NCBI GenBank assembly: GCA_020725645.1
Contig: DYEQ01000002.1
Coordinates: 1 to 56,343 of the forward strand
Origin: Candidatus Fermentithermobacillaceae bacterium
Lineage (GTDB): Bacteria > Bacillota > Sulfobacillia > Fermentithermobacillales > DUSS01
DNA: 56,343 nt
Direction: 5' to 3'
Made by a program: the position numbers and the translations under genes. Below, piece by piece: positions 1 through 56,343 of the stretch. Position 1 is the first letter of the stretch. Every line of letters begins with the position of its first letter. The notes beneath the pieces were generated by a model that worked only from the letters and a program-made list of their open reading frames with translations, was not told where the DNA came from and searched no databases.

Positions 1-2
1 GC

Positions 3-524
3 GTCCTGAAAAAGGAGATGCCCATGAGGTTTCACGCTCACAGGGCGGACGACATCGCCACGGCGGTAAGGGTAGCTCGGGAATTTGACCTGGACTTCAG
101 CATAGAACATTGCACCGACGGTGCCACCATCGCGGAATTTCTTGGCACGCTCGGCGCCAGAGTTCACGTGGGGCCATTCCCCTCGACCAGGTCGAAAGTG
201 GAGCTCAGAAATCTCTCGGCCAAAACTCCCGCGGTCCTTCAAAAGGCCGGGTGCAAGGTGAGCATCATCTCCGATCACCCGTTCCACCCGATTCAGTTTT
301 ACTCGGTGGCCCTGGCCATTGCTTGGGCCAGCGGAATGCCGGAAGAGGAAGCCCTCAAGGCGGGCACCATCAACCCGGCGGAAAGCCTCGGGGTAGCCGA
401 CAGGGTCGGCAGTTTGGAAGCGGGCAAGGACGGCGACATCGTGCTTTGGAGCGACCATCCGTTTAAAATAAGGTCGAAGGTGGAGAGGGTGTTCATTCGG
501 GGGAAGCTCGTGTACGAACGGTAA
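3..524 (+). CDS. Amidohydrolase family protein, C-terminal part (gene starts before the window)
   Basis: The reading frame is open from base 3, so the start and the N-terminal metal-binding part lie upstream. The visible 173 or so residues match the second half of an imidazolonepropionase-like amidohydrolase. They contain FHAHRADD (metal-binding His pair of the barrel), SIEHCTDG (next His), and IISDHPFHP, where the Asp is the usual catalytic metal ligand. The frame ends with the small beta-sandwich tail (AGKDGDIVLWSDHPF, then VFIRGKLVYER). Such enzymes hydrolyse cyclic amides or ring C-N bonds in the cytoplasm; the substrate cannot be read from this part. A peptidase gene follows on the same strand, which fits a peptide or amino-acid breakdown setting. 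Identity as an amidohydrolase is solid; function within the family is open. Confidence 0.85.
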   Translation, partial: VLKKEMPMRFHAHRADDIATAVRVAREFDLDFSIEHCTDGATIAEFLGTLGARVHVGPFPSTRSKVELRNLSAKTPAVLQKAGCKVSIISDHPFHPIQFYSVALAIAWASGMPEEEALKAGTINPAESLGVADRVGSLEAGKDGDIVLWSDHPFKIRSKVERVFIRGKLVYER

Positions 525-658
525 CACTTGCGGAATTCACCCCTGGCGGACCTCAAACCTGTCGGTCTCTTTGGGGCTTATTCCGGTTCGGGTGAGCAGC
601 CGGGTTGAGGCGCCTGGTAAAGGCGTCAGACGGAATAACTTATGAGGAGATGTTTCGG

Positions 659-2290
659 GTGACGGAAGACGAATACCGGAGCTATCTAGATCGGTACATC
701 GCGGAAAGGCGAAACGAGATCGTCGGGACGCTTCTGGATCTTTTGAAGATCCCGAGTGTGGGGTCAGAGGGAACCGAGGGGGCGCCCTTCGGCCCCGAAG
801 TCGATCGCGCTCTCCGTTTCGTAACGGACAAGGCGTCGGCCTTCGGTCTCGATGTCAAGAACGTCGACGGCTACGCCGTACATTCGGAAACCGGGTCCGG
901 TTCCGAAGTTGTGATGGCTCTCACCCACGTGGACGTGGTCCCCATCGGTTCGGGATGGACCCGAAATCCGTTGGGGGAAGTGGCGGACGGAAAAGTCTTC
1001 GGCCGGGGAGCTCAGGACAACAAGGGACCGACCGTCGCGTGCTTGTACGCCCTTAGGGCCCTGAAGGAAAGCGGCACTCCGTTGCGGCGCCGCGTCCGGC
1101 ACGTGGTCGGCGGCAACGAAGAGTCCGGGTTCAGGTGCGTGAAACACTATTTTGAGGTCGAGCCCCCGCCGAAATACGGTTTTTCCCCGGATGCGTGCTT
1201 CCCCCTGGTCTACGCCGAAAAAGGCACGATGAACGTCCGCGTCCGGGCTCTCCTGGGCAAAGACAGCCGGGCAGGTGTGGAAAAATGTCGCATCCTCTGT
1301 CTCCTCGAAGAGATTTCCGGGGGCGAAGCGGCGAACATAGTGCCGGACAGGGCGGGAGCCGTTCTCCGCATGAGTCCGGGGGCCGAGAGCGAACAGGGTC
1401 TGGTGCTGCAAAGGCTTAAGGAAGGGGTCTCGAAGGTCGCCGAGGTCGTCGGGGGACCGGGGCCCCTGACTTTCGAGTTTTCGCAGGAACCGGGACGCAT
1501 TATCATACGAGCTTCAGGCAAGGCGTGCCACGCTTCGGTCCCGTGGGAGGGCACCAACGCCGTAGCTGCGGTGCTGTATCTCATCGGTTCGCTGGGTCCA
1601 ATCGTCCAGAACCACGCCGCGATCAGATTCATGGCGAACGCGGCAGACATCTACGGGCGCGGACTTGATATTCAGTGCGAAGACGACATCACGGGGAAGC
1701 TTTCCTGCAACCTCGGCGTGGTCGGGACCGAGGAGGTCGGGGACGTCGCTGGTGGCCCGGCTGAAGGTACGCCGCGAGAGAGCGGACCGGGAAGCGGCGC
1801 GAGAGAAGGCCACCCGGATCCGGGTAGCACCGGACGAGGCGGCCCGCCCGGAGGCGATGCGAGTTTAGGCGGTGCGGCAAGCCACGGTCAAGGCGGCCAG
1901 CTGCGGCGGGTCTGGGGGATCTACAACATCCGATATCCCGTGCGGGTTTCCGGCGATCTTTTGAGGTCCAGAGTTCTCGCGGTCCGGCGGCCTGAAGGTG
2001 TTGAGGCGGAGGTAGTCGGGCTCGGAAAGCCTCACTACACCGACCCTAATTCCTTTTTGGTGCAGACCCTGCTCAGGATTTATAGGGAGGAGAGCGGTGA
2101 CCAGTCGCCGCCGATCACCATCGGGGGCGGTACTTACGCCAAAGTCATCCCGGGAGGGGTGGCGTACGGTCCGGTGAGGCCGGGCAGGCTCGAAACCGCT
2201 CATCAGCCTGACGAGCATATCTTAATCGGCGACCTGCTTTTCCTCGTCAAGGTGTATTCGAGAGCTCTTCTCGCTCTGGCCAACGGATGA
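659..2290 (+). CDS. M20 family metallodipeptidase (PepV/Sapep-like) with a Gly/Pro-rich insert
   Basis: A zinc dipeptidase of 543 residues. The metal ligands are all visible: HVDVVP with downstream GRGAQDNKGP, GGNEESG with the catalytic Glu pair, the Asp in SPDACFP, and the late His in ETAHQPDEHI. Start: GTG at 659 lies nine bases after GAGGAG (644-649); an upstream TTG at 605 in the same frame has no comparable site. Family members are usually about 460-470 residues. The excess is a low-complexity stretch rich in Gly, Pro, Ser and Arg encoded near 1740-1900, placed between LSCNLGVV and the conserved IRYPV strand that normally follow each other closely. The enzyme is expected to be cytoplasmic and to split dipeptides after uptake. 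The flanking motifs stay in one frame, so the insert does not break the gene. Confidence 0.9.
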   Translation: MTEDEYRSYLDRYIAERRNEIVGTLLDLLKIPSVGSEGTEGAPFGPEVDRALRFVTDKASAFGLDVKNVDGYAVHSETGSGSEVVMALTHVDVVPIGSGWTRNPLGEVADGKVFGRGAQDNKGPTVACLYALRALKESGTPLRRRVRHVVGGNEESGFRCVKHYFEVEPPPKYGFSPDACFPLVYAEKGTMNVRVRALLGKDSRAGVEKCRILCLLEEISGGEAANIVPDRAGAVLRMSPGAESEQGLVLQRLKEGVSKVAEVVGGPGPLTFEFSQEPGRIIIRASGKACHASVPWEGTNAVAAVLYLIGSLGPIVQNHAAIRFMANAADIYGRGLDIQCEDDITGKLSCNLGVVGTEEVGDVAGGPAEGTPRESGPGSGAREGHPDPGSTGRGGPPGGDASLGGAASHGQGGQLRRVWGIYNIRYPVRVSGDLLRSRVLAVRRPEGVEAEVVGLGKPHYTDPNSFLVQTLLRIYREESGDQSPPITIGGGTYAKVIPGGVAYGPVRPGRLETAHQPDEHILIGDLLFLVKVYSRALLALANG

Positions 2291-2472
2291 TGTGTTAAAC
2301 TGAACGGCGGGTTTAACCGGGTGGTGGGTTCGGCTGGCCGGAAAAACAGAGGTGTCTCCAACGCTCTGAGAACGAAACCGGCGACAAGCCGGTGGGAAGA
2401 ACTCGAGTTCTGATCTTAGCCCAAAAGACCAAATTGGCCAGGCGAAGAGAACGCGGAGACGGAGGGCTCGTT

Positions 2473-2706
2473 ATGGGGGAGCACGATGAGCACGCGACGG
2501 CGCAGTACTGCGTCATCGACCGTTTCGAGGGAGACTGGGCCGTCATGGAGTGGAACAGGGTCGTTTTTAACTTTCCCAGGCGGTTGCTTCCCGGCGGAGC
2601 GAAGGAAGGTGACGTGATCCGCATAGCCTCGGAAGTGGACGCGGCCCGGACCGCCGAACGGCGCCAGCGGGTGAGGCAACTCGAGGAGAAGCTCTTTAGG
2701 GAGTAG
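2473..2706 (+). CDS. DUF3006 domain protein
   Basis: A small soluble protein of 77 residues with the DUF3006 pattern: an opening strand YCVIDRFEGDWAVMEW, a middle part FPRRLLPGGAKEGDVI, and a charged helical tail (TAERRQRVRQLEEKLF). ATG at 2473 is chosen because GGAGGG ends about seven bases earlier; an in-frame ATG at 2392 lacks such a site. Genes of this family often stand just before a ComEC-like metallo-beta-lactamase-fold gene, and that is the arrangement here (next gene at 2872). No activity is known for DUF3006. The pairing suggests it works with the secreted hydrolase, but this is inference. Confidence 0.75.
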   Translation: MGEHDEHATAQYCVIDRFEGDWAVMEWNRVVFNFPRRLLPGGAKEGDVIRIASEVDAARTAERRQRVRQLEEKLFRE

Positions 2707-2871
2707 AGCGGACCTCCAGCGGCTAAAGCTGATAGGTGCCGGGGAGAAACAAGGCCACCACTCCCGGGCTTTCGCTGTTCCGTTCCGGGCATGCTGCAAC
2801 CTCCCCGGGAACGTAGAGTGGCGAAATTAGAATATCCCGGACGGGGCAGGCAGAGTCGAACCTGAACGGGG

Positions 2872-3810
2872 ATGATTCCTGTGACGAAGCGGAGGCTCAT
2901 ATCGAAAGCGGCACGAACTGCCCTTGTTTTGCTAGTTGTCCTGCTGGCTGCGTCCATATTCTCGTTCTCGTGCACCCTTGCGCCCAGCCCTCCAGCAAGG
3001 CCGGGCGATTGGGGGGACTCGGGTAAACCGCCTGCCGGCAAACAGCCGGAACTGAAAGCGTTCTTCATCGACGTAGGCCAAGGGGACTCCTGCCTCATCA
3101 TAGCCAGAACCGGTGACGACCGGGAGTTTACCCTGCTTGTCGATGCCGGTCCGGGCGGAGCAGCTGACGAAGTGGTTGACTTCCTCAAGGAAGTTGGCGT
3201 GAGAAAAATCGATCACCTCGTGTTCACTCATCCTCACGAAGACCACATAGGCGGAGGCAAGGCGCTGCTCGAGGCATTCGAAGTGGGGAAAGTGTACATG
3301 CCGAGGACCACTCATACCACCGAAGCCTACGAAGAGCTGCTTCTGGCGATCCGGTCCAAGGGACTTACCGTTACCGAGGCGCGCGCGGGGAAGGTCATCC
3401 TCGAGGCGAAGGAGTTCAAGGCAGAGTTCCTCGGACCGGCGAAATCTTACGAGGATCTCAACGATCGTTCGGCGGTGATATGCGTGACCTTCGGGGAAAG
3501 GGTTCTTCTTTTTATGGGGGATGCGGAAGCGCAGGCTGAAGACGATATGCTCCAGGCAGGCCTCATCCCCGATGCCGATGTGTTGAAAGTGGGTCATCAC
3601 GGGAGTTCCTCGTCCACCACCGGCGAGTTCATCAGAGTTTCGCGACCATCCATTGCGGTCATCTCCGTAGGCCCAAACCCCTACGGCCACCCGTCAAAAA
3701 CCGTCCTCGACCGGCTTGAAAGGGCCGGTGTAAGGGTATACAGGACGGACCTCCACGGTACCGTGGAGATCGTCATCAGGGGTGACCGGTTGGACGTGTC
3801 CACCCGGTAA
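2872..3810 (+). CDS. ComEC/Rec2-related MBL-fold hydrolase, exported or membrane-anchored
   Basis: A 312-residue metallo-beta-lactamase-fold protein of the ComEC C-terminal type. Visible motifs are FIDVGQGDS at the start of the fold, the metal motif THPHEDHIGG (HxHxDH), LFMGDAE, and KVGHHGSSSST near the end. Before the fold is a basic start, a hydrophobic segment (about residues 17-32) and FSFSC, a poor lipobox that could anchor the protein by its Cys. A proline-rich linker follows. The fold is therefore predicted to lie outside the membrane, where relatives are thought to cut nucleic acid or phosphodiesters; the substrate here is unknown. The channel part of full-length ComEC is absent. Start: ATG at 2872, or GTG at 2881; neither has a perfect ribosome site. 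The preceding DUF3006 gene is a recurrent partner. Confidence 0.85.
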   Translation: MIPVTKRRLISKAARTALVLLVVLLAASIFSFSCTLAPSPPARPGDWGDSGKPPAGKQPELKAFFIDVGQGDSCLIIARTGDDREFTLLVDAGPGGAADEVVDFLKEVGVRKIDHLVFTHPHEDHIGGGKALLEAFEVGKVYMPRTTHTTEAYEELLLAIRSKGLTVTEARAGKVILEAKEFKAEFLGPAKSYEDLNDRSAVICVTFGERVLLFMGDAEAQAEDDMLQAGLIPDADVLKVGHHGSSSSTTGEFIRVSRPSIAVISVGPNPYGHPSKTVLDRLERAGVRVYRTDLHGTVEIVIRGDRLDVSTR

Positions 3811-3925
3811 GCGAAAGAATTACTCAGCGAGCACCTGATTTTAGCCGTGGAAACGAGGCCCCGACTCCCTGCCTGAATGAGTCGACGGGATAATAGCCCC
3901 ACGGGTTCATGCGGCTTTGCAAACT

Positions 3926-5203
3926 CTAAGCTTTACGGGAGATTCGCTCCATTCCCCCTGGCATGTATTTTCTCAGAGCTTCCGGCACTACCACGCTTCC
4001 GTCGCTTTCCTGGTAGTTCTCCATGATCGCCGCGATGGTCCGGCCGATTGCGATAGCTGTGCCGTTCAGGGTATGGGCGTAGGCGAGCTTACCTCCGCCG
4101 GCCGGCCTGTACCTGACGTTGAGCCCCCTCGCCTGGTAGTCCGTGCAGGTGCTGCATGACGTTATCTCCCTGTAGGTTTTTTCCGCCGGGCGCCAGAACT
4201 CGAGATCGTACTTCCTGTAAGCGATGGGCCCCAGGTCGCCGGCGCACATCTTTACGACGCGATACGGGATCCCCAGCGTTTGATAGATGCGCTCCTGGAG
4301 CGAGACCATCCACTCGTGAGTCGCATCGGATGTTTCGGGTTTGTCGTAGACGAACATTTCCACCTTGTCAAAATGGTGCGTTCTCATGAGGCCTCGCACA
4401 TCCTTACCGCCGGACCCCACTTCCGTCCGGTAGCATGGGGAAAAGCCCGCGTATTTCAAGGGTAGATCGGCCTCGTCCAGGATTTCTCCGGCGTGCAGGG
4501 CGGCCAAGGGGATTTCGGAAGTTCCGACCAACCCAAGGTTTTCCCCTTCTATTCGGTAGATCTGGTCACGGAAGAAAGGATAGTGGCCCGAGCCATAGAG
4601 GACGTCTTCCCGCACTATCACGGGAGCGATTACCGGTATGAACCCTTCAGCCGTCAAAAAGTCCAGGGCGAATCTCACCAGCGCGAATTCGAGGAATACG
4701 GCTTCCCGTGCCAGAAAGTAGGTTCGGGTTCCCCAGACTTTAGCTCCGCGGCCTGTGTCGATGAGACCCAGGGATTCTCCCAGGTCGGCATGGTCCCTGG
4801 GCTCGAAGGGGAAGGTTCTAGGGGTGCCCCACCGTCTTACCTCCATGTTTCCGGATTCGTCCTCTCCGGGAGGTACATCGGGCGCGAGCATGTTGGGGAC
4901 GGTGTACAGCAGGGAATCGAGTCTTACCTCGACGTCCCTGAGTTTTTCCTCCATGGCGGAGACTTGCTCCCTTATCAGGCGGTTCTTCTCGATGAGGGAT
5001 TGACGCTCATCCGGGTCCCGGCACGTCCTGGTGGCCTCGGAGAGCCGGTTCCTCTCTTCCCTCAGCCGGTTAATCTTCCGCACCAACGTACCTCTCTCTT
5101 CATCGAGGGAAAGGATTTCATCGAGAGGTGCCGTAGCTCCCCTTTTCTTAAGCATCTCTTCTACCGCGGGACGATCCTTTCTCAAAATCGCGATGTCAAA
5201 CAC
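3926..5203 (-). CDS. serS: Seryl-tRNA synthetase
   Basis: Class II seryl-tRNA synthetase of 425 residues, the normal family length. It charges tRNA-Ser in the cytoplasm. The N-terminal long coiled coil that grips the tRNA covers roughly residues 30-100 (many Glu, Arg and Leu). The catalytic core shows motif 2 region CYRTEVGSGGKDVRGLMRTH and motif 3 region near the end (LNGTAIAIGRTIAAIMENYQ). GTG at 5203 is preferred: GGAGGC lies seven bases upstream, and VFDIAILRKD is the usual first strand. An upstream in-frame ATG at 5239 adds 12 residues unlike the family. A T-box leader lies directly upstream on the same strand, so expression should rise when uncharged tRNA-Ser accumulates. Confidence 0.97.
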   Translation of the reverse strand: MFDIAILRKDRPAVEEMLKKRGATAPLDEILSLDEERGTLVRKINRLREERNRLSEATRTCRDPDERQSLIEKNRLIREQVSAMEEKLRDVEVRLDSLLYTVPNMLAPDVPPGEDESGNMEVRRWGTPRTFPFEPRDHADLGESLGLIDTGRGAKVWGTRTYFLAREAVFLEFALVRFALDFLTAEGFIPVIAPVIVREDVLYGSGHYPFFRDQIYRIEGENLGLVGTSEIPLAALHAGEILDEADLPLKYAGFSPCYRTEVGSGGKDVRGLMRTHHFDKVEMFVYDKPETSDATHEWMVSLQERIYQTLGIPYRVVKMCAGDLGPIAYRKYDLEFWRPAEKTYREITSCSTCTDYQARGLNVRYRPAGGGKLAYAHTLNGTAIAIGRTIAAIMENYQESDGSVVVPEALRKYMPGGMERISRKA

Positions 5204-5264
5204 AGTAAACGCCTCCTTCGCGCAGTTTTGCACAACCATGGCATATGTTCCCGTGGCATTCCGA

Positions 5265-5600
5265 GGGAATCCACGAAAACAACAGAGCAGATTTCCTCAC
5301 GGACGAGGAAACCTGCTCTCGTGGTGCCACCGTGATTTACCTGCCGGATAACCCGGCGGGCCTCCTTTCCCGTAACGTGGGCGACCGGCTGGGCATACTC
5401 AGTCCCTTTCGCAACACCCGCTCCATTTCCTGGCCTCCGGGATTAGGCTCGGAGTTGACGACTCCATTGAACCGGTCTACCGGAAGCCGACCTGGAGACA
5501 GGGCACTAGCGCTTGGGGCGCCTTTCAACCCGCAGCTCAGGGGTGCTCGCCTGAATCGTCCGGCGACTGCCTCGCACCAGCCGGCAGCTCTCTAGAGCCT
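5265..5600 (-). promoter_or_regulatory. T-box riboswitch leader of serS, probable AGC (Ser) specifier
   Basis: Reading on the minus strand, the leader opens with AGAGAGCTGCCGGCTGGTGC, a typical stem I pattern (GAGAG and GGTGCGA bulge). It then shows GCGAGCACCCCTGAGC, which matches the specifier loop region; the triplet AGC (5547-5545) is a serine codon and stands where the specifier normally is. The conserved T-box sequence is GGTGGCACCACG (5332-5320). It is followed at once by a terminator stem (5319-5284). The leader ends about 60 bases before the serS start. Known mechanism: uncharged tRNA-Ser pairs with the specifier and with the T-box bulge and prevents termination. Specifier choice is by pattern, not by folding. 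Confidence 0.9.
5274..5319 (-). terminator. Intrinsic terminator of the serS T-box
   Basis: On the minus strand AGAGCAGGTTTCCTC pairs with GAGGAAATCTGCTCT around a short loop (5319-5284), with one mismatch, and is followed by TGTTGTTTTC. It starts immediately after the T-box sequence, as expected for the terminator/antiterminator switch. Confidence 0.85.
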
Positions 5601-5603
5601 TCT

Positions 5604-5978
5604 TCTCCAGGCACGTCCCCGTCATGGCTTTGGACAGGAATATACCACAAACCAAGCCCGAGAGCGAGGGGAGAACCCCGAAGCCCGTTGCAACATTCAT
5701 CCATCCTCACCATTCGTTCATGGAGCCAAGTTTGGATAACTTCTCGTCCCTTAAGAAAGTGAGCGGATATTCAGCTGTGACGCCAGCGCAAAATGGGCGT
5801 AATGTTCAAAGGGTAGCTTGCTCCAGTAGCAGCTGGGTGCAAGTCTAGAACAGGGGGTCGAGCTGTTATCGTTCAAGCGTCGAGGCGGCTGCTCCCAGAC
5901 ATAGTGCAAGTCTAGTTGCCAGATGACCGGCGAAACTCAGCAGGCTCTGGGGTCATTACCGGAAAGGAGGTTTTCTAC
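5604..5978. other. Divergent intergenic region, no gene seen; one 12-bp direct repeat
   Basis: Between the serS leader (minus) and the LiaF-like gene (plus) I see no credible coding frame. The only structure noticed is GTGCAAGTCTAG, present at 5837-5848 and again at 5904-5915, 67 bases apart start to start. It may be a paired binding site for the downstream gene or chance. No clear promoter boxes were recognised. Confidence 0.4.
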
Positions 5979-6701
5979 GTGGGTTCCAGAAGACAAGTCA
6001 TTTTCGGTCTTATCCTGGTCGCTTTGGGCATAGTCTGGCTGTTAAACAACGTGGGCGTAATATCGGTGACCATCGGCTACATCGTGAGCACGTACTGGCC
6101 AGTGCTCTTCATCATCTGGGGGCTTGACCTGCTGATCGAAGGAAGCAGGCGGACGGGAAGCGGCCGCCGGAGCGACTTCGCCAACGCCGGAGTCCTCCTA
6201 ATTATAGGCGTTCTCTTGCTTCTCCGGACGACGGATCTTTATTACTTCGACTGGTCAGTCATATGGAAAGCTCTCCTTCCAATTCTCCTCATCCTCATCG
6301 GATGGAACCTGGTATCGAGCGGGACTTTCCCCGGCGGGACACACTGGGCCATTATGAGCGGCGTCGAACGGAAGCAAAGGGGATGGAAGCTGGAAAGCGG
6401 GAGCTTCGCCGCTGTCTTGGGTTCTGTCGAGATTGACGCCACGGTCGCGGATATCCCAGAAGGAGAGATCAGATTGGACCTGTTCGCCCTCATGGGTGCT
6501 GTGGAGCTTATCGTACCGGCGGATGTCGCGGTCGAGTGCCGGGGTACGGCGGTCCTGGGCGGAATCGAGTTCTTCAGAGAGGACGCTGGAGGTATCGTCG
6601 CCAGCATCGACAGCACCTTCCCCGGCGCTCCCGGTTCTACAAAGAAGCTGGTGATTGCCGCGCGGGCGGTTATGGGCGGAGTGGACATAAAGCGCGGCTG
6701 A
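5979..6701 (+). CDS. LiaF-like membrane protein (DUF5668-type transmembrane N-terminus, LiaF C-terminal domain)
   Basis: A 240-residue protein. The first half has about four short hydrophobic segments typical of LiaF/YvqF-like proteins, beginning QVIFGLILVALGIVWLLNN, followed by a WPVLFIIWGLDLL helix and two more near LLIIGVLLLLR and LLPILLILIGWNL. The second half is the soluble beta-rich LiaF C-terminal domain, with repeated strands such as VLGSVEIDATVADIPEG, LMGAVELIVPADVAVE and TAVLGGIEFF. In other Bacillota such proteins restrain a cell-envelope stress kinase; no kinase is next to this gene, so the target is unknown. GTG at 5979 is chosen because AAAGGAGG ends eight bases before it. A strong terminator follows at 6756, so the gene is probably monocistronic. 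Confidence 0.85.
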   Translation: MGSRRQVIFGLILVALGIVWLLNNVGVISVTIGYIVSTYWPVLFIIWGLDLLIEGSRRTGSGRRSDFANAGVLLIIGVLLLLRTTDLYYFDWSVIWKALLPILLILIGWNLVSSGTFPGGTHWAIMSGVERKQRGWKLESGSFAAVLGSVEIDATVADIPEGEIRLDLFALMGAVELIVPADVAVECRGTAVLGGIEFFREDAGGIVASIDSTFPGAPGSTKKLVIAARAVMGGVDIKRG

Positions 6702-6755
6702 TGTCGGAAGCTCACGTTTGCCTGAAGATTCAGGCGAGCCTTCCTGGAGTGAGAC

Positions 6756-6790
6756 GACGCAGGGCTCCGGAGCCCTGCGTCAGCTTTTTT
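6756..6790 (+). terminator. Rho-independent terminator after the LiaF-like gene
   Basis: A perfect 13-bp inverted repeat, GACGCAGGGCTCC followed directly by GGAGCCCTGCGTC (6756-6781), then AGCTTTTTT. It lies 55 bases after the stop codon. The rest of the gap to 7028 holds no gene; it presumably carries the promoter of the next operon, but I see no convincing -35/-10 pair. Confidence 0.93.
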
Positions 6791-7028
6791 AAGCACCTGT
6801 AAGCATCTACTCTCATGTCTCATGGGTAGCGCCGCAAGCTGGACCAGGCGCCGGGCGCCGGGAGCCGCTTAAGCGCAGACAAAAGCAGAGATCAGCATCG
6901 AAAAGCTCGTACAACGAGCGGACCAAGAAGGACATGCTCCTTGCGATAGCGAATCTATATAGGAATATCGTTTGAATTTACCACGTGCCCGGTTGTATCC
7001 GGGAGACAAAGATGGGAGGTGAACCAGG

Positions 7029-7793
7029 TTGTTCGTTGCCAAGAGGATCTTCGATTTCTTCGCCCTTATGGTAGCTTGCGGATTGATCGGCTGGTGGATC
7101 AGGCAGGCGATGCGGGGTGCGAACATCCGCATCCGCCCTATCGCAGGGTTTGACGCCATCGACGAAGCTATCGGCAGGGCGACGGAGATGGGGAAGCCCC
7201 TGCACTTCACGCCGGGTTTCGGCGGTCTGGTGGCTGCTACGTTCGCCGGGCTGGAGGCGCTTTCATACATCGCCAGGAAAGCTGCCGAGTATGATGCCAG
7301 GCTGATAGTCACCGTATCCCAGCCGGAAACCTACGCCGTGACAGAGCAGGTGGAAAGGCAAGCGTATCTCGAAGCTGGAAAGGCCGATAGTTTCCGGCCC
7401 GAAGATTGTCGTTTCATTTCACCTGATCAGTGGGCATACGCCAGCGGTGTGGTAGGCGTGCTCATGAGGGAGAAAGTTGCGTCCAACATCATGATCGGGC
7501 AGTTCGCCGCCGAGTCGCTTATCCTCGCGGAGGCCGGAAATACGGTAGGGGCCATCCAGATCGCCGGAACCACCAACGCGTACCAGATTCCATTCTTCGT
7601 AGCTGCATGCGACTACGTCATCCTGGGCGATGAGATGTTTGCCGCAGGAGCTCACTTTGCCGACAACAAGGCGCACCTGGGCAGCCTGCGCGGCGAGGAC
7701 TTCATCAAAGCTATCTGCATCGGGCTCATCATCGTAGGAGCGGTTTTGACCACGTTCGGTTCGAATTTCCTTACGAATTTGCTGGCGAAGTAA
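7029..7793 (+). CDS. DUF6754-like membrane-anchored protein, first gene of a four-gene membrane operon
   Basis: A 254-residue protein with a transmembrane helix at each end (about residues 6-23, and a C-terminal one at GLIIVGAVLTTFG) enclosing a soluble alpha/beta domain. Recognisable segments of that domain are LHFTPGFGGLVAATFAGLEAL, cut here to its Gly-rich core, RLIVTVSQPETYAVTEQV, and GAIQIAGTTNAYQIPFFVAACDYVI. This matches what I remember of DUF6754, a family without known function. The TTG start at 7029 stands behind GGGAGGTGAA. The stop is 13 bases before the next start, so the genes are co-translated. Together with the next three genes it should form one membrane complex; any ligand or enzymatic role is unknown. 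Confidence 0.8.
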   Translation: MFVAKRIFDFFALMVACGLIGWWIRQAMRGANIRIRPIAGFDAIDEAIGRATEMGKPLHFTPGFGGLVAATFAGLEALSYIARKAAEYDARLIVTVSQPETYAVTEQVERQAYLEAGKADSFRPEDCRFISPDQWAYASGVVGVLMREKVASNIMIGQFAAESLILAEAGNTVGAIQIAGTTNAYQIPFFVAACDYVILGDEMFAAGAHFADNKAHLGSLRGEDFIKAICIGLIIVGAVLTTFGSNFLTNLLAK

Positions 7794-7806
7794 GGAGGTG
7801 AGGGGT

Positions 7807-8430
7807 GTGTTCTTCAAGAGGTCTGTACCCGTGACCATCGCATTTGTCTGCGGGGTCCTGCAGGTTTTGGACTATTTCTTTAAGTGGGGTATCGTCAACA
7901 AAGCTGCGCAGGAAACGCGGGCTTGGGTGGCGCTGGTCGCAGTGTTCGCGTTGGGCCTCGGTGCTGTAAACGTGCTGAGGGTGCACTTAAGACGCGTACA
8001 GCAAAACCCGGTGAAAAACGCGACCAGCGTGCTTCTGTTGATCACTTTTTTGGTCACGATATTCATCGGCCTTACGGCGGGACAGTCATCCAAGCCGTAC
8101 AAGTTCATTTTCGACTACATCATCGTCCCGACCGGAAGCGCCATATTCTCGCTCTTGGCCTTCTACATCGGTACGGCAGCTTACAGGGCGTTTAGGGCCA
8201 GAACGCTTGAGGCTGGGATCCTTCTTGTGACGGGTTGCATCGTAATGCTGGGAAAGGTGCCTCTCGGTGAGAAGATACTCCCCTTTGCGCCTAAATGGAC
8301 CACCTGGATCATGCAGGTGTTGAACGTAGGCGGGCAGAGAGGCGTTATGATCGCAGGTGCTATCGGCTTCATCGCGGTATCCCTCAGGATCATCACCGGT
8401 CTTGACAGGCATACCTACGGCGTGGAATAG
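7807..8430 (+). CDS. Uncharacterised polytopic membrane protein, second gene of the operon
   Basis: A 207-residue protein with five or six hydrophobic helices. Clear ones are VTIAFVCGVLQVLDYFF, ALVAVFALGLGAVNVL, VLLLITFLVTIFIGLTAG, and IMIAGAIGFIAVSLRII read around residue 185. Between helices there are conserved-looking patches such as FDYIIVPTGSAIFSLLAFY. I do not recognise a named family. GTG at 7807 is chosen because GGAGG lies eight bases upstream; a GTG at 7798 would overlap that site. It is followed after 11 bases by the third gene. By position and topology it looks like an integral subunit supporting the soluble domains of its neighbours. No catalytic motif is visible. Confidence 0.75.
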   Translation: MFFKRSVPVTIAFVCGVLQVLDYFFKWGIVNKAAQETRAWVALVAVFALGLGAVNVLRVHLRRVQQNPVKNATSVLLLITFLVTIFIGLTAGQSSKPYKFIFDYIIVPTGSAIFSLLAFYIGTAAYRAFRARTLEAGILLVTGCIVMLGKVPLGEKILPFAPKWTTWIMQVLNVGGQRGVMIAGAIGFIAVSLRIITGLDRHTYGVE

Positions 8431-8441
8431 GGGGGAGATAG

Positions 8442-9287
8442 ATGGGCATCCTCGAAAAGCTTCAAAACCTCGATAAGCGGGTGTTCTATCTCCTCATGGC
8501 ACTTGCCATCGCGATACCCACGATATGGCCGCTGGGGCTCGAAGTCAGCATCACTCCTCCTGTTCGGAAGACTTACGAGTTCGTGGAGAGCTTGCCCGCA
8601 GGGTCCGTAGTGCTCATCGGCTTCGATTACGAGCCCGGCGACGAGATAGAACTGAGTCCGCAAGCTAAGGCGCTCTTCCGGCAGTTTGCGGCAAAGAGGA
8701 TTAAAGTTGTGACCGTCGCATCCTTCCCGGTCGGGCCGATGTTCGCCGACGAATGTCTCAGGGTATTGAAAGACCTGGGGTACGAATACGGGCTGGATTA
8801 CGTGAATCTCGGATACTATGCGGGAGGGGAGTCCACGTTAGCGGCGTTTGCCAAGGATCCGTCCTCGATATTCACCAAGGACTGGTACGGGAACGACGTA
8901 TCCTCTTTACCGTTAATGCAGCAGATCAAGAGCATGGCCGATTTCTCCATGGCCATGACGCTGAACGACGGTCCGACGGGTGGAACGGGGACGCATGAAT
9001 GGGTGAGGCAGTCCGTGATGGCGCACGGGACGCCTTTCGTCATAGGCTGCACTGGCGTCCTGGCCGCTAACAACATGCCCTACCTCGACGCAGGTCAGGT
9101 CAGGGGAGTTCTGTCCGGACTCAGGGCAGCTGCCGAGTACGAGAAGCTCGTGGGAATCAAGGGTGACGCCACGAGGGGCATGGATGCTCAATCCATGGGC
9201 CACGTTCTCATCGTCCTGTTCGTGTTACTCGGTAACGTCGGTATGGTGTTTGCTCGCCGGCGGTCGAATGGAGGTGAAAAGCGGTGA
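8442..9287 (+). CDS. Uncharacterised membrane-anchored protein with a large soluble domain, third gene of the operon
   Basis: A 281-residue protein built like the first gene: an N-terminal helix (FYLLMALAIAIPTIWPLGL), a soluble domain of about 200 residues, and a C-terminal helix (VLIVLFVLLGNVGMVFA). The soluble part reads as a Rossmann-like alpha/beta fold: SVVLIGFDYEPGDEIELSP, KRIKVVTVASFPVGP, DYVNLGYYAGGESTLAAF, and FVIGCTGVLAANNMPYL. The name of the family is not known to me. A GGGGGAG site precedes the ATG. The last four bases are shared with the next gene (GTGA), which implies translational coupling. The pairing of two anchored alpha/beta proteins with two polytopic ones is the notable feature of this operon. 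Confidence 0.75.
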   Translation: MGILEKLQNLDKRVFYLLMALAIAIPTIWPLGLEVSITPPVRKTYEFVESLPAGSVVLIGFDYEPGDEIELSPQAKALFRQFAAKRIKVVTVASFPVGPMFADECLRVLKDLGYEYGLDYVNLGYYAGGESTLAAFAKDPSSIFTKDWYGNDVSSLPLMQQIKSMADFSMAMTLNDGPTGGTGTHEWVRQSVMAHGTPFVIGCTGVLAANNMPYLDAGQVRGVLSGLRAAAEYEKLVGIKGDATRGMDAQSMGHVLIVLFVLLGNVGMVFARRRSNGGEKR

Positions 9288-9886
9288 ATATCTCTCCTGA
9301 GATCGGAGTGTGGATAGGAGCGCTCTTCGCAATCGCCATATACTCGATACTGTATAAGGACAACATAGCGTACAGCATAGTCGAACACATTTTCATCGGA
9401 GCTGCCACAGGGCACGCGGTTGTGGTAGGAGTGCAGACTTTTAAGTCATCCGGTTGGGCGCCCTTTACCGGTGGCAAATACCTGCTGATCGTGCCGATGA
9501 TATTTGGAGTGCTGTTGTACACCAGGTACTTTTCTGCCGTTTCGTGGGTGAACAGGTGGCCTCTGGCACTGATGATGGGGACGAGCGCGGGCGTGGCCAT
9601 GCGGGGCGCAATCGAGAGCCAGATCGTCGCTCAGGTCGCCGCCACCTTCGTTAACCTTCGAAGTTTCGACAAGGTGGTCATTTTCCTTGGCACCGTGTTT
9701 TCTTTGAGCTACTTCTTCTTGACGTACGAGTTCAAGGGGAAAGCTACCTTTGTCCCGAAGCTTGGCAGGTACTTTATGATGGCAGCTTTCGGGGCGGCTT
9801 TCGGCAATACCGTAATGGGACGAATATCCGCCGCTATCGGAAGGTTCCAGTTCATCTTCCTAAAGTGGCTCGGACTTGGTGCCTAA
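9284..9886 (+). CDS. Uncharacterised polytopic membrane protein, fourth gene of the operon
   Basis: A 200-residue integral membrane protein with about five helices, for example GVWIGALFAIAIYSILY, YLLIVPMIFGVLLYTRYF, LALMMGTSAGVAMRGA, and VVIFLGTVFSLSYFFLTY. The motif HIFIGAATGHAVVVG, with His residues inside a membrane segment, is distinctive. GTG at 9284 overlaps the preceding stop by four bases and has GGAGGTG upstream. The family is not one I can name. The short loops and absence of a soluble domain suggest a channel or scaffold subunit. A hairpin follows 39 bases after the stop. Confidence 0.75.
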   Translation: MNISPEIGVWIGALFAIAIYSILYKDNIAYSIVEHIFIGAATGHAVVVGVQTFKSSGWAPFTGGKYLLIVPMIFGVLLYTRYFSAVSWVNRWPLALMMGTSAGVAMRGAIESQIVAQVAATFVNLRSFDKVVIFLGTVFSLSYFFLTYEFKGKATFVPKLGRYFMMAAFGAAFGNTVMGRISAAIGRFQFIFLKWLGLGA

Positions 9887-9917
9887 TTCCCTGTCACAAA
9901 GGGTTGTTTAGCTAGGA

Positions 9918-9948
9918 TAAAAGATGGGCAGCCCTCAACGGGCTGCCC
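9918..9948. terminator. Bidirectional hairpin between the membrane operon and the YjcZ-like gene
   Basis: GGGCAGCCC (9926-9934) pairs perfectly with GGGCTGCCC (9940-9948) around a five-base loop. The tail is better on the minus strand (ATCTTTTATC) than on the plus strand (TCTCCTCG), so it can stop the minus-strand mini-gene and probably also the plus-strand operon. Confidence 0.7.
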
Positions 9949-9985
9949 TCTCCTCGTGGACCTGTCTTCCGTCCCGCTCACCTTG

Positions 9986-10078
9986 CTAGTTGATCCCAAA
10001 AACGAGCAGGATGAGGATGAGGAAGATGATGAAAGCCCAGGTACCCCAGGGGCCGCCTGCACCGAAGCCCATGCCCAT
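9986..10078 (-). CDS. YjcZ-like mini-protein, 30 residues
   Basis: A very small gene read from ATG at 10078 to TAG at 9986. The product starts MGMGFGAGGPWGTWAF and continues as one hydrophobic helix (IIFLILILLVFGIN). This Gly-rich head plus single transmembrane helix is the pattern of the YjcZ family of short spore-associated proteins. AAAGGAGG lies a few bases upstream of the ATG, an excellent site, and a minus-strand terminator follows at 9948-9918. Function in the family is poorly known; production during sporulation is reported for relatives. Presence of such a gene supports a spore-forming host. Confidence 0.85.
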   Translation of the reverse strand: MGMGFGAGGPWGTWAFIIFLILILLVFGIN

Positions 10079-10251
10079 CTTGTTTCCTCCTTTCGGCGGT
10101 GGGGATGGGTGGTTTCGTCACATGTTATGTAAACGTGCGCCCGGTGGTTACAGAACCTGCGCAGGAAACGTCACGAAAATTTCTCAGCACATGGGCTGTA
10201 ACCCGTGGCTCGTTCTCCGGTTGGCGGATGTGAACCATTGTCGCCACCCGA

Positions 10252-11111
10252 TCACCACTGGGTTTGCTGGTGCGTCTCCGAGGAGGCATTCGTGCCCGGT
10301 GGACCGAACGTGATGAAAACCCTAAGGTGGTGGACTTGCTTCCCGAACTTTGGCTCGCTGGCATATTTTTCGAAGCGGGAGATGCGGTCTTCAAGCCGCT
10401 CGTAAACTTTGAAACTCGGAGCGAGCACTTTACCGACGAGGTCGTCGAAAGCCTGGCGGAGGTGCGTTCTGTTTCGGTGAGAGGCTGTCCCGGGCGCTGG
10501 GCCCTCCACCCCGGCGCGTGTCCTGAACGTGCTGCGGGGAACATGCGTCGTACCGCGGCGTCCAGGTTGTCGAGATCTCCCGACAGGATGATGTTCTCTT
10601 CGCGGATTTGGGCGGGGAGCTGCCCCGAGACCCTGCTACATTCGGGAAAGCATATCGCGTACTGGTAGCGCAAAGGGAAGGCCCGGCATGTTCTTTCCCG
10701 GTAGAGATCCTTCACGGCATGCATCGCTTTTAAAGCCTGGTCTGCAGGATCTTTCGCCAGGGGGGTCGAGACCGGCCCTGCGGGGGTGCCGGACTTCAGC
10801 TCGTACCAGACATTGTTATACATTACGTGTCCCTGTTTGACTTCCACCGTAACGTAGCCCAGAGCGGGGTGGGCGATTACGAGGTCCGCCTCCCGTACGG
10901 CAACCTCTGTATAGTGGTCCTGACCCGGCGGGGTGCCTGCGGATGTGAGAGAACCGGTTTCGGGTCGGTCAAAGGTTTTCGAGGGTAAGCGGTATTTAAA
11001 GGAGTAGCAAACCACATATTCCCCGGGGAGGCTCTTCGCCGCTATGTAGAAAGCTCGTTCTCCGTCGTTTTCGATGTCCTGCGGGCACAAGTCCGGAATC
11101 ATCCGCGCCAT
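10252..11111 (-). pseudogene. Decayed NERD-domain gene (nuclease-related domain, helicase part lost)
   Basis: The gene starts well: ATG at 11111 behind GGAGG, then NGERAFYIAAKSLPGEYVVC, EADLVIAHPALGYVTVEVKQG (cut here; the Asp, Glu and Lys are the NERD active-site pattern) and RYQYAICFPECSR. After about residue 200 this frame becomes implausible (runs of Ser, Thr and Arg). Near 10460-10500 the next frame takes over with a family-like helix, HLRQAFDDLVGKVLAPSF then ERLEDRISRFEKYAS, and reads up to a stop at 10252 just after FGPPGTN. NERD-helicase proteins normally continue from such a helix into a Walker A motif and several hundred residues of helicase. So one frameshift and a large C-terminal loss are likely. 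An alternative is a sequencing error plus a naturally short protein. Confidence 0.65.
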
Positions 11112-11346
11112 GATTAACGCCTCCGGTTGCCAGAGGATGGGCACCAAATACTCGATTCCAGGGGCGTGCCGGCGCCTACGGTATGACTGCCTTGCCGGCC
11201 CAACTGAGTTTACGACGGCGCGGCTGGAATATCCTGCCGGGTGATCGGAACGCATAGCCTGGATGAGGCCGCGGTCTTGCGGTAACATAACGACCGAAAT
11301 ACACAACGACCGAAATCGGTCCGGAAATGCAGAAGGTGAACTCACT

Positions 11347-11877
11347 TTGGAAAAATATATATCCACCCAGCGTATTTACGACGGCAAGATTATGGCGCTC
11401 AGGGTTGACACCGTTGTGACTTCATCCGGAAGGACGACCACAAGGGAGATACTCGAGCGCCCGGGGGTTGTGTCCGTCCTTCCGCTGGATGATGAAGGAA
11501 ACGTCATTCTGGTGCGGCAGTTCCGTTATGCGGTGGGCAGGGAGACGCTGGAGATCCCCGCCGGAGTCGTCGGAAAAGGGGAGACTCCTTTGGCAGCTGC
11601 TAAACGTGAGCTTCGGGAGGAAACAGGCTACGATGCCGGATTCCTTAAAGAAATGGTTTCTTACCGGCCGGCCATCGGATATTCCACCGAGCGCATGACC
11701 GTTTTCCTGGCGAAAAACCTGGTCTATGCGCCCGAAAAAGGGGACGAGGAAGACATCCAAGTCGAGAGAATCCCCTTCGACCACCTGTATGATATGGTGG
11801 TCCGTGGGGATTCTCCACTGGACGATGCCAAGAGCATCGTTGCAATTCTCCTCGCCCGTGCTACCGGGGAAGCGTAA
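11347..11877 (+). CDS. NUDIX hydrolase, ADP-ribose pyrophosphatase type
   Basis: A 176-residue cytoplasmic Nudix enzyme. The Nudix box is complete: G-x5-E-x7-REL-REETGY (around residues 76-98, with GKGETPLAAAKRELREETGY). The flanking pattern RQFRYAVGRETLEIPAG before the box, and YSTERMTVFLAKNL after it, are characteristic of ADP-ribose pyrophosphatases, which split ADP-ribose to AMP and ribose 5-phosphate. TTG at 11347 is the chosen start: AGAAGGTGA is seven or eight bases upstream, and LEKYISTQRIYDGKI is the usual first strand. An ATG at 11263 in frame would extend the product without a ribosome site. The upstream region overlaps nothing functional (the neighbouring minus-strand gene is decayed). 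Confidence 0.92.
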   Translation: MEKYISTQRIYDGKIMALRVDTVVTSSGRTTTREILERPGVVSVLPLDDEGNVILVRQFRYAVGRETLEIPAGVVGKGETPLAAAKRELREETGYDAGFLKEMVSYRPAIGYSTERMTVFLAKNLVYAPEKGDEEDIQVERIPFDHLYDMVVRGDSPLDDAKSIVAILLARATGEA

Positions 11878-12101
11878 CAGGGCTCCTTGGCTTGCGATAT
11901 ATCCGCTACGCTGGCCTCTTCTTGCTGGCTACTTGCCAGCTATTCGTTTGTTAAACCGCCTACTCGTCATCCTGATTTGCATCGGAGTAATCCTTTCCGC
12001 GCTGGCACTCCTCGCAAAGGGTTTAAACCCCCGGTCGTCATCTGGATTTGAAGCACACGTACCTCCAGCTGTAACGCGGGGCCCTTGCGTCCTCGTTCAT
12101 A

Positions 12102-13463
12102 TCAGTTGCAGTTGCCCTGGTCATCTGCCCTCGTTTTCCGCCTTCCCAAGTAGCTTTGGTACCTCAGCTCTTTGCGAAGCTCTGATGCATAACTCATGTC
12201 GCCGAGAGGTCGGTGGGGCTCCGTCCGGGAAAGCAAGGATTCGAGGTTCCGGACCTCGGAAACGATATCCGGATCCGGTCTCGTTTCCGCGAGTTTCTGC
12301 AGAGTATCGAGCCTCTCCTGAAGGATGCTGCGGCTCTCTTCCCAATTACCGTTGTCTAGCGCCGTCACAGCGCGGTCCTTCGCCACAGCGGTACGCGTTA
12401 GCTCCACGACCTTTGTAATGGTGATGTCGGGTTGATATAATTCATCGGGACCTTCGGCCACGGGCAGAGAGACCGATACTCCTATGTTCACCGAATCCAG
12501 ACGACGCAAATTATCGGCGTAATCTACGGTCACGCCGAAGATGTCGGGCCGGCCGTGGGGCAGGGGAGGGAGGAAGATTTCTACGACGAGAATCCGCTTT
12601 TCGTTTTCGTACATATCGGGTAGATTCAAGACCACCGCCTCGGCGGTCGAGCCCGGCACGACTTGCTGCTCGTATCCGATTATCCCGGCGATCTTACCTG
12701 CTTCCGACCGGAGTGTCACCCTCACGTCCTGTGCCGTTGTTTTTAAAAGACCGCGTAGTTCCTTGGCGAAAACGGCCGGGATTTCATCGGCGTTTTTCAC
12801 ATAATAGTAGTTTCCGCGACCAGCTTCACACATGGCGATCAGCAGGTCCTCGTTGAACTCCCGGCCCACACCTACCGCGGACACCGATAGGCCCTTTTCC
12901 GCCACACTTTTCGCCTTCGCGGCCAAAAGCGCGGGGTCGGTAATCCCTACATTGGCCATTCCATCGGTAAGAAGGACGACCCTGTTGGATTGACCTGAAC
13001 GGGTCTCCTTCATCACTTCCTGACATCCTCGGAGGAATCCCCCGGATAGGTTTGTGCTGCCTCCTGACTGTATTCCGTCTATTAGGGATCTAACGAGCTC
13101 TTTTTTGGTGACCCCGGTTTGCGGAACGATGGTTTCGACCTGGTCATCGAATATCGTCAGGGAAAACCTGTCTTTCGGCCCCATGTGGTCCACGACGAAC
13201 CGGGCAGCTTTCTTTACGTACTCTAGGGGTTTGCCGCTCATGGAACCGCTTCTATCCAGGACAAGCCCGATGTTGATGGGAAGTCTTTTCTTTTTCCCGC
13301 AAGGTGCGGGCGGTGCCTCCAGTTCTATCAACGCCCAGAGGGTTTCCGGAGTATGCGGTGGAATCAAAGCGTGACTCAGCCGGACATTTAAGGTGAGCGA
13401 ACTCAATCTTCCATCTTTGCCCGTTGTGTTTCGGCGCTGGCGCGGGTTTGCCGGTTTTTTCAC
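12102..13463 (-). CDS. VWA domain protein (Ca-activated chloride channel-like/YfbK-like)
   Basis: A 453-residue protein with a complete von Willebrand A domain in its first half. The metal-ion site is intact: DRSGSMSG (DxSxS), the Thr in GGSTNLSGG, and the Asp in LLTDGMANVG. The second half is a beta-rich region (strands such as DVRVTLRSEAGK, VVLNLPDMYENEKRILVVEIF) followed by a helical tail with many Arg and Glu. There is no signal peptide or membrane helix, so it should be cytoplasmic, where stand-alone VWA proteins bind partner proteins. No MoxR ATPase neighbour is present. GTG at 13463 is chosen: GGGAGG lies seven bases upstream; longer in-frame starts at 13523 and 13478 lack a good site. 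The large repeat array begins 180 bases upstream of this start. Confidence 0.85.
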   Translation of the reverse strand: MKKPANPRQRRNTTGKDGRLSSLTLNVRLSHALIPPHTPETLWALIELEAPPAPCGKKKRLPINIGLVLDRSGSMSGKPLEYVKKAARFVVDHMGPKDRFSLTIFDDQVETIVPQTGVTKKELVRSLIDGIQSGGSTNLSGGFLRGCQEVMKETRSGQSNRVVLLTDGMANVGITDPALLAAKAKSVAEKGLSVSAVGVGREFNEDLLIAMCEAGRGNYYYVKNADEIPAVFAKELRGLLKTTAQDVRVTLRSEAGKIAGIIGYEQQVVPGSTAEAVVLNLPDMYENEKRILVVEIFLPPLPHGRPDIFGVTVDYADNLRRLDSVNIGVSVSLPVAEGPDELYQPDITITKVVELTRTAVAKDRAVTALDNGNWEESRSILQERLDTLQKLAETRPDPDIVSEVRNLESLLSRTEPHRPLGDMSYASELRKELRYQSYLGRRKTRADDQGNCN

Positions 13464-13642
13464 AAGTATCCCTCCCATTCTGGAACCAGAAAAACCGCTT
13501 TCGGACAGCGAGGGCCCTGCCACCCTATCAAACGGTTCACCTATATATTCCGAAGCGGGGCACGAAATTGGTCAAATCGCGAAAGCAGCCGGAGAGATGT
13601 TTTTGAGATGAGTCATGCTGACTTCCCGCTTCGAATTTTCAG

Positions 13643-14125
13643 AGTGCCAACTAGGTTTGCACTGCGGCAGGTTTTGAAGTGCCCAGTGGTAACTAGGTTT
13701 GCACTGGCGCGGTTTACGGGGTGCCCGGTGCCAGCGTGGTTTGCACTGGGGTAGGTTTTGGAGTCCTCAGTGCCAACGAGGTTTGCACTGGCGGGTTCTT
13801 TGGGTTATACAGTGCCAACGTCGTTCGCACTGTGGTAGGCTCTGGAGTCCCCAGTTGCAACTAGGTTTGCACTGGCGGATCTCTTGGCCCACACGGTGCC
13901 AACGTAGTTGGCACTACCGCACGGTTTTCGGCCCTCAGTGCGAACCAGGTTTGCACTGGCGTAGTTTTTGGGGTATCCGGTGCCAACGTGGTTTGCATTA
14001 TGTTAGGTTTTGGAGTGCTCGGTGTCAACCAGGTTTGCACTGGCGCGCTCTTTGGGCTACGCAGTGCCACCGCAGTTTGCACTAGCCGTAGGTTCTCAGT
14101 ACTCAGCGCCAACGAGCTTGGCACC
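13643..14125. repeat. Twelve tandem 42-bp units with a 21-bp imperfect palindrome core
   Basis: Twelve cores start at 13643, 13685, 13727, 13769, 13811, 13853, 13895, 13937, 13979, 14021, 14063 and 14105, that is, every 42 bases without a single slip. Each core is 21 bp: left arm AGTGCCAAC, three central bases, right arm (G)GTTTGCACT; nearly all arm positions pair. Linkers are also 21 bp and alternate between two types, one like GGTAGGTTTTGGAGTCCTC and one like GGCG..TCTTTGGGTTATAC, so an 84-bp double unit is visible. The copies differ at many linker and some core positions, but length is fixed. The array lies between the VWA gene and the winged-helix/nuclease gene and is not coding. Forty-two bases equals about four helical turns, so all palindromes face the same side of the DNA. 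Confidence 0.95.
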
Positions 14126-14244
14126 AAGACTTTCTTCGGTTACTCGTTCGACCGGTACCCATCAGACTGTGATTAGAGCAGTTCTCGTTATTCTGGTAAT
14201 GAAGCGATATGGAAAGTTGGTACAGTAAATCTGACCGGGCGCGA

Positions 14245-14344
14245 GATGACGTCGGGTATGTTGAGATGGCTTCAGGTATGTCGAGATTGCCTCAGGTATC
14301 CTGGGATGACCTCAGGCATCTGGGGATGAGCTCAGGTATATTAG
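14245..14344. repeat. Five tandem 20-bp repeats
   Basis: Five consecutive 20-bp units (14245, 14265, 14285, 14305, 14325) of the form GATGnCnTCAGGTATnTnGn. They lie immediately after the stop codon of the winged-helix/nuclease gene (which is read on the other strand and ends at 14346). The unit is unrelated to the 42-bp repeat. No hairpin is obvious within a unit except CTCAGG/CCTGAG-type partial symmetry. Confidence 0.9.
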
Positions 14345-14345
14345 T

Positions 14346-15122
14346 CTATTGGTCATCGGTTACCACGTTCTTACGTTTGGCTAGTTCTCGCGCACGACGC
14401 TTCCTGCAGTTTGCCACGTATTCCCCGCAGATATCCTCCAGAGTGCGTACGTAGAGGCAATCAGGGTGGTAATTGGCCTTAGGGAGTCTTTCTGGAATCT
14501 TCTTGCTCATTTTCTCGAGGCTAAGGTCGTCTTCTGTAACGTTGACCAAGATTATGTTGCGGCTATCGCTCAGGTCGGCCTTCATTTTGTCTCTTTGCAT
14601 TATTTCGTCAACTTCTTCCGCGTCCCGGAAAATCTCTGTGGTTCCATAATGTTGCGGGCCGTTGAACTCAAATGCTACACCTGCAGTCGCGTAGAACCTG
14701 TCGTACTCCATGAATTGGTTGGTATTGGGGTTTTGAAGAAACCAGGGACGAGCGTTGTCAACGTAATCGTCGGAATCCACAAGCACGTCTAACAGGCGCT
14801 TCATAAGATATTCTCCCACGGCTGCTGCGTAGGAGCGGTGCTCTTTAAGCCGAGCGATCATGGTTCGTTGAGTCTTCTCCGGAACAGAGGGAGTTATCCT
14901 CCTGAGGTTACGTTTGCCTCCGACTTTTGCCCAGCCGGCCTGCGCCAGCTCATTAACAAGGTATCGTACGGCTTCCCTGCTCAGGCCGGAGGCAGCGCTC
15001 AATTGCCTCATGGAACAGGTGTTGTAAAGTGATATGATCAGATAGAGAGACTTAGCCAAAGCGGAAAGTTCTTCATCCGACACAAGGTCCGAAGGAATTT
15101 GAACAAATAGGCGGTTAGGCAC
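14346..15122 (-). CDS. Winged-helix protein with a DUF559/Vsr-like PD-(D/E)XK nuclease-fold domain
   Basis: A 258-residue protein. Residues about 12-75 look like a winged helix-turn-helix (LYLIISLYNTCSMRQLSAA, SGLSREAVRYLVNELAQAGW). The C-terminal half carries the pattern of DUF559-type endonuclease folds: MEYDRFYATAGVAFEFNGPQ, in which the Asp, the Glu of FEFNG and the following Gln-His are the usual active-site line, then QRDKMKADLSDSRNIILVNV, a helix and strand ending the fold. So it can bind DNA and may cut it. GTG at 15122 is chosen: GGGAGG is six bases upstream, while an ATG at 15128 touches that site. It stands alone; on its 3' side are two different tandem repeat arrays, which makes a functional link possible but unproven. 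Confidence 0.75.
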   Translation of the reverse strand: MPNRLFVQIPSDLVSDEELSALAKSLYLIISLYNTCSMRQLSAASGLSREAVRYLVNELAQAGWAKVGGKRNLRRITPSVPEKTQRTMIARLKEHRSYAAAVGEYLMKRLLDVLVDSDDYVDNARPWFLQNPNTNQFMEYDRFYATAGVAFEFNGPQHYGTTEIFRDAEEVDEIMQRDKMKADLSDSRNIILVNVTEDDLSLEKMSKKIPERLPKANYHPDCLYVRTLEDICGEYVANCRKRRARELAKRKNVVTDDQ

Positions 15123-15368
15123 AGACATCCTCCCAAAAGCAACACGATCTACCATATATTACCACATGGTCGCAAGGTGGTTCAATAATCTCCGAAGAGG
15201 TTCCCGTCGGAAGTTGTCACGCCCAAGGGGACCTTGTCTGAAGGAGCCAGGAGCTTGCCAAACCCACCGGGCTTCCCCGCGGGACTTGTAATATAATCTG
15301 TCTGGAGCGCTTCCATACGGTTCGTAGGCGGTCTCTCGTATTAAACTCTAGGGGAGAGTGAGTAAGCC

Positions 15369-16586
15369 GTGATGGAAGTCCTTCTTCTCTGGATGACTTA
15401 TTTCTCTTGGGTTTACTGGGTCTTGGCGTGCTGGGCAGTACGGACTTTCTTCAAGCCGGACAGGAAATCTGAGGGGGACATTTCAAGTAGCTACGCTCCG
15501 CCTGTGTCCATTCTGAAGCCCGTGTGCGGACTCGACCACCGCGCCTTTGAGAATTTCGCGAGTTTTTGCCGGCAGGATTACCCCGACTTCGAGATCATCT
15601 TCGGCGTAGCGTCTCGTTCCGACCCCGCGGTCCGCATCATCCGGGGCTTGCAGCGGACCTTTCCCGAGCGAAGGATAAAACTCGTTGTGGGCAGGCCGCT
15701 TGGAGCTAACCAGAAGATCAGCCTCCTCTCCTATATGGAGCGGGAAGCCAGTCACGACGTTCTCGTGCTTAGCGACAGCGATATAAGGGTGGGGCCCGAC
15801 TATTTGCGACGGGTGGTTGCCCCGTTAGCCGAACCAGATGTCGGTTTGGTGACATGCCCGTATCGCGGCGAAGACGCCATTTCGTTGCCTGCGAAGATGG
15901 AGGCTCTCCACATGAGCGTGATCTTCCTTCCCTCCGTCATAATCGCGTGGAAACTGGGGCTTTCGTTCGCCCTCGGAGCAACCGTCGTCGTCAGGCGCCG
16001 CGATCTCATGCGAATCGGGGGGTTCCGGGCCATCGCGGATTACCTTGCCGACGATTTCCAGCTGGGCTCCCGCATCGCGACCCTGGGGCTCAAGACGATG
16101 CTTTCGAATTACGTTACGGTAAGCGTTCTCGGTCGCACGACATTCACGGACCAGTGGAACAGGGAGGTTCGGTGGGCCAGATGTAACCGGGTGAGCCGGC
16201 CCCGGGAGTATCCCGGCATCCTTCTCACTTTATCTACTCCTCTTGCGGGAGCCTTTGCTCTGGTCAGCGGCTTTTCTCCCCAGAGCCAGCAGATTCTCCT
16301 GTTGTCCCTGATCTTAAGGTTGGCTTCCGCCTGGCTCGTTTCAGAGTATGCCGGGGACCAGGAGGGACGAAAGTACCTGTTGTTGCTTCCCCTTCGGGAG
16401 ATACTGAGTTCCTTGGTCTGGTTGGCGGGCCTCGTCGGCAGACGTATTGTGTGGAGGGGCCGGGAGTATATCCTGGAGGAACACGGGAAAATGGTGGCCT
16501 GTTCGTGGGCGTCCGGTCTGGATGCCGGCGAGGAGGTGGAGCCGAGCGTTGCGGGGACCGATCGCAGCGGTGGTACTGCGAATTGA
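15369..16586 (+). CDS. Family 2/21 glycosyltransferase, ceramide glucosyltransferase/HpnI-like, membrane-bound
   Basis: A 405-residue membrane glycosyltransferase. An N-terminal helix (residues 4-24) is followed by the catalytic domain: VSILKPVCGLD, DYPDFEIIFGVAS, the sugar-nucleotide DSDIRV motif, then GATVVVRRRDLMRIGGF, DYLADDFQLG, and the acceptor motif REVRWARCNR (R-W variant of Q/RxxRW). Hydrophobic helices close the protein. Relatives transfer glucose or N-acetylglucosamine to lipid acceptors such as ceramide or hopanoids; the acceptor here is unknown. Start is GTG at 15369 or ATG at 15372, behind GGGGAGAG. A TATAAT-like box at 15292-15297 may be part of its promoter. It overlaps the YkoP-like gene, so the two are translationally coupled. 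Confidence 0.88.
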   Translation: MMEVLLLWMTYFSWVYWVLACWAVRTFFKPDRKSEGDISSSYAPPVSILKPVCGLDHRAFENFASFCRQDYPDFEIIFGVASRSDPAVRIIRGLQRTFPERRIKLVVGRPLGANQKISLLSYMEREASHDVLVLSDSDIRVGPDYLRRVVAPLAEPDVGLVTCPYRGEDAISLPAKMEALHMSVIFLPSVIIAWKLGLSFALGATVVVRRRDLMRIGGFRAIADYLADDFQLGSRIATLGLKTMLSNYVTVSVLGRTTFTDQWNREVRWARCNRVSRPREYPGILLTLSTPLAGAFALVSGFSPQSQQILLLSLILRLASAWLVSEYAGDQEGRKYLLLLPLREILSSLVWLAGLVGRRIVWRGREYILEEHGKMVACSWASGLDAGEEVEPSVAGTDRSGGTAN

Positions 16587-17160
16587 CCGCATCCTGAGGA
16601 AGCGCTACGGGATTAGAGAGTTCACCGGTGCTCCCGATTGCGTGCTGCGGATAGCGATAGGGCGTGCCAACAGAGAAATCCGGCTGTCCGACGGCACCAA
16701 AGTAGAACTGGATGACCCCGTTGGAGAAATCCATCTGTGGAACGAACGAATCCCCAAGATAAGCCGGTATGGACCCGATATGACGTGGGGCCTTGAATTT
16801 CAGCGCCTGGTCGTTAAATCCTTACGGCTTTTGGCCGATTACGTTCAAGCATCCCACGAGTTTGAGCATGTGAAGGCGTTCAGGGCGCGACTGGGCGTGA
16901 AAGGCCAGGATGGCGAAGCTAAGGTGGCGCGACTTGCCCAGCGGTTTGGATTCGAGATGTCCGCGACGACCGGGACACCGAGCTTGTTCGGCCGCTTCCA
17001 CCGGTTCTTCGATAACCTGTACGCAACGGGGCTCATATTGACGTTCAATCCCGCCAGTTTGAGAGGCAAGGGATTTTGGCGCTTTGAACGCCCGGAAGTC
17101 TGGATTTCGCGGAAACAGCTCCTGGACCGTTACGGAAATTCCCAGGGCTTACAGTCTTAG
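16549..17160 (+). CDS. YkoP-like protein, partner of the glycosyltransferase
   Basis: A 203-residue protein overlapping the end of the glycosyltransferase gene by 38 bases. Its opening, VVLRIDRILRKRYGI, and the segment VLRIAIGRANREIRLSDGTK with KVELDDPVGEIHLWN and then NERIPKI resemble the YkoP family, which in Bacillus stands next to a glycosyltransferase gene as here. The rest is helical, ending in a beta region (FWRFERPEVWISRKQLLDRYG) that may bind a partner. No membrane helix or catalytic motif is seen. TTG at 16549 is taken as start because AGGAGGTG lies ten bases upstream; ATG at 16522 and GTG at 16570 are alternatives. Function is unknown; work in surface glycolipid synthesis is inferred from the coupling. 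Confidence 0.6.
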   Translation: MRGPIAAVVLRIDRILRKRYGIREFTGAPDCVLRIAIGRANREIRLSDGTKVELDDPVGEIHLWNERIPKISRYGPDMTWGLEFQRLVVKSLRLLADYVQASHEFEHVKAFRARLGVKGQDGEAKVARLAQRFGFEMSATTGTPSLFGRFHRFFDNLYATGLILTFNPASLRGKGFWRFERPEVWISRKQLLDRYGNSQGLQS

Positions 17161-17230
17161 TTCTCAAAGAAGGCACCGCCTCCCACAGATTTCCTAAGTC
17201 AAAGCATATTCTGATTGCGACGCAGAAAGC

Positions 17231-17530
17231 ATGCCTGTCCTGGCGTGCGTCGAAGATTATGAGGAGCCGCAAAGGCGCTATCTCGGCCTCAAGTACGGCC
17301 AGAGATGTTCTGTGGTCATGGATGGGCGAAGCATCAGGCTCCAACGAGATGTGTCGGCTATTGCGACCGAAGTGATTCATCATTTTACTAGCTTGGTGGA
17401 TGCAGAGGTTGAGGTTATCCTTGAGATTTCGGTGAAAGCCCGGGATGAAATTCCTGAGCAAGTCGTAAGGACTGTGTCAGAGAACTGCAAGACCCTAAAG
17501 TTTAGGAGCAGTGAGTTTGAGACGGAGTAA
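17231..17530 (+). pseudogene. Remnant of a DUF499-like ATPase C-terminus
   Basis: A 99-residue open stretch without a convincing ribosome site. The sequence RLQRDVSAIATEVIHHFTSL, followed by DAEVEVILEISVKARDEIPE and VVRTVSENCKTLKF, closely resembles the end of large DUF499/AAA-type ATPases (typically over 900 residues). Only this end is present, and nothing ATPase-like precedes it. It is most likely the leftover of a deleted gene, though a short expressed protein cannot be excluded. Confidence 0.55.
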
Positions 17531-17573
17531 AGGGGACGAAAAACAACTGAAAACCAATGGGGGGTTCAGGGTC

Positions 17574-17897
17574 ATGACGGACATGATCGTAACCACAACA
17601 CCGGCAATCGACGGCCACAAAATCGATGAATACCTCGGCGTGGTGGCGGGGGAGGTAGCACTCGGTACCGACTTCGTCAGGGATTTCATTGCGTCCGTTG
17701 CGGACCTGTTCGGAGCGAGGACTGCGGCCTACGAGGAGAAGCTCCTGGAAGCCCGGGAGGTCTGTATAGACGAACTGCGCAGGCGAGCCGCGAGGCTGGG
17801 CGCCAACGCCGTGGTGGGAGTGAAGATCGATCACGAAATCCTGCAAAACGGGATGATGCTGGTGATCGCCACGGGAACTGCAGTGAGGGTGTCGTAA
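17574..17897 (+). CDS. YbjQ family protein (UPF0145, DUF74)
   Basis: A 107-residue cytoplasmic protein, the usual length of the YbjQ family. It shows the characteristic strands and helix: MIVTTTPAIDGHKIDEYLGV, GEVALGTDFVRDFIASVADLF, then a helix with ARLGANAVVGVKIDHEIL and the final strand MMLVIATGTAVRV. The family forms pentameric rings in solved structures; a heavy-metal role has been proposed but not shown. ATG at 17574 is chosen by homology length and by a G-rich site (GGGGGG, about ten bases upstream). It follows the DUF499-like remnant and faces the M28 gene. Confidence 0.9.
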   Translation: MTDMIVTTTPAIDGHKIDEYLGVVAGEVALGTDFVRDFIASVADLFGARTAAYEEKLLEAREVCIDELRRRAARLGANAVVGVKIDHEILQNGMMLVIATGTAVRVS

Positions 17898-18052
17898 AAG
17901 GGCGATAGCTGGTGCCGCGTCCGGTTACCTCGGCACGACAGATTATGAGCGGCGTCGTCGCACTTCCACACGTCGACGACGCCGCCGCCGAGGTTTTCCG
18001 TCGCTTTCCCGGTGAGATCCGGCTAACCCGCTCACTTCCGCCCATCAACAGC

Positions 18053-21000
18053 TCATTCGTCCTCAAGCTTTGCCTGCACAACAACGGGTTGACTGGACGG
18101 GGGCGTACTTATCACGTACAAAACCGTGATCATCCATGAAAACGCACTCAGAAACAAAGAGCTCGTCGCAGGCATCACCGGCGCGTTATAGATGAACCCC
18201 TTGAGCCAATTGCCGGAGCCAACAAACTTCCAGAACAACCAGAACCCGAGCCCCAGAGTCCATACGGCGCGAGATTGGTCCGAGTCATGATTGATTCTTC
18301 CGAAGAAAAACAACGGTAGAAGCATGGTTTCGAAAGCGATAAACGGGTTGGAAGCCGGGATCATCGCCAACAACAGAACGCAATACAGGAAGTTGAGGAA
18401 CCTTTTCTGCTGGATGGTGACCCAGCTGTACGGCAGGCCCGTTTCCCTAAGGAATCTTCCCCTCAGGAAGGTCAGAAGCGCCGTTCCGCCCATTGTGATA
18501 ACGAACCAGCAGGCGTGAATCAGAAAGAACGGCAGCGAAGAGGCGGCAGGAGAGCTCAAAAAACCGGGGATGAGCGCCGAAACCCACGCGAGAACGGCCA
18601 GACCAAACAGCCATGGCAGCTCCATCAGGGCAAAGCGGCCGGTACGGCTGAAATCTGTCCGCCCGCGGGTAAGCGTCAGGGCCAGCAGAAAAAGGGCGAG
18701 GAAAACGACGTAAATCGCAAAGGCCCGGAACGGTCCGGGAGGAAGAATCGACCCCGGGGTAATCACGTACGAGTTCGAGTTCAAATCGCCTATACCGAGA
18801 AAGCTGCTAGGGTCTATCTGTTTTGCCGCTCCAGTTTCGATTAGAGCTTTGGCAGTAGATTCCAAGCTTTTCACGTATTGCTCTACGAACCGACCGGTGA
18901 GTTCCAGCGTCCCGGGACTTACCTGGTCCAACACGTCTTCGTCGCCGTGTATGATCCTGCCGTGTAGAGAGCCTGGAGGGGTGCCGGTTCGGGCTGCCAT
19001 GATGCCGATGGCCGGTATGTTGCTGTTGACGAAGGGTTCGGAGTCCGTGGGTATCCGCCCAGCCGTTTTCTTCACTCTAGCCTGCCAGTATAGTAGTACC
19101 GAACTGTCCGTTTCGACGGCGCCTGCGTCCCAGTAGAATGGACTGAGTCCGAAGGGGGGCGAAGTCAGGACTTCATTGGCAAGTACAACGGTCCAAAGCG
19201 GGGTCTGCCCTTTAGCCGTGGCGGTTGGGTAGAATCCCACCGTATCCGCACCCTTGAAGCCCGTCATGTCGAGGATGATCGCAAGTTTGACCGGCATTTG
19301 CCGGTTCATGCTAACGAAAGCTTCTGAACCTTTGAGCCCCACTTCCTCGCCGTCGAAGGAGACGAAAACGTACGTGTAAAAGTGGTCCCCGGGCGTGAGT
19401 ATGCGGGCGAGTTCAAGCATGCTCGCGGTACCGGACCCGTTGTCTTCGGCGCCGGGATATCTTCCCGCCGTATCGCGGTGAGCTCCGATTAAGATGACAT
19501 CCTTAACCTTGCCGGGGCTTTCGGCGACCACGTTTATGCCCTTTGCGTATACTGCGAGGTCCCCCACGGTCGTCCCCAGAAGAGACCGCTCTTCACCCGC
19601 ACGCTTTGGGCGTTTAAGCGCGAAGCTGAATTCCTCAATACGCGTTTTCAAGCCCATGCGGGCGAACTCTTCCTGGACCCATAGAGCTGACTTGACGCCT
19701 TCGCCTGTGTCGACCTTGCGTTCCGGGTTATCGTGGACGAGCTTCTCCAGGTAGTCGAAGGCGCTTGTGCCGGAAAAGTATAATTCACAATCGTACAGGC
19801 GGACGACTTTGTCGATCTGGTCCGATCCGTAAGGAGGGAACGGTTTTTGAAGCTTAGGGTTGAAGAATAGGGGAATCGCCGCCAGGAGAAGCGCGTAGAC
19901 CAAGACGTGGCCGGCGACGGACGCCATCCGGCCTTTTCGGAGTTGTGTGCGATACTCCGGGGTGAGCCTCAGTTGCTCAAATTCCATCGTGTCCTCTCGA
20001 AGACTTCCCGCCAGTCTCCGCATCCACCCGGTAAGACCGCCAGCTTCGGGGGCGGGAGCCCTTCCGCCTTGGGACGATACGCGCGAAGCACCGATGTTCG
20101 GAGTAGCGGCCTCCGGAGTCACGACATTCGCAGTCGCGACACTCGAAGTCACCGCCTCCGGGCTCGTAGCTCCGCCGGTTCCAGTAGAGGGCCTTTCGCC
20201 GCGACCGGTGGCCGGCGCTCCAGCGGACCGAGTTCGCCCGAGAACACTCAGGAATTTACCGGTGATAAGTCTCAGGAACTCTTTCCGCACGAGTTTCTCG
20301 GGGAGACGTAACCGTCCCACGACGTAGAGCCCGCAAGCGGGAACGAGCATAAGAATGGCGTTCGTAGCTAGCTTCCCAACCAGAAGCGTTGGTCCCGTCT
20401 CAAGGACAGCTGCGTTCACAGCTTCGGGAAGGTCGATGCCGGCAAGAACCCGCGATAGCGCCGCAGTCCTGACAGACTCGGGCAGGACGTAGGCGAACGC
20501 CGCCCCAATTGCAGAGGATAGGCCCAGCACTTTGCCGGCTTTTTTGAAAGCTGTGCCGGAGAAATGGTGGAGGAGAAGGTAGGTGATGGTCATCAGCACT
20601 AGGAGGACCCCGGCGATTCGGGGCGTTGTCCCGGTTGCGCGGTAAGTTTGGAAGACGTCCACGGGCAAAACGAGGTAAAGATAATCCGAGACGTCGACCT
20701 GGTCCGGTATGGCTGCGATAAGATGCTCGTCCGCCGCCGGCGAGCTCCTTTTCAGCTCTTGGATAAGGGATTCCTTGATCGGGGTGATGTCCAGCCACAA
20801 GCCGGTTTTCAAGCGACCGTAGGATGAAAGATAAGATTTGAAAGCGGGCAAAGCTTTTTTCAACACGGGCCTGAGCGTTTGGGGGGAAAGGGCCCGATAT
20901 AGCGATTCCGAAACGGGTTTCTGCAACTCCCCGGGGAGTTCGGCCAGGGCGACGATTTCTTCGGCGAGACCCCGGCGAATCTCTTCGGTTTCCAGCACCG

Positions 21001-21112
21001 AAAGGGCCAGATTCGGTTCGAACAACGCCCAGATCACGCCGGATGAGAACAGGAACACGAAATTAGCTGCGAAAAGGACTACTATAATCGTTAGGGTAAG
21101 ATACTTACGCAC
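18053..21112 (-). CDS. Giant membrane-embedded M28 family metallopeptidase
   Basis: A 1019-residue protein with three parts. Residues 1-280: an N-terminal helix, a helical extracytoplasmic-looking region (LFEPNLALSVLETEEIRRGL and beyond) and further helices, followed by a Ser/Ala/Thr/Gly-rich linker near 295-360 that is low complexity. Residues about 400-740: an M28 aminopeptidase domain with all zinc ligands, IGAHRDT (His, Asp), GAEDNGSGT (Asp), FDGEEVGLKGS (Glu pair), LDMTGF (Asp) and a late His. Residues 760-1019: about eight hydrophobic helices. This resembles the design of ER/vacuolar M28 membrane proteases such as Fxna/PFF1, with an extra N-terminal module. GTG at 21112 has GGGGAGG about eleven bases upstream. 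The peptidase domain probably lies outside the membrane. Substrate unknown. Confidence 0.85.
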   Translation of the reverse strand: MRKYLTLTIIVVLFAANFVFLFSSGVIWALFEPNLALSVLETEEIRRGLAEEIVALAELPGELQKPVSESLYRALSPQTLRPVLKKALPAFKSYLSSYGRLKTGLWLDITPIKESLIQELKRSSPAADEHLIAAIPDQVDVSDYLYLVLPVDVFQTYRATGTTPRIAGVLLVLMTITYLLLHHFSGTAFKKAGKVLGLSSAIGAAFAYVLPESVRTAALSRVLAGIDLPEAVNAAVLETGPTLLVGKLATNAILMLVPACGLYVVGRLRLPEKLVRKEFLRLITGKFLSVLGRTRSAGAPATGRGERPSTGTGGATSPEAVTSSVATANVVTPEAATPNIGASRVSSQGGRAPAPEAGGLTGWMRRLAGSLREDTMEFEQLRLTPEYRTQLRKGRMASVAGHVLVYALLLAAIPLFFNPKLQKPFPPYGSDQIDKVVRLYDCELYFSGTSAFDYLEKLVHDNPERKVDTGEGVKSALWVQEEFARMGLKTRIEEFSFALKRPKRAGEERSLLGTTVGDLAVYAKGINVVAESPGKVKDVILIGAHRDTAGRYPGAEDNGSGTASMLELARILTPGDHFYTYVFVSFDGEEVGLKGSEAFVSMNRQMPVKLAIILDMTGFKGADTVGFYPTATAKGQTPLWTVVLANEVLTSPPFGLSPFYWDAGAVETDSSVLLYWQARVKKTAGRIPTDSEPFVNSNIPAIGIMAARTGTPPGSLHGRIIHGDEDVLDQVSPGTLELTGRFVEQYVKSLESTAKALIETGAAKQIDPSSFLGIGDLNSNSYVITPGSILPPGPFRAFAIYVVFLALFLLALTLTRGRTDFSRTGRFALMELPWLFGLAVLAWVSALIPGFLSSPAASSLPFFLIHACWFVITMGGTALLTFLRGRFLRETGLPYSWVTIQQKRFLNFLYCVLLLAMIPASNPFIAFETMLLPLFFFGRINHDSDQSRAVWTLGLGFWLFWKFVGSGNWLKGFIYNAPVMPATSSLFLSAFSWMITVLYVISTPPSSQPVVVQAKLEDE

Positions 21113-21240
21113 CTGTACAAACGCCTCCCCGATCTTTTCCGGGCAAAATCGCACGGGTTCTTAACGCGGGTTTTTTCAAAACCTAAGGTCCACGTGGTCG
21201 AGAACGCGGTGCGGCCTTTGTGGAACCACCATACTAATAG

Positions 21241-21939
21241 CTAACGTGCTAACAGTTCCTCCAACACCCGCGCCAGCGCGGAGCGGGCCAAGATCACCGG
21301 TACTCCCGTTTCCCTTCGCACAATGGACTTCATCTCCAGGGTAAAACCAATGCAATCCATCACAATCAACCCGGCGCCGAGGCATCGAAGCTTGCGGGCG
21401 GAGTCGAGAAGAGCCTGCCTATCCCCGTAAGGGGAGGCGGCGGTTACGAAAACGTTGCTGCTTGCTCTTCGCCATTTAACTTCCGCCTCCGGGATCTGGC
21501 TCTCATCGGGTATGATGACCCCCAGGGGCGACTGGCCCGCCACGGCGCTGACCATATGGAAGAGGATCCTTCCGGGGACGAGAAGGGCGGGAGCTTTGCC
21601 CTGGTTCGCAGCGGGGATGTGAAGGTCCGGGAAATCTCCGGTGCACAGGAGCGCTATGATGCTTGCGCCCCGGGAGGCAAGATACTTCATCTTTTGCTCA
21701 AGACGCGGTTTCACAAACGCATCTGTCACTTTCACCGGAGTGCCATCCCTCATCCTCGTGACTAAAACTCTATCCCCCGGGCGGGGAGCCGCCTTGGTCA
21801 GTTCCTCCAGAGTTAGATCGTCCAACGCGCCGGCTTCGACGAACTCGAGGTCCGGCCCGATCATGTTTTCAATCTCAGGCACTACGTCGGGTCTGGGCGA
21901 CTGGCCGATGGTGAGAGCGCCTACGATCGGCCTCAACAT
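21241..21939 (-). CDS. AroM family protein
   Basis: A 232-residue protein with the AroM signature at the start, VGALTIGQSPRPDVVPEI, and later LLCTGDFP, LGVIIPDESQ, and GLIVMDCIGFTLEMK. The Cys in LLCTG and in MDCIG sit in positions like the two Cys of Asp/Glu-racemase-like folds, so a related fold is plausible, but the biochemical role of AroM proteins is not established. ATG at 21939 is chosen: GGAAGGTGAG directly precedes it; an in-frame start at 21996 has no site. It is divergent from the NarL-type regulator gene, with 440 bases between. Confidence 0.85.
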   Translation of the reverse strand: MLRPIVGALTIGQSPRPDVVPEIENMIGPDLEFVEAGALDDLTLEELTKAAPRPGDRVLVTRMRDGTPVKVTDAFVKPRLEQKMKYLASRGASIIALLCTGDFPDLHIPAANQGKAPALLVPGRILFHMVSAVAGQSPLGVIIPDESQIPEAEVKWRRASSNVFVTAASPYGDRQALLDSARKLRCLGAGLIVMDCIGFTLEMKSIVRRETGVPVILARSALARVLEELLAR

Positions 21940-22382
21940 CTCACCTTCCCTTCGACTATGGGTGTACGGAAGCGGGTCCTTTTCCTTTGTTATCAACCGT
22001 CGGGTCCTGGGGCTCGTATCGCACAGGAAAATCGCCCGCTCCTCCGTGCCAGTCTTTCGTACACAAAACTATCAATATTGTACCGCTGTTGAAACGAAGA
22101 TGGCTATGTACTCCCTGTGGAACTTTCCGAGATCTGGAGGAATCCCCGAGGGTTCCGTGGTATATGAAGGATAATTACTCCGCCCGCGGTGAACGGGGGC
22201 GGAATAGCGAGCCCAGTCAGTTCGGACACCTCTTCGACCGGGTTTCATCTTGTACTTCCTTGAATGCCAGGTGCACGGACAGTTATCGGGACCAGGGTGC
22301 GACGGACCGATCGAGACTGCACTTACCGGTACCAAGACGCGACGACCGCAAGGCGCCGGGATCGAAAGGAGGGACGATTTCC
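21940..22382. other. Divergent intergenic region between the AroM and regulator genes
   Basis: About 440 bases without a credible gene. A frame runs open through the region toward the regulator but has no family-like residues and no ribosome site until the GTG at 22383. Promoters for both flanking genes must lie here; I could not define boxes with confidence. Confidence 0.4.
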
Positions 22383-23066
22383 GTGGGTGTCAGAATCCTC
22401 CTGGTTGACCCTCAAGCGCTGATCAGGAAGGGGATTTCAGCTCTGGCCGAAAAAATGGGTGACTTGGATGTCGTGGGCGAAGCGTCCAACGGTGAGGAAG
22501 CTCTGCAACGAGTGAAGGAGCTTCTGCCGGACGTGGTGGTCATGGAAATCTACCTGCCGCGGTTGGATGGTATTCAAGCTGCATCTTCGATAAAGAGCGA
22601 GTTTCCCGGGATAAAAGTGATCTTTCTGACAGTGTCCGAAAACGAGCAGGACTGTTTCGAAGCTTTAAAGGCGGGGGCCGACGGATACATTTTGAAAAGC
22701 GTCGAGCCCCAGGTCTTCTTCAAGATGTTGTCGGATGTCTGTCGCGGCGAACCGGCGATTTCCCCCGTAATGGCCGGAAAGATGATGCGAGCTTTGGCAC
22801 GAGGCCCCACCCAACGGTCGACGGGCAGTCCGTCACCGGCCTTGACAGCGAGGGAGAAGGAGGTTCTGAAGCTCGTCGCCCAGGGCGCCACGAATCGCGA
22901 GATTTCCGAGGCGTTATTCATAAGCGAGAACACCGTCAAGAACCACCTCCGCAGTATCCTCAGCAAGCTACAGTCCAAAAACAGAGCGCAAGCAGCCTCC
23001 TACGCGTTGCAGCAGGGCATCATCAGTTCAGGGTCGTCTTACCGGGATAGCTCTAACGAGCTATAG
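22383..23066 (+). CDS. NarL/LuxR-type response regulator with Glu at the phosphoacceptor position
   Basis: A 227-residue DNA-binding regulator. Receiver domain: residues 1-120, starting VGVRILLVDPQALIRKG; the Thr (FLTVSE) and Lys (YILKSVEP) switch residues are present. The phosphoacceptor Asp is replaced by Glu55 in VVVMEIYLPRLDG (codon 22545-22547), and the second acidic residue of the usual DD pair is Pro10. LuxR helix-turn-helix: LTAREKEVLKLVAQGATNRE, SENTVKNHLRSILSKL. So it probably works without phosphorylation. AAAGGAGG lies ten bases before the GTG start. No histidine kinase is adjacent. A terminator follows, and the hydrogenase operon starts 177 bases further on, so it may control that operon; this is inference from position. 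Confidence 0.9.
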   Translation: MGVRILLVDPQALIRKGISALAEKMGDLDVVGEASNGEEALQRVKELLPDVVVMEIYLPRLDGIQAASSIKSEFPGIKVIFLTVSENEQDCFEALKAGADGYILKSVEPQVFFKMLSDVCRGEPAISPVMAGKMMRALARGPTQRSTGSPSPALTAREKEVLKLVAQGATNREISEALFISENTVKNHLRSILSKLQSKNRAQAASYALQQGIISSGSSYRDSSNEL

Positions 23067-23155
23067 CTAAATGGTTAATTTGGGCCTGTTTGATCAGAGC
23101 ATCTGGACGATAGTGTTATGCTGAACGAGCGCTTATGTGAGCTCCGGGTAGCAAG

Positions 23156-23177
23156 CCGCCTCAAGGCGGTGTTTTTT
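23156..23177 (+). terminator. Terminator before the hydrogenase operon
   Basis: CCGCC (23156-23160) and GGCGG (23165-23169) enclose TCAA, followed by TGTTTTTT. The stem is short but a wider pairing, CTCCGGG with CCCGG beyond the T-run, may support it. It separates the regulator gene from the hydrogenase genes. Confidence 0.6.
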
Positions 23178-23242
23178 GAGCCCGGTTTGTGCTTGCCCTC
23201 ACAAATATCGAGTTCCCAAACTCGGAAAGAAGGTGAGATGCC

Positions 23243-24298
23243 GTGGCGGTTACCAAGACCTCGTCCGTGCCCGACATGGTAGTCCTGTCCGGCGAGCTAT
23301 GGCAAGAGCTTCTGAAACTGGTGACGGCTCAATACAAGGTTATCGGGCCGGTACGCAGGGGTTCGGAGCACGTATTTGCCCCCGTAAAAGATCCTCGCGT
23401 GCTGGACATGGCGTACGTAACGACGATTTTGCCCCCTAAGAAGGTATTCCATCAGCCTTTTCAGGTGCTGTTCTCATTCGACGCGGAAGAAGGCACCCTG
23501 GCCGAAGCGGAATCCGGCGAGGAGAAAGTGGTATGGGGGATCCACCCCTGTGATATGCACGCCATTGCCATCCTCGACAAGGTTTACGGCGTCGAGTACC
23601 CCGACCCTTACTACCTCCGTAACAGGGAGAACACCATCATCGTAGCTAAGAACTGCACGGAAATCGGGGAGGACTGCTTTTGCCTATCCATGGGAACCGG
23701 ACCTGCCCTCCGGAGCGGATACGACCTTCTTCTGACGGACCTAGGCGGGCGATATCTCGTGGAGGTCGGCACGGCTAAAGGCAGAAAACTTCTCTCCGGC
23801 CTGGATGTCCCGCCTGCGCCCCGGGTCGTGCTGGTGGAAAAGGAAAAGCGGCTTTCCCAGGCGAGGCAGAGGTTTAGAAAGCGAATGGTCACCCAGGGGA
23901 TTCAAGAACTTCTGGAGGAGAACTTCAGGCACCCCATCTGGGAGGAACTGATGCGGGAGTGCCTCGCGTGCGGATCGTGCACCATGGTTTGCCCCACGTG
24001 CTTTTGCTACAACGTGGTGGATAAGATGGACCTCGACCTTAAAACGGGTAGGAGGCAGCGGGAGTGGGATTCCTGCATGCTTCTGGAGTATGCCCAGGTA
24101 GCTTTAGGTCAGAACTTCAGGCGGGACCGGGACGCCCGGATCAAGCAGCGGATATACCACAAACTCCTCTACTACGAGCCGCAGTTCGGAACCCTGGGCT
24201 GCGTTGGTTGCGGTCGTTGCATCGGCGCCTGCGTCAAGCGGATAGATATCACCGACGTGGTTTCGAGACTGGCGGAGTCAGTGGAGTCCGAGAGGTAA
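23243..24298 (+). CDS. hydB: NiFe hydrogenase (group 3b type) beta subunit, 4Fe-4S electron-transfer protein
   Basis: A 351-residue iron-sulfur protein of the sulfhydrogenase beta/AsrA family. The centre has WGIHPCDMHAIAILD and a long conserved region; the C-terminal part has two 4Fe-4S motifs, CLACGSCTMVCPTC and CVGCGRCIGACVK. It should carry electrons between the gamma flavoprotein and the hydrogenase module. The gene order beta-gamma-delta-alpha that begins here is that of archaeal soluble hydrogenase I (HydBGDA) and of group 3b enzymes. GTG at 23243 has AAGAAGGTGAG upstream. The next gene follows after 24 bases. The protein has no signal or membrane segment, so the complex is cytoplasmic. 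Confidence 0.9.
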   Translation: MAVTKTSSVPDMVVLSGELWQELLKLVTAQYKVIGPVRRGSEHVFAPVKDPRVLDMAYVTTILPPKKVFHQPFQVLFSFDAEEGTLAEAESGEEKVVWGIHPCDMHAIAILDKVYGVEYPDPYYLRNRENTIIVAKNCTEIGEDCFCLSMGTGPALRSGYDLLLTDLGGRYLVEVGTAKGRKLLSGLDVPPAPRVVLVEKEKRLSQARQRFRKRMVTQGIQELLEENFRHPIWEELMRECLACGSCTMVCPTCFCYNVVDKMDLDLKTGRRQREWDSCMLLEYAQVALGQNFRRDRDARIKQRIYHKLLYYEPQFGTLGCVGCGRCIGACVKRIDITDVVSRLAESVESER

Positions 24299-24322
24299 AG
24301 AACGAAAACCGGGGGGAGATAG

Positions 24323-25168
24323 ATGATCAATCCGTTCAAACCCGAGATGGCGGTGATCACGGAGGTTGTCAAAGAGACCTCCGACACCACCACTTATACG
24401 TTCCGCTTTAAAGAATCAGAAACGAGGGAAACCTGGGGTTTTGAACCGGGGCAATTCAACATGATTACCGTCTTCGGCATCGGCGAGGCGCCGATCTCCA
24501 TAAGTTCCGGTCCGGGCGATACGGGTTTCTTCCAACACACCGTGAGACACGTGGGAAACGTCACCAACGCCCTGGCGAAGAAAAGGCCCGGGGACGTCGT
24601 GGGAATCCGCGGGGCATACGGGACCGGGTGGCCGCTCCGCCTCTTGTACGGTCGAAATCTCCTGATAGTCGCCGGCGGAATTGGCCTTGCACCCCTTCGA
24701 CCTGTAATCCGGGAAGTAATGAGGCAGCGGGACAGGTTTAAGGAAGTGGAGGTCCTCTACGGTGCCCGCACTCCCGGAGATATGCTTTTCGTCAGGGAAT
24801 TTCCCGACTGGTCGAAGCATGTGAATCTGAGACTTGCCGTGGACATGGTCCCGCCCGGAGTCAAATGGGACCACAAAGTGGGCGTTGTGACCACCCTCTT
24901 TTCCGAGATGTTCAGCCAGCCCAGCAATACCGTGGTGCTGACCTGCGGCCCGGAGATCATGATGAAGTTCGTGGTACGTGGGCTCCTCCATATGGGCTTC
25001 TCTCCCGACCGCATCTACGTCTCCATGGAACGCCGGATGCACTGCGGAGTGGGCAAGTGCGGGAGGTGCCAGATCGGCCCGAGGTTTACATGCAAGGACG
25101 GCCCAGTATTTGCGTACGAAGAGCTGGCGGCACTTCCCGAGGAAGTGTTGGGAGGTGTTGGCAGGTGA
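24323..25168 (+). CDS. hydG: NiFe hydrogenase gamma subunit, FAD/NAD(P)-binding with 2Fe-2S tail
   Basis: A 281-residue ferredoxin-reductase-like subunit. FAD-binding region: WGFEPGQFNMITVFGIGE then PISISSGPGD. Nucleotide-binding part: NLLIVAGGIGLAPLRP, LYGARTPGDMLF, VVLTCGPEIMM. The C-terminus has four Cys for a 2Fe-2S cluster: CGVGKCGRCQ followed by FTCKDGP. It links hydrogenase electrons to NAD(P)H. The symbol follows the archaeal sulfhydrogenase naming and is not the FeFe hydrogenase maturase of the same name. A GGGGGAG site precedes the ATG. The last four bases are shared with the delta subunit gene. Confidence 0.9.
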   Translation: MINPFKPEMAVITEVVKETSDTTTYTFRFKESETRETWGFEPGQFNMITVFGIGEAPISISSGPGDTGFFQHTVRHVGNVTNALAKKRPGDVVGIRGAYGTGWPLRLLYGRNLLIVAGGIGLAPLRPVIREVMRQRDRFKEVEVLYGARTPGDMLFVREFPDWSKHVNLRLAVDMVPPGVKWDHKVGVVTTLFSEMFSQPSNTVVLTCGPEIMMKFVVRGLLHMGFSPDRIYVSMERRMHCGVGKCGRCQIGPRFTCKDGPVFAYEELAALPEEVLGGVGR

Positions 25169-25929
25169 GTACCAAGCCCAAGGTAAGCGTGTATAAGCTG
25201 AGCTCTTGTGCCGGGTGCCAGCTGGAGTTTCTCAACCTCGAACCCGTGCTCCTGGATGTCGTGGGAGCTATAGAGTTCAGCTATTTCCCGATGGCCCGGA
25301 GGCGGTACGAGCCCGGGCCGTACGACATAGGGTTCGTCGAAGGGGCCGTCACGTGCGGCGAAGAGATAGAAAAGCTCAAAAAGGCCAGGCAAGAATGTCG
25401 AGTGCTCGTCGCGCTGGGATCGTGCGCGTGTTACGGCGGTTTGCCTTCGATCAAGAATTGGACGCCGGAGCGGGTGATCGTCTCCCGGGTTTACGAGAAC
25501 CCCGCACTGGTGCATTCGATCAAAGCTTACGGGATAGACGAGTACGTCCAGATCGATGCGTATCTTAAGGGATGCCCCATAAACAAGGAGGAACTCGTGG
25601 AGTTCATAAAGGGAACGCTCTTGGGCACGAGACCCTACCTGAGACCGCACAGCGTGTGCGTGGAATGCAAGCTCAACGAGTACGAGTGCATCTCCATAAT
25701 CAGGCGGGAACCGTGTATGGGACCTGTAACTACCGCGGGCTGTGGTGCTTTATGCCCGTCCCGGGGCAAGGCGTGCGACGGGTGCCGCGGGCCCGCCAAC
25801 GATGCCAATGCGGAGTCGCTGGCCCGCACGTTTTCCGAATACGGGCTTCACAGGAGCGACATCGTCCGCCGGTTCCGGAAGTTCGCCGGACTCACCCAGG
25901 AGTTTTCCAGAGGAGCTGATGCCGTATGA
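25165..25929 (+). CDS. hydD: NiFe hydrogenase delta (small) subunit
   Basis: A 254-residue iron-sulfur subunit. The proximal cluster Cys are in YKLSSCAGCQLEFLNLE, VALGSCACYGG and LKGCPINKEE. More clusters are held by CVECKLNEYEC, GPVTTAGCGALCPS and CDGCRGPAND. No Tat signal is present, as expected of a cytoplasmic group 3 enzyme. GTG at 25165 shares GTGA with the previous stop; a good site (GGGAGGTG) lies upstream. A frame open further upstream (from 24865) overlaps the gamma gene in another frame and is not coding. It shares four bases with the alpha subunit gene, so all subunits are coupled. Confidence 0.92.
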   Translation: MSTKPKVSVYKLSSCAGCQLEFLNLEPVLLDVVGAIEFSYFPMARRRYEPGPYDIGFVEGAVTCGEEIEKLKKARQECRVLVALGSCACYGGLPSIKNWTPERVIVSRVYENPALVHSIKAYGIDEYVQIDAYLKGCPINKEELVEFIKGTLLGTRPYLRPHSVCVECKLNEYECISIIRREPCMGPVTTAGCGALCPSRGKACDGCRGPANDANAESLARTFSEYGLHRSDIVRRFRKFAGLTQEFSRGADAV

Positions 25930-27215
25930 CTGCAGGGGATATCAAGGTCGATTACCTGGCCAGGGTCGAGGGAGAAGGGGCTCTGGATATAAGGGTCAAA
26001 GATGGAAGGATCGTGGATTTAAAACTCAGGATATTCGAGCCTCCCCGGTTCTTTCAAGGATTTCTCGTGGGACGAAAGTACGACGAGGTCCCGGGAATCG
26101 TTTCGCGTATCTGTGGGATTTGCCCGGTTTCCCATCAGACAACGGCCATTCAAGCTCTGGAGGATGCTTTCGGGATAAAACCCAGTTTGCAGACGAAGAG
26201 ACTGAGGAAGCTCCTGGCGCTTAGCCAGTGGATTCAGAGCCACACGTTGCATATCTATATGCTCGCTCTTCCCGATTTCTTGGGGTACGAAAGCGTCCTG
26301 GCCATGGCCCAGGATCACATGGATGCGGTGAAGAGAGCCTTGAAATTGAAGCGGCTAGGGAACGACCTCACCGTGCTGCTGGGAGGTCGGGAGGTTCATC
26401 CCGTCACCGCCGTTATCAACGGTTTTACGAGCTTGCCTCCGGTCGAAGAATTGCGCACCGTTCAGAGGCGCCTGGAAGATGCCGTGGATGATGCCCTCGA
26501 GACGGTCCGGCTGTGTGCCTCGCTGGAAGTCCCGGATTTCTCATGGGACGCGGAGCACGTTGCTTTGAGGAGTGAAGAGGGATACGCGATAAATGAAGGC
26601 AGGCTCGTTTCCACAAAGGGGCTGGATATCCCCGCGTGGGAATACAGGAGCCATATTAAGGAAAAGCAGATTCCTCACTCCAATGCCCTTCACTCGTACA
26701 TCGTAGGGCGCGGCTCTTTTCTTGTCGGGCCCCTCGCGAGGGTGAACCTCAATGCCGACAGATTATCCCCTCGGGCCAAAGAAGCTATGAAGGCGTCGGG
26801 GGTTCGGTTCCCCAGTTTCAACCCGTTCCACAGCGCACTTGCTAGAGCTATCGAGCTGGTCCACGCAATAGAAGAGTCCATACGGGTCATCGACGACCTC
26901 GATGAGCTGGTCCCCGAGGACGGCGGGTACGCCATAAAACCGGGGCGGGGTTTCGCCGTCACCGAAGCCCCTCGAGGCGTCCTGTACCACAGTTATAAGG
27001 TGAACGACCAGGGTCTTGTAGAGGCGGCGGACATAGTCTCTCCCACTGCTCACAATGTAAACAACATGGAGGAAGACCTCCGGAGGTTCGTCCCCAGTGT
27101 GCTTGACCTGCCCCATGAGGAGGCCACCCTGAAGTGCGAGATGGTGGTCCGCAATTACGACCCGTGTATCTCGTGCTCGGTGCATTTCCTCAGACTCAAC
27201 ATCGTAAGGGAGTAA
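25926..27215 (+). CDS. hydA: NiFe hydrogenase alpha (large, catalytic) subunit
   Basis: A 429-residue catalytic subunit. Both nickel motifs are complete: the N-terminal RICGICPVSHQ (RxCGxCxxxH) and the C-terminal NYDPCISCSVHFLRL (DPCxxCxxH). The C-terminal extension after the last His is removed by a protease during maturation; such a protease is encoded next. It holds the NiFe(CN)2CO centre that makes or oxidises H2. Length and the absence of membrane partners fit group 3b bidirectional NADP-linked enzymes, in which H2 production drains excess reductant. The accessory genes hypA-F are not in the window. Confidence 0.93.
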   Translation: MTAGDIKVDYLARVEGEGALDIRVKDGRIVDLKLRIFEPPRFFQGFLVGRKYDEVPGIVSRICGICPVSHQTTAIQALEDAFGIKPSLQTKRLRKLLALSQWIQSHTLHIYMLALPDFLGYESVLAMAQDHMDAVKRALKLKRLGNDLTVLLGGREVHPVTAVINGFTSLPPVEELRTVQRRLEDAVDDALETVRLCASLEVPDFSWDAEHVALRSEEGYAINEGRLVSTKGLDIPAWEYRSHIKEKQIPHSNALHSYIVGRGSFLVGPLARVNLNADRLSPRAKEAMKASGVRFPSFNPFHSALARAIELVHAIEESIRVIDDLDELVPEDGGYAIKPGRGFAVTEAPRGVLYHSYKVNDQGLVEAADIVSPTAHNVNNMEEDLRRFVPSVLDLPHEEATLKCEMVVRNYDPCISCSVHFLRLNIVRE

Positions 27216-27226
27216 CGGCAGGACGC

Positions 27227-27712
27227 ATGGACGTGGTCATCGTGTGCTGCGGGAATCAGTTGGCGGGAGATGACGGGGTAGGCTCCAGGATTGCGAAGAG
27301 TCTTGAACGGGTACTGTGCGAACGGCCGGATGTATGCGGGAAAAACGTGCTCCTGGTGGATGCGGGAACCCCGGGGCTGAGCCTTCTCGATATCATAAGA
27401 GGTAAGGATCTCGCCATCGTAGTAGATGCGGTTGCATCAGGTTCCGCGCCGGGAACGATCATCACGGGCCGGGCGGAAGAGACCATCCCTAAGGTTGACC
27501 GGGGATGGTCTCTTCACGGCTTGGGCATTACCGAGGCTCTTGAACTCGGTCGCCTCGCCGAACCAGACGATATGCCCCGGGACATCCTCTTCGTCGGCGT
27601 GGAGGTGGGTGATGCAACTCCGGGTAAAATCGGACTCACCCCGCCAGTGGAAGCTGCCGTTCCTCGAGCCGTAGAGGAGGTCGTCCGGCTTATCAATGAA
27701 AATGCTGTGTAA
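27227..27712 (+). CDS. Hydrogenase maturation endopeptidase (HycI/HyaD family)
   Basis: A 161-residue protease. The nickel-sensing acidic residues are in GNQLAGDDGVG and VVDAV, and the His in SLHGLGI; the strand VGVEVGDATPGKIGLTPPVE is also typical of the family. It removes the C-terminal peptide of the large subunit once nickel is in place. ATG at 27227 lies 11 bases after the alpha-subunit stop; the ribosome site is weak (GGCAGGA), so coupling with the upstream gene is likely. Being the only maturation gene here suggests the general hyp genes lie elsewhere. Confidence 0.9.
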   Translation: MDVVIVCCGNQLAGDDGVGSRIAKSLERVLCERPDVCGKNVLLVDAGTPGLSLLDIIRGKDLAIVVDAVASGSAPGTIITGRAEETIPKVDRGWSLHGLGITEALELGRLAEPDDMPRDILFVGVEVGDATPGKIGLTPPVEAAVPRAVEEVVRLINENAV

Positions 27713-27881
27713 TGCTTCATCCGTGATAAGACATGCGGTATATCCCTGGGAAAGCCCGAATCGCTCCCAACCGCTTTGGATATCTTTCGAGACAACGCTG
27801 GCCGTACAACAGGTATTCCGGGGACCCTCACCTGGGACCGGCAGCGGCACCGGTAAACACGGTTTAGCGCCGAGTCGTCCC

Positions 27882-28946
27882 CTATTCGCTTAACACATAT
27901 GCCGTTGCGAGCCTGGCCGTGGCGAGCAGGCCCTCCTTGTGAGTTCGCTCGTGGGAATGGGAAGCGTCCACGCCCGGACCTATGCAAGCGCACCTTACAT
28001 CGTGGCCTGACCTGAGCACGGCACCGGCATCGGACCCGTAATACGGGAAGACGTCCACCACATAAGGGATGTTGTGCTTCTCGCACAGGTCTTCCAGGTG
28101 CTTTCGGAGCTCGTAGTCGTAGGGTCCGCCCCCGTCCTTGGCGCAGATAGAGACCGTATATTCGGTCCCCAGGAGCCCGTCACCAACGCACCCCATATCC
28201 ACCGCGACGAACTCCCTGACCGTTTCCGGGATGCCGGAGGACGCGCCGTGGCCTACTTCCTCGTAGTTACTGATGAAAAAGTGGGTCGTGTACGCCGGCG
28301 CGAGCTTCTTGTCGGCCAGGTACTTGGCACATCCCAGTAAGACCGCAACCGAAGCTTTGTCATCGAGGTGCCTTGACTTGATGAACCCGGACGGCGTTAC
28401 CTCGGTCCGCGGGTCCAACACGACGAAGTCGCCCGGCCGGATACCCAGGCTCATGACGTCATCCTTGTTTTTGACTTTCTCATCGATGCGCACTTCCATA
28501 TTGTCAGCGTTCCGTTCGATTTTGCTGGTCTCCTGGCCCCATACGTGAGAAGCTGCCTTGGCTACCAGGATCGTTCCGGTATATCTCCTGCCGTTGCTGG
28601 CCTTGATGACCACGTGCTCGCCTTCGAGGCTGGGCCAGGGAGATCCACCGATGAGACTCAGCTTCAGCCTGCCGTTGCTTTTCACCTCGAAAACCATCGC
28701 ACCCAACGTGTCCACGTGAGCCGACAGGGCCCGCTCGTTGCCCTCCTTCCTGCCGGGGATGGTTACGAGAAGAGCTCCTTTATTCGTGACGATGGATTTG
28801 TATCCCAGCTGTTCGAACTGGGCCTTGACCCAGCCGACCGCTTCCTTGGTATCCCCGCTGGGGCTTGGGATTTTGCAGAGAGTTACTAATTCACCGGTGA
28901 TGTATTCGATGTCGGGGATGTTGTTGGGTGTCATATTGATGCCCAT
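27882..28946 (-). CDS. M42 family metallopeptidase (TET-type aminopeptidase)
   Basis: A 354-residue cytoplasmic peptidase, normal length for M42. Ligands and catalytic residues are visible: SAHVDTLG, SRHLDDKAS (bridging Asp), NYEEVGHGAS (catalytic Glu pair), VAVDMG, and SHSHERTH with the last His. Family members build dodecameric tetrahedral particles that trim peptides from the N-terminus. GAGGAGG sits just before the ATG. Together with the M20 and M28 genes it points to heavy peptide use. Confidence 0.93.
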   Translation of the reverse strand: MGINMTPNNIPDIEYITGELVTLCKIPSPSGDTKEAVGWVKAQFEQLGYKSIVTNKGALLVTIPGRKEGNERALSAHVDTLGAMVFEVKSNGRLKLSLIGGSPWPSLEGEHVVIKASNGRRYTGTILVAKAASHVWGQETSKIERNADNMEVRIDEKVKNKDDVMSLGIRPGDFVVLDPRTEVTPSGFIKSRHLDDKASVAVLLGCAKYLADKKLAPAYTTHFFISNYEEVGHGASSGIPETVREFVAVDMGCVGDGLLGTEYTVSICAKDGGGPYDYELRKHLEDLCEKHNIPYVVDVFPYYGSDAGAVLRSGHDVRCACIGPGVDASHSHERTHKEGLLATARLATAYVLSE

Positions 28947-29129
28947 ACTAGCCTCCTCAGTTAAGCAAACATATAGACAAGCTTTTGGCGCTCTTCGCCC
29001 ACAATCCTTTTCTTGAAAGACGGGTTAGACTCCTTCACTTCGCATAGCGAAAAGATGAGGTAAGTTGTTCAATATCGCCCCACGTGGTCACCCCGAGCGC
29101 TCGGGGCAGCTCAGTCTGTTCTCAGGGTC

Positions 29130-29762
29130 TTACATTTGGACCTTCGAATCTTTGACACAGAAATGCATGAATATGGTTACATGTGCGAGAAGTCTTCTCC
29201 ACGGGGAATGGAGATCCCGGTCGAGGTTACGTGATTGCCAAAGGACATCGCTGCGGATGAGCGGATCCGCTGTCAGGATCTTCCACGCTTGGAGAACTCT
29301 TCGGCGGAATTCCGCTCGCAGTGGATACTTCCGGGGATACCTTACCAGCGGGCACAGGAAGGGTCCGTTGAGGACGTCTAACCGGACACTGAGGTTTCCA
29401 CGGGGGTCGATGTAGGGCATGAGGGGGAAGGTCCGGCACTGAATCGGTCTCTTTTCTCTCGGGCAGTTGGAATTGCATTCCACGAAGGCCACGTTGCCTT
29501 TCCAGTCCGGCGGGAAGTCCTGGTCCTCCGCCCGCTTGAAACCCCACTTCAGCCACGGTTCCTGTCCGGTAAACAGTTTTTCCTCGCCGGGGAGGAGGTA
29601 CATGCCGACCCCGGGTTGGTACTCCTGGCAGCATCTTTTTCCGCAAAGCTCTCCGCAATCGAAATCCAGCGGCGGCGTATCCAGGATGCTGTAGACGCGT
29701 CTATAGTCGTCCGGGCTGAGGGTGGACTTCAGCATGTCTGGATGACTCAAGTCGCGTTCCAT
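29130..29762 (-). CDS. Conserved Cys-rich protein, YkgJ-like (metal-chelating cluster)
   Basis: A 210-residue soluble protein that I place only loosely. It contains CGELCGKRCCQ near residue 38, a following MYLLPGEEKLF segment, VECNSNCPREKRPIQCRTFP, and GPFLCPLVRYP. Cys spacing and the motif PIQCRTFPLMPY resemble the YkgJ family, whose members bind zinc or iron through a Cys cluster. ATG at 29762 is a tentative start; AAGGAGA lies 14 bases upstream, and a longer in-frame start at 29804 exists. It shares strand and direction with the acetyltransferase gene upstream (109 bases apart). Function is not known. Confidence 0.6.
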   Translation of the reverse strand: MERDLSHPDMLKSTLSPDDYRRVYSILDTPPLDFDCGELCGKRCCQEYQPGVGMYLLPGEEKLFTGQEPWLKWGFKRAEDQDFPPDWKGNVAFVECNSNCPREKRPIQCRTFPLMPYIDPRGNLSVRLDVLNGPFLCPLVRYPRKYPLRAEFRRRVLQAWKILTADPLIRSDVLWQSRNLDRDLHSPWRRLLAHVTIFMHFCVKDSKVQM

Positions 29763-29870
29763 CCGCCGATGAGTTTCTCCTTCAGTCGCAGATTCCAAAA
29801 TCAATTCGCTGGTCTCGGCATACTGCCTCGAGACATACCAGGTTTAGACATGGTGCTCACTGATCTCCAA

Positions 29871-30476
29871 TTATAGGTTCACCGGTCTTGCCATTTTGAG
29901 GAAGTGGAATTCGGTGCCTCGTATCCGGACCGACCTTAGATGCCCCTCTTCTTGAAAACCGAGCTTCCGGTACAGGTTCAAAGCGGGGGAGTTTTCGGCC
30001 TCGACATCCAGCACAAGCCGGTTAGCTTTTGCATCTATGGCTCTCTTTTCCGCGTCGAGAAGAAGCGCGGTCGCGACGCCCCTGCTTCTGAACTCGGGAT
30101 AAACGGCGACATTCGAAACATAAAAATCGCCCTTCCGGGGTGATGTGAGGACCTTCTCGGCTTTAAGCAGGTGGGGGAGGGCCGAAAAGAAACGCGTCCG
30201 GAAATACTCGACGAGAAGTCGCCCTGTATGAAGGGTTACCCTGTTCTTTTGATGGCCGGCGTACCCCAGGAGCATGCCCGCGTTTTTCCCGTTCACAACG
30301 GCAAATCTTGTGAATTCGTAGCTGAATACGTTCCGGTTCTGCCGGAACAGAGTTGCCAAAACGTCAGCTGTTTTGGGTCCGAAAACCGCCGGTAAAAACG
30401 ACGGCCCGGACAACAAGACGAGATTGGAAAAATCCGAAGCATCAGTGCGCTGCGCGTTTCGTATTACCACGGACAT
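29871..30476 (-). CDS. GNAT family N-acetyltransferase
   Basis: A 201-residue acetyltransferase. The acetyl-CoA pyrophosphate motif is VAVYPEFRSRGVATALL (R-x-x-G-x-A), followed by helix AEKRAIDAK and the motif B region LVLDVEAENSPALNLYRKLG with FQEEGHLRSVRI, typical of RimI-like enzymes. The substrate cannot be told. ATG at 30476 is chosen from the family start (VIRNAQRTDASDF); GGAAGTGAT lies about ten bases upstream. A longer frame to 30590 lacks family residues. It probably acts in the cytoplasm on a small molecule or a protein N-terminus. Confidence 0.85.
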   Translation of the reverse strand: MSVVIRNAQRTDASDFSNLVLLSGPSFLPAVFGPKTADVLATLFRQNRNVFSYEFTRFAVVNGKNAGMLLGYAGHQKNRVTLHTGRLLVEYFRTRFFSALPHLLKAEKVLTSPRKGDFYVSNVAVYPEFRSRGVATALLLDAEKRAIDAKANRLVLDVEAENSPALNLYRKLGFQEEGHLRSVRIRGTEFHFLKMARPVNL

Positions 30477-30731
30477 TATGGATATCACTTCCACCACGAA
30501 ACGTAGTAATATGTGTCCTGAGGCAATCCTTAGTTTGTTGGAATCGCAGTTGCCAGGTGACGTGAATGTGTGTCTGCTCGAACCCAGCAAGTTTCCCGAA
30601 TTGCCTCGTCAAGGTCGATATTACCATGGTTTGGCTTTGAACCTCAACCCGGCTGCCCAGTGCGGGCGTCAGCAGAGAACTGAACAGCGTGGTGCAGCGT
30701 GTTTTTGGGACCGGTCATGGTGGTGATGCGC

Positions 30732-31215
30732 ATGCGCATCCAGTACCAGGATGAGCTGTGGGAAATGGCCTCCCGCAACCTCTTGGGAATCATCCTCGCC
30801 ATCGTTTCCGGTGTTTTTCTCTCGCTGAGCTTCCCGCCGGTGGATTGGTGGATGCTTGCCTGGGTAGCTCTGGTCCCTAGTGACCAGGACCCTCGCCAAC
30901 ATGGGGGCCAACCTGATAGCCGTCCCGTCCAGCGATTGGCAAAGCGTAGCTTCCAAGCACTACACCCGCGCCGTCCTTCGAGCTGCTGAAAACGGCGTGG
31001 CCATCGTCAAGGCGGACTCGTGGTACTCGTCATGCGCAGTTTCGCGGAACTGCAGGTTCGAGGCGAAGACCGTAAGCCGGTTTCGCCGTCAGGAACTGCT
31101 CATCGCAGATGTAATGGTGAGAGCGGGGCCGCCTTTTGCGGGAGGAAAAGTGGGATACTACGCCGGCCTTTTCTGTTTGATTGGATTGGTTTGCTTTCGG
31201 GTGTGTGATTTGGTT
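30732..31215 (+). pseudogene. Remnant of apolipoprotein N-acyltransferase (lnt-like)
   Basis: Two pieces of one gene are joined. The first, near 30765-30880, reads LGIILAIVSGVFLSLSFPP and DWWMLAWVALVP, the typical first helices of Lnt. The second, from about 30885, is in another frame and reads RTLANMGANLIAVPSSDWQS, RAVLRAAENGVAIVKADSW, then KVGYYAGLFCLIGLVCF; this matches the end of the nitrilase domain and the last helix. The whole middle, including the catalytic Glu-Lys-Cys region before VPSSDW, is missing. Lnt puts the third acyl chain on lipoproteins in the membrane. With a deletion and a frameshift it cannot work. The stretch 30477-30731 before it holds nothing I recognise. Confidence 0.75.
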
Positions 31216-31420
31216 CATTTCACTAAGCGGACTCTTTCCTGGCACATGGGCGGGGCTTGTCGTTTGGCGCACTAACCTGCGGGGAACTAAGCAGCAAGTG
31301 ACGGAGTCAATAGACGGGACGGGCCATACTGGTCCCTCAAAAGATGAGGATGTTTCGGTCTCGCCTTAATCGTCCGTGCGGCGGCCATTTGTGCTTGTGC
31401 TCTCATTGGAGGTACGGAAT

Positions 31421-32968
31421 TTGGGGATTCCGGTCTTATTCGTCTACCCCGACTTCGTGGCTCAGGAACGAACCGGTCGTCCCGGAACGTACGACGTAGA
31501 GACGGGCGGGTGGTACGCCGAAGGTCTGGCCGCGATGTCGGCATCTTTACGCGCCGCGGGCCATCATCCCTCGCTTATGCATCTCACAGCCCCTCCCGAC
31601 CGGGACGAGTTCACGGCGATTTTGAGGCGGCATAACCCGGCCGTGGTCGCGTTTACCGTTCGGTCCAGCGCGTTTCCGTATTGTCAGGAATACACCCGCT
31701 GGGTGAAAGAAGCGTCCGGGGCCTATGTCATATGGGGCGGGTACCATCCTACCCTGGCGCCGGAAGAGTGTATCGAAGTGCCGGGAGTGGATTCCATTTG
31801 CCTCGGCGAAGGTGACTGGGCGATAGTGGATCTGGCCGGTGCCTTGTCGGGAGGTAAAGATCCGGTACATGTCGAAAGCTTGTGGTTTAACACGGCCTCG
31901 GGCCCGGTCCGGAACCCGGTCCGCCCATTGGTTGAAAACCCCGATGAGCTTCCCATCCCCGATTTCGACCTTTTTGACCCGACAAGCCTCATACCGACGC
32001 GCACCGGCGTAGCCACCGCTATGCTCTCCCGCGGCTGCCCCTTCCGGTGCGGATACTGCTCGAACCACAGACAGCGGGCGGTTTACCCCAATTCCAGCCG
32101 GTACGCGCGGTGTCGGAGCCCTCAAAACTCCATAGAATACCTGCGTCGCTTGCGGGAGTGGTTTCCGGGAGTTAGGGAGATCCGTTTTCTCGATAACGTC
32201 TTCGGCCTCGGGCGCATCTGGTTGGAGGAGTTCTGCGAACTTTATGGACGGGAAATCGCACTCCCCTTCAGCTGCAACCAACGTCCGGATCTGGTAACCC
32301 GGCAAAGTTTGGCGATTCTCGCTCGTGCCGGATGCCGGGTAATCTACATGGGCATAGAATCGGGCGATGAGGAAGTTCGCCGTGTGATTCTGGGCCGTCG
32401 CATAAGCGATGAGCGGTTGACAGAGATTTTCCGCGCTTGCCGGGAAATGGGGATAGCTACGGTAGCTTACAACATGGTGGGGCTCCCCGGGGAAGACCGG
32501 AAGAAGGTGTTGGCCACCATAAAGATGAACGCCGTTTGTCGTCCCACCAGCGTCGTCGTGAGCGTCTTTTCACCTTACCCCGGCACCGACCTGTACGACC
32601 TTTCGGTCAAGAAAGGCTACGCACCTCCCCACATGGATTACCGGGCTCGAACCTTTCTCGACCAGCCGGACTTCCCAAAACGGGAGGTCGCTCTCGTACA
32701 TACGTACTTTAGCCTCCTGGTCGCACTATACCGGCTGGCCGGTGCCATCCCCTGGCTGGGGCGAATGCTCGTCGCTCTCTTGGACAAACTGACCCTCTCG
32801 GCCTTTTTCAGGTGGAGCTGGCTCGTGACTTTTGGGGAAAGACGAGCTTTAGCTGTTCGTCGCTTTCGCGAAGGCATTCGCCGGTACATTCCGTGGCTTT
32901 ACCGGTTTTTGAGGGGAATCAAGATGGCCGTCGCGCGAAGAGGTGTTCGGAGGACCATCGCAGAGTAG
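31421..32968 (+). CDS. B12-binding domain radical SAM protein
   Basis: A 515-residue enzyme of the BchE/HpnR-like class. Residues 1-140 form a cobalamin-binding Rossmann domain (IPVLFVYPDFV, VVAFTVRSSAFPYCQ, YVIWGGYHPTLAPEE). The radical SAM core follows with SRGCPFRCGYCSN (CxxxCxxC for the 4Fe-4S cluster) and later IYMGIESGDEEVRR and NMVGLPGEDRKK. The C-terminal 90 residues are Arg-rich helices. Such enzymes methylate or rearrange unreactive carbons; the substrate is unknown. TTG at 31421 is chosen: GGAGG lies eight bases upstream and the product begins directly with the first strand; GTG at 31376 is a poorer choice. The gene stands alone. Confidence 0.88.
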   Translation: MGIPVLFVYPDFVAQERTGRPGTYDVETGGWYAEGLAAMSASLRAAGHHPSLMHLTAPPDRDEFTAILRRHNPAVVAFTVRSSAFPYCQEYTRWVKEASGAYVIWGGYHPTLAPEECIEVPGVDSICLGEGDWAIVDLAGALSGGKDPVHVESLWFNTASGPVRNPVRPLVENPDELPIPDFDLFDPTSLIPTRTGVATAMLSRGCPFRCGYCSNHRQRAVYPNSSRYARCRSPQNSIEYLRRLREWFPGVREIRFLDNVFGLGRIWLEEFCELYGREIALPFSCNQRPDLVTRQSLAILARAGCRVIYMGIESGDEEVRRVILGRRISDERLTEIFRACREMGIATVAYNMVGLPGEDRKKVLATIKMNAVCRPTSVVVSVFSPYPGTDLYDLSVKKGYAPPHMDYRARTFLDQPDFPKREVALVHTYFSLLVALYRLAGAIPWLGRMLVALLDKLTLSAFFRWSWLVTFGERRALAVRRFREGIRRYIPWLYRFLRGIKMAVARRGVRRTIAE

Positions 32969-33247
32969 AAGGTGCTCAGGCTGAAGCAGGGAGCGCGAGT
33001 TTTCCCAGCTTTTCGCTTCTGAGATGGAGAAGATGTCGAGGTGAGACGACTGGTCGGTGCCTGCAGGCCCCGATCCTGGATATCCTAGTCACTGGGGACG
33101 AAGCGGACGCGCCCATACGATACCCGTCTGGATTGATACGACAGCTTTGCGGCTAATCTCCATAGACGCACCGGTGTCAACACGAGCGTCCTGCATTTTG
33201 TCGTACAATAGGATCGACTCGGGCTTACGCTGAAGGAGGCCTATAAG

Positions 33248-34102
33248 GTGCTGAGAACCAACGAAGACAAGCTGGTCATGCTATCGGTTATGGGAGAGAT
33301 TTCCCACCCGGGGGCGAGGCCCCGCGTCGGGTACGACGGCGTCACCCGGGTGCTGCCGGGGACGGGGGGCGTCACTTATAACGTAAAGGTGGGCGACCCC
33401 GCCTTCGGCTGGGCTGGAGACCACGTCGAGCCGGGGGTAAGCACTAAAAATAAAGAGGAGCAGCCGAACGCCGGTTACAACACTCTGTCCTGCATAGGCA
33501 ATACCGCTATCGTCGTATCGGGCGATGCCAAAGGCGCCAGAGGAACCGTCACCGGAAAGCACGGTGGCATCGAGCACGTCTTAATTCACTTCGACCGTGA
33601 GACCCTGGAAAAACTCCAGATCGGCGACAAGGTTATGGTCAAAGCTTTCGGACAGGGACTGGAACTCACCGACTATCCGGACGTTAAGTGCATGAATCTT
33701 GATCCGGGGCTCCTTCACGAGATGGGCATCGTTGAGAAAGACGGAGTGCTGGAGGTACCCGTCACCGCGGAAATTCCCCCCGAGTTCATGGGGAGCGGGC
33801 TCGGGGCATCGTCTGCGGAGACCGGGGATTACGACATCACGTCCATGGAACAGGAAAGGCTTAGGGAACTGGGACTCGACCGGATTCGTCTGGGGGATAT
33901 CGTCGCCATAAAGGATTCCTCCTCCTACTACGGGAGAAGCTACCGGAGGGGAGCTGTCATCGTCGGTATCGTCGTCCACAGCAACTCGTTTGTGTCCGGT
34001 CACGGTCCGGGCGTCACGTCTCTCTTGACTTCGCTGACCGGGAAAATACGACCCGTCGTGGTGGAAAGGGCTAACATAGCTGAGTATCTCAATTTGAGAT
34101 AA
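33248..34102 (+). CDS. DUF4438 domain protein
   Basis: A 284-residue protein that matches the remembered DUF4438 family. Its marks are SHPGARPRVGYDGVTRVLPG near residue 19, VGDPAFGWAGDHVEPG, TLSCIGNTAIVVSGDAKGA (about residue 78), GTVTGKHGG, and VVHSNSFVSGHGPGVT near the end. The fold is beta-rich and soluble; a structure is known for the family but no activity that I can recall. AAGGAGG precedes the GTG start. It lies 46 bases before the response regulator gene and may be co-transcribed. Confidence 0.8.
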   Translation: MLRTNEDKLVMLSVMGEISHPGARPRVGYDGVTRVLPGTGGVTYNVKVGDPAFGWAGDHVEPGVSTKNKEEQPNAGYNTLSCIGNTAIVVSGDAKGARGTVTGKHGGIEHVLIHFDRETLEKLQIGDKVMVKAFGQGLELTDYPDVKCMNLDPGLLHEMGIVEKDGVLEVPVTAEIPPEFMGSGLGASSAETGDYDITSMEQERLRELGLDRIRLGDIVAIKDSSSYYGRSYRRGAVIVGIVVHSNSFVSGHGPGVTSLLTSLTGKIRPVVVERANIAEYLNLR

Positions 34103-34148
34103 CAGGATGAGAGATAGGGGAATGAAAGATTAAGGAGCGGTGTGGTCC

Positions 34149-34817
34149 TTGCGACTTCTTCTGGCCGACGACGATGAAGTGCTCCTAAAGGGGCTGAAAC
34201 GCACTCTCACCTCCGCCGGCTACGAGGTGATGACGTGCACCAATGGATCGGAGGTCATCTCAAAAGTGGAAGAAGACGACCCCGATCTCGTGGTTCTGGA
34301 TATCATGCTTCCCGGCAAGGACGGTCTGTCGGTCCTCAAAGAAATCAGGGAGAGATATCCGGACCTGCCCGTCATAATGCTTACGGCGAGGTCGGAATAC
34401 GTAGATCGAGTCGTCGGCCTCGAGATGGGGGCGGACGATTACGTTTCCAAACCCTTCAGCGTGAGAGAGCTGGAGGCCAGGATAAAGGCGGTTACCCGGC
34501 GGGCCTCGCGGACGAAGAAGTCTCAAATCAGGGTCGGGGATATTCTGGTAGACCTTACCGGCAAGAGGGTATGGAAGGGAACCCGGGAAATCTTCCTCAC
34601 CCCGAAGGAGTTTGAAATCCTGTCGGTGCTGTTTAAGAACAGGGGAGTGGTTTTCAGCAGGGAAAAACTTCTGGAGATTTGCTGGGGTTATGAATTTCTC
34701 GGAGACTCCCGGGTGGTGGATATTCAGGTATCGCGCCTGAGAGACAAACTCGAAGACGATCCCAAAAAGCCCCGGTACATCCTGACGAAGCGAGGTTTCG
34801 GTTATTACTGTAGTTGA
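34149..34817 (+). CDS. OmpR/PhoB-type response regulator
   Basis: A 222-residue two-component regulator. The receiver is canonical: ADDDE acidic pair, the phosphoacceptor Asp in LVVLDIMLPGKDG, MLTARSE and YVSKPFS. The winged-helix output domain ends with VVDIQVSRLRDKLEDDPKKP and LTKRGFGYYC. TTG at 34149 is preferred: AAGGAG ends 11 bases earlier and the first strand begins at once; the GTG at 34140 would be only two bases from that site. The partner kinase follows at 34911. Confidence 0.93.
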   Translation: MRLLLADDDEVLLKGLKRTLTSAGYEVMTCTNGSEVISKVEEDDPDLVVLDIMLPGKDGLSVLKEIRERYPDLPVIMLTARSEYVDRVVGLEMGADDYVSKPFSVRELEARIKAVTRRASRTKKSQIRVGDILVDLTGKRVWKGTREIFLTPKEFEILSVLFKNRGVVFSREKLLEICWGYEFLGDSRVVDIQVSRLRDKLEDDPKKPRYILTKRGFGYYCS

Positions 34818-34910
34818 CACACAAACGGGGCACACTGCCCAAGCGAAGAAAGGGGCGCTAAGCAGGTTCCGGCTATTATCGTAGCTAATATGGATAAACG
34901 GAGGCCTCGA

Positions 34911-36443
34911 ATGCTCAGGACTCTCTCGAGACTGCCGGGCGCGTTTTCCCGCAGAAGACCGCTGGGAATGAGATGGCACCTTCTTCTAGGTTACCTGCTG
35001 GTCATATGGGTTACCCTCGCTCTTCTCATGGTATCGCTGTCGAAAATCCTCGAGGCCACGACGATCGGTTCCAGACGAGCATATCTTTACGCCCAGGCCC
35101 ATCTCATAGCATCTGCGATTCGGGCGAGGGGCGGCCCCTCTGTGGCCAGGCTCAGCGCCATCGGAGGCATCCCACTTCAGGGGCGGGTGCTTGTGCTGGA
35201 CGGCGGCGGGCGGGTCCTGGAAGATTCGGCAGCTGATCCCGAAATGCTGGGCAAGGTCCTGGGCTTGCCGGAGGTAAGAGAATCTCTTCAAGGGAGGGAA
35301 TCATCCAACACGTACTACCTCCCGGATGGAAGCTTCGTCATGTACGTAGCCGTACCGTCTTCCTGGGACGAGCGCGGAGGAGCTGTGTTCATCGCCCAAG
35401 ATCTCGGCGACGTAGTAGCCCAGTACAGAAGTATCATGACGATGGTACTCACAGGGGGCGTTCTGGCTTCCGCAGCCGCGCTTTTGGTTGCTTGGGCCAT
35501 TTCGAATTTGGTGGCCGGACCTGTGCTGGAACTGGCACGCAATGCCCGCCGCGTAGCAGCGGGGCGCCTGGATGTGAGAGTGGAACCCAGGGGCCCCCTC
35601 GAGACCAGGACGCTGGGAGAAGCCTTTAACTTCATGGCCGAAGAAGTGGAAAAAACCATCGCCGGTCACGAACAGTTCCTGGTGGCGGCCGCTCATGAAC
35701 TGAGGTCGCCCCTGACTTCCATGTCGGTCCTGCTGGAGTCCATGAAACTAAAGCCCCCAGCTCCCGAAGAATTGCCTGAGCTCCTCGATGACCTGGAGTC
35801 GGGAGTCAGGTCGCTATCGAGGGTTTCCGAAGGGATCCTCGACCTCCTCCGGGTGACGGCGAAGCCTGCTGAGACGAAGGGATGTAAGAGAAAAGACCTG
35901 ATAGGGATCGTCGGCGAGGCCCTGGCCGACAGGACCGTCCTCATTAAGGAGAAAAACCTGGCGCTGGATAAAGATGTTCGTATCCCGGGTCAGGCATGGA
36001 TTTCCCTTGACCCGGTTCTCGTGCGGCTGGTGGTGTCAAACCTGATAGATAACGCGCTCAAGTTCACTCCGGCGGGGGGGCGCGTGAAGGTAACTCTCGT
36101 GGCGGAAGGCTGGAGCTTCTCAGGAGAACGCGGGCTTTTGCAAAGAAATGAGCACGCGCCTGGAGGCGACCTCCCTCAGACAAGCGACCTTGTTTTTGAA
36201 GTGACCGATACCGGCCCCGGCATCGCTCCTGAGCACATCCCGAGGATATTTGAGAGGTTTTACCGGGTTGACCAGGCCAGAAGGCGGACGACGGGAGGTA
36301 CGGGCCTGGGACTCGCCATCGTAAAGGAAGCGTGCAACAAGTCCGGAGGCGTCGTAACCGTGGAAAGCGAACCGGGAAAGGGCTCGACCTTTCGAGTCAC
36401 CTGGAGGAACGTCGTACGTTTCGAGGGTTGCGGTAAGATGTAA
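34911..36443 (+). CDS. Membrane sensor histidine kinase with HAMP domain
   Basis: A 510-residue kinase, partner of the upstream regulator. Helix 1 (LLLGYLLVIWVTLALLMVSL) and helix 2 (MTMVLTGGVLASAAALLVAW, about residue 180) bracket an outside sensor domain of about 120 residues. A HAMP segment follows, then the H-box FLVAAAHELRSPLTSM, N-box SNLIDNALKFTPAGG, G1 VTDTGPGIAPEH, and TTGGTGLGLAIVKE. Start: ATG at 34911 has GGAGG six bases upstream; ATG at 34890 is possible. The signal is not known; the sensor is small and may be PAS/CACHE-like. Confidence 0.92.
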   Translation: MLRTLSRLPGAFSRRRPLGMRWHLLLGYLLVIWVTLALLMVSLSKILEATTIGSRRAYLYAQAHLIASAIRARGGPSVARLSAIGGIPLQGRVLVLDGGGRVLEDSAADPEMLGKVLGLPEVRESLQGRESSNTYYLPDGSFVMYVAVPSSWDERGGAVFIAQDLGDVVAQYRSIMTMVLTGGVLASAAALLVAWAISNLVAGPVLELARNARRVAAGRLDVRVEPRGPLETRTLGEAFNFMAEEVEKTIAGHEQFLVAAAHELRSPLTSMSVLLESMKLKPPAPEELPELLDDLESGVRSLSRVSEGILDLLRVTAKPAETKGCKRKDLIGIVGEALADRTVLIKEKNLALDKDVRIPGQAWISLDPVLVRLVVSNLIDNALKFTPAGGRVKVTLVAEGWSFSGERGLLQRNEHAPGGDLPQTSDLVFEVTDTGPGIAPEHIPRIFERFYRVDQARRRTTGGTGLGLAIVKEACNKSGGVVTVESEPGKGSTFRVTWRNVVRFEGCGKM

Positions 36444-36456
36444 GGAGGTAGGGGCA

Positions 36457-36777
36457 ATGGAGGACGCCAAGTGGGACATCAAGGTGAGTTCCAAGGGGCA
36501 GATAACCCTTCCCAAGCGGATTCGTGACATCATGATGGTTCGCGAGGGTGACCATCTCGAGGCCGTGATAAAAGGCGACTCGGTGGTGCTGACAAAGAAG
36601 AACGATCTGAGCGACAGCGAGCAAATGCGGCTCTTTGCCGCGAGAATGCTGAGCGAACTGGGATACGGTGACCCGGCTTCCCGGGTTCAGATAGGTGCGC
36701 GTGCTGTTAGGGAGAAGATACCGCGGCTGCCTGTCGACCTGACTAGTCGGATTCGGGAGGAGCGGGAGAAATCGTGA
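36457..36777 (+). CDS. AbrB/SpoVT-like antitoxin (VapB type)
   Basis: A 106-residue protein with an N-terminal AbrB swapped-hairpin DNA-binding domain: KVSSKGQITLPKRIRDIM and GDHLEAVIKGDSVVLTKK. The C-terminal half should wrap the toxin. A strong TAAGGAGG site lies upstream. The stop overlaps the toxin start by four bases (GTGA), the classic antitoxin-toxin arrangement. It likely represses its own promoter. Confidence 0.88.
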   Translation: MEDAKWDIKVSSKGQITLPKRIRDIMMVREGDHLEAVIKGDSVVLTKKNDLSDSEQMRLFAARMLSELGYGDPASRVQIGARAVREKIPRLPVDLTSRIREEREKS

Positions 36778-37214
36778 CCACGTATTTCCTGGATACGAGC
36801 GCTTTCCTCAGACGGTACTTGAATGAAAAGGGCTCTGATGTTGTGGACAGCATTTTCGAGAAGCCCTGTTCTAGGTATATATCTGCTGTCGGACTTATCG
36901 AAACCTACTCCAATATCCAGCGCCTGTACTCGGTCGATAAACTTCTGACCCTTGAGCAACACCGGTTGTTGTGTTCCTCCATATCCGATGTAGAATCGGG
37001 CCGTGTATCAGTGACCGGCGCATCGCCGGCGCACATCGATGCCGCGGTACGAATTCTCATTCGGCAATACGTGACCACCGTGGATGCCCTCCAGCTAGCT
37101 ACAGTCCAGCTGCTTGGGCCAAGTGCCATATTAGTCTCGTCCGACGAGAAGATGAATAAACTGGCCCGGGAGTTGGGCATTTCCACCCTGGATCCAAACA
37201 CTGAGCAAGCGTAA
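36774..37214 (+). CDS. PIN domain toxin (VapC-like)
   Basis: A 146-residue PIN ribonuclease. First acidic residue in TTYFLDTSAFLRRYL, second in SAVGLIETYSN, third in TTVDALQLATV, and the last in LVSSDEKMNKLARELG; these match the four-residue PIN active site. Toxins of this type cut tRNA or rRNA when released from the antitoxin. GTG at 36774 overlaps the antitoxin stop. The gene is followed by a scar that contains pieces of a second pair. Confidence 0.88.
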   Translation: MTTYFLDTSAFLRRYLNEKGSDVVDSIFEKPCSRYISAVGLIETYSNIQRLYSVDKLLTLEQHRLLCSSISDVESGRVSVTGASPAHIDAAVRILIRQYVTTVDALQLATVQLLGPSAILVSSDEKMNKLARELGISTLDPNTEQA

Positions 37215-37227
37215 GGAGGTTACCAGC

Positions 37228-37365
37228 TTGAAGTACCTCTTTATTCTGAACGACCCACCTTATGGTACTGAGCGGTCTAACAATGCTCTCAGTCTGATAA
37301 ATCCCCTTGCCCAGATAGAAGGCGTAGAGATAAGGGTCTTTCTGATGGAACGGGAGAAACGGTGA
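37228..37365 (+). pseudogene. Truncated DsrE-family gene, 45 codons
   Basis: TAAGGAGG then TTG at 37228 start a frame reading KYLFILNDPPYGTERSNNAL and IEGVEIRVFLM, which is the beginning of DsrE/DsrF-like sulfur-relay proteins (normally about 110-120 residues). After FLM the text changes to EREKR and stops, exactly like the end of the antitoxin gene at 36757-36777. So the frame was cut and joined to a copy of the antitoxin/toxin junction. No catalytic Cys is left. Confidence 0.7.
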
Positions 37366-37400
37366 CGACGTGTTTTATCGATATCAGTGCTTTGTTTAAA
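37362..37400 (+). pseudogene. Fragment of a second PIN-toxin gene start
   Basis: GTG at 37362 overlaps the stop before it by GTGA, as in the intact pair. The frame begins TTCFIDISALFKER, parallel to TTYFLDTSAFLRRY of the toxin gene, and then loses similarity. Only about 13 codons are recognisable, so the copy is dead. Nothing is recognised between here and the lipoprotein gene at 37535. Confidence 0.55.
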
Positions 37401-37534
37401 GAGCGAGGAATGCCGATTACGAATGTCGGGCTTAAGAAAAAGATCGATAGTTACAAAATCGATACATCGGGAAGCAGCATCGAAAAATCGCCCGGACATA
37501 ATGGTGCCAAATCGAAAAGGGAGGTCAATTTACG

Positions 37535-38392
37535 ATGCAAAAAACCGCAATGCGGCGTGGTTTCAAGGCCAGGTTCGCCTGGATGGGCGGCGTCGCCGTG
37601 TCCCTGATGCTGGCGGCTCTAATGCTCGCGGGCTGTATGCCTGCAGCTTCAGGCGGTACGCCGACACAGCCCGTAAGCCCGGTACCGTCCAAAGACACGG
37701 TCACCCTCACCCTGTACTTCGGGGATGACCAGGCGATGGAAGTCCTTCCAGAGCGCCGGGCGGTGGAGGTTCCGAGCGATCCGTCCCAAAGGCCGCCCCT
37801 TTACACCCTGGTCGTTCAGGAGTTGTTGAAGGGACCCGCGGATCCTCTTCTCAGGAAGACGCTTCCGCCGGAAGCTAAGCTCCTCTCAATTCAAGTGACG
37901 GATGGACTGGCGCTGGTGAACTTTTCAAAGGAACTCCAGACCAAGCACTGGGGAGGAAGCGCCGGAGAGGCGATGACCCTTCTTTCCCTGGTCAACTCGC
38001 TGACGGAGCTTCCGGAGATTCAAAAGGTCCAGATTCTGGTGGAAGGCAAGAAGATCGAGACGCTGGCAGGTCATTTTGAGACCATGGAGCCTTTGACGCG
38101 GTCCGTACGTACCGGCGACTTCTTCACCAGCGAAGAAAGGGCCAAGGCGCTACAGGACAGGGTAGATAAGGGTCAAGAATCCTGGCGCAAAGACCCTCTG
38201 GAAGTCGCGAAGAGAGAGTCGGGCGCCAAGGGGCTTCTCTCCAATCTCGAGTACAAACTGGTCTCGAAGGAATCCGGCAAGGCCACGGTCACGGTGGAGT
38301 ACAAGGGTAAGACTTACGTCGTCGTGCTGGGCCAGCCCCAGAAGCAGGGAGACCAGGGCATCTGGGTGATCAAGAGCATCGAAAAAAAGTAA
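37535..38392 (+). CDS. GerMN domain lipoprotein
   Basis: A 285-residue exported lipoprotein. The signal peptide has a basic start, a hydrophobic core (residues 17-32) and the lipobox LMLAGC, so it is anchored outside the membrane. A short Ser/Thr/Pro linker leads to a GerMN domain: VTLTLYFGDDQAMEV, LYTLVVQELLKGP, LLSIQVTDGLALVNFSKEL, LTELPEIQKVQILVEGKKIE. The C-terminal 90 residues are a separate beta domain (EYKLVSKESGKATVTVEYKG). In spore formers GerM-type proteins act at the developing spore or in germination; the C-terminal part is not of that type. GGGAGG lies ten bases before the ATG. A terminator follows. Confidence 0.88.
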   Translation: MQKTAMRRGFKARFAWMGGVAVSLMLAALMLAGCMPAASGGTPTQPVSPVPSKDTVTLTLYFGDDQAMEVLPERRAVEVPSDPSQRPPLYTLVVQELLKGPADPLLRKTLPPEAKLLSIQVTDGLALVNFSKELQTKHWGGSAGEAMTLLSLVNSLTELPEIQKVQILVEGKKIETLAGHFETMEPLTRSVRTGDFFTSEERAKALQDRVDKGQESWRKDPLEVAKRESGAKGLLSNLEYKLVSKESGKATVTVEYKGKTYVVVLGQPQKQGDQGIWVIKSIEKK

Positions 38393-38408
38393 GTTTCACG
38401 GCATGAGG

Positions 38409-38468
38409 GCCGGCTGCTTAAGCCAATCACGCGGTCCGTGTGCTGTAAGCAGCCGGCTGCTTCATTTT
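38409..38468 (+). terminator. Terminator after the GerMN gene
   Basis: GCCGGCTGCTTA (38409-38420) pairs perfectly with TAAGCAGCCGGC (38446-38457); the loop is 25 bases. TGCTTCATTTTC follows. The tail is moderately T-rich. It isolates the lipoprotein gene from the MATE gene. Confidence 0.65.
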
Positions 38469-38589
38469 CGGATGCGCGTTCCGCTAGGTTTGATACTATT
38501 TCCTGTTCCAACGGGAAAAAGGGATTTTCTTTCGCATGACGAAACATACAAGAGTTTCGTCTTGACCTATTAGGAGGAACTGTTTCGGC

Positions 38590-39999
38590 ATGGCCGAGGA
38601 GCGGAATTCGGAGGTCGTTTACAGATCAAAGGCAGTGTTACGACCCGAGCAAATGGAGTCGAAGGGTCTTGTGCGTCGCGCGATTTTATCCCTGGCCGGG
38701 CCCGTCATCGTGGAGCAGATTCTTTCCATGTTCGTCCAGGTAGTAGATGCAGCTATGGTCGGACGCCTCGGTGCGGAGGTCGTAGCCGGGATTTCGCTGA
38801 GCTTCCAACCGATGATGCTTGTGTCCGGCATCTTCGGAGGCATTGCCGTGGGAAACACGGTTCTGGTGGCGAGATCGGTCGGAGCGGGGGACCGTTCGAC
38901 CGCTTCGGACACCGCCCGGCAATCCCTCTTGATTGGGTCCCTCCTTGCCCTTGTGCTGAGCGTCCCCGGTTGGTTTTTTGCTCCAAAGGTGATCTCGCTC
39001 ATGGGTGCCGAGGGAGAAGCTCTTAGAAGGGGAGCGGCGTACTTCCGGTGGCTTATCCCCGGCGCACCATTCATGCTGGCATCGTTCATCGCAGCGGGCT
39101 CTTTGAGAGGTGCTGGAGATACAGTGACGCCCATGGTGGTCAACGCCGCTTCCAACGTACTGAATGTGGGTTTGAACTGGGTGTTGATCTGGGGCAAACT
39201 CGGTATGCCCAGGCTGGAGGAACGAGGCGCCGCCATTGCCACCAGCAGCTCGCGGTTCCTCGCCTTTCTCGCTCTGGTCCTGGTGATGTCTCGGGCGAGG
39301 AGCGTCGTGCGTCTCTCCTGGCGTAATCCTAGGGAGGCCGTCCGAATCGATTGGCCACTCGTGCAGAGGATATTCCGCATAGGGCTTCCGGCTGCGGCCG
39401 AGAGGATGGTCATGTCGGGAGCGCAACTCGTTTACGCTCGCACCGTAGCCTCTCTGGGGATGATTGCCTACGCTGCACACGCCGTCAGCTTGAATGCGGA
39501 ATCCATCTCGTTCATGCCAGCTTTCGGATTCGCTACGGCGGCATCCACGATGGTAGGTCAGAACCTGGGCGCTAAGCAGCCCCGGGCTGCGGCGGTGTCG
39601 GCGTGGGAGTGCTGGAAAATGGCGCTTTTGGTCATGGGGACTATGGGGGTTCTCTTTGCACTGTTTCCGACGGCGTTCATGAAGATATTCACCGATGACG
39701 TTCGAGTCTTTCCGTTCGCCTATATGACCATGAGGGTCATGGGATACGTGCAATTCCCCGAATCTATCGGTTTCGTTCTGGGCGGTGCTTTGAGGGGCGC
39801 CGGAGATACTCGATCCATTCTCATTTACACGATCATCGGTGCATGGGGCGTCCGCGTCGGGCTTGCCCTGCTCTTCGTTACCGTGTTTAAATGGGGACTT
39901 CTGGGCGCTTGGCTTGCGATGGCCTTCGACTGGACCATCAGAGCTGTCCTCATGTTCTGGCGGTGGAACAGCGGGAAGTGGCAGCACATCACGGTGTAA
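38590..39999 (+). CDS. MATE family efflux transporter
   Basis: A 469-residue membrane protein with twelve helices in two similar halves, the normal size. Typical points are LAGPVIVEQILSMFVQVVDA, AMVGRLGAEVVAGISLSF, and in both halves the GALRGAGDT / GSLRGAGDT motif (AAGSLRGAGDTVTPM and LGGALRGAGDTRSI). It exports drugs or cationic metabolites, driven by Na+ or H+. The start ATG at 38590 has AGGAGG about 12 bases upstream. Confidence 0.93.
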   Translation: MAEERNSEVVYRSKAVLRPEQMESKGLVRRAILSLAGPVIVEQILSMFVQVVDAAMVGRLGAEVVAGISLSFQPMMLVSGIFGGIAVGNTVLVARSVGAGDRSTASDTARQSLLIGSLLALVLSVPGWFFAPKVISLMGAEGEALRRGAAYFRWLIPGAPFMLASFIAAGSLRGAGDTVTPMVVNAASNVLNVGLNWVLIWGKLGMPRLEERGAAIATSSSRFLAFLALVLVMSRARSVVRLSWRNPREAVRIDWPLVQRIFRIGLPAAAERMVMSGAQLVYARTVASLGMIAYAAHAVSLNAESISFMPAFGFATAASTMVGQNLGAKQPRAAAVSAWECWKMALLVMGTMGVLFALFPTAFMKIFTDDVRVFPFAYMTMRVMGYVQFPESIGFVLGGALRGAGDTRSILIYTIIGAWGVRVGLALLFVTVFKWGLLGAWLAMAFDWTIRAVLMFWRWNSGKWQHITV

Positions 40000-40156
40000 A
40001 TTCCGCATTCGCGCGTCTGGGAATGCCGGGTCGCGCATCAGGTCAATCGTCGTGTTGGCAGAGGTAGCGATTTCAGAAAGCTGACGCGAGACGGGTGGTC
40101 GTCGTGTGCCACCATGGCCGTCAAGGATAATCGTTGTAAGGAGGAACTCAGTTACC

Positions 40157-41137
40157 ATGCCGGTTCATACCTACGAAGATAGCCGAATGATGAACGCGAA
40201 ACAGGTGCATGCCGGATCGGGGCGTGGCGACACGAATCGTCCGCAACCGGCTGCGCGGAAACTGTCCGGGATATTCGCCCCGATTCCCACCCCGTTTGTA
40301 AATGAGGAGATAGCATACGACAAGCTCGAGTCGAATCTCCAGCGGTGGGCCCGAACCAGGCTCGCAGGTATAGTGGTCCTGGGCTCCAACGGCGAGGCAC
40401 CTTTCCTCGAAGAGGATGAAAAGGTGAATCTCGTTTCCTTCTGCAGGCGTCATTTCCCGGCTGACAAGGCGGTGATCGCGGGAACGGGTTGCGAAAGCAC
40501 GCGGGCCACCATTCGTTTGACGAGGCGGTGTGCGGATACCGGGGTCGAGGCTGTGCTCGTCATATCACCCCACTATTTCAAAGCATCCATGAACGCAGAA
40601 GCCCTCGAAAGGTTTTATCAGGAAGTGGCGGATGCCTCGCCTGTGCCGGTGCTCATCTACAACATGCCGTCCAACACCGGGCTGAATCTACCGTCGTCTC
40701 TCGTGACGCGTTTTTCCCGGCACCCCAACATTACCGGCATCAAGGATTCAAGCGGGAACATAGTCCAGATAGCGGAGATCATCGCCAACGCACCATCCGA
40801 CTTTTCGGTATTCGCCGGGTCGGCGAGTTTCCTCTTGCCTTCGCTTGTTCTGGGAGCTCGGGGCGGGACTCTAGCTGCCGCCAACGTAATCCCTGACATC
40901 TGTGCGGAGATTTACGAACTGGCGCTTGCCGGCAGATTCGAGGAAGCTTCGGTACTTCAAAAGAAGATCCTGCGGCTCAACGCCGCTGTCACCTCCAGGT
41001 TCGGGGTGGCCGGCCTCAAGGCGGCGCTGGATATGATCGGGTATTACGGCGGTCCGCCCCGGAGGCCTATCTTGCCGTTGGGGGATGCGGAAAAGGTGGA
41101 GATCCGCTCCATTTTGGGGGAGCTTGGGCTAATCTGA
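40157..41137 (+). CDS. DapA-family aldolase (dihydrodipicolinate synthase/4-hydroxy-2-oxoglutarate aldolase-like)
   Basis: A 326-residue TIM-barrel lyase. The Schiff-base Lys is in ITGIKDSSGN, the Tyr in LIYNMPSNTG, and the pyruvate pocket in VVLGSNGEAPFL. It has about 30 extra residues at the N-terminus. The second catalytic features (TGCEST instead of the usual TG) fit the broader family rather than true DapA, so it may cleave 4-hydroxy-2-oxoglutarate or a related keto acid. ATG at 40157 is chosen, AAGGAGG lying 12 bases upstream. It stands alone. Confidence 0.85.
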   Translation: MPVHTYEDSRMMNAKQVHAGSGRGDTNRPQPAARKLSGIFAPIPTPFVNEEIAYDKLESNLQRWARTRLAGIVVLGSNGEAPFLEEDEKVNLVSFCRRHFPADKAVIAGTGCESTRATIRLTRRCADTGVEAVLVISPHYFKASMNAEALERFYQEVADASPVPVLIYNMPSNTGLNLPSSLVTRFSRHPNITGIKDSSGNIVQIAEIIANAPSDFSVFAGSASFLLPSLVLGARGGTLAAANVIPDICAEIYELALAGRFEEASVLQKKILRLNAAVTSRFGVAGLKAALDMIGYYGGPPRRPILPLGDAEKVEIRSILGELGLI

Positions 41138-41388
41138 GCTCGACCTCACCGAACCGCATAGGATGTCTCGAAAGCTTTCTGCTCAGAGGTGTCCTATCCT
41201 GTATGACGGATAGTGCTTTCCGCAGTGGTTCTGGCGAGGGGCAGCAACGCCGTACATGACCTCTTGAAGAAGATGAATCCGCCCAAAGAGGGTGCATTGC
41301 GTATGTGGTAAACGGTATATCGGCCGCAGATGACTTCAATCTCTTGTTCTGATTCCGAACCGATTGTGAATCTGGTGCTTCGATTCTG
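41138..41388. other. Intergenic region after the aldolase gene
   Basis: No gene recognised. A short inverted repeat CTATCC...GGATAG occurs near 41190-41210. The next defined element is a terminator-like hairpin at 41389. Confidence 0.4.
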
Positions 41389-41411
41389 AACCTCCTGGTC
41401 GAGGTTTTTTC
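41389..41411 (+). terminator. Terminator-like hairpin upstream of the feo locus
   Basis: AACCTC (41389-41394) and GAGGTT (41401-41406) enclose CTGGTC and are followed by TTTTCTC. The stem is only six bases but perfect and has a T-run. It may end the aldolase transcript. Confidence 0.5.
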
Positions 41412-41549
41412 TCTAAACTTCTCCCTCGGAAGCCAGGGGGTAGATGCTCAGTTGTCCGTACATGCCTTTAACCAGTACACCCTCTCTTCGAGAGAACGTC
41501 CCCGGGGTGTAGAGCATTTCTTCGGGTGCCCCTTCTTTTCTTGGACCAG

Positions 41550-41577
41550 TTGCGTTTGCTAACAGGAAATCTATAAT
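41550..41577 (+). promoter_or_regulatory. Probable promoter of feoBA
   Basis: TATAAT at 41572-41577 is a perfect -10 box. TTGCGT at 41550-41555 is an acceptable -35 box with 16 bases between. The expected start of transcription, near 41584, falls just before the DtxR-like palindrome. Confidence 0.6.
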
Positions 41578-41586
41578 AGGAGGTGA

Positions 41587-41602
41587 GTTAGGTAGGCCTA
41601 AC
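41587..41602 (+). promoter_or_regulatory. DtxR/IdeR-like iron operator upstream of feoB
   Basis: GTTAGG (41587-41592), TAGG, CCTAAC (41597-41602): a perfect 6-bp inverted repeat with a 4-base centre, close to the DtxR/IdeR half-site TTAGG. It lies ten bases after the -10 box, where a bound repressor would block transcription. Iron-loaded DtxR-type repressors control feo genes in related bacteria. The regulator gene is not in this window. Confidence 0.6.
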
Positions 41603-41654
41603 TTTGAGCTACCGGCACCGGCGGGAACCCTAAGGGGACAGGAGCGGCCGGTCA

Positions 41655-41783
41655 GTGTGCCCTGTCATGAAAGGATGCTTATTGGAAATAGAAAGCTGCA
41701 GTGGGTGTGACAAAACCATTGCCGGTTCGGTGACAGGAGGGGGTGGAGAACGGTGGAAGTCGCAACAGATGATGCTGCTATGA
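41655..41783 (+). CDS. Possible 42-residue Cys-containing protein before FeoB
   Basis: A short frame from GTG at 41655 (AGGAG ten bases upstream) to TGA at 41783, overlapping the feoB start by 31 bases. It begins VCPVMKGCLLEIESCSGCDK, with four Cys, two in CSGC, and then turns Gly-rich. Alternative start ATG at 41667. Small Cys proteins accompany FeoB in other Bacillota, but this one is not like those I know. It may only be a leader peptide that couples translation, or chance. Confidence 0.3.
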   Translation: MCPVMKGCLLEIESCSGCDKTIAGSVTGGGGERWKSQQMMLL

Positions 41784-43759
41784 GGCCGGCCCGGTTGCCC
41801 CGGACGATCGCCCTGGTTGGGCAGCCGAACGTGGGAAAGAGCGTGGTAATGAACGCCCTTACCGGGACCAAAGCCTTCGTCTCGAACTATCCCGGCACCA
41901 CCGTCGAAATCACCGAGGGAACCCTGGTATATGCTGGAAGACGTATAAAGGTCATAGACACGCCCGGGACATACAGCCTCCATTCGGATACGGAGGATCA
42001 GAGGGTGACTCAGCGGGTGCTGCTCGAAGGCGGGGTAGACCTCATCATCAACGTCGTCGATGCGACGAACCTCGCGAGGAACCTCTATCTGACCCTTCAA
42101 CTTTTGGATCTGGGGATACCGCTGATAGCGGCCTTGAACCAGGTCGACAGAGCGAAATCTGCCGGGCTCGAGATAGATGTAAAGAAGCTCGAGGATATCC
42201 TCGGGGTTCCGGTCGTGCCTCTTGTCGCCACAAAAGGTGAGGGGCTTGGGGAGCTTGTCTCGAGCATCGGGCGAGGCCGGATGGGCAAACCCATCAGGTT
42301 TTCAGACCAGGTGGAGGAAGTAATAGCGCACCTGGAGCGGGAGATCGAGAAAGTCATCCCGGAGGTGAAGGGAAGGCGAAGGTCTCACGCCTCCCGCGTT
42401 CTGGCGATCCATCTCATGGAGCACGACCGCGTGGACGAGGATCTGTTTGAGGTCTATCCGGAGCTCCGTACGCTGGTGGAGAGTCTTCAGCGGCAGGTGG
42501 GGGCGGGGGCCGTTTGCTCCCGGTGCTACCGGTCGTGCGCCTTTTGCCCGGCTCGGGACAAAGAGCACCCTTCGTTTCCCACGTGCCTGGAACGCACGGC
42601 CCAAGCCCGGGCCATCGCTTTCCAAGTGACCTCCGGCGGGATTACGAGGACCGTGCCGGGGGGGATTCGGGGCCGGACGATAGAGGACTGGCTGGACATA
42701 CCAACGGTGGGCGTCGTCGTCACCGGACTGACTGCCTGCTTTTCTTACAAGCTCGTCGCATTCGTGATGGACCTTTTCGATAGACTGGTGATCATGGCGA
42801 CAAGTCCGCTTCTTCAGTGGATAACATCGCTGGCTGCGCGTTTTCCTGAGGGTAGTTTTGCCGGTCTTCTTCTCACATCTTTACCAGAAGGGCTCATACT
42901 CCCCTTTTCAGTTGTATTTCCGGCGATGTTCACCATCTACATGCTCATGGGGTTTCTCGAAGACACCGGACTTTTGCCCAGGATGGCGGTGACGTTGCAC
43001 CGGCTCACCTCGTTCCTCGGGGTGCCGGGTCAAGCTGTGGTTCCCTTGATCCTGGGATTTGGGTGCCGGGCTCCGGCGGTTCTGGCTACGAGAAGTCTGC
43101 CCGACAGGCGGTCCCGCTTCATCGTGTTAACGCTCCTTTCCATGGCCGTGCCGTGCGCCGCCAGCTTGGCCATCATCACAAGTGTGTCCCAGGTATTTAA
43201 CGCAAACCTCCTTGTGGTGTACGGTGTGGCTGGCGCGGTGTTCACCGCTACCGGTCTAACTATGGGGAGACTGTTACGTGGCGAAGGCGAAGGCGAAGGG
43301 GAGTTCGTGTTAGAGGTACCTCCGCTGAGATGGCCGTCCCTTTCCAACGTGTGGCGGAAGAGCCGGATGAGGATGAGCGAGTTCTTCCTTCACGTTCTTC
43401 CCCTCCTTGCGGGCGTGAGCGTGGTCCTCCGTTATCTGGTATCCGGGGGATACCTGAGCTTTCTTTCGGCCCTGGGCCCCGTAACCTCCCGGCTGTTCGG
43501 AGTGAGGGGCGAGGTGTTCGCTGCGGTGGCAATGACGATAGTTCAGAGGTATCTCGCTCCGATGGTGTTGTTGAACCTGCCGTTGACCTCGAGGGAAGCT
43601 ACGATCGCGGTAAGCATGGTCTCGCTGTCCATGCCGTGTACGCCCGTTTCGGTTCTGCTAGTCAAGGAAATGGGGTTGAGGACTGCACTTTTCATTTTGA
43701 TGCTGGCCCTGGGTGTCTCGCTGGGGGTCGGGCTCGTCTTAAATGTGGTACTTCCATGA
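41753..43759 (+). CDS. feoB: FeoB-like Fe(II) transporter with a Cys-cluster insert
   Basis: A 668-residue membrane GTPase. G domain: ALVGQPNVGKSVVMNALTG (G1), VIDTPGTYSL (G3), ALNQVD (G4). After it, near residue 252, comes C-x2-C-x3-C-x2-C and a fifth Cys 12 residues on (CSRCYRSCAFC), not part of the usual helical spacer. The permease part has about eight helices; the gate motifs are altered: GFGCRAPAVLATRSLPDRR where most FeoB have Asn-Val after the Cys, and VPCAASLAI in the second gate. GTG at 41753 has GGAGGGGGTGG upstream. It imports ferrous iron into the cell. The Cys set could bind iron, zinc or an Fe-S cluster (inference). FeoA follows, the reverse of the common order. Confidence 0.88.
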   Translation: MEVATDDAAMRPARLPRTIALVGQPNVGKSVVMNALTGTKAFVSNYPGTTVEITEGTLVYAGRRIKVIDTPGTYSLHSDTEDQRVTQRVLLEGGVDLIINVVDATNLARNLYLTLQLLDLGIPLIAALNQVDRAKSAGLEIDVKKLEDILGVPVVPLVATKGEGLGELVSSIGRGRMGKPIRFSDQVEEVIAHLEREIEKVIPEVKGRRRSHASRVLAIHLMEHDRVDEDLFEVYPELRTLVESLQRQVGAGAVCSRCYRSCAFCPARDKEHPSFPTCLERTAQARAIAFQVTSGGITRTVPGGIRGRTIEDWLDIPTVGVVVTGLTACFSYKLVAFVMDLFDRLVIMATSPLLQWITSLAARFPEGSFAGLLLTSLPEGLILPFSVVFPAMFTIYMLMGFLEDTGLLPRMAVTLHRLTSFLGVPGQAVVPLILGFGCRAPAVLATRSLPDRRSRFIVLTLLSMAVPCAASLAIITSVSQVFNANLLVVYGVAGAVFTATGLTMGRLLRGEGEGEGEFVLEVPPLRWPSLSNVWRKSRMRMSEFFLHVLPLLAGVSVVLRYLVSGGYLSFLSALGPVTSRLFGVRGEVFAAVAMTIVQRYLAPMVLLNLPLTSREATIAVSMVSLSMPCTPVSVLLVKEMGLRTALFILMLALGVSLGVGLVLNVVLP

Positions 43760-43773
43760 GCACGGAGGGCGAT

Positions 43774-44034
43774 ATGTGGGCAAAGGCCGAATTGAGTCTC
43801 ACGGACCTGAAACCCGGCGACACGGCCGAGGTTATATCCATACGTAAGGGAAGGCGAGCGCAGATGCGTCTCCTCGAGCTGGGCATAACTCCCGGCACCC
43901 GAATTACTGTGGTGGCGGCCCATCCCTTGAGAGGACCGGTGGTGGTCCGGGTCGGGATGCTGGAAGCGGCTCTGGGCTGGGGACTGGCTTCGTCCGTGCG
44001 GGTGAGGCGACTTTCACAGGCGGGCGATCTCTAA
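43774..44034 (+). CDS. feoA: FeoA-like protein
   Basis: An 86-residue SH3-like protein: LSLTDLKPGDTAEVISIRKG, RRAQMRLLELGITPGTRITV, and the last strand GPVVVRVGMLEAALGWGLAS. It is believed to bind and tune FeoB on the cytoplasmic side. ATG at 43774 has GGAGGG five bases upstream; an ATG at 43756 overlaps the feoB stop (ATGA) and may also be used. A GC-rich partly self-complementary stretch follows (44070-44100) but without a clear T-run. Confidence 0.88.
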   Translation: MWAKAELSLTDLKPGDTAEVISIRKGRRAQMRLLELGITPGTRITVVAAHPLRGPVVVRVGMLEAALGWGLASSVRVRRLSQAGDL

Positions 44035-44190
44035 GGCATTAGGAAAGGCGTTAGAAAGTTAGCGGGGCATGAGGTTACTTCCCCAGGGGTGGGGGTAACT
44101 TGGCTTCCCCCTCTCCCTTCTGTCATTGTTTACGTATGAGGTTGCGTCCGTGAGGAATGGGGGTTACCCCCGACCATTAAGGGGAGGACG

Positions 44191-45099
44191 TCATAACACA
44201 GTTCCAAGGACGCTCACCAGCATTCCGGCGAGGAATCCCGCTACTACCAGCAAGATTGCGACTCCCACGGGGTCTGCCTTGTTCTTGGACTCTTTGAACA
44301 AGACGGCCAGGGCTACTCCGGCGTTAGATGAGAGTCCCGCGACAGTTGCGGAAAACGAGAGCATCCCGCGCTGAAAGCCATCTGCTATCGCCACCGATGT
44401 GGCGCAGGATGGAAAAAGTCCTACTAGAGCAGCGATGAGATTCTGCCACCATCCGGTTACTACCAAAACATGCGTAAGCTTTTCCTGACCCAGGTGCCCT
44501 ACGATGTGGAAGATCAGGGAAAAGGCGAGGATCATGAGACCTACCCTTACAGTGCGGGCGAGGGCGTGGACAAACACATCTTTCCGGGAATGTGCCGGTT
44601 TCTGGCAGGCAGTGGGAACGGCCCGCGCTTGTACCTGTTCCACTGCGCCGTTGGGGTCGTCGGTCGTGCGCCGGTGAACCGTTTTGCTCGCCTGCCCCGC
44701 TAGATTCAGAGCGACGCCGGCTACCGCGCCCCACACGAATTTCGTGAGCAGCAAGGGGACCACCCAGCCGATGGACTCTTTCCTCGAGAGTAATATGGGT
44801 AGTGCTTCGTCGGAGGTGGCGATATAACTGGCGATGAGAGTTCCCCGGGAGATGAGGCCGTCCAGATACATGACCGTCGCCGCGCTCGCGAATCCGCATT
44901 GGGGTAAGAGGCCCAGAGCAGAAGCTGCGATGGCTCCGGCGATTGGATGGCTGGACAGTCTTCGGAGAGATTCGAGTCTCCGCCCGTGCGCCACAAATTC
45001 CACGAAGAGGTATGCGGCAAAAAGCACCGGAAGCATGGATGCGGTATGGGTCGCGGACTCGATCAGGATTTCCAAAGAGTGAGACAGAATGTCTCCCAC
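44191..45099 (-). CDS. ArsP_2-type permease (putative manganese/arsenic transporter)
   Basis: A 302-residue membrane protein with about eight helices in two related halves. The halves share a half-membrane motif with Pro and Cys: GLLPQCGFASAATVMY in the first, GLFPSCATSVAIADG in the second. This is the pattern of the PF11449 family, called putative manganese transporter or arsenic efflux protein. A hydrophilic loop of about 45 residues lies in the middle. GGAGGCGAT precedes the GTG start. It is convergent with feoA; the neighbourhood suggests a metal substrate. Confidence 0.75.
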   Translation of the reverse strand: MGDILSHSLEILIESATHTASMLPVLFAAYLFVEFVAHGRRLESLRRLSSHPIAGAIAASALGLLPQCGFASAATVMYLDGLISRGTLIASYIATSDEALPILLSRKESIGWVVPLLLTKFVWGAVAGVALNLAGQASKTVHRRTTDDPNGAVEQVQARAVPTACQKPAHSRKDVFVHALARTVRVGLMILAFSLIFHIVGHLGQEKLTHVLVVTGWWQNLIAALVGLFPSCATSVAIADGFQRGMLSFSATVAGLSSNAGVALAVLFKESKNKADPVGVAILLVVAGFLAGMLVSVLGTVL

Positions 45100-45298
45100 A
45101 GAGATCGCCTCCGAATCTTTGTTGCCGGTTTCTCTCCATAAACAGTATATCCCTAGATCAAAAGGAAATAGGGAAAACGGAGCGGGACCGCCGGGGTTTA
45201 GGAAGAAGGATAGGTTCGGATTCGAAGAGAACGCCTTTTACGAGGCACAAGCCTATTCCAAAATCGAGAGAAATGTATTAAACGGGCAGGGGTCCTTA

Positions 45299-45844
45299 AT
45301 GAAGACCAGATCACTGGTTCTCGCAGCGCTTTGTGCGGCACTCACAGGGGTTTTGGCCCAGATCGCGGTTCCGGTTCCGTTTTCTCCGGTCCCCTTCACA
45401 GGTCAGATGCTCGGAGTATTCTTGACCGGGGCCGTGCTGGGCAGGAAACTGGGTGTGATTTCCGTCCTTTCGTACGTCCTCCTGGGTGTCCTCGGACTTC
45501 CCGTCTTCGCCAGAGGTATGAGCGGCGCAAGCGTGCTTCTGGGGCCCAGCGGGGGCTACCTCGTGGGCTTTGTGGCGGGGGTATACGTGCTCGGGTTTGT
45601 CGTGGAACGGGGAGCGGAAGATGAGCGCGGATACCTACGCTCCGCCGGAGGAATGCTCCTTTGCCTGATAATAACGTACCTCTTCGGCCTCGTGCAGCTC
45701 AGCCTGGTCATGAACCTCTCCTTCAAAGAGGCTCTCCTGGTGGGAGCTGTCCCATTTATCCCGGTCGACGTGGTCAAGGCTCTTCTCGCGGCCCGCGTGG
45801 CCGTGCCGGTGAGAAAGGCGCTCCGGTCAGCGGGCATGCTGTAA
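45299..45844 (+). CDS. bioY: BioY biotin transporter (ECF substrate-binding component)
   Basis: A 181-residue membrane protein with six helices. Family marks: ALCAALTGVLAQIAVPVPF, SPVPFTGQMLGVFLTGAVLG, and LLGPSGGYLVGFVAG. It captures biotin and works with the ECF energy module. ATG at 45299 is chosen because the family begins there; the ribosome site is modest (GCAGGGG). No BirA box was recognised upstream. Biotin synthesis genes are not in the window. Confidence 0.95.
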   Translation: MKTRSLVLAALCAALTGVLAQIAVPVPFSPVPFTGQMLGVFLTGAVLGRKLGVISVLSYVLLGVLGLPVFARGMSGASVLLGPSGGYLVGFVAGVYVLGFVVERGAEDERGYLRSAGGMLLCLIITYLFGLVQLSLVMNLSFKEALLVGAVPFIPVDVVKALLAARVAVPVRKALRSAGML

Positions 45845-45975
45845 GCTTCTCAAGTCCAGTCACCGGTACCTTGGTGTGCAGCGAGTCAAACACAAATGTC
45901 CGAAGGAAATGCCGGCTGGGGATAAGAAGATCTTTTTGGTATACAATCCTGCTGTTCAGAAAGGAGCTGGACCGA

Positions 45976-47430
45976 GTGGCCGCCGAACAAACTCGGAAGA
46001 ATCAGGCACGGGAGTCCGCTTCGTCAACGTTTGAGAGCAAAAAGGAACCTGACAGTAAGCGAGATTCTAATGGCAAAAGGAATCCTGACAGAGAGGTTGA
46101 CTTCGACAGCGAGGCAGACCTCGACGGGAAGAAAGCCTTTGACGGTGAGAGAGCCTTCACCTTTCTGAAAAAGATCTCCTTCCCAAGGCTTGGTGGTTCG
46201 CGGGATGAGGAAAGAGCAGCAAACCTCATCCTCGGAGAACTAGCTGCAATCGGACTCAAGGGCGAAATCGAAGAATTCGATGTATGGACCTATGCTAACG
46301 CTCAAGCATCGGTTGAGGTTCTCGAGCCATATCGTGCAGCTGTTCAAGCTTCTGCCGTGGGCTTGAGCGGAAACACTCCTGTTGAAGGTCTGATTGGAGA
46401 GGTCAAGTACGTGGAAAGCGGAAGCCCCGACTTCCTTCAATGTATCGAGGGCAAAATACTGCTTTCGTCGGGGCACCTAGGTCTGGAGTCCTTCAAGAAA
46501 GCCAGGGAAAAGGGAGCACTGGGTGCCATCATTATTCTGCCTCCGGCGAGGGACTTCATGCATATTTCGACTCCCCCAGACTACTTCGAACGGTTCGGAA
46601 AACTGCCCTCGGCATTCATCCGTTATGAGGACGGTTTGGCCTTGCTTAAGAACGGGGCTACCAAGGTGAAGCTCACCGTAACACAAGAAGAATCCCGTGC
46701 TAAGTCGAGGAATATCATTGCTGAGATCCGAGGCACCGAAGCACCGGACGAGATAATCCTGGTAGGGGCTCATTTCGATAGCGTTCCCCTCACTCAGGGG
46801 GCCCACGACAACGGGGCTGGCTCGGCCACCATAATGGAGATGGCTCGATACTTTGCGGCACACCCGCCTAAAAGAACCGTGCGATTCGTCTGGTTCGGCA
46901 GTGAGGAATTGGGGCTTATAGGAAGTCAAGCTTACGTAGAAAAACGCAAAGATGAGATGAAGGACCATAAATTCATGGTGAACATCGACGTAGCAGGCGG
47001 AATTATAGGAACAAACTCCGCTTCGGTCATGGCCCCCGACAAAATCATGCATTACCTGGATGTTATGGGAAAGGTAAAGGGAATTGGGCTGAACGTAAGG
47101 CAGTCTATTTACTCAGGAGACTGCATTCCTCTGGGCGATAAGGAGGTACCGTCCGTCACTTTTGCCCGGGGCGGAGGTGGAGCTTTTCATCTACATTCAC
47201 CAGGTGACAGTTTGGAGCATATCGACGCAAAGCACCTGGAAATGTTGGGCCGGTTTATTCTCGAATTCACCGATGAGATGGTAAACTCAGCCGTCTTCCC
47301 GGTTGAAAAAGAGATCCCGGCCAGCATCAAGAAGTCCGTCAAAGAGTACCTGGAAAAGAGTCTGGGTAAACCCGGTAAGGAAGACCAGGAGGAGAAGAAG
47401 GACGACGGGGGCTGCTATTTGACGGCGTGA
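45976..47430 (+). CDS. M28 family metallopeptidase without signal peptide, charged N-terminus
   Basis: A 484-residue peptidase. The zinc ligands are visible: VGAHFDSVP, GAHDNGAGSA, FGSEELGLIGS, NIDVAGG, and a late His in FHLHSPGDS. A PA-like domain (residues about 100-230, with GKILLSSGHLG and KGALGAIIILPPA) interrupts the peptidase domain. The first 55 residues are highly charged with repeated Asp/Ser/Lys/Gly; there is no signal or membrane helix, unusual for M28, so the enzyme seems to work in the cytoplasm. The C-terminus is Lys/Glu-rich and ends GGCYLTA. GTG at 45976 has AAGGAG about ten bases upstream. Confidence 0.85.
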   Translation: MAAEQTRKNQARESASSTFESKKEPDSKRDSNGKRNPDREVDFDSEADLDGKKAFDGERAFTFLKKISFPRLGGSRDEERAANLILGELAAIGLKGEIEEFDVWTYANAQASVEVLEPYRAAVQASAVGLSGNTPVEGLIGEVKYVESGSPDFLQCIEGKILLSSGHLGLESFKKAREKGALGAIIILPPARDFMHISTPPDYFERFGKLPSAFIRYEDGLALLKNGATKVKLTVTQEESRAKSRNIIAEIRGTEAPDEIILVGAHFDSVPLTQGAHDNGAGSATIMEMARYFAAHPPKRTVRFVWFGSEELGLIGSQAYVEKRKDEMKDHKFMVNIDVAGGIIGTNSASVMAPDKIMHYLDVMGKVKGIGLNVRQSIYSGDCIPLGDKEVPSVTFARGGGGAFHLHSPGDSLEHIDAKHLEMLGRFILEFTDEMVNSAVFPVEKEIPASIKKSVKEYLEKSLGKPGKEDQEEKKDDGGCYLTA

Positions 47431-47482
47431 TCCGGTAAGAACCGGCCGCTGGGTCTCGTGTTGAGTCTTCAGTATGCCCTGC

Positions 47483-48622
47483 CTAGAGCTGCAATACCTC
47501 TCGCTTAGCAGCAGCAGGGAGGTATCCGGGCGTACTGCTGCCGGGCTCGTAGGTGTCGTAAATGAGTCCTCTTTGCGCGAGGCTCCGGTTGGCAATGCCG
47601 AAGACCCAGTGCCATACCTGCCTGAAAACCTCCCGATACTCAACGCCGTGCCGGACCGGCGTGGAGTCAGCCAGGGCTTCTTTCAGCTTTGTGTAGTACT
47701 CTTCGCACCAGGCACGGACCTCAGTGAACACAAGGTGCGAAAGCGGTTCCAGCCAGGCTCGGTCTTCTTCGTCGAAGTACGGCACCGAGAGGATGTCGTC
47801 CTGGGCGTAACCCAGTCGTTCCAACCATCTCTTACAGGCTTCCACGGGAGGAGATAGATTCACCTCTTCACCAGCGAGGGCTCGCAGAGCTTGCGCCAGG
47901 TCCTTTTTCAGGGGTTGCAGGTATGCGGACAGGACACCGTGGGCCTCGGGCGATTCATACTCGGCGCGCACTTTGAAAGGGTCCTGCCAGAGGATGTCGG
48001 GGAACGCGGCCCTGCGGCTAACGGCGTGGTCGCCAAAGGAGAGGAATATGAGGCCTTCGTAGTCCTCGGAATGTCCTCCCCAGTAAATGGCCCGAAGATC
48101 CAGTTCGACTGTCTCCTCGGCGGTGACAGTGAAAGTACCTCCGGTCTGTTGTCTGGCGGGATACATATACCCCCAGCCAGAAAGCTTCTCGAGACTGCTC
48201 CAGTCCAGGAGGAAGCAACCAATGGCGATGAATGCGACCTTTTCCAGTGAGGCGCCAGTCCTGCGATACACGCCAACGAGGTCGAGGATCTCGTGCTTGC
48301 GCTTGGCAAGGGCTTGGGCCAGTTGGTCTCCGTAGCGAGCTGCCACATCATAGAGAATCCGGTGGTCCTCGCGGGTGAACAGGGTGAAGTTCAGGAACAC
48401 CTTGTGCTCCTCCTCACGCAGGGCACCCACCCGGAATAGGTTATCGATGCGCTGGGCAGCATCTTCGAATTTGCGGTAGAGTTCGTTACGCTGGGGGAAG
48501 TGCCGGGCCACGTACATAACGACGTCCTGGATTCTCTCGTCCCGGAGGTATACAAATGGATTGTCTTCGTCTTTGACTCCGGGCAGAAGGTTTCCGCATA
48601 TGGCAACGTGAAGGGTGCTCAC
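47483..48622 (-). CDS. Unrecognised conserved-looking soluble protein
   Basis: A 379-residue protein I cannot assign. The start VSTLHVAICGNLLPGVKDED looks like a family opening; GTG at 48622 has AAGGAGG nine bases upstream. It goes on with a helical region (HFPQRNELYRKFEDAAQRID, then FTLFTREDHRILYDVAARYG), a hydrophobic helix-like stretch (VAFIAIGCFLLDW), and a strand-rich part (FTVTAEETVELDLRAIYWGG). The last third is helical again with many aromatic residues (EVFRQVWHWVFGIANRSLAQ). No nucleotide or metal motif stands out. It lies between the M28 gene and transposase debris. Confidence 0.6.
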   Translation of the reverse strand: MSTLHVAICGNLLPGVKDEDNPFVYLRDERIQDVVMYVARHFPQRNELYRKFEDAAQRIDNLFRVGALREEEHKVFLNFTLFTREDHRILYDVAARYGDQLAQALAKRKHEILDLVGVYRRTGASLEKVAFIAIGCFLLDWSSLEKLSGWGYMYPARQQTGGTFTVTAEETVELDLRAIYWGGHSEDYEGLIFLSFGDHAVSRRAAFPDILWQDPFKVRAEYESPEAHGVLSAYLQPLKKDLAQALRALAGEEVNLSPPVEACKRWLERLGYAQDDILSVPYFDEEDRAWLEPLSHLVFTEVRAWCEEYYTKLKEALADSTPVRHGVEYREVFRQVWHWVFGIANRSLAQRGLIYDTYEPGSSTPGYLPAAAKREVLQL

Positions 48623-48899
48623 GGCCGGTTCCTCCTTACGGCATCGGTGTGGCTGATCGTTCTCCGTGCGAGGGGCGCATCCCTCTTTACACGACATGGG
48701 AAGACGAGCTCGGGGGTCAGCATTCTGAAAGGGCCCCCTTTGCTAGAGCACTCGAATCACGGCTCGGTTTGACCCAGAACTTCAGAGACGGCGTGTCTAA
48801 CCATAAACGTCTGCTCCTCACGTGTACTGCATGTTTGACGCCCAGAACTTCAGATTCGGCTGTTCAACTCTTATGGTGTCGGGGCGTTGCCAATCTGAG
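48623..48899. other. Intergenic region left of the transposase remnant
   Basis: No gene recognised. The open frames here show no family residues and no ribosome site. It probably contains the promoter of the unrecognised minus-strand gene and the degraded start of the IS element. Confidence 0.35.
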
Positions 48900-49064
48900 C
48901 AGGTCGTCTGGCCCAACAAGCTCAAAAACGTGGCTCAGGCAGCCAGTGCAATCGAGGCCTTTGTCCGGGAGTTCAAGACGTCCTGGATCATAGCACGCTT
49001 GAACTATAAGACACCGCTTGAGGCACTGGAAGAACTTCTCCACACCAAGGAGGCAGCTGACTGA
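48900..49064 (+). pseudogene. IS3-type transposase remnant (integrase core C-terminus)
   Basis: The frame reads PNKLKNVAQAASAIEAFVRE, then FKTSWIIARLNYKTPLEALE and ends at TAA/TGA near 49064. The pattern of a helix, then W-I-I-x-R-L-x-Y-x-T-P-L-E, is the end of rve-type transposases, with the Tyr-Asn pair of the active helix already lost. The rest of the element is gone. It marks the left edge of the PTS island. Confidence 0.7.
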
Positions 49065-49162
49065 CCCACGACGAATGTACACTCAAACCCGTGTCCAAAA
49101 ACCGGGTGCACTGCAGGACCTACCGCATCTCGGGTTGAATCCCACGATAAGGGGGTAATGGT

Positions 49163-51280
49163 TTGATAACCCTGACGTCTCGTGCAGCACGTATAACCGA
49201 GTCTCTGCTCGAGCTTTGCGGTACACCAGTACCTGTGAGAGAGCTTTCGAGGAGGCTATGTACTAGCCAGCGAGCCATCCGGTACGACCTCGACTTGATA
49301 GATGTGTGGCTGAAGCTCAGGGGCGTACGACTCAGGCGGAGGCCGAAAGTAGGCGTTTGGGTCGAGGGCTCCCCGGCTAAGGTGCACGATGCACTCCAGG
49401 AAATCAGCTCAGTCCGGGGAGGACAGCCCGTTGTTATTGCACGGCCGGAGGAAAGAAGGCGGGTTATCCTAGGATGGACCCTCTTTTCTACCTGGCCTGT
49501 GTCAATCGAAATGCTTGCTCGAACTCTTGGCGTCAGCAAACGAACTGTGTACGACGACGTAGCTCACCTTCGGTCGGAACTGAAAGCCAAGGGGGTAGAT
49601 TTGATCTCTGGTCGCGGGCAGCTTTCACTCCAGGGCGACGAGACGGCATGCAGGTCCCTCATGTTGGAGTTTCTCGAGTGGCTCGATCTTGATCGAGAAG
49701 ATGCTGGTCTCGACAGTCAAGACGCACCTGCCAGGGTATCGCGCTCAGTACTTGGACCGCTTCTGGAGCAGCTCCGAGACCACGAAGCTATTACCAAGAT
49801 CAATACGGTGCTCAACACAGCGAGGCACCTGTTTAGGTTAAGTCTTCCGTCCAGTGTAATGGCGGCCCTGTCCGCGCACCTCCTTGTAGCTCTAACAAGG
49901 GTGAGCCGCGGGGCGATAGTGCGCACTTGTCCGGAACAACTGACCAGGCTCAAACGTCGCCCGGAGTGGGCTGTGGCAAATTGGATCGCAAAGGTTCTGG
50001 GCGAGATTATGCCGGTCCACCTCCCCGAAGAGGAGATTTCCGGGATCGCCATGTACCTCGCCCCGGGCATGGCAGACGGACCTGAATCTCCGGGACTGGT
50101 CGGCATCTGCTTATCACAGGAAGAATTGGGGTGGCTGGCAAGAGTGATCGTAGAGCAAGCCAGCAAGAGCCTCGGAGTCGATTTAATGGGCGATGTGGAA
50201 CTTCGGGCTGGTCTGGTAGGTCATCTCTATGCTTCACTCGAAAAACTCCGTGCCGGCGTGACGTCCCGGAATCCTTTGCTTGAGGAGGTACGACAGAGGT
50301 TTCCAATCGTACACGCAGCGGCGCGTTCTGCACTTGAATGCGTATCTGACCTCCTGGGTGTTGCAATGCCTGAAGACGAAGCGGGTTGGGTTACGTTGCA
50401 CCTCGGGGCAGCGCTCGAAAGGCTTGCACAGCGGAAGCAGGCATGGCGAGGCCTTGTGGTATGCGCTTCCGGGCAAGGAGCTGCACGGATGCTTCTGGCG
50501 AGGCTCGCAAGCGAGTTCCCCGACGCCGAGCTGAGCCCGATGTCCGCGTTTGATGAGCAGCTCCTGTGGGAGGAAGCTTCCTCGCGCGATGTGGACCTCA
50601 TAGTGTCAACGGTACCTCTTAAGTCTGGACCTGTTCCCGTCGTGGTTGTAACCCCTTTTTTAACAACACGAGACGTCGCGAAGATCACAAGCGTTCTCTA
50701 TGCCAAGTGCTCAACGAATGAACAGGAACTTCTCCGCAGGGTGAGGGCCAACCGTGCCCGCAGCGTGATGGCAGTACCGGTTGCGGCAGAAGCAAGCCTT
50801 CTGGAAGTCCTGCGGCCCGAACTTGTCAGACTCGGGGCGCCAGCCTCATCGCCGGAGGAGGCAATCCGTATTGCAGGACAGCTCCTTCGTGACAACGACT
50901 TGGTGAACCAGGACTATGTAGAGGCGATGATTGATCTGTACAAACGCTTTGGTGCCTACTTCGTTCTCGTACCAGGAGTAGCAGTACCGCATGCACCGGC
51001 AGAGCACGGTGCGTTGCGTCCGGGCCTGAGCGTAGTCACGCTTGCACGGCCAGTCTGGTTCGGCTCGGTGCAAAACGATCCCGTCAACGTCGTCATAGCC
51101 CTAAGCTGTCCTTCAGCCCCCTCGTCATTCGCTCTCGCACAGGACGTACTTGTGTGCCTCCAGCATGGAGCTGGTAGCGAAGTCGCAGGATGCAGCACGC
51201 CAGGTGAGGTAATCCTGGCTCTGCGATCTCATGCCGTAGCAGTCCGCGCATCAGTACCTCGCTCATCGGCAACAATCTGA
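49163..51280 (+). CDS. BglG/MtlR-like PRD transcription regulator with EIIB and EIIA domains
   Basis: A 705-residue sugar regulator. Two N-terminal helix-turn-helix domains (VPVRELSRRLCTSQRAIRYD; LARTLGVSKRTVYDDVAHLR) lead into PRD1 (His in ALSAHLLVALTRV), PRD2 (His in LVGHLYASLEKL and in VTLHLGAALERL), an EIIB-like domain (Cys in LVVCASGQGAARML) and an EIIA-like domain (His in AVPHAPAEHGAL). The second PRD1 site reads AMYLAPGM, with Tyr where a His is usual. Thus it is a DNA-binding activator tuned by PTS phosphorylation, not an RNA antiterminator. TTG at 49163 has AAGGGGGT upstream. It should control the genes that follow. Confidence 0.88.
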   Translation: MITLTSRAARITESLLELCGTPVPVRELSRRLCTSQRAIRYDLDLIDVWLKLRGVRLRRRPKVGVWVEGSPAKVHDALQEISSVRGGQPVVIARPEERRRVILGWTLFSTWPVSIEMLARTLGVSKRTVYDDVAHLRSELKAKGVDLISGRGQLSLQGDETACRSLMLEFLEWLDLDREDAGLDSQDAPARVSRSVLGPLLEQLRDHEAITKINTVLNTARHLFRLSLPSSVMAALSAHLLVALTRVSRGAIVRTCPEQLTRLKRRPEWAVANWIAKVLGEIMPVHLPEEEISGIAMYLAPGMADGPESPGLVGICLSQEELGWLARVIVEQASKSLGVDLMGDVELRAGLVGHLYASLEKLRAGVTSRNPLLEEVRQRFPIVHAAARSALECVSDLLGVAMPEDEAGWVTLHLGAALERLAQRKQAWRGLVVCASGQGAARMLLARLASEFPDAELSPMSAFDEQLLWEEASSRDVDLIVSTVPLKSGPVPVVVVTPFLTTRDVAKITSVLYAKCSTNEQELLRRVRANRARSVMAVPVAAEASLLEVLRPELVRLGAPASSPEEAIRIAGQLLRDNDLVNQDYVEAMIDLYKRFGAYFVLVPGVAVPHAPAEHGALRPGLSVVTLARPVWFGSVQNDPVNVVIALSCPSAPSSFALAQDVLVCLQHGAGSEVAGCSTPGEVILALRSHAVAVRASVPRSSATI

Positions 51281-51452
51281 ACCGCCCTACTTAGCTGCTC
51301 TTCACTGACAGTAGGACATTGCAGCTTTGTCACATTTCGTTGTGCTGAAACCTGCAATGTTTCTGGCAGGTTATCTGCGGAAATGCGACGAAACAGCTGC
51401 TCCGGGTAGCAAGGTAACCCCTTTAGAATTTCACATTTGGAGGGAATGGCAG

Positions 51453-52406
51453 ATGCCAAAGAGGCTATTGACGGCCAGTCCAAGAGAGATCCTTTCAATG
51501 AACGGACGTGACCTTCTGCAGGCCATCCGGATGTCCGAAGGACGGATCATCATGGTCTCGGCCCGAACACGGTCGGCAAACCTTGTGGATGGTGTCACGA
51601 ACGCTGAGGTCGCCGCTGCCTTCGGCGCAGATCTGATTCTCTTGGACACTTATGACCCGCTCAACCCATACGTCCCTGGATTGCCTTCAGTGGATCCGAA
51701 ACATGATGAAATCACCAGAGACGTCCAGGTTCTCATGGGTCGAGGTCGGACGTTGCGAGACGTTCGGGAACTCATAGGTCGCCCTGTGGGAGTTCTTCTG
51801 AGCTTCGCTACTGAAGACTCGGGTTTACGCAATCACTACGGCAATATAGAGGCTACTGAGGAAAGGGTGCACCGGGCCGTCGAGCAAGGTGCCGACTTCA
51901 TCTATTTGGGGGGGTGGGCGCCACCAGAGTCAGCACTCAAAACGGTTGAAACAGTTCGACGCGCTGTAGGAAGGGAGGTGATTGTCGAGTACGCACGACC
52001 GCACGGACCCGGGATCATCGGAGCGGTCGGCAGCTTCACAACGTCACTATTCCCGCGCGATGAGATTGAGGCAGCACTGGATATCGGCGTAGACGTAATT
52101 GGGCTACCCGCGCCAGGGACATTTCCGGGCTGGACTGTAGACCACGTTGCTGAGCTCGCCGAGTTCATCCACCGGAAAGGTAGATTAGTAAGTCTCGGCA
52201 TCCACACGTCTCAGGAGGGCTCGGATGTCGACACCTTGCGGCAAATCGCTCTGTGGGCAAAGATGGCAGGCGCCGACATATACGAGCTAGGCGACTCTGG
52301 CTTCAACGAGTGCTTAATACCTCCCGAAAACATTCTCAACGTCTCCATTGCTGTCCGTGGCCGTCGACACACGTACCGGCGGATGGCCTTTTCGCCACTC
52401 CGGTAG
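51453..52406 (+). CDS. TIM-barrel enzyme of an uncharacterised family (DUF7916-like)
   Basis: A 317-residue soluble protein with barrel-type strands and phosphate-binding loops: RIIMVSARTRSANLVDGVTN, GADLILLDTYDPLNPYVPGL, FIYLGGWAPP, VIVEYARPHGPGIIG, GVDVIGLPAPGTFPG and LVSLGIHTSQEG. It resembles a family often labelled PEP phosphonomutase or HAD-like and found beside PTS genes (DUF7916 as I recall; not verified). A phosphosugar aldolase or isomerase role is plausible from the loops. ATG at 51453 has GGAGGG eight bases upstream. It is the first gene after the regulator, and the IIB gene follows after about 36 bases. Confidence 0.7.
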   Translation: MPKRLLTASPREILSMNGRDLLQAIRMSEGRIIMVSARTRSANLVDGVTNAEVAAAFGADLILLDTYDPLNPYVPGLPSVDPKHDEITRDVQVLMGRGRTLRDVRELIGRPVGVLLSFATEDSGLRNHYGNIEATEERVHRAVEQGADFIYLGGWAPPESALKTVETVRRAVGREVIVEYARPHGPGIIGAVGSFTTSLFPRDEIEAALDIGVDVIGLPAPGTFPGWTVDHVAELAEFIHRKGRLVSLGIHTSQEGSDVDTLRQIALWAKMAGADIYELGDSGFNECLIPPENILNVSIAVRGRRHTYRRMAFSPLR

Positions 52407-52442
52407 CCCGAGTCAACACTGACGGAAAGGAGGATGGATCGC

Positions 52443-52781
52443 TTGGACAGGATAAAGGCTCTTGCTGCCTGCGGTGTGGGTATGTCCATCTCGCAGATGA
52501 GTCAGAAAGTGAAAGCAGCAGCAACGGCGCGGAACATCCAGATTGACATCAGGACGCTTAGCATTGACCAAATGAGGCTGGCCGACTATGCAGGTTACGA
52601 CGTCATAATCTTGGGACCCCACGTTAAGTACCAGATGCCCAAGATCCGCGAAGCAGCTTCTGCCCATGGGGTGCAGGTAATCGTTCTTGAGCCCTCGGAG
52701 TACGCGATGTTTGACGGAGACAAGGTTCTAGATAAGATTCTAGCCGTTCTCGGCAAAGAGCGGGACAGATCGGATGAATAG
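52443..52781 (+). CDS. PTS lactose/cellobiose-type IIB component
   Basis: A 112-residue phosphocarrier. The phosphorylated Cys10 is in IKALAACGVGMSISQMSQ, followed by the fold of the family: VIILGPHVKYQMPKIRE and QVIVLEPSEYAMFDGDKV. It hands phosphate from IIA to the sugar in IIC. TTG at 52443 is chosen: AAAGGAGG is nine bases upstream, whereas the ATG at 52434 abuts that site. It may overlap the IIC frame by eight bases if IIC starts at 52774. Confidence 0.92.
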   Translation: MDRIKALAACGVGMSISQMSQKVKAAATARNIQIDIRTLSIDQMRLADYAGYDVIILGPHVKYQMPKIREAASAHGVQVIVLEPSEYAMFDGDKVLDKILAVLGKERDRSDE

Positions 52782-52803
52782 TACCAAGAAAGGGGCGGAA
52801 ACT

Positions 52804-54069
52804 ATGGAGAAGAAACAAAGCTGGTTTGAGAGGTTCATGGAGAATCGTGTTGCCCCGGCAGCTGCCAAATTCGGCTCCCTCCGGCACGTAGTTGCGATCC
52901 GGGAGTCTTTTCTGGGGATCATCTCCTTCATCGTCATCGGAGCTTTCTTCATGGTACTAAGAGACGTACCCGGGATCTCGAACCTGACTGCTCCGTATGC
53001 CGCATTTCTCAGTGTCGGGGTCAACCTAACGTACGGCTTGATCTCGGTATATCTTGCCTTCGCTCTCTCGTATAACTTGGGGAAGAGCTACGAATTGAAC
53101 CCGCTTACGTGCGGATTAATCGGCACCATGGCTTTCCTGTTTGTAGCACTTCCCCGCGTTGGGGACACCGCACCGCTTCAATTCCTCGGAGTGGCCGGCA
53201 TGTTCCTGGCTATTATCACTTCCTTCTATGCGGTTGAACTCTACAGATGGACGCTCTCACGCGGCATACACCTGAAGGCACCGCAAGGGGTTCCTCCCGC
53301 GGTAGCAGGTTTCTTCGTTACGCTAATTCCCCAAGTAATAATCCTGCTGCCGCTATGGTTGGTCTCAACCGTCGCTGGGGTAAACGTCGGTGCGGCACTA
53401 TTCACATTGTTCCAAAAAGCGGCGGTTCTGGTCGACAGCCTATGGGGCGCACTGGTGATGGACGGGATTCTGAATAGCTGGGTATGGTTCGTAGGCATCC
53501 ACCCGTTCTCAGCACTCGTGCCGGTGTACTTCCCATTCCTCACCAACAACACCTTGGCCAACGCCGCAGCCTACGCTGCAGGCAAAACCATGCCTTTCGT
53601 TCAGACACTTGCCTGGTGGGCCGGCAACAAGACGGGTGGTACCGGATCGACCTTCCCACTCGCCATATTCTGCTTATTCTCGCGCTCGAAGAGACTTCGC
53701 ATGCTCGGACGAGTCTCGTTAATCCCTGCGCTGTTCCATATCAACGAGCCGTTGCTGTTCGGCCTCCCTCTAATTCTTAATCCCATCTGGCTGATTCCGT
53801 TTTGCTTCATTGAGCCGATTCTCCGTATTGGGACGGCGTATCTCGTAACCCAGCTAGGGCTTGTGGCCCCCGCACGGGTGCTGTTCATGGGATTCCTTCC
53901 CGGGCCCCTGATCTGGTACCTCGGCACCCTTGACTGGAGGGCAATCCCGTGGGGATTCGTCACCGGTTGGATCCTGCCTGCCCTTGTGTATTATCCGTTC
54001 TGGAGGATTTACGAGCGGCAGGTTCTCAAGGAAGAGGCACAGTCAGGTCAATTAGAGCAGACCATATAG
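52804..54069 (+). CDS. PTS lactose/cellobiose-type IIC permease
   Basis: A 421-residue membrane permease, normal length. About ten helices; family marks are FSALVPVYFPFLTNNTLANA and the sugar-site loop LFHINEPLLFGLPLILNP with the conserved His-Ile-Asn-Glu-Pro. It moves a sugar and phosphorylates it, with IIB and IIA. ATG at 52804 has AAAGGGG upstream; ATG at 52774 overlapping the IIB stop is an alternative. The sugar is unknown; the adjacent SIS enzyme suggests an amino sugar or glycated compound. Confidence 0.93.
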   Translation: MEKKQSWFERFMENRVAPAAAKFGSLRHVVAIRESFLGIISFIVIGAFFMVLRDVPGISNLTAPYAAFLSVGVNLTYGLISVYLAFALSYNLGKSYELNPLTCGLIGTMAFLFVALPRVGDTAPLQFLGVAGMFLAIITSFYAVELYRWTLSRGIHLKAPQGVPPAVAGFFVTLIPQVIILLPLWLVSTVAGVNVGAALFTLFQKAAVLVDSLWGALVMDGILNSWVWFVGIHPFSALVPVYFPFLTNNTLANAAAYAAGKTMPFVQTLAWWAGNKTGGTGSTFPLAIFCLFSRSKRLRMLGRVSLIPALFHINEPLLFGLPLILNPIWLIPFCFIEPILRIGTAYLVTQLGLVAPARVLFMGFLPGPLIWYLGTLDWRAIPWGFVTGWILPALVYYPFWRIYERQVLKEEAQSGQLEQTI

Positions 54070-54093
54070 CCCGTAAGTAGGAGGTATCGAACG

Positions 54094-55233
54094 TTGTCAG
54101 GCAATCACAACAGACACGACCTATTCGGAGCAGCAGCCGGACGAACGGGGCACCCGTACATGATGTGGGATAGCATTCAAGCTGGGCCCGACCGAATTCG
54201 CGGTTGCCTCGAAGGTGAGGCGTTCAGGCAGGCGGAAGCCGTGTGTAAGAAGATCCGTGCTGATGGGATCAGACGAGTATACCTGTTCGGCTGCGGCACG
54301 TCCTACTTTGCAGGGATTGGCATAGCTTACGCTCTGAATCGCTGGGCCGAAATCGATGCCGATTCGTTCGACGCCTTCGAGTTCGGCCGGTATCGCAAGA
54401 TCCCGTCGGATTCGCGAGCTATGGCTATCGCCGTGTCTCATTCAGGGCACACGAAAGTGGATGTGGAGGCAGTTGAGTACGCCAAACAAATGGGCATTCC
54501 GACGGTGAGTCTAACCGATGTGCCCGACTCCCCGCTGGCCTCCAGCGTCGATTTCGTGATCCTGGCACCTGGGGGCCGTGACCCAGCCTTGCCTAAGACT
54601 TGGAGCTACTTGGCAGCGCTCTTCAAGGGTTACATGATCGCCGCTCATCTGGCTGGAAAGCCCGAGATCTGGGACGACCTCAGGCGGGTGCCCGACTCGC
54701 TGCAGGCAGTTAAGGATGGTTTGGAGACGAGCATCCGGGAGCTCGCTAACCGTCTTAAGAATGTCAGCCGCGTGGCTGTGATCGGAGGCGGTCCCAACAG
54801 CCAGTTAGCCCAAGAGATCGCGCTCAAGTTCACCGAGGCTGCTCTCATTCCCGCTCAGGGCCTCGCAATCGAAGAGGCGATGCACGGACCGCTCGTTGGT
54901 CTCGATGAGACGACCGCGGTCGTGCTCCTCTCGTCGCACGGGCCAAGCCGACAGAAGGTAGGTGCGTACATGAAGGCTGCCGCGACTATAGGGTGCCCGG
55001 TCGTCGAAGTGACCATGGATGACCCTATCGGGACGGATGGTGTCCAAACCATTCGGGTCCCGGGTGGTATTCACGTGGACGAGTGCATCACTCCGGTAGT
55101 TCTGGCGTATCCCCTCCAAATGCTGGTTTACTGGACCGCTTTGGCTCGGGGAATCAACCCCGATGTCATCAGGACGAACGTGCGGAAATACCGGGAAGCG
55201 ATGCAGGTGATCTTGCCCCCGGGAACACATTAA
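54094..55233 (+). CDS. SIS domain protein (GlmS isomerase-half/FrlB-like sugar-phosphate enzyme)
   Basis: A 379-residue protein with two SIS domains. First: RRVYLFGCGTSYFAGIGIAY and AIAVSHSGHTKVDVEAVEYA. Second: VAVIGGGPNSQLAQEIALKF and EEAMHGPLVGLDETTAVVLL. This is the layout of the isomerase half of GlmS and of FrlB-type deglycases, without the glutaminase half. Likely reaction: removal of an amine from a phosphorylated amino sugar or glycated amino acid brought in by the PTS. TTG at 54094 has AGGAGG eight bases upstream. It lies between the IIC and IIA genes, 24 and about 20 bases away. Confidence 0.88.
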   Translation: MSGNHNRHDLFGAAAGRTGHPYMMWDSIQAGPDRIRGCLEGEAFRQAEAVCKKIRADGIRRVYLFGCGTSYFAGIGIAYALNRWAEIDADSFDAFEFGRYRKIPSDSRAMAIAVSHSGHTKVDVEAVEYAKQMGIPTVSLTDVPDSPLASSVDFVILAPGGRDPALPKTWSYLAALFKGYMIAAHLAGKPEIWDDLRRVPDSLQAVKDGLETSIRELANRLKNVSRVAVIGGGPNSQLAQEIALKFTEAALIPAQGLAIEEAMHGPLVGLDETTAVVLLSSHGPSRQKVGAYMKAAATIGCPVVEVTMDDPIGTDGVQTIRVPGGIHVDECITPVVLAYPLQMLVYWTALARGINPDVIRTNVRKYREAMQVILPPGTH

Positions 55234-55255
55234 GGGCAGCGGATAGGTGAGGAGT

Positions 55256-55591
55256 TTGAACAAAGAAGAGGTAACGAAAGCCGCGTTTGAGATAGTTGCA
55301 GGAGCTGCTATGGTCAGGTCCACAGTCTACGAAGCACTAGATTTGGTGGAAGCCGACTCGGTCGAGAGGGCGCAGCTCAAACTCTGCGAGGCTCGAGAGA
55401 TGTTGACAGACGTGCATGCTAAGCATCTAGAGCTGGTCAAGCAGGAAGCCTCGGGCGAGTCTGTCCCGGTTACTCTACTGCTTGTTCATGCTGAGGACGT
55501 GCTTATGGCAGTCTCATCGGAGCTCAACCTCGTAGAGAAGTTCCTGGACATCTTTGAGCGCAGGACCAGCCTGGCTAGTCAGAATAAGTGA
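55256..55591 (+). CDS. PTS lactose/cellobiose-type IIA component
   Basis: A 111-residue helical phosphocarrier. FEIVAGAAMVRSTVYEAL is the typical first helix, and LLLVHAEDVLMAV holds the phosphorylated His78 and the metal-site Asp81 (canonical HAQDHLM; here Glu and Val replace Gln and His). It forms trimers and passes phosphate to IIB. TTG at 55256 is preferred, with AGGTGA six bases upstream; GTG at 55247 is possible. It is the last gene of the PTS operon. A hairpin without T-run follows. Confidence 0.9.
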   Translation: MNKEEVTKAAFEIVAGAAMVRSTVYEALDLVEADSVERAQLKLCEAREMLTDVHAKHLELVKQEASGESVPVTLLLVHAEDVLMAVSSELNLVEKFLDIFERRTSLASQNK

Positions 55592-55630
55592 CCGTCGCAG
55601 GGGCTAGATTCTCGAAAATGTCCTGCGTCA

Positions 55631-55669
55631 CACCACCGGCCAGGTACAGGTGTTACCCGGCCGGTGGTG
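55631..55669. repeat. Perfect 11-bp inverted repeat after the PTS operon
   Basis: CACCACCGGCC (55631-55641) and GGCCGGTGGTG (55659-55669), loop 17 bases. It may end or protect the operon transcript, but the following bases (ACATCTCG) are not T-rich on either strand. Confidence 0.6.
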
Positions 55670-56054
55670 ACATCTCGAAGAGACAAGCTGGAACGCAACT
55701 GCTGCAGCTTTCAGTCGCTGGTTGAACGACACGGAACTGCTGCGCGACCAGCTCTAGACGCAACACGGGAGGTAACCACAGTGCAGGGGTCTCGGGGGTT
55801 CCAAATCTGCACGATGCCACCCGTTGGTAGGACGGGGCGGCTCTATCTGATCCACTTTTGTTACTATCTGACTGACAGATATTGTGCCATCTCCTGCAGG
55901 AATCCTGGTCGCCACCATGGAACACCTGCGCGGAACCGCCGCGGGAGCAGTTTCTAATAGTGACGTGGAATCTGTTTTAAGGCGTTGTCGAGGAATTCGG
56001 CTGGCAGGTCCCTTGTGAAGTGGTATTGACCTCTTGAAGCAGAGGGGATACCGC
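55670..56054. other. Intergenic region right of the PTS operon
   Basis: No credible gene on either strand. A minus-strand open frame (from 56128) shows no family residues. The region probably held the promoter of the truncated regulator that follows. Confidence 0.4.
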
Positions 56055-56174
56055 ATGGGCGTAGGCTTGAACTCGAGAGCAATGGACATCATAAGGGTGC
56101 TCTTAGAAAACTCTGCCCCTGTCGGCATCGCCAGGCTGTCCGGCCACCTACGACGAGATGCGGCGCGGGTTTAG
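56055..56174 (+). pseudogene. Truncated N-terminus of a second PRD-type regulator
   Basis: ATG at 56055, behind GAGGGGAT, starts a frame of 39 codons: LNSRAMDIIRVLLENSAPVG, IARLSGHLRRDAARV, then TAG. It matches the first helix-turn-helix of the regulator at 49163 (LTSRAARITESLLELCGTPV). The rest is missing, apparently cut by the insertion of the IS element to the right. Confidence 0.6.
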
Positions 56175-56290
56175 AGCTGGCATCACCGTCGGTAATCATG
56201 TCGTAGCGTCAAACTGCCCCCACCTGTCCTTGTGCTGCGGAGTGAAGGATAATCTCCCCGAACTTGCGTGAATCGGGGAGGTTCACCGGG

Positions 56291-56343
56291 ATGACCAAGA
56301 CTCAGCAGCAACGACGGCAACAGTGGCGGCAGTGGATAGCGGA
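56291..56343 (+). mobile_element. Start of an IS66-like element, TnpA-type accessory gene (runs out of the window)
   Basis: GGGGAGG then ATG at 56291 begin a frame reading TKTQQQRRQQWRQWIA up to the window end. A Gln/Arg-rich start followed by WRQWI is typical of IS66 TnpA (IS66 accessory protein). The left end of the element probably lies between 56175 and 56260. Only 17 codons are visible, so the family is tentative. Confidence 0.5.

What the first reader, a model, noticed from the sequence alone, without database searches (positions are those of the whole stretch)
13643..14125. Twelve 21-bp palindromes at an exact 42-bp period, all on one face of the helix
The core starts recur every 42 bases twelve times with no insertion or deletion, though the sequence has drifted by many substitutions. 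Selection on spacing but not on exact sequence is what a cooperatively bound protein array would produce; 42 bp is about four turns of B-DNA. Linkers alternate in two types, giving an 84-bp double unit. Possible roles: a partition or segregation site, a chromosome-organising site, a binding platform for the neighbouring winged-helix protein, or a decoy array. It is noncoding: stop codons (TAG in the core itself) break the frames.
Basis: partly seen in the sequence, partly recalled or inferred. Interest (0 to 1): 0.8.

Follow-up and report, generated by a model that had tools for sequence, protein, structure and literature searches.

The report
Nuclease gene with private palindrome arrays
The evenly spaced palindromes are one of about seven copies in this genome of a DNA-site array that probably belongs to the neighbouring gene, a DNA-binding protein fused to a homing-endonuclease-like domain; relatives carry the same kind of gene beside arrays with entirely different palindromes, which suggests an undescribed two-part genetic system.

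Summary
In detail: twelve 21-bp imperfect palindromes at an exact 42-bp step, 13643-14125. Seven such arrays exist in this 2.1-Mb genome and eight in a sister species (G002), in intergenic positions that are conserved where checked. In a second sister (G001) the winged-helix gene survives only as a 77-bp remnant, the arrays are deleted at the three sites checked, and only one core is left genome-wide. The neighbouring protein (14346-15155, -) is a MarR-like winged helix fused to a Vsr/phage-homing-endonuclease-type domain. Homologues across Fermentithermobacillales/Limnochordia often have a palindromic array alongside (10 of 23 loci by a strict scan, 13-17-fold enriched), each with a different core and mostly 31-32-bp (three-turn) steps. 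The same core recurs in orphan arrays elsewhere in the same genome. Paired arms do not covary and carry a constant mismatch, so these look like protein sites on duplex DNA, not hairpins. Best reading: the arrays are the private binding sites of the adjacent protein, and the pair forms a self-maintaining, probably selfish, dispersed system. It resembles REP/RAYT in logic, but with an unrelated enzyme and helically phased arrays. Binding and cleavage are inferred, not shown. No published description was found in the library searched.

The parts
13643..14125 (+). Array of twelve 21-bp palindromic cores (AGTGCCAAC-N3-GTTTGCACT) at exact 42-bp steps; linkers alternate in two types (84-bp double unit)
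14126..14345 (.). Spacer between array and gene; about 60 bp next to the array, and the gene's 3' end, recur at 80% identity beside the C14 array of the same genome
14242..14341 (.). Five degenerate copies of a 20-bp repeat (GAGATGACcTCAGGTATcT) inside the spacer; one copy beside the C14 array
14346..15155 (-). Gene for a 269-aa winged-helix + Vsr/homing-endonuclease-like protein, the presumed binder of the array; dN/dS 0.15 against G002
14886..15068 (-). Winged-helix DNA-binding domain (about residues 30-90; MarR/HTH_24/HTH_36-like; recognition helix variable in the family)
14538..14819 (-). Nuclease-like domain (about residues 113-206; invariant D152, E163, Q168, H169, D189, K192)
12102..13523 (-). 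Left boundary gene (VWA-type protein by reading of its sequence), orthologous and syntenic in G001 and G002
15369..16586 (+). Right boundary gene (glycosyltransferase by reading of its sequence), orthologous and syntenic in G001 and G002

Best explanation
The array is a set of double-stranded binding sites for the adjacent protein. A dimer reads each palindrome through its winged helices; sites a whole number of helical turns apart (four here, three in most relatives) put successive dimers on one face so that they can bind side by side. The fused Vsr/homing-endonuclease-like domain is thus concentrated on the array. Gene and arrays form a self-maintaining, probably selfish, dispersed system: nicking or cutting at arrays and repair would expand and homogenise them and occasionally copy them elsewhere, and without the protein the arrays are deleted. 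Shown by comparison: gene-array association, private cores, orphan arrays with the same core, loss of gene and arrays together in one sister, no hairpin constraint, fast linker turnover with conserved cores. Inferred: binding, cooperativity, cleavage, the copying route and selfishness.
For: Synteny: VWA - array - gene - glycosyltransferase is shared with G002. Joint loss: G001, nearer to G000 (88.7% nucleotide identity against 84.1%), keeps a 77-bp gene remnant at the locus, has the array deleted there and at the C99 and C14 sites, and one core in its genome against 26 and 34 forward matches in G000 and G002. Other members: arrays beside homologues with other cores, 13-17-fold enriched within 700 bp of the gene against beyond 1.5 kb. 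Orphan arrays with the same core elsewhere in G007 and G028; a core found beside one gene (L071) also forms an array on another contig of that genome. No arm covariation and a constant mismatch. Linkers: within-array best match 0.49-0.71, mostly above 0.55, orthologous arrays 0.55, others about 0.50. Nuclease domain: 25/25 members match PHROG homing endonucleases, best 1.4e-12, and BFVD viral nuclease folds at E 3e-8. Array flank plus gene 3' end duplicated at C14. Broken family copies are common.
Against: No binding or cleavage is shown. Arrays keep the same places in two species (flanks 80-90% identical), so recent mobility is low for a mobile element. No insertion footprint was found: the G001 sites are plain deletions that remove extra flanking DNA. 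Thirteen of 23 close homologues show no array by the strict scan (three of these show one by direct-repeat or TRF scan; several flanks are truncated), and none of 37 more distant ones does. dN/dS 0.15 also fits a useful host gene. One array type steps by 29.5 bp, which is not whole turns. The joint loss rests on a single lineage.
Confidence: 0.55

Rival explanations
1. Host-useful nucleoprotein sites: the protein coats the arrays to organise or segregate the chromosome, like ParR/parC, TubR/tubC or a nucleoid protein; the nuclease-like domain is kept for structure or regulation.
For: Helical phasing, 9-22 sites per complete array, fixed intergenic places in two species, conserved cores; winged-helix fold matches include TrmBL2 and the centromere-binding AspA, weakly; dN/dS 0.15.
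Against: Lost outright in G001; several paralogues with different cores in one genome; nuclease residues invariant; arrays not at dnaA in G007 (409-869 kb away) and not on the dnaA contigs of G000 or G002; three arrays within about 43 kb in G002.
Confidence: 0.2
2. Defence or addiction nuclease: the arrays hold or silence a nuclease that otherwise attacks invading or array-free DNA.
For: Restriction-, Vsr- and homing-type nuclease fold; several specificities per genome; gene and arrays lost together.
Against: No significant PADLOC match for the window protein and only weak winged-helix matches in other members; no methylase or other defence genes seen beside the window gene; seven separate arrays seem redundant for titration.
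Confidence: 0.12
3. Transcription control: the arrays are operators through which the protein regulates neighbouring genes.
For: MarR-like winged helix; the window array starts 120 bp upstream of the VWA gene start.
Against: Neighbours are unrelated housekeeping genes and at least three arrays lie between convergent genes; 9-22 sites per complete array is excessive for an operator; the arrays were lost in G001 while the neighbouring genes stayed.
Confidence: 0.08
4. An ordinary satellite or MITE-like family that lies beside the gene by chance.
For: Higher-order repeats and internal homogenisation are typical of tandem satellites.
Against: Strong enrichment beside homologues with unrelated cores; joint loss; palindromic cores much more conserved than linkers.
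Confidence: 0.05

Closest known systems
REP/BIME repeats and their RAYT transposases (PMC2817692)
   Same: A gene with cognate palindromes at its side and dispersed in the genome; palindrome abundance follows presence of the gene; several gene-palindrome pairs coexist; palindromes intergenic
   Different: No HUH/Y1 transposase: the protein is a winged helix plus Vsr/homing-nuclease-type domain; few long head-to-tail arrays with fixed helical spacing instead of about 100 or more scattered singlets and BIMEs; array on one side of the gene; places conserved between species
EDxHD/Vsr-like phage homing endonucleases (I-Bth0305I type, reviewed in PMC3943268)
   Same: Nuclease-domain relationship by PHROG profiles and fold; nuclease tethered to DNA-binding elements; dimeric use of a long DNA target is reported for I-Bth0305I
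   Different: Chromosomal gene without intron; N-terminal MarR-like winged helix; linked to arrays of palindromes rather than a single cleavage site in a conserved gene
Centromere arrays (ParR/parC, TubR/tubC, AspA) and iterons (from general knowledge, not tested beyond fold search)
   Same: Phased repeats beside the gene of a small DNA-binding protein
   Different: No motor NTPase or replication gene alongside; many chromosomal arrays; nuclease domain

Membership tests
REP/RAYT | HUH/Y1 (IS200/IS605-type) transposase domain in the associated protein | tested here: not met
   No Y1 transposase match among 25 members in the Pfam tables returned; model and PHROGs point to a Vsr/homing-nuclease fold
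REP/RAYT | Gene flanked by two palindromes in inverted orientation | tested here: not met
   In the window and in G002 the array lies on the 3' side only
REP/RAYT | Palindrome abundance depends on presence of the cognate gene | tested here: met
   G000 and G002 with gene and arrays, G001 without; works like, in one lineage
EDxHD/Vsr-like homing endonuclease | Homology of the catalytic domain | tested here: met
   PHROG homing endonuclease phrog_9084 in 25/25 members, best 1.4e-12; BFVD homing and VSR endonuclease folds; PDB Vsr only weak, E 0.2
EDxHD/Vsr-like homing endonuclease | Literal EDxHD catalytic motif | tested here: inconclusive
   D152, E163, Q168, H169, D189, K192 are invariant, but they were not placed on the I-Bth0305I active site; that paper is not held
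EDxHD/Vsr-like homing endonuclease | Site-specific cleavage that copies the gene into a vacant allele | not testable with these tools
   Needs biochemistry
Partition (parS/parC/tubC) system | Adjacent ParA, ParM or TubZ NTPase gene | tested here: not met
   Window neighbours are a VWA protein and a glycosyltransferase (by sequence reading)
Partition (parS/parC/tubC) system | Chromosomal sites clustered near the origin | tested here: not met
   In G007 dnaA is at 1.443 Mb, arrays at 1.008, 1.034 and 2.312 Mb
CRISPR array | Identical repeats with unique spacers and cas genes | tested here: not met
   Degenerate repeats and related alternating linkers; no cas gene was recognised among the window ORFs at 8-20 kb (by sequence reading)

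The most novel reading that the evidence does not exclude
A new class of two-part genetic system in Limnochordia: homing-endonuclease-derived winged-helix proteins, each with its own palindrome maintained as helically phased arrays at several chromosomal places, evolving new core specificities as paralogues split.
Probability: 0.5. Interest if true: 0.85.

Novelty: categorically new. Interest (0 to 1): 0.78.

Why it matters
It would be a second, independent solution to what REP/RAYT elements do (a protein and its own dispersed palindromes), built on a nuclease-type domain instead of a transposase. It also offers a natural series of protein-site pairs with diverging specificity and spacing (three or four turns), useful for studying recognition-helix evolution and cooperative arrays.

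Tried and rejected
Viral contigs: one scan with the protein found no relative. RNA or DNA hairpin: rejected because arm pairing equals the shuffled expectation and position 6/16 is mismatched in most units. Coding repeat: rejected by 41/43-bp steps in sister arrays. Origin or terminus site: disfavoured by dnaA positions. A 45-bp repeat beside L091 may be coding and was not counted. Full-length Foldseek against PDB matched mainly winged-helix regulators, none below E 1e-3; PDB sequence search of the nuclease domain gave nothing. Structure jobs: both used. Literature: no description found in eight open-access full-text searches.

Full report
What is there. The window carries twelve 21-bp imperfect palindromes at exactly 42-bp steps (13643-14125), with alternating linkers that make 84- and 168-bp higher-order units. 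The core is strongly enriched in the genome (68/51 matches against 1/2 for the reversed control). There are seven arrays in the genome: C14, C19, C46, C70 (this one), C99, C105 and one that is probably split between the end of C43 and the start of C10. The sister species G002 has eight.

Site architecture. Over 214 units the cores average 1.25 bits per column and the linkers 0.28; the nine arm pairs are paired no more often than in shuffles, and pair 6/16 is a C.T mismatch in most units. That is the signature of two half-sites read by a dimer on duplex DNA, not of a hairpin. Of 198 steps 186 are 41-43 bp; the others up to 130 bp cluster near whole turns, weakly tested on 11 steps.

The neighbour. 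The gene at 14346-15155 (-) encodes a MarR/HTH_36-like winged helix fused to a domain with invariant D152, E163, Q168, H169, D189 and K192. All 25 aligned members match the PHROG homing endonuclease family phrog_9084, best 1.4e-12. The AlphaFold model of the domain (pLDDT 92) matches viral homing, VSR and restriction-type endonuclease models (best E 3e-8) and, only weakly, the Vsr structure 1cw0. Pfam gives only a weak DUF2726 match in a few members and NCBIfam only weak regulator matches. The nuclease core is more conserved than the recognition helix (mean entropy 1.62 against 2.25 bits), and dN/dS against G002 is 0.15.

Link between gene and arrays. (a) Synteny: the order VWA gene - array - this gene - glycosyltransferase is shared with G002, and three other arrays also have orthologous places there (C99, C14, C43/C10). 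(b) Joint loss: G001 is nearer to G000 than G002 is (88.7% against 84.1%), yet has neither an array nor an intact gene at the sites checked; 77 bp of the gene's interior remain at the locus, and the C99 and C14 sites are deleted. The whole G001 genome has one core match at up to one mismatch. (c) In G000 the array's 3' flank and the last 39 or so codons of the gene also occur beside the C14 array at 80% identity, so array and gene have been copied together.

The wider family. Homologues occur in 20 of 41 genomes examined (the window's own included), often several per genome and often broken, and in Limnochordia generally (which names Candidatus Fermentithermobacillus and relatives). Many have a palindromic array beside the gene with a core unrelated to ours, for instance CTGGTC-N6-GACCAG (L066), GACTGCCGGGCAGTC (L074), CTGTNCC..GGNACAG (L071), TGCGGGAATTCTCCGC (L058). 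Steps are mostly 31-32 bp; one array has 29.5. Palindromic arrays are 13-17 times more frequent within 700 bp of such genes than beyond 1.5 kb in the same loci; 10 of 23 close homologues have one by the strict scan, against 0 of 37 distant ones. Orphan arrays with the same core lie elsewhere in the complete genome G007 (1.008 and 2.312 Mb, besides the gene locus at 1.034 Mb) and in G028.

Array turnover. Linkers within an array resemble each other more (best match 0.49-0.71, mostly above 0.55) than those of orthologous arrays in G002 (0.55), which are hardly above unrelated arrays (0.50), although flanking DNA is 80-90% identical. Arrays therefore seem to homogenise internally while cores and spacing are kept.

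Interpretation. The array is most likely bound by the neighbouring protein, and gene plus arrays form a self-maintaining dispersed system. I favour a selfish origin (nuclease fold, many paralogues and broken copies, patchy presence, clean loss, duplication of array with gene end) over a host chromosome-organising role (fixed places, purifying selection). Binding, cooperativity and cleavage are inferences. It works like REP/RAYT in logic (PMC2817692) but fails that family's defining features, and no description was found in the open-access library searched; subscription journals are mostly not held.

Noticed in passing
window 14242-14341: Five degenerate 20-bp repeats (GAGATGACcTCAGGTATcT) between array and gene; one copy beside the C14 array.
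   Followed up: partly
L163 1-7900 (G007 C1 start): Long run of repeats with about 66-bp period and a constant motif (reads FEPTYEGWK / LSLPMRDG in translation), probably a CRISPR array, at the start of the complete Fermentithermobacillus chromosome record.
   Followed up: no
L017 2435-2601 (G002 C8): Twelve tandem copies of a 14-bp unit CTAAACTTGAGGTT close to the palindrome array.
   Followed up: no
L100 and L103 about 6430-6590: Homologues with 24-bp tandem repeats inside the gene, apparently lengthening the protein between its parts.
   Followed up: no
L119-L122: Weak matches of the nuclease domain in Lokiarchaeota contigs (E 4e-12 to 6e-4 relative to the candidate stretches).
   Followed up: no
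L141 about 7957 (G001 C49): A single intact core, the only one left in G001, with no array around it and no homology to the array loci fetched.
   Followed up: partly
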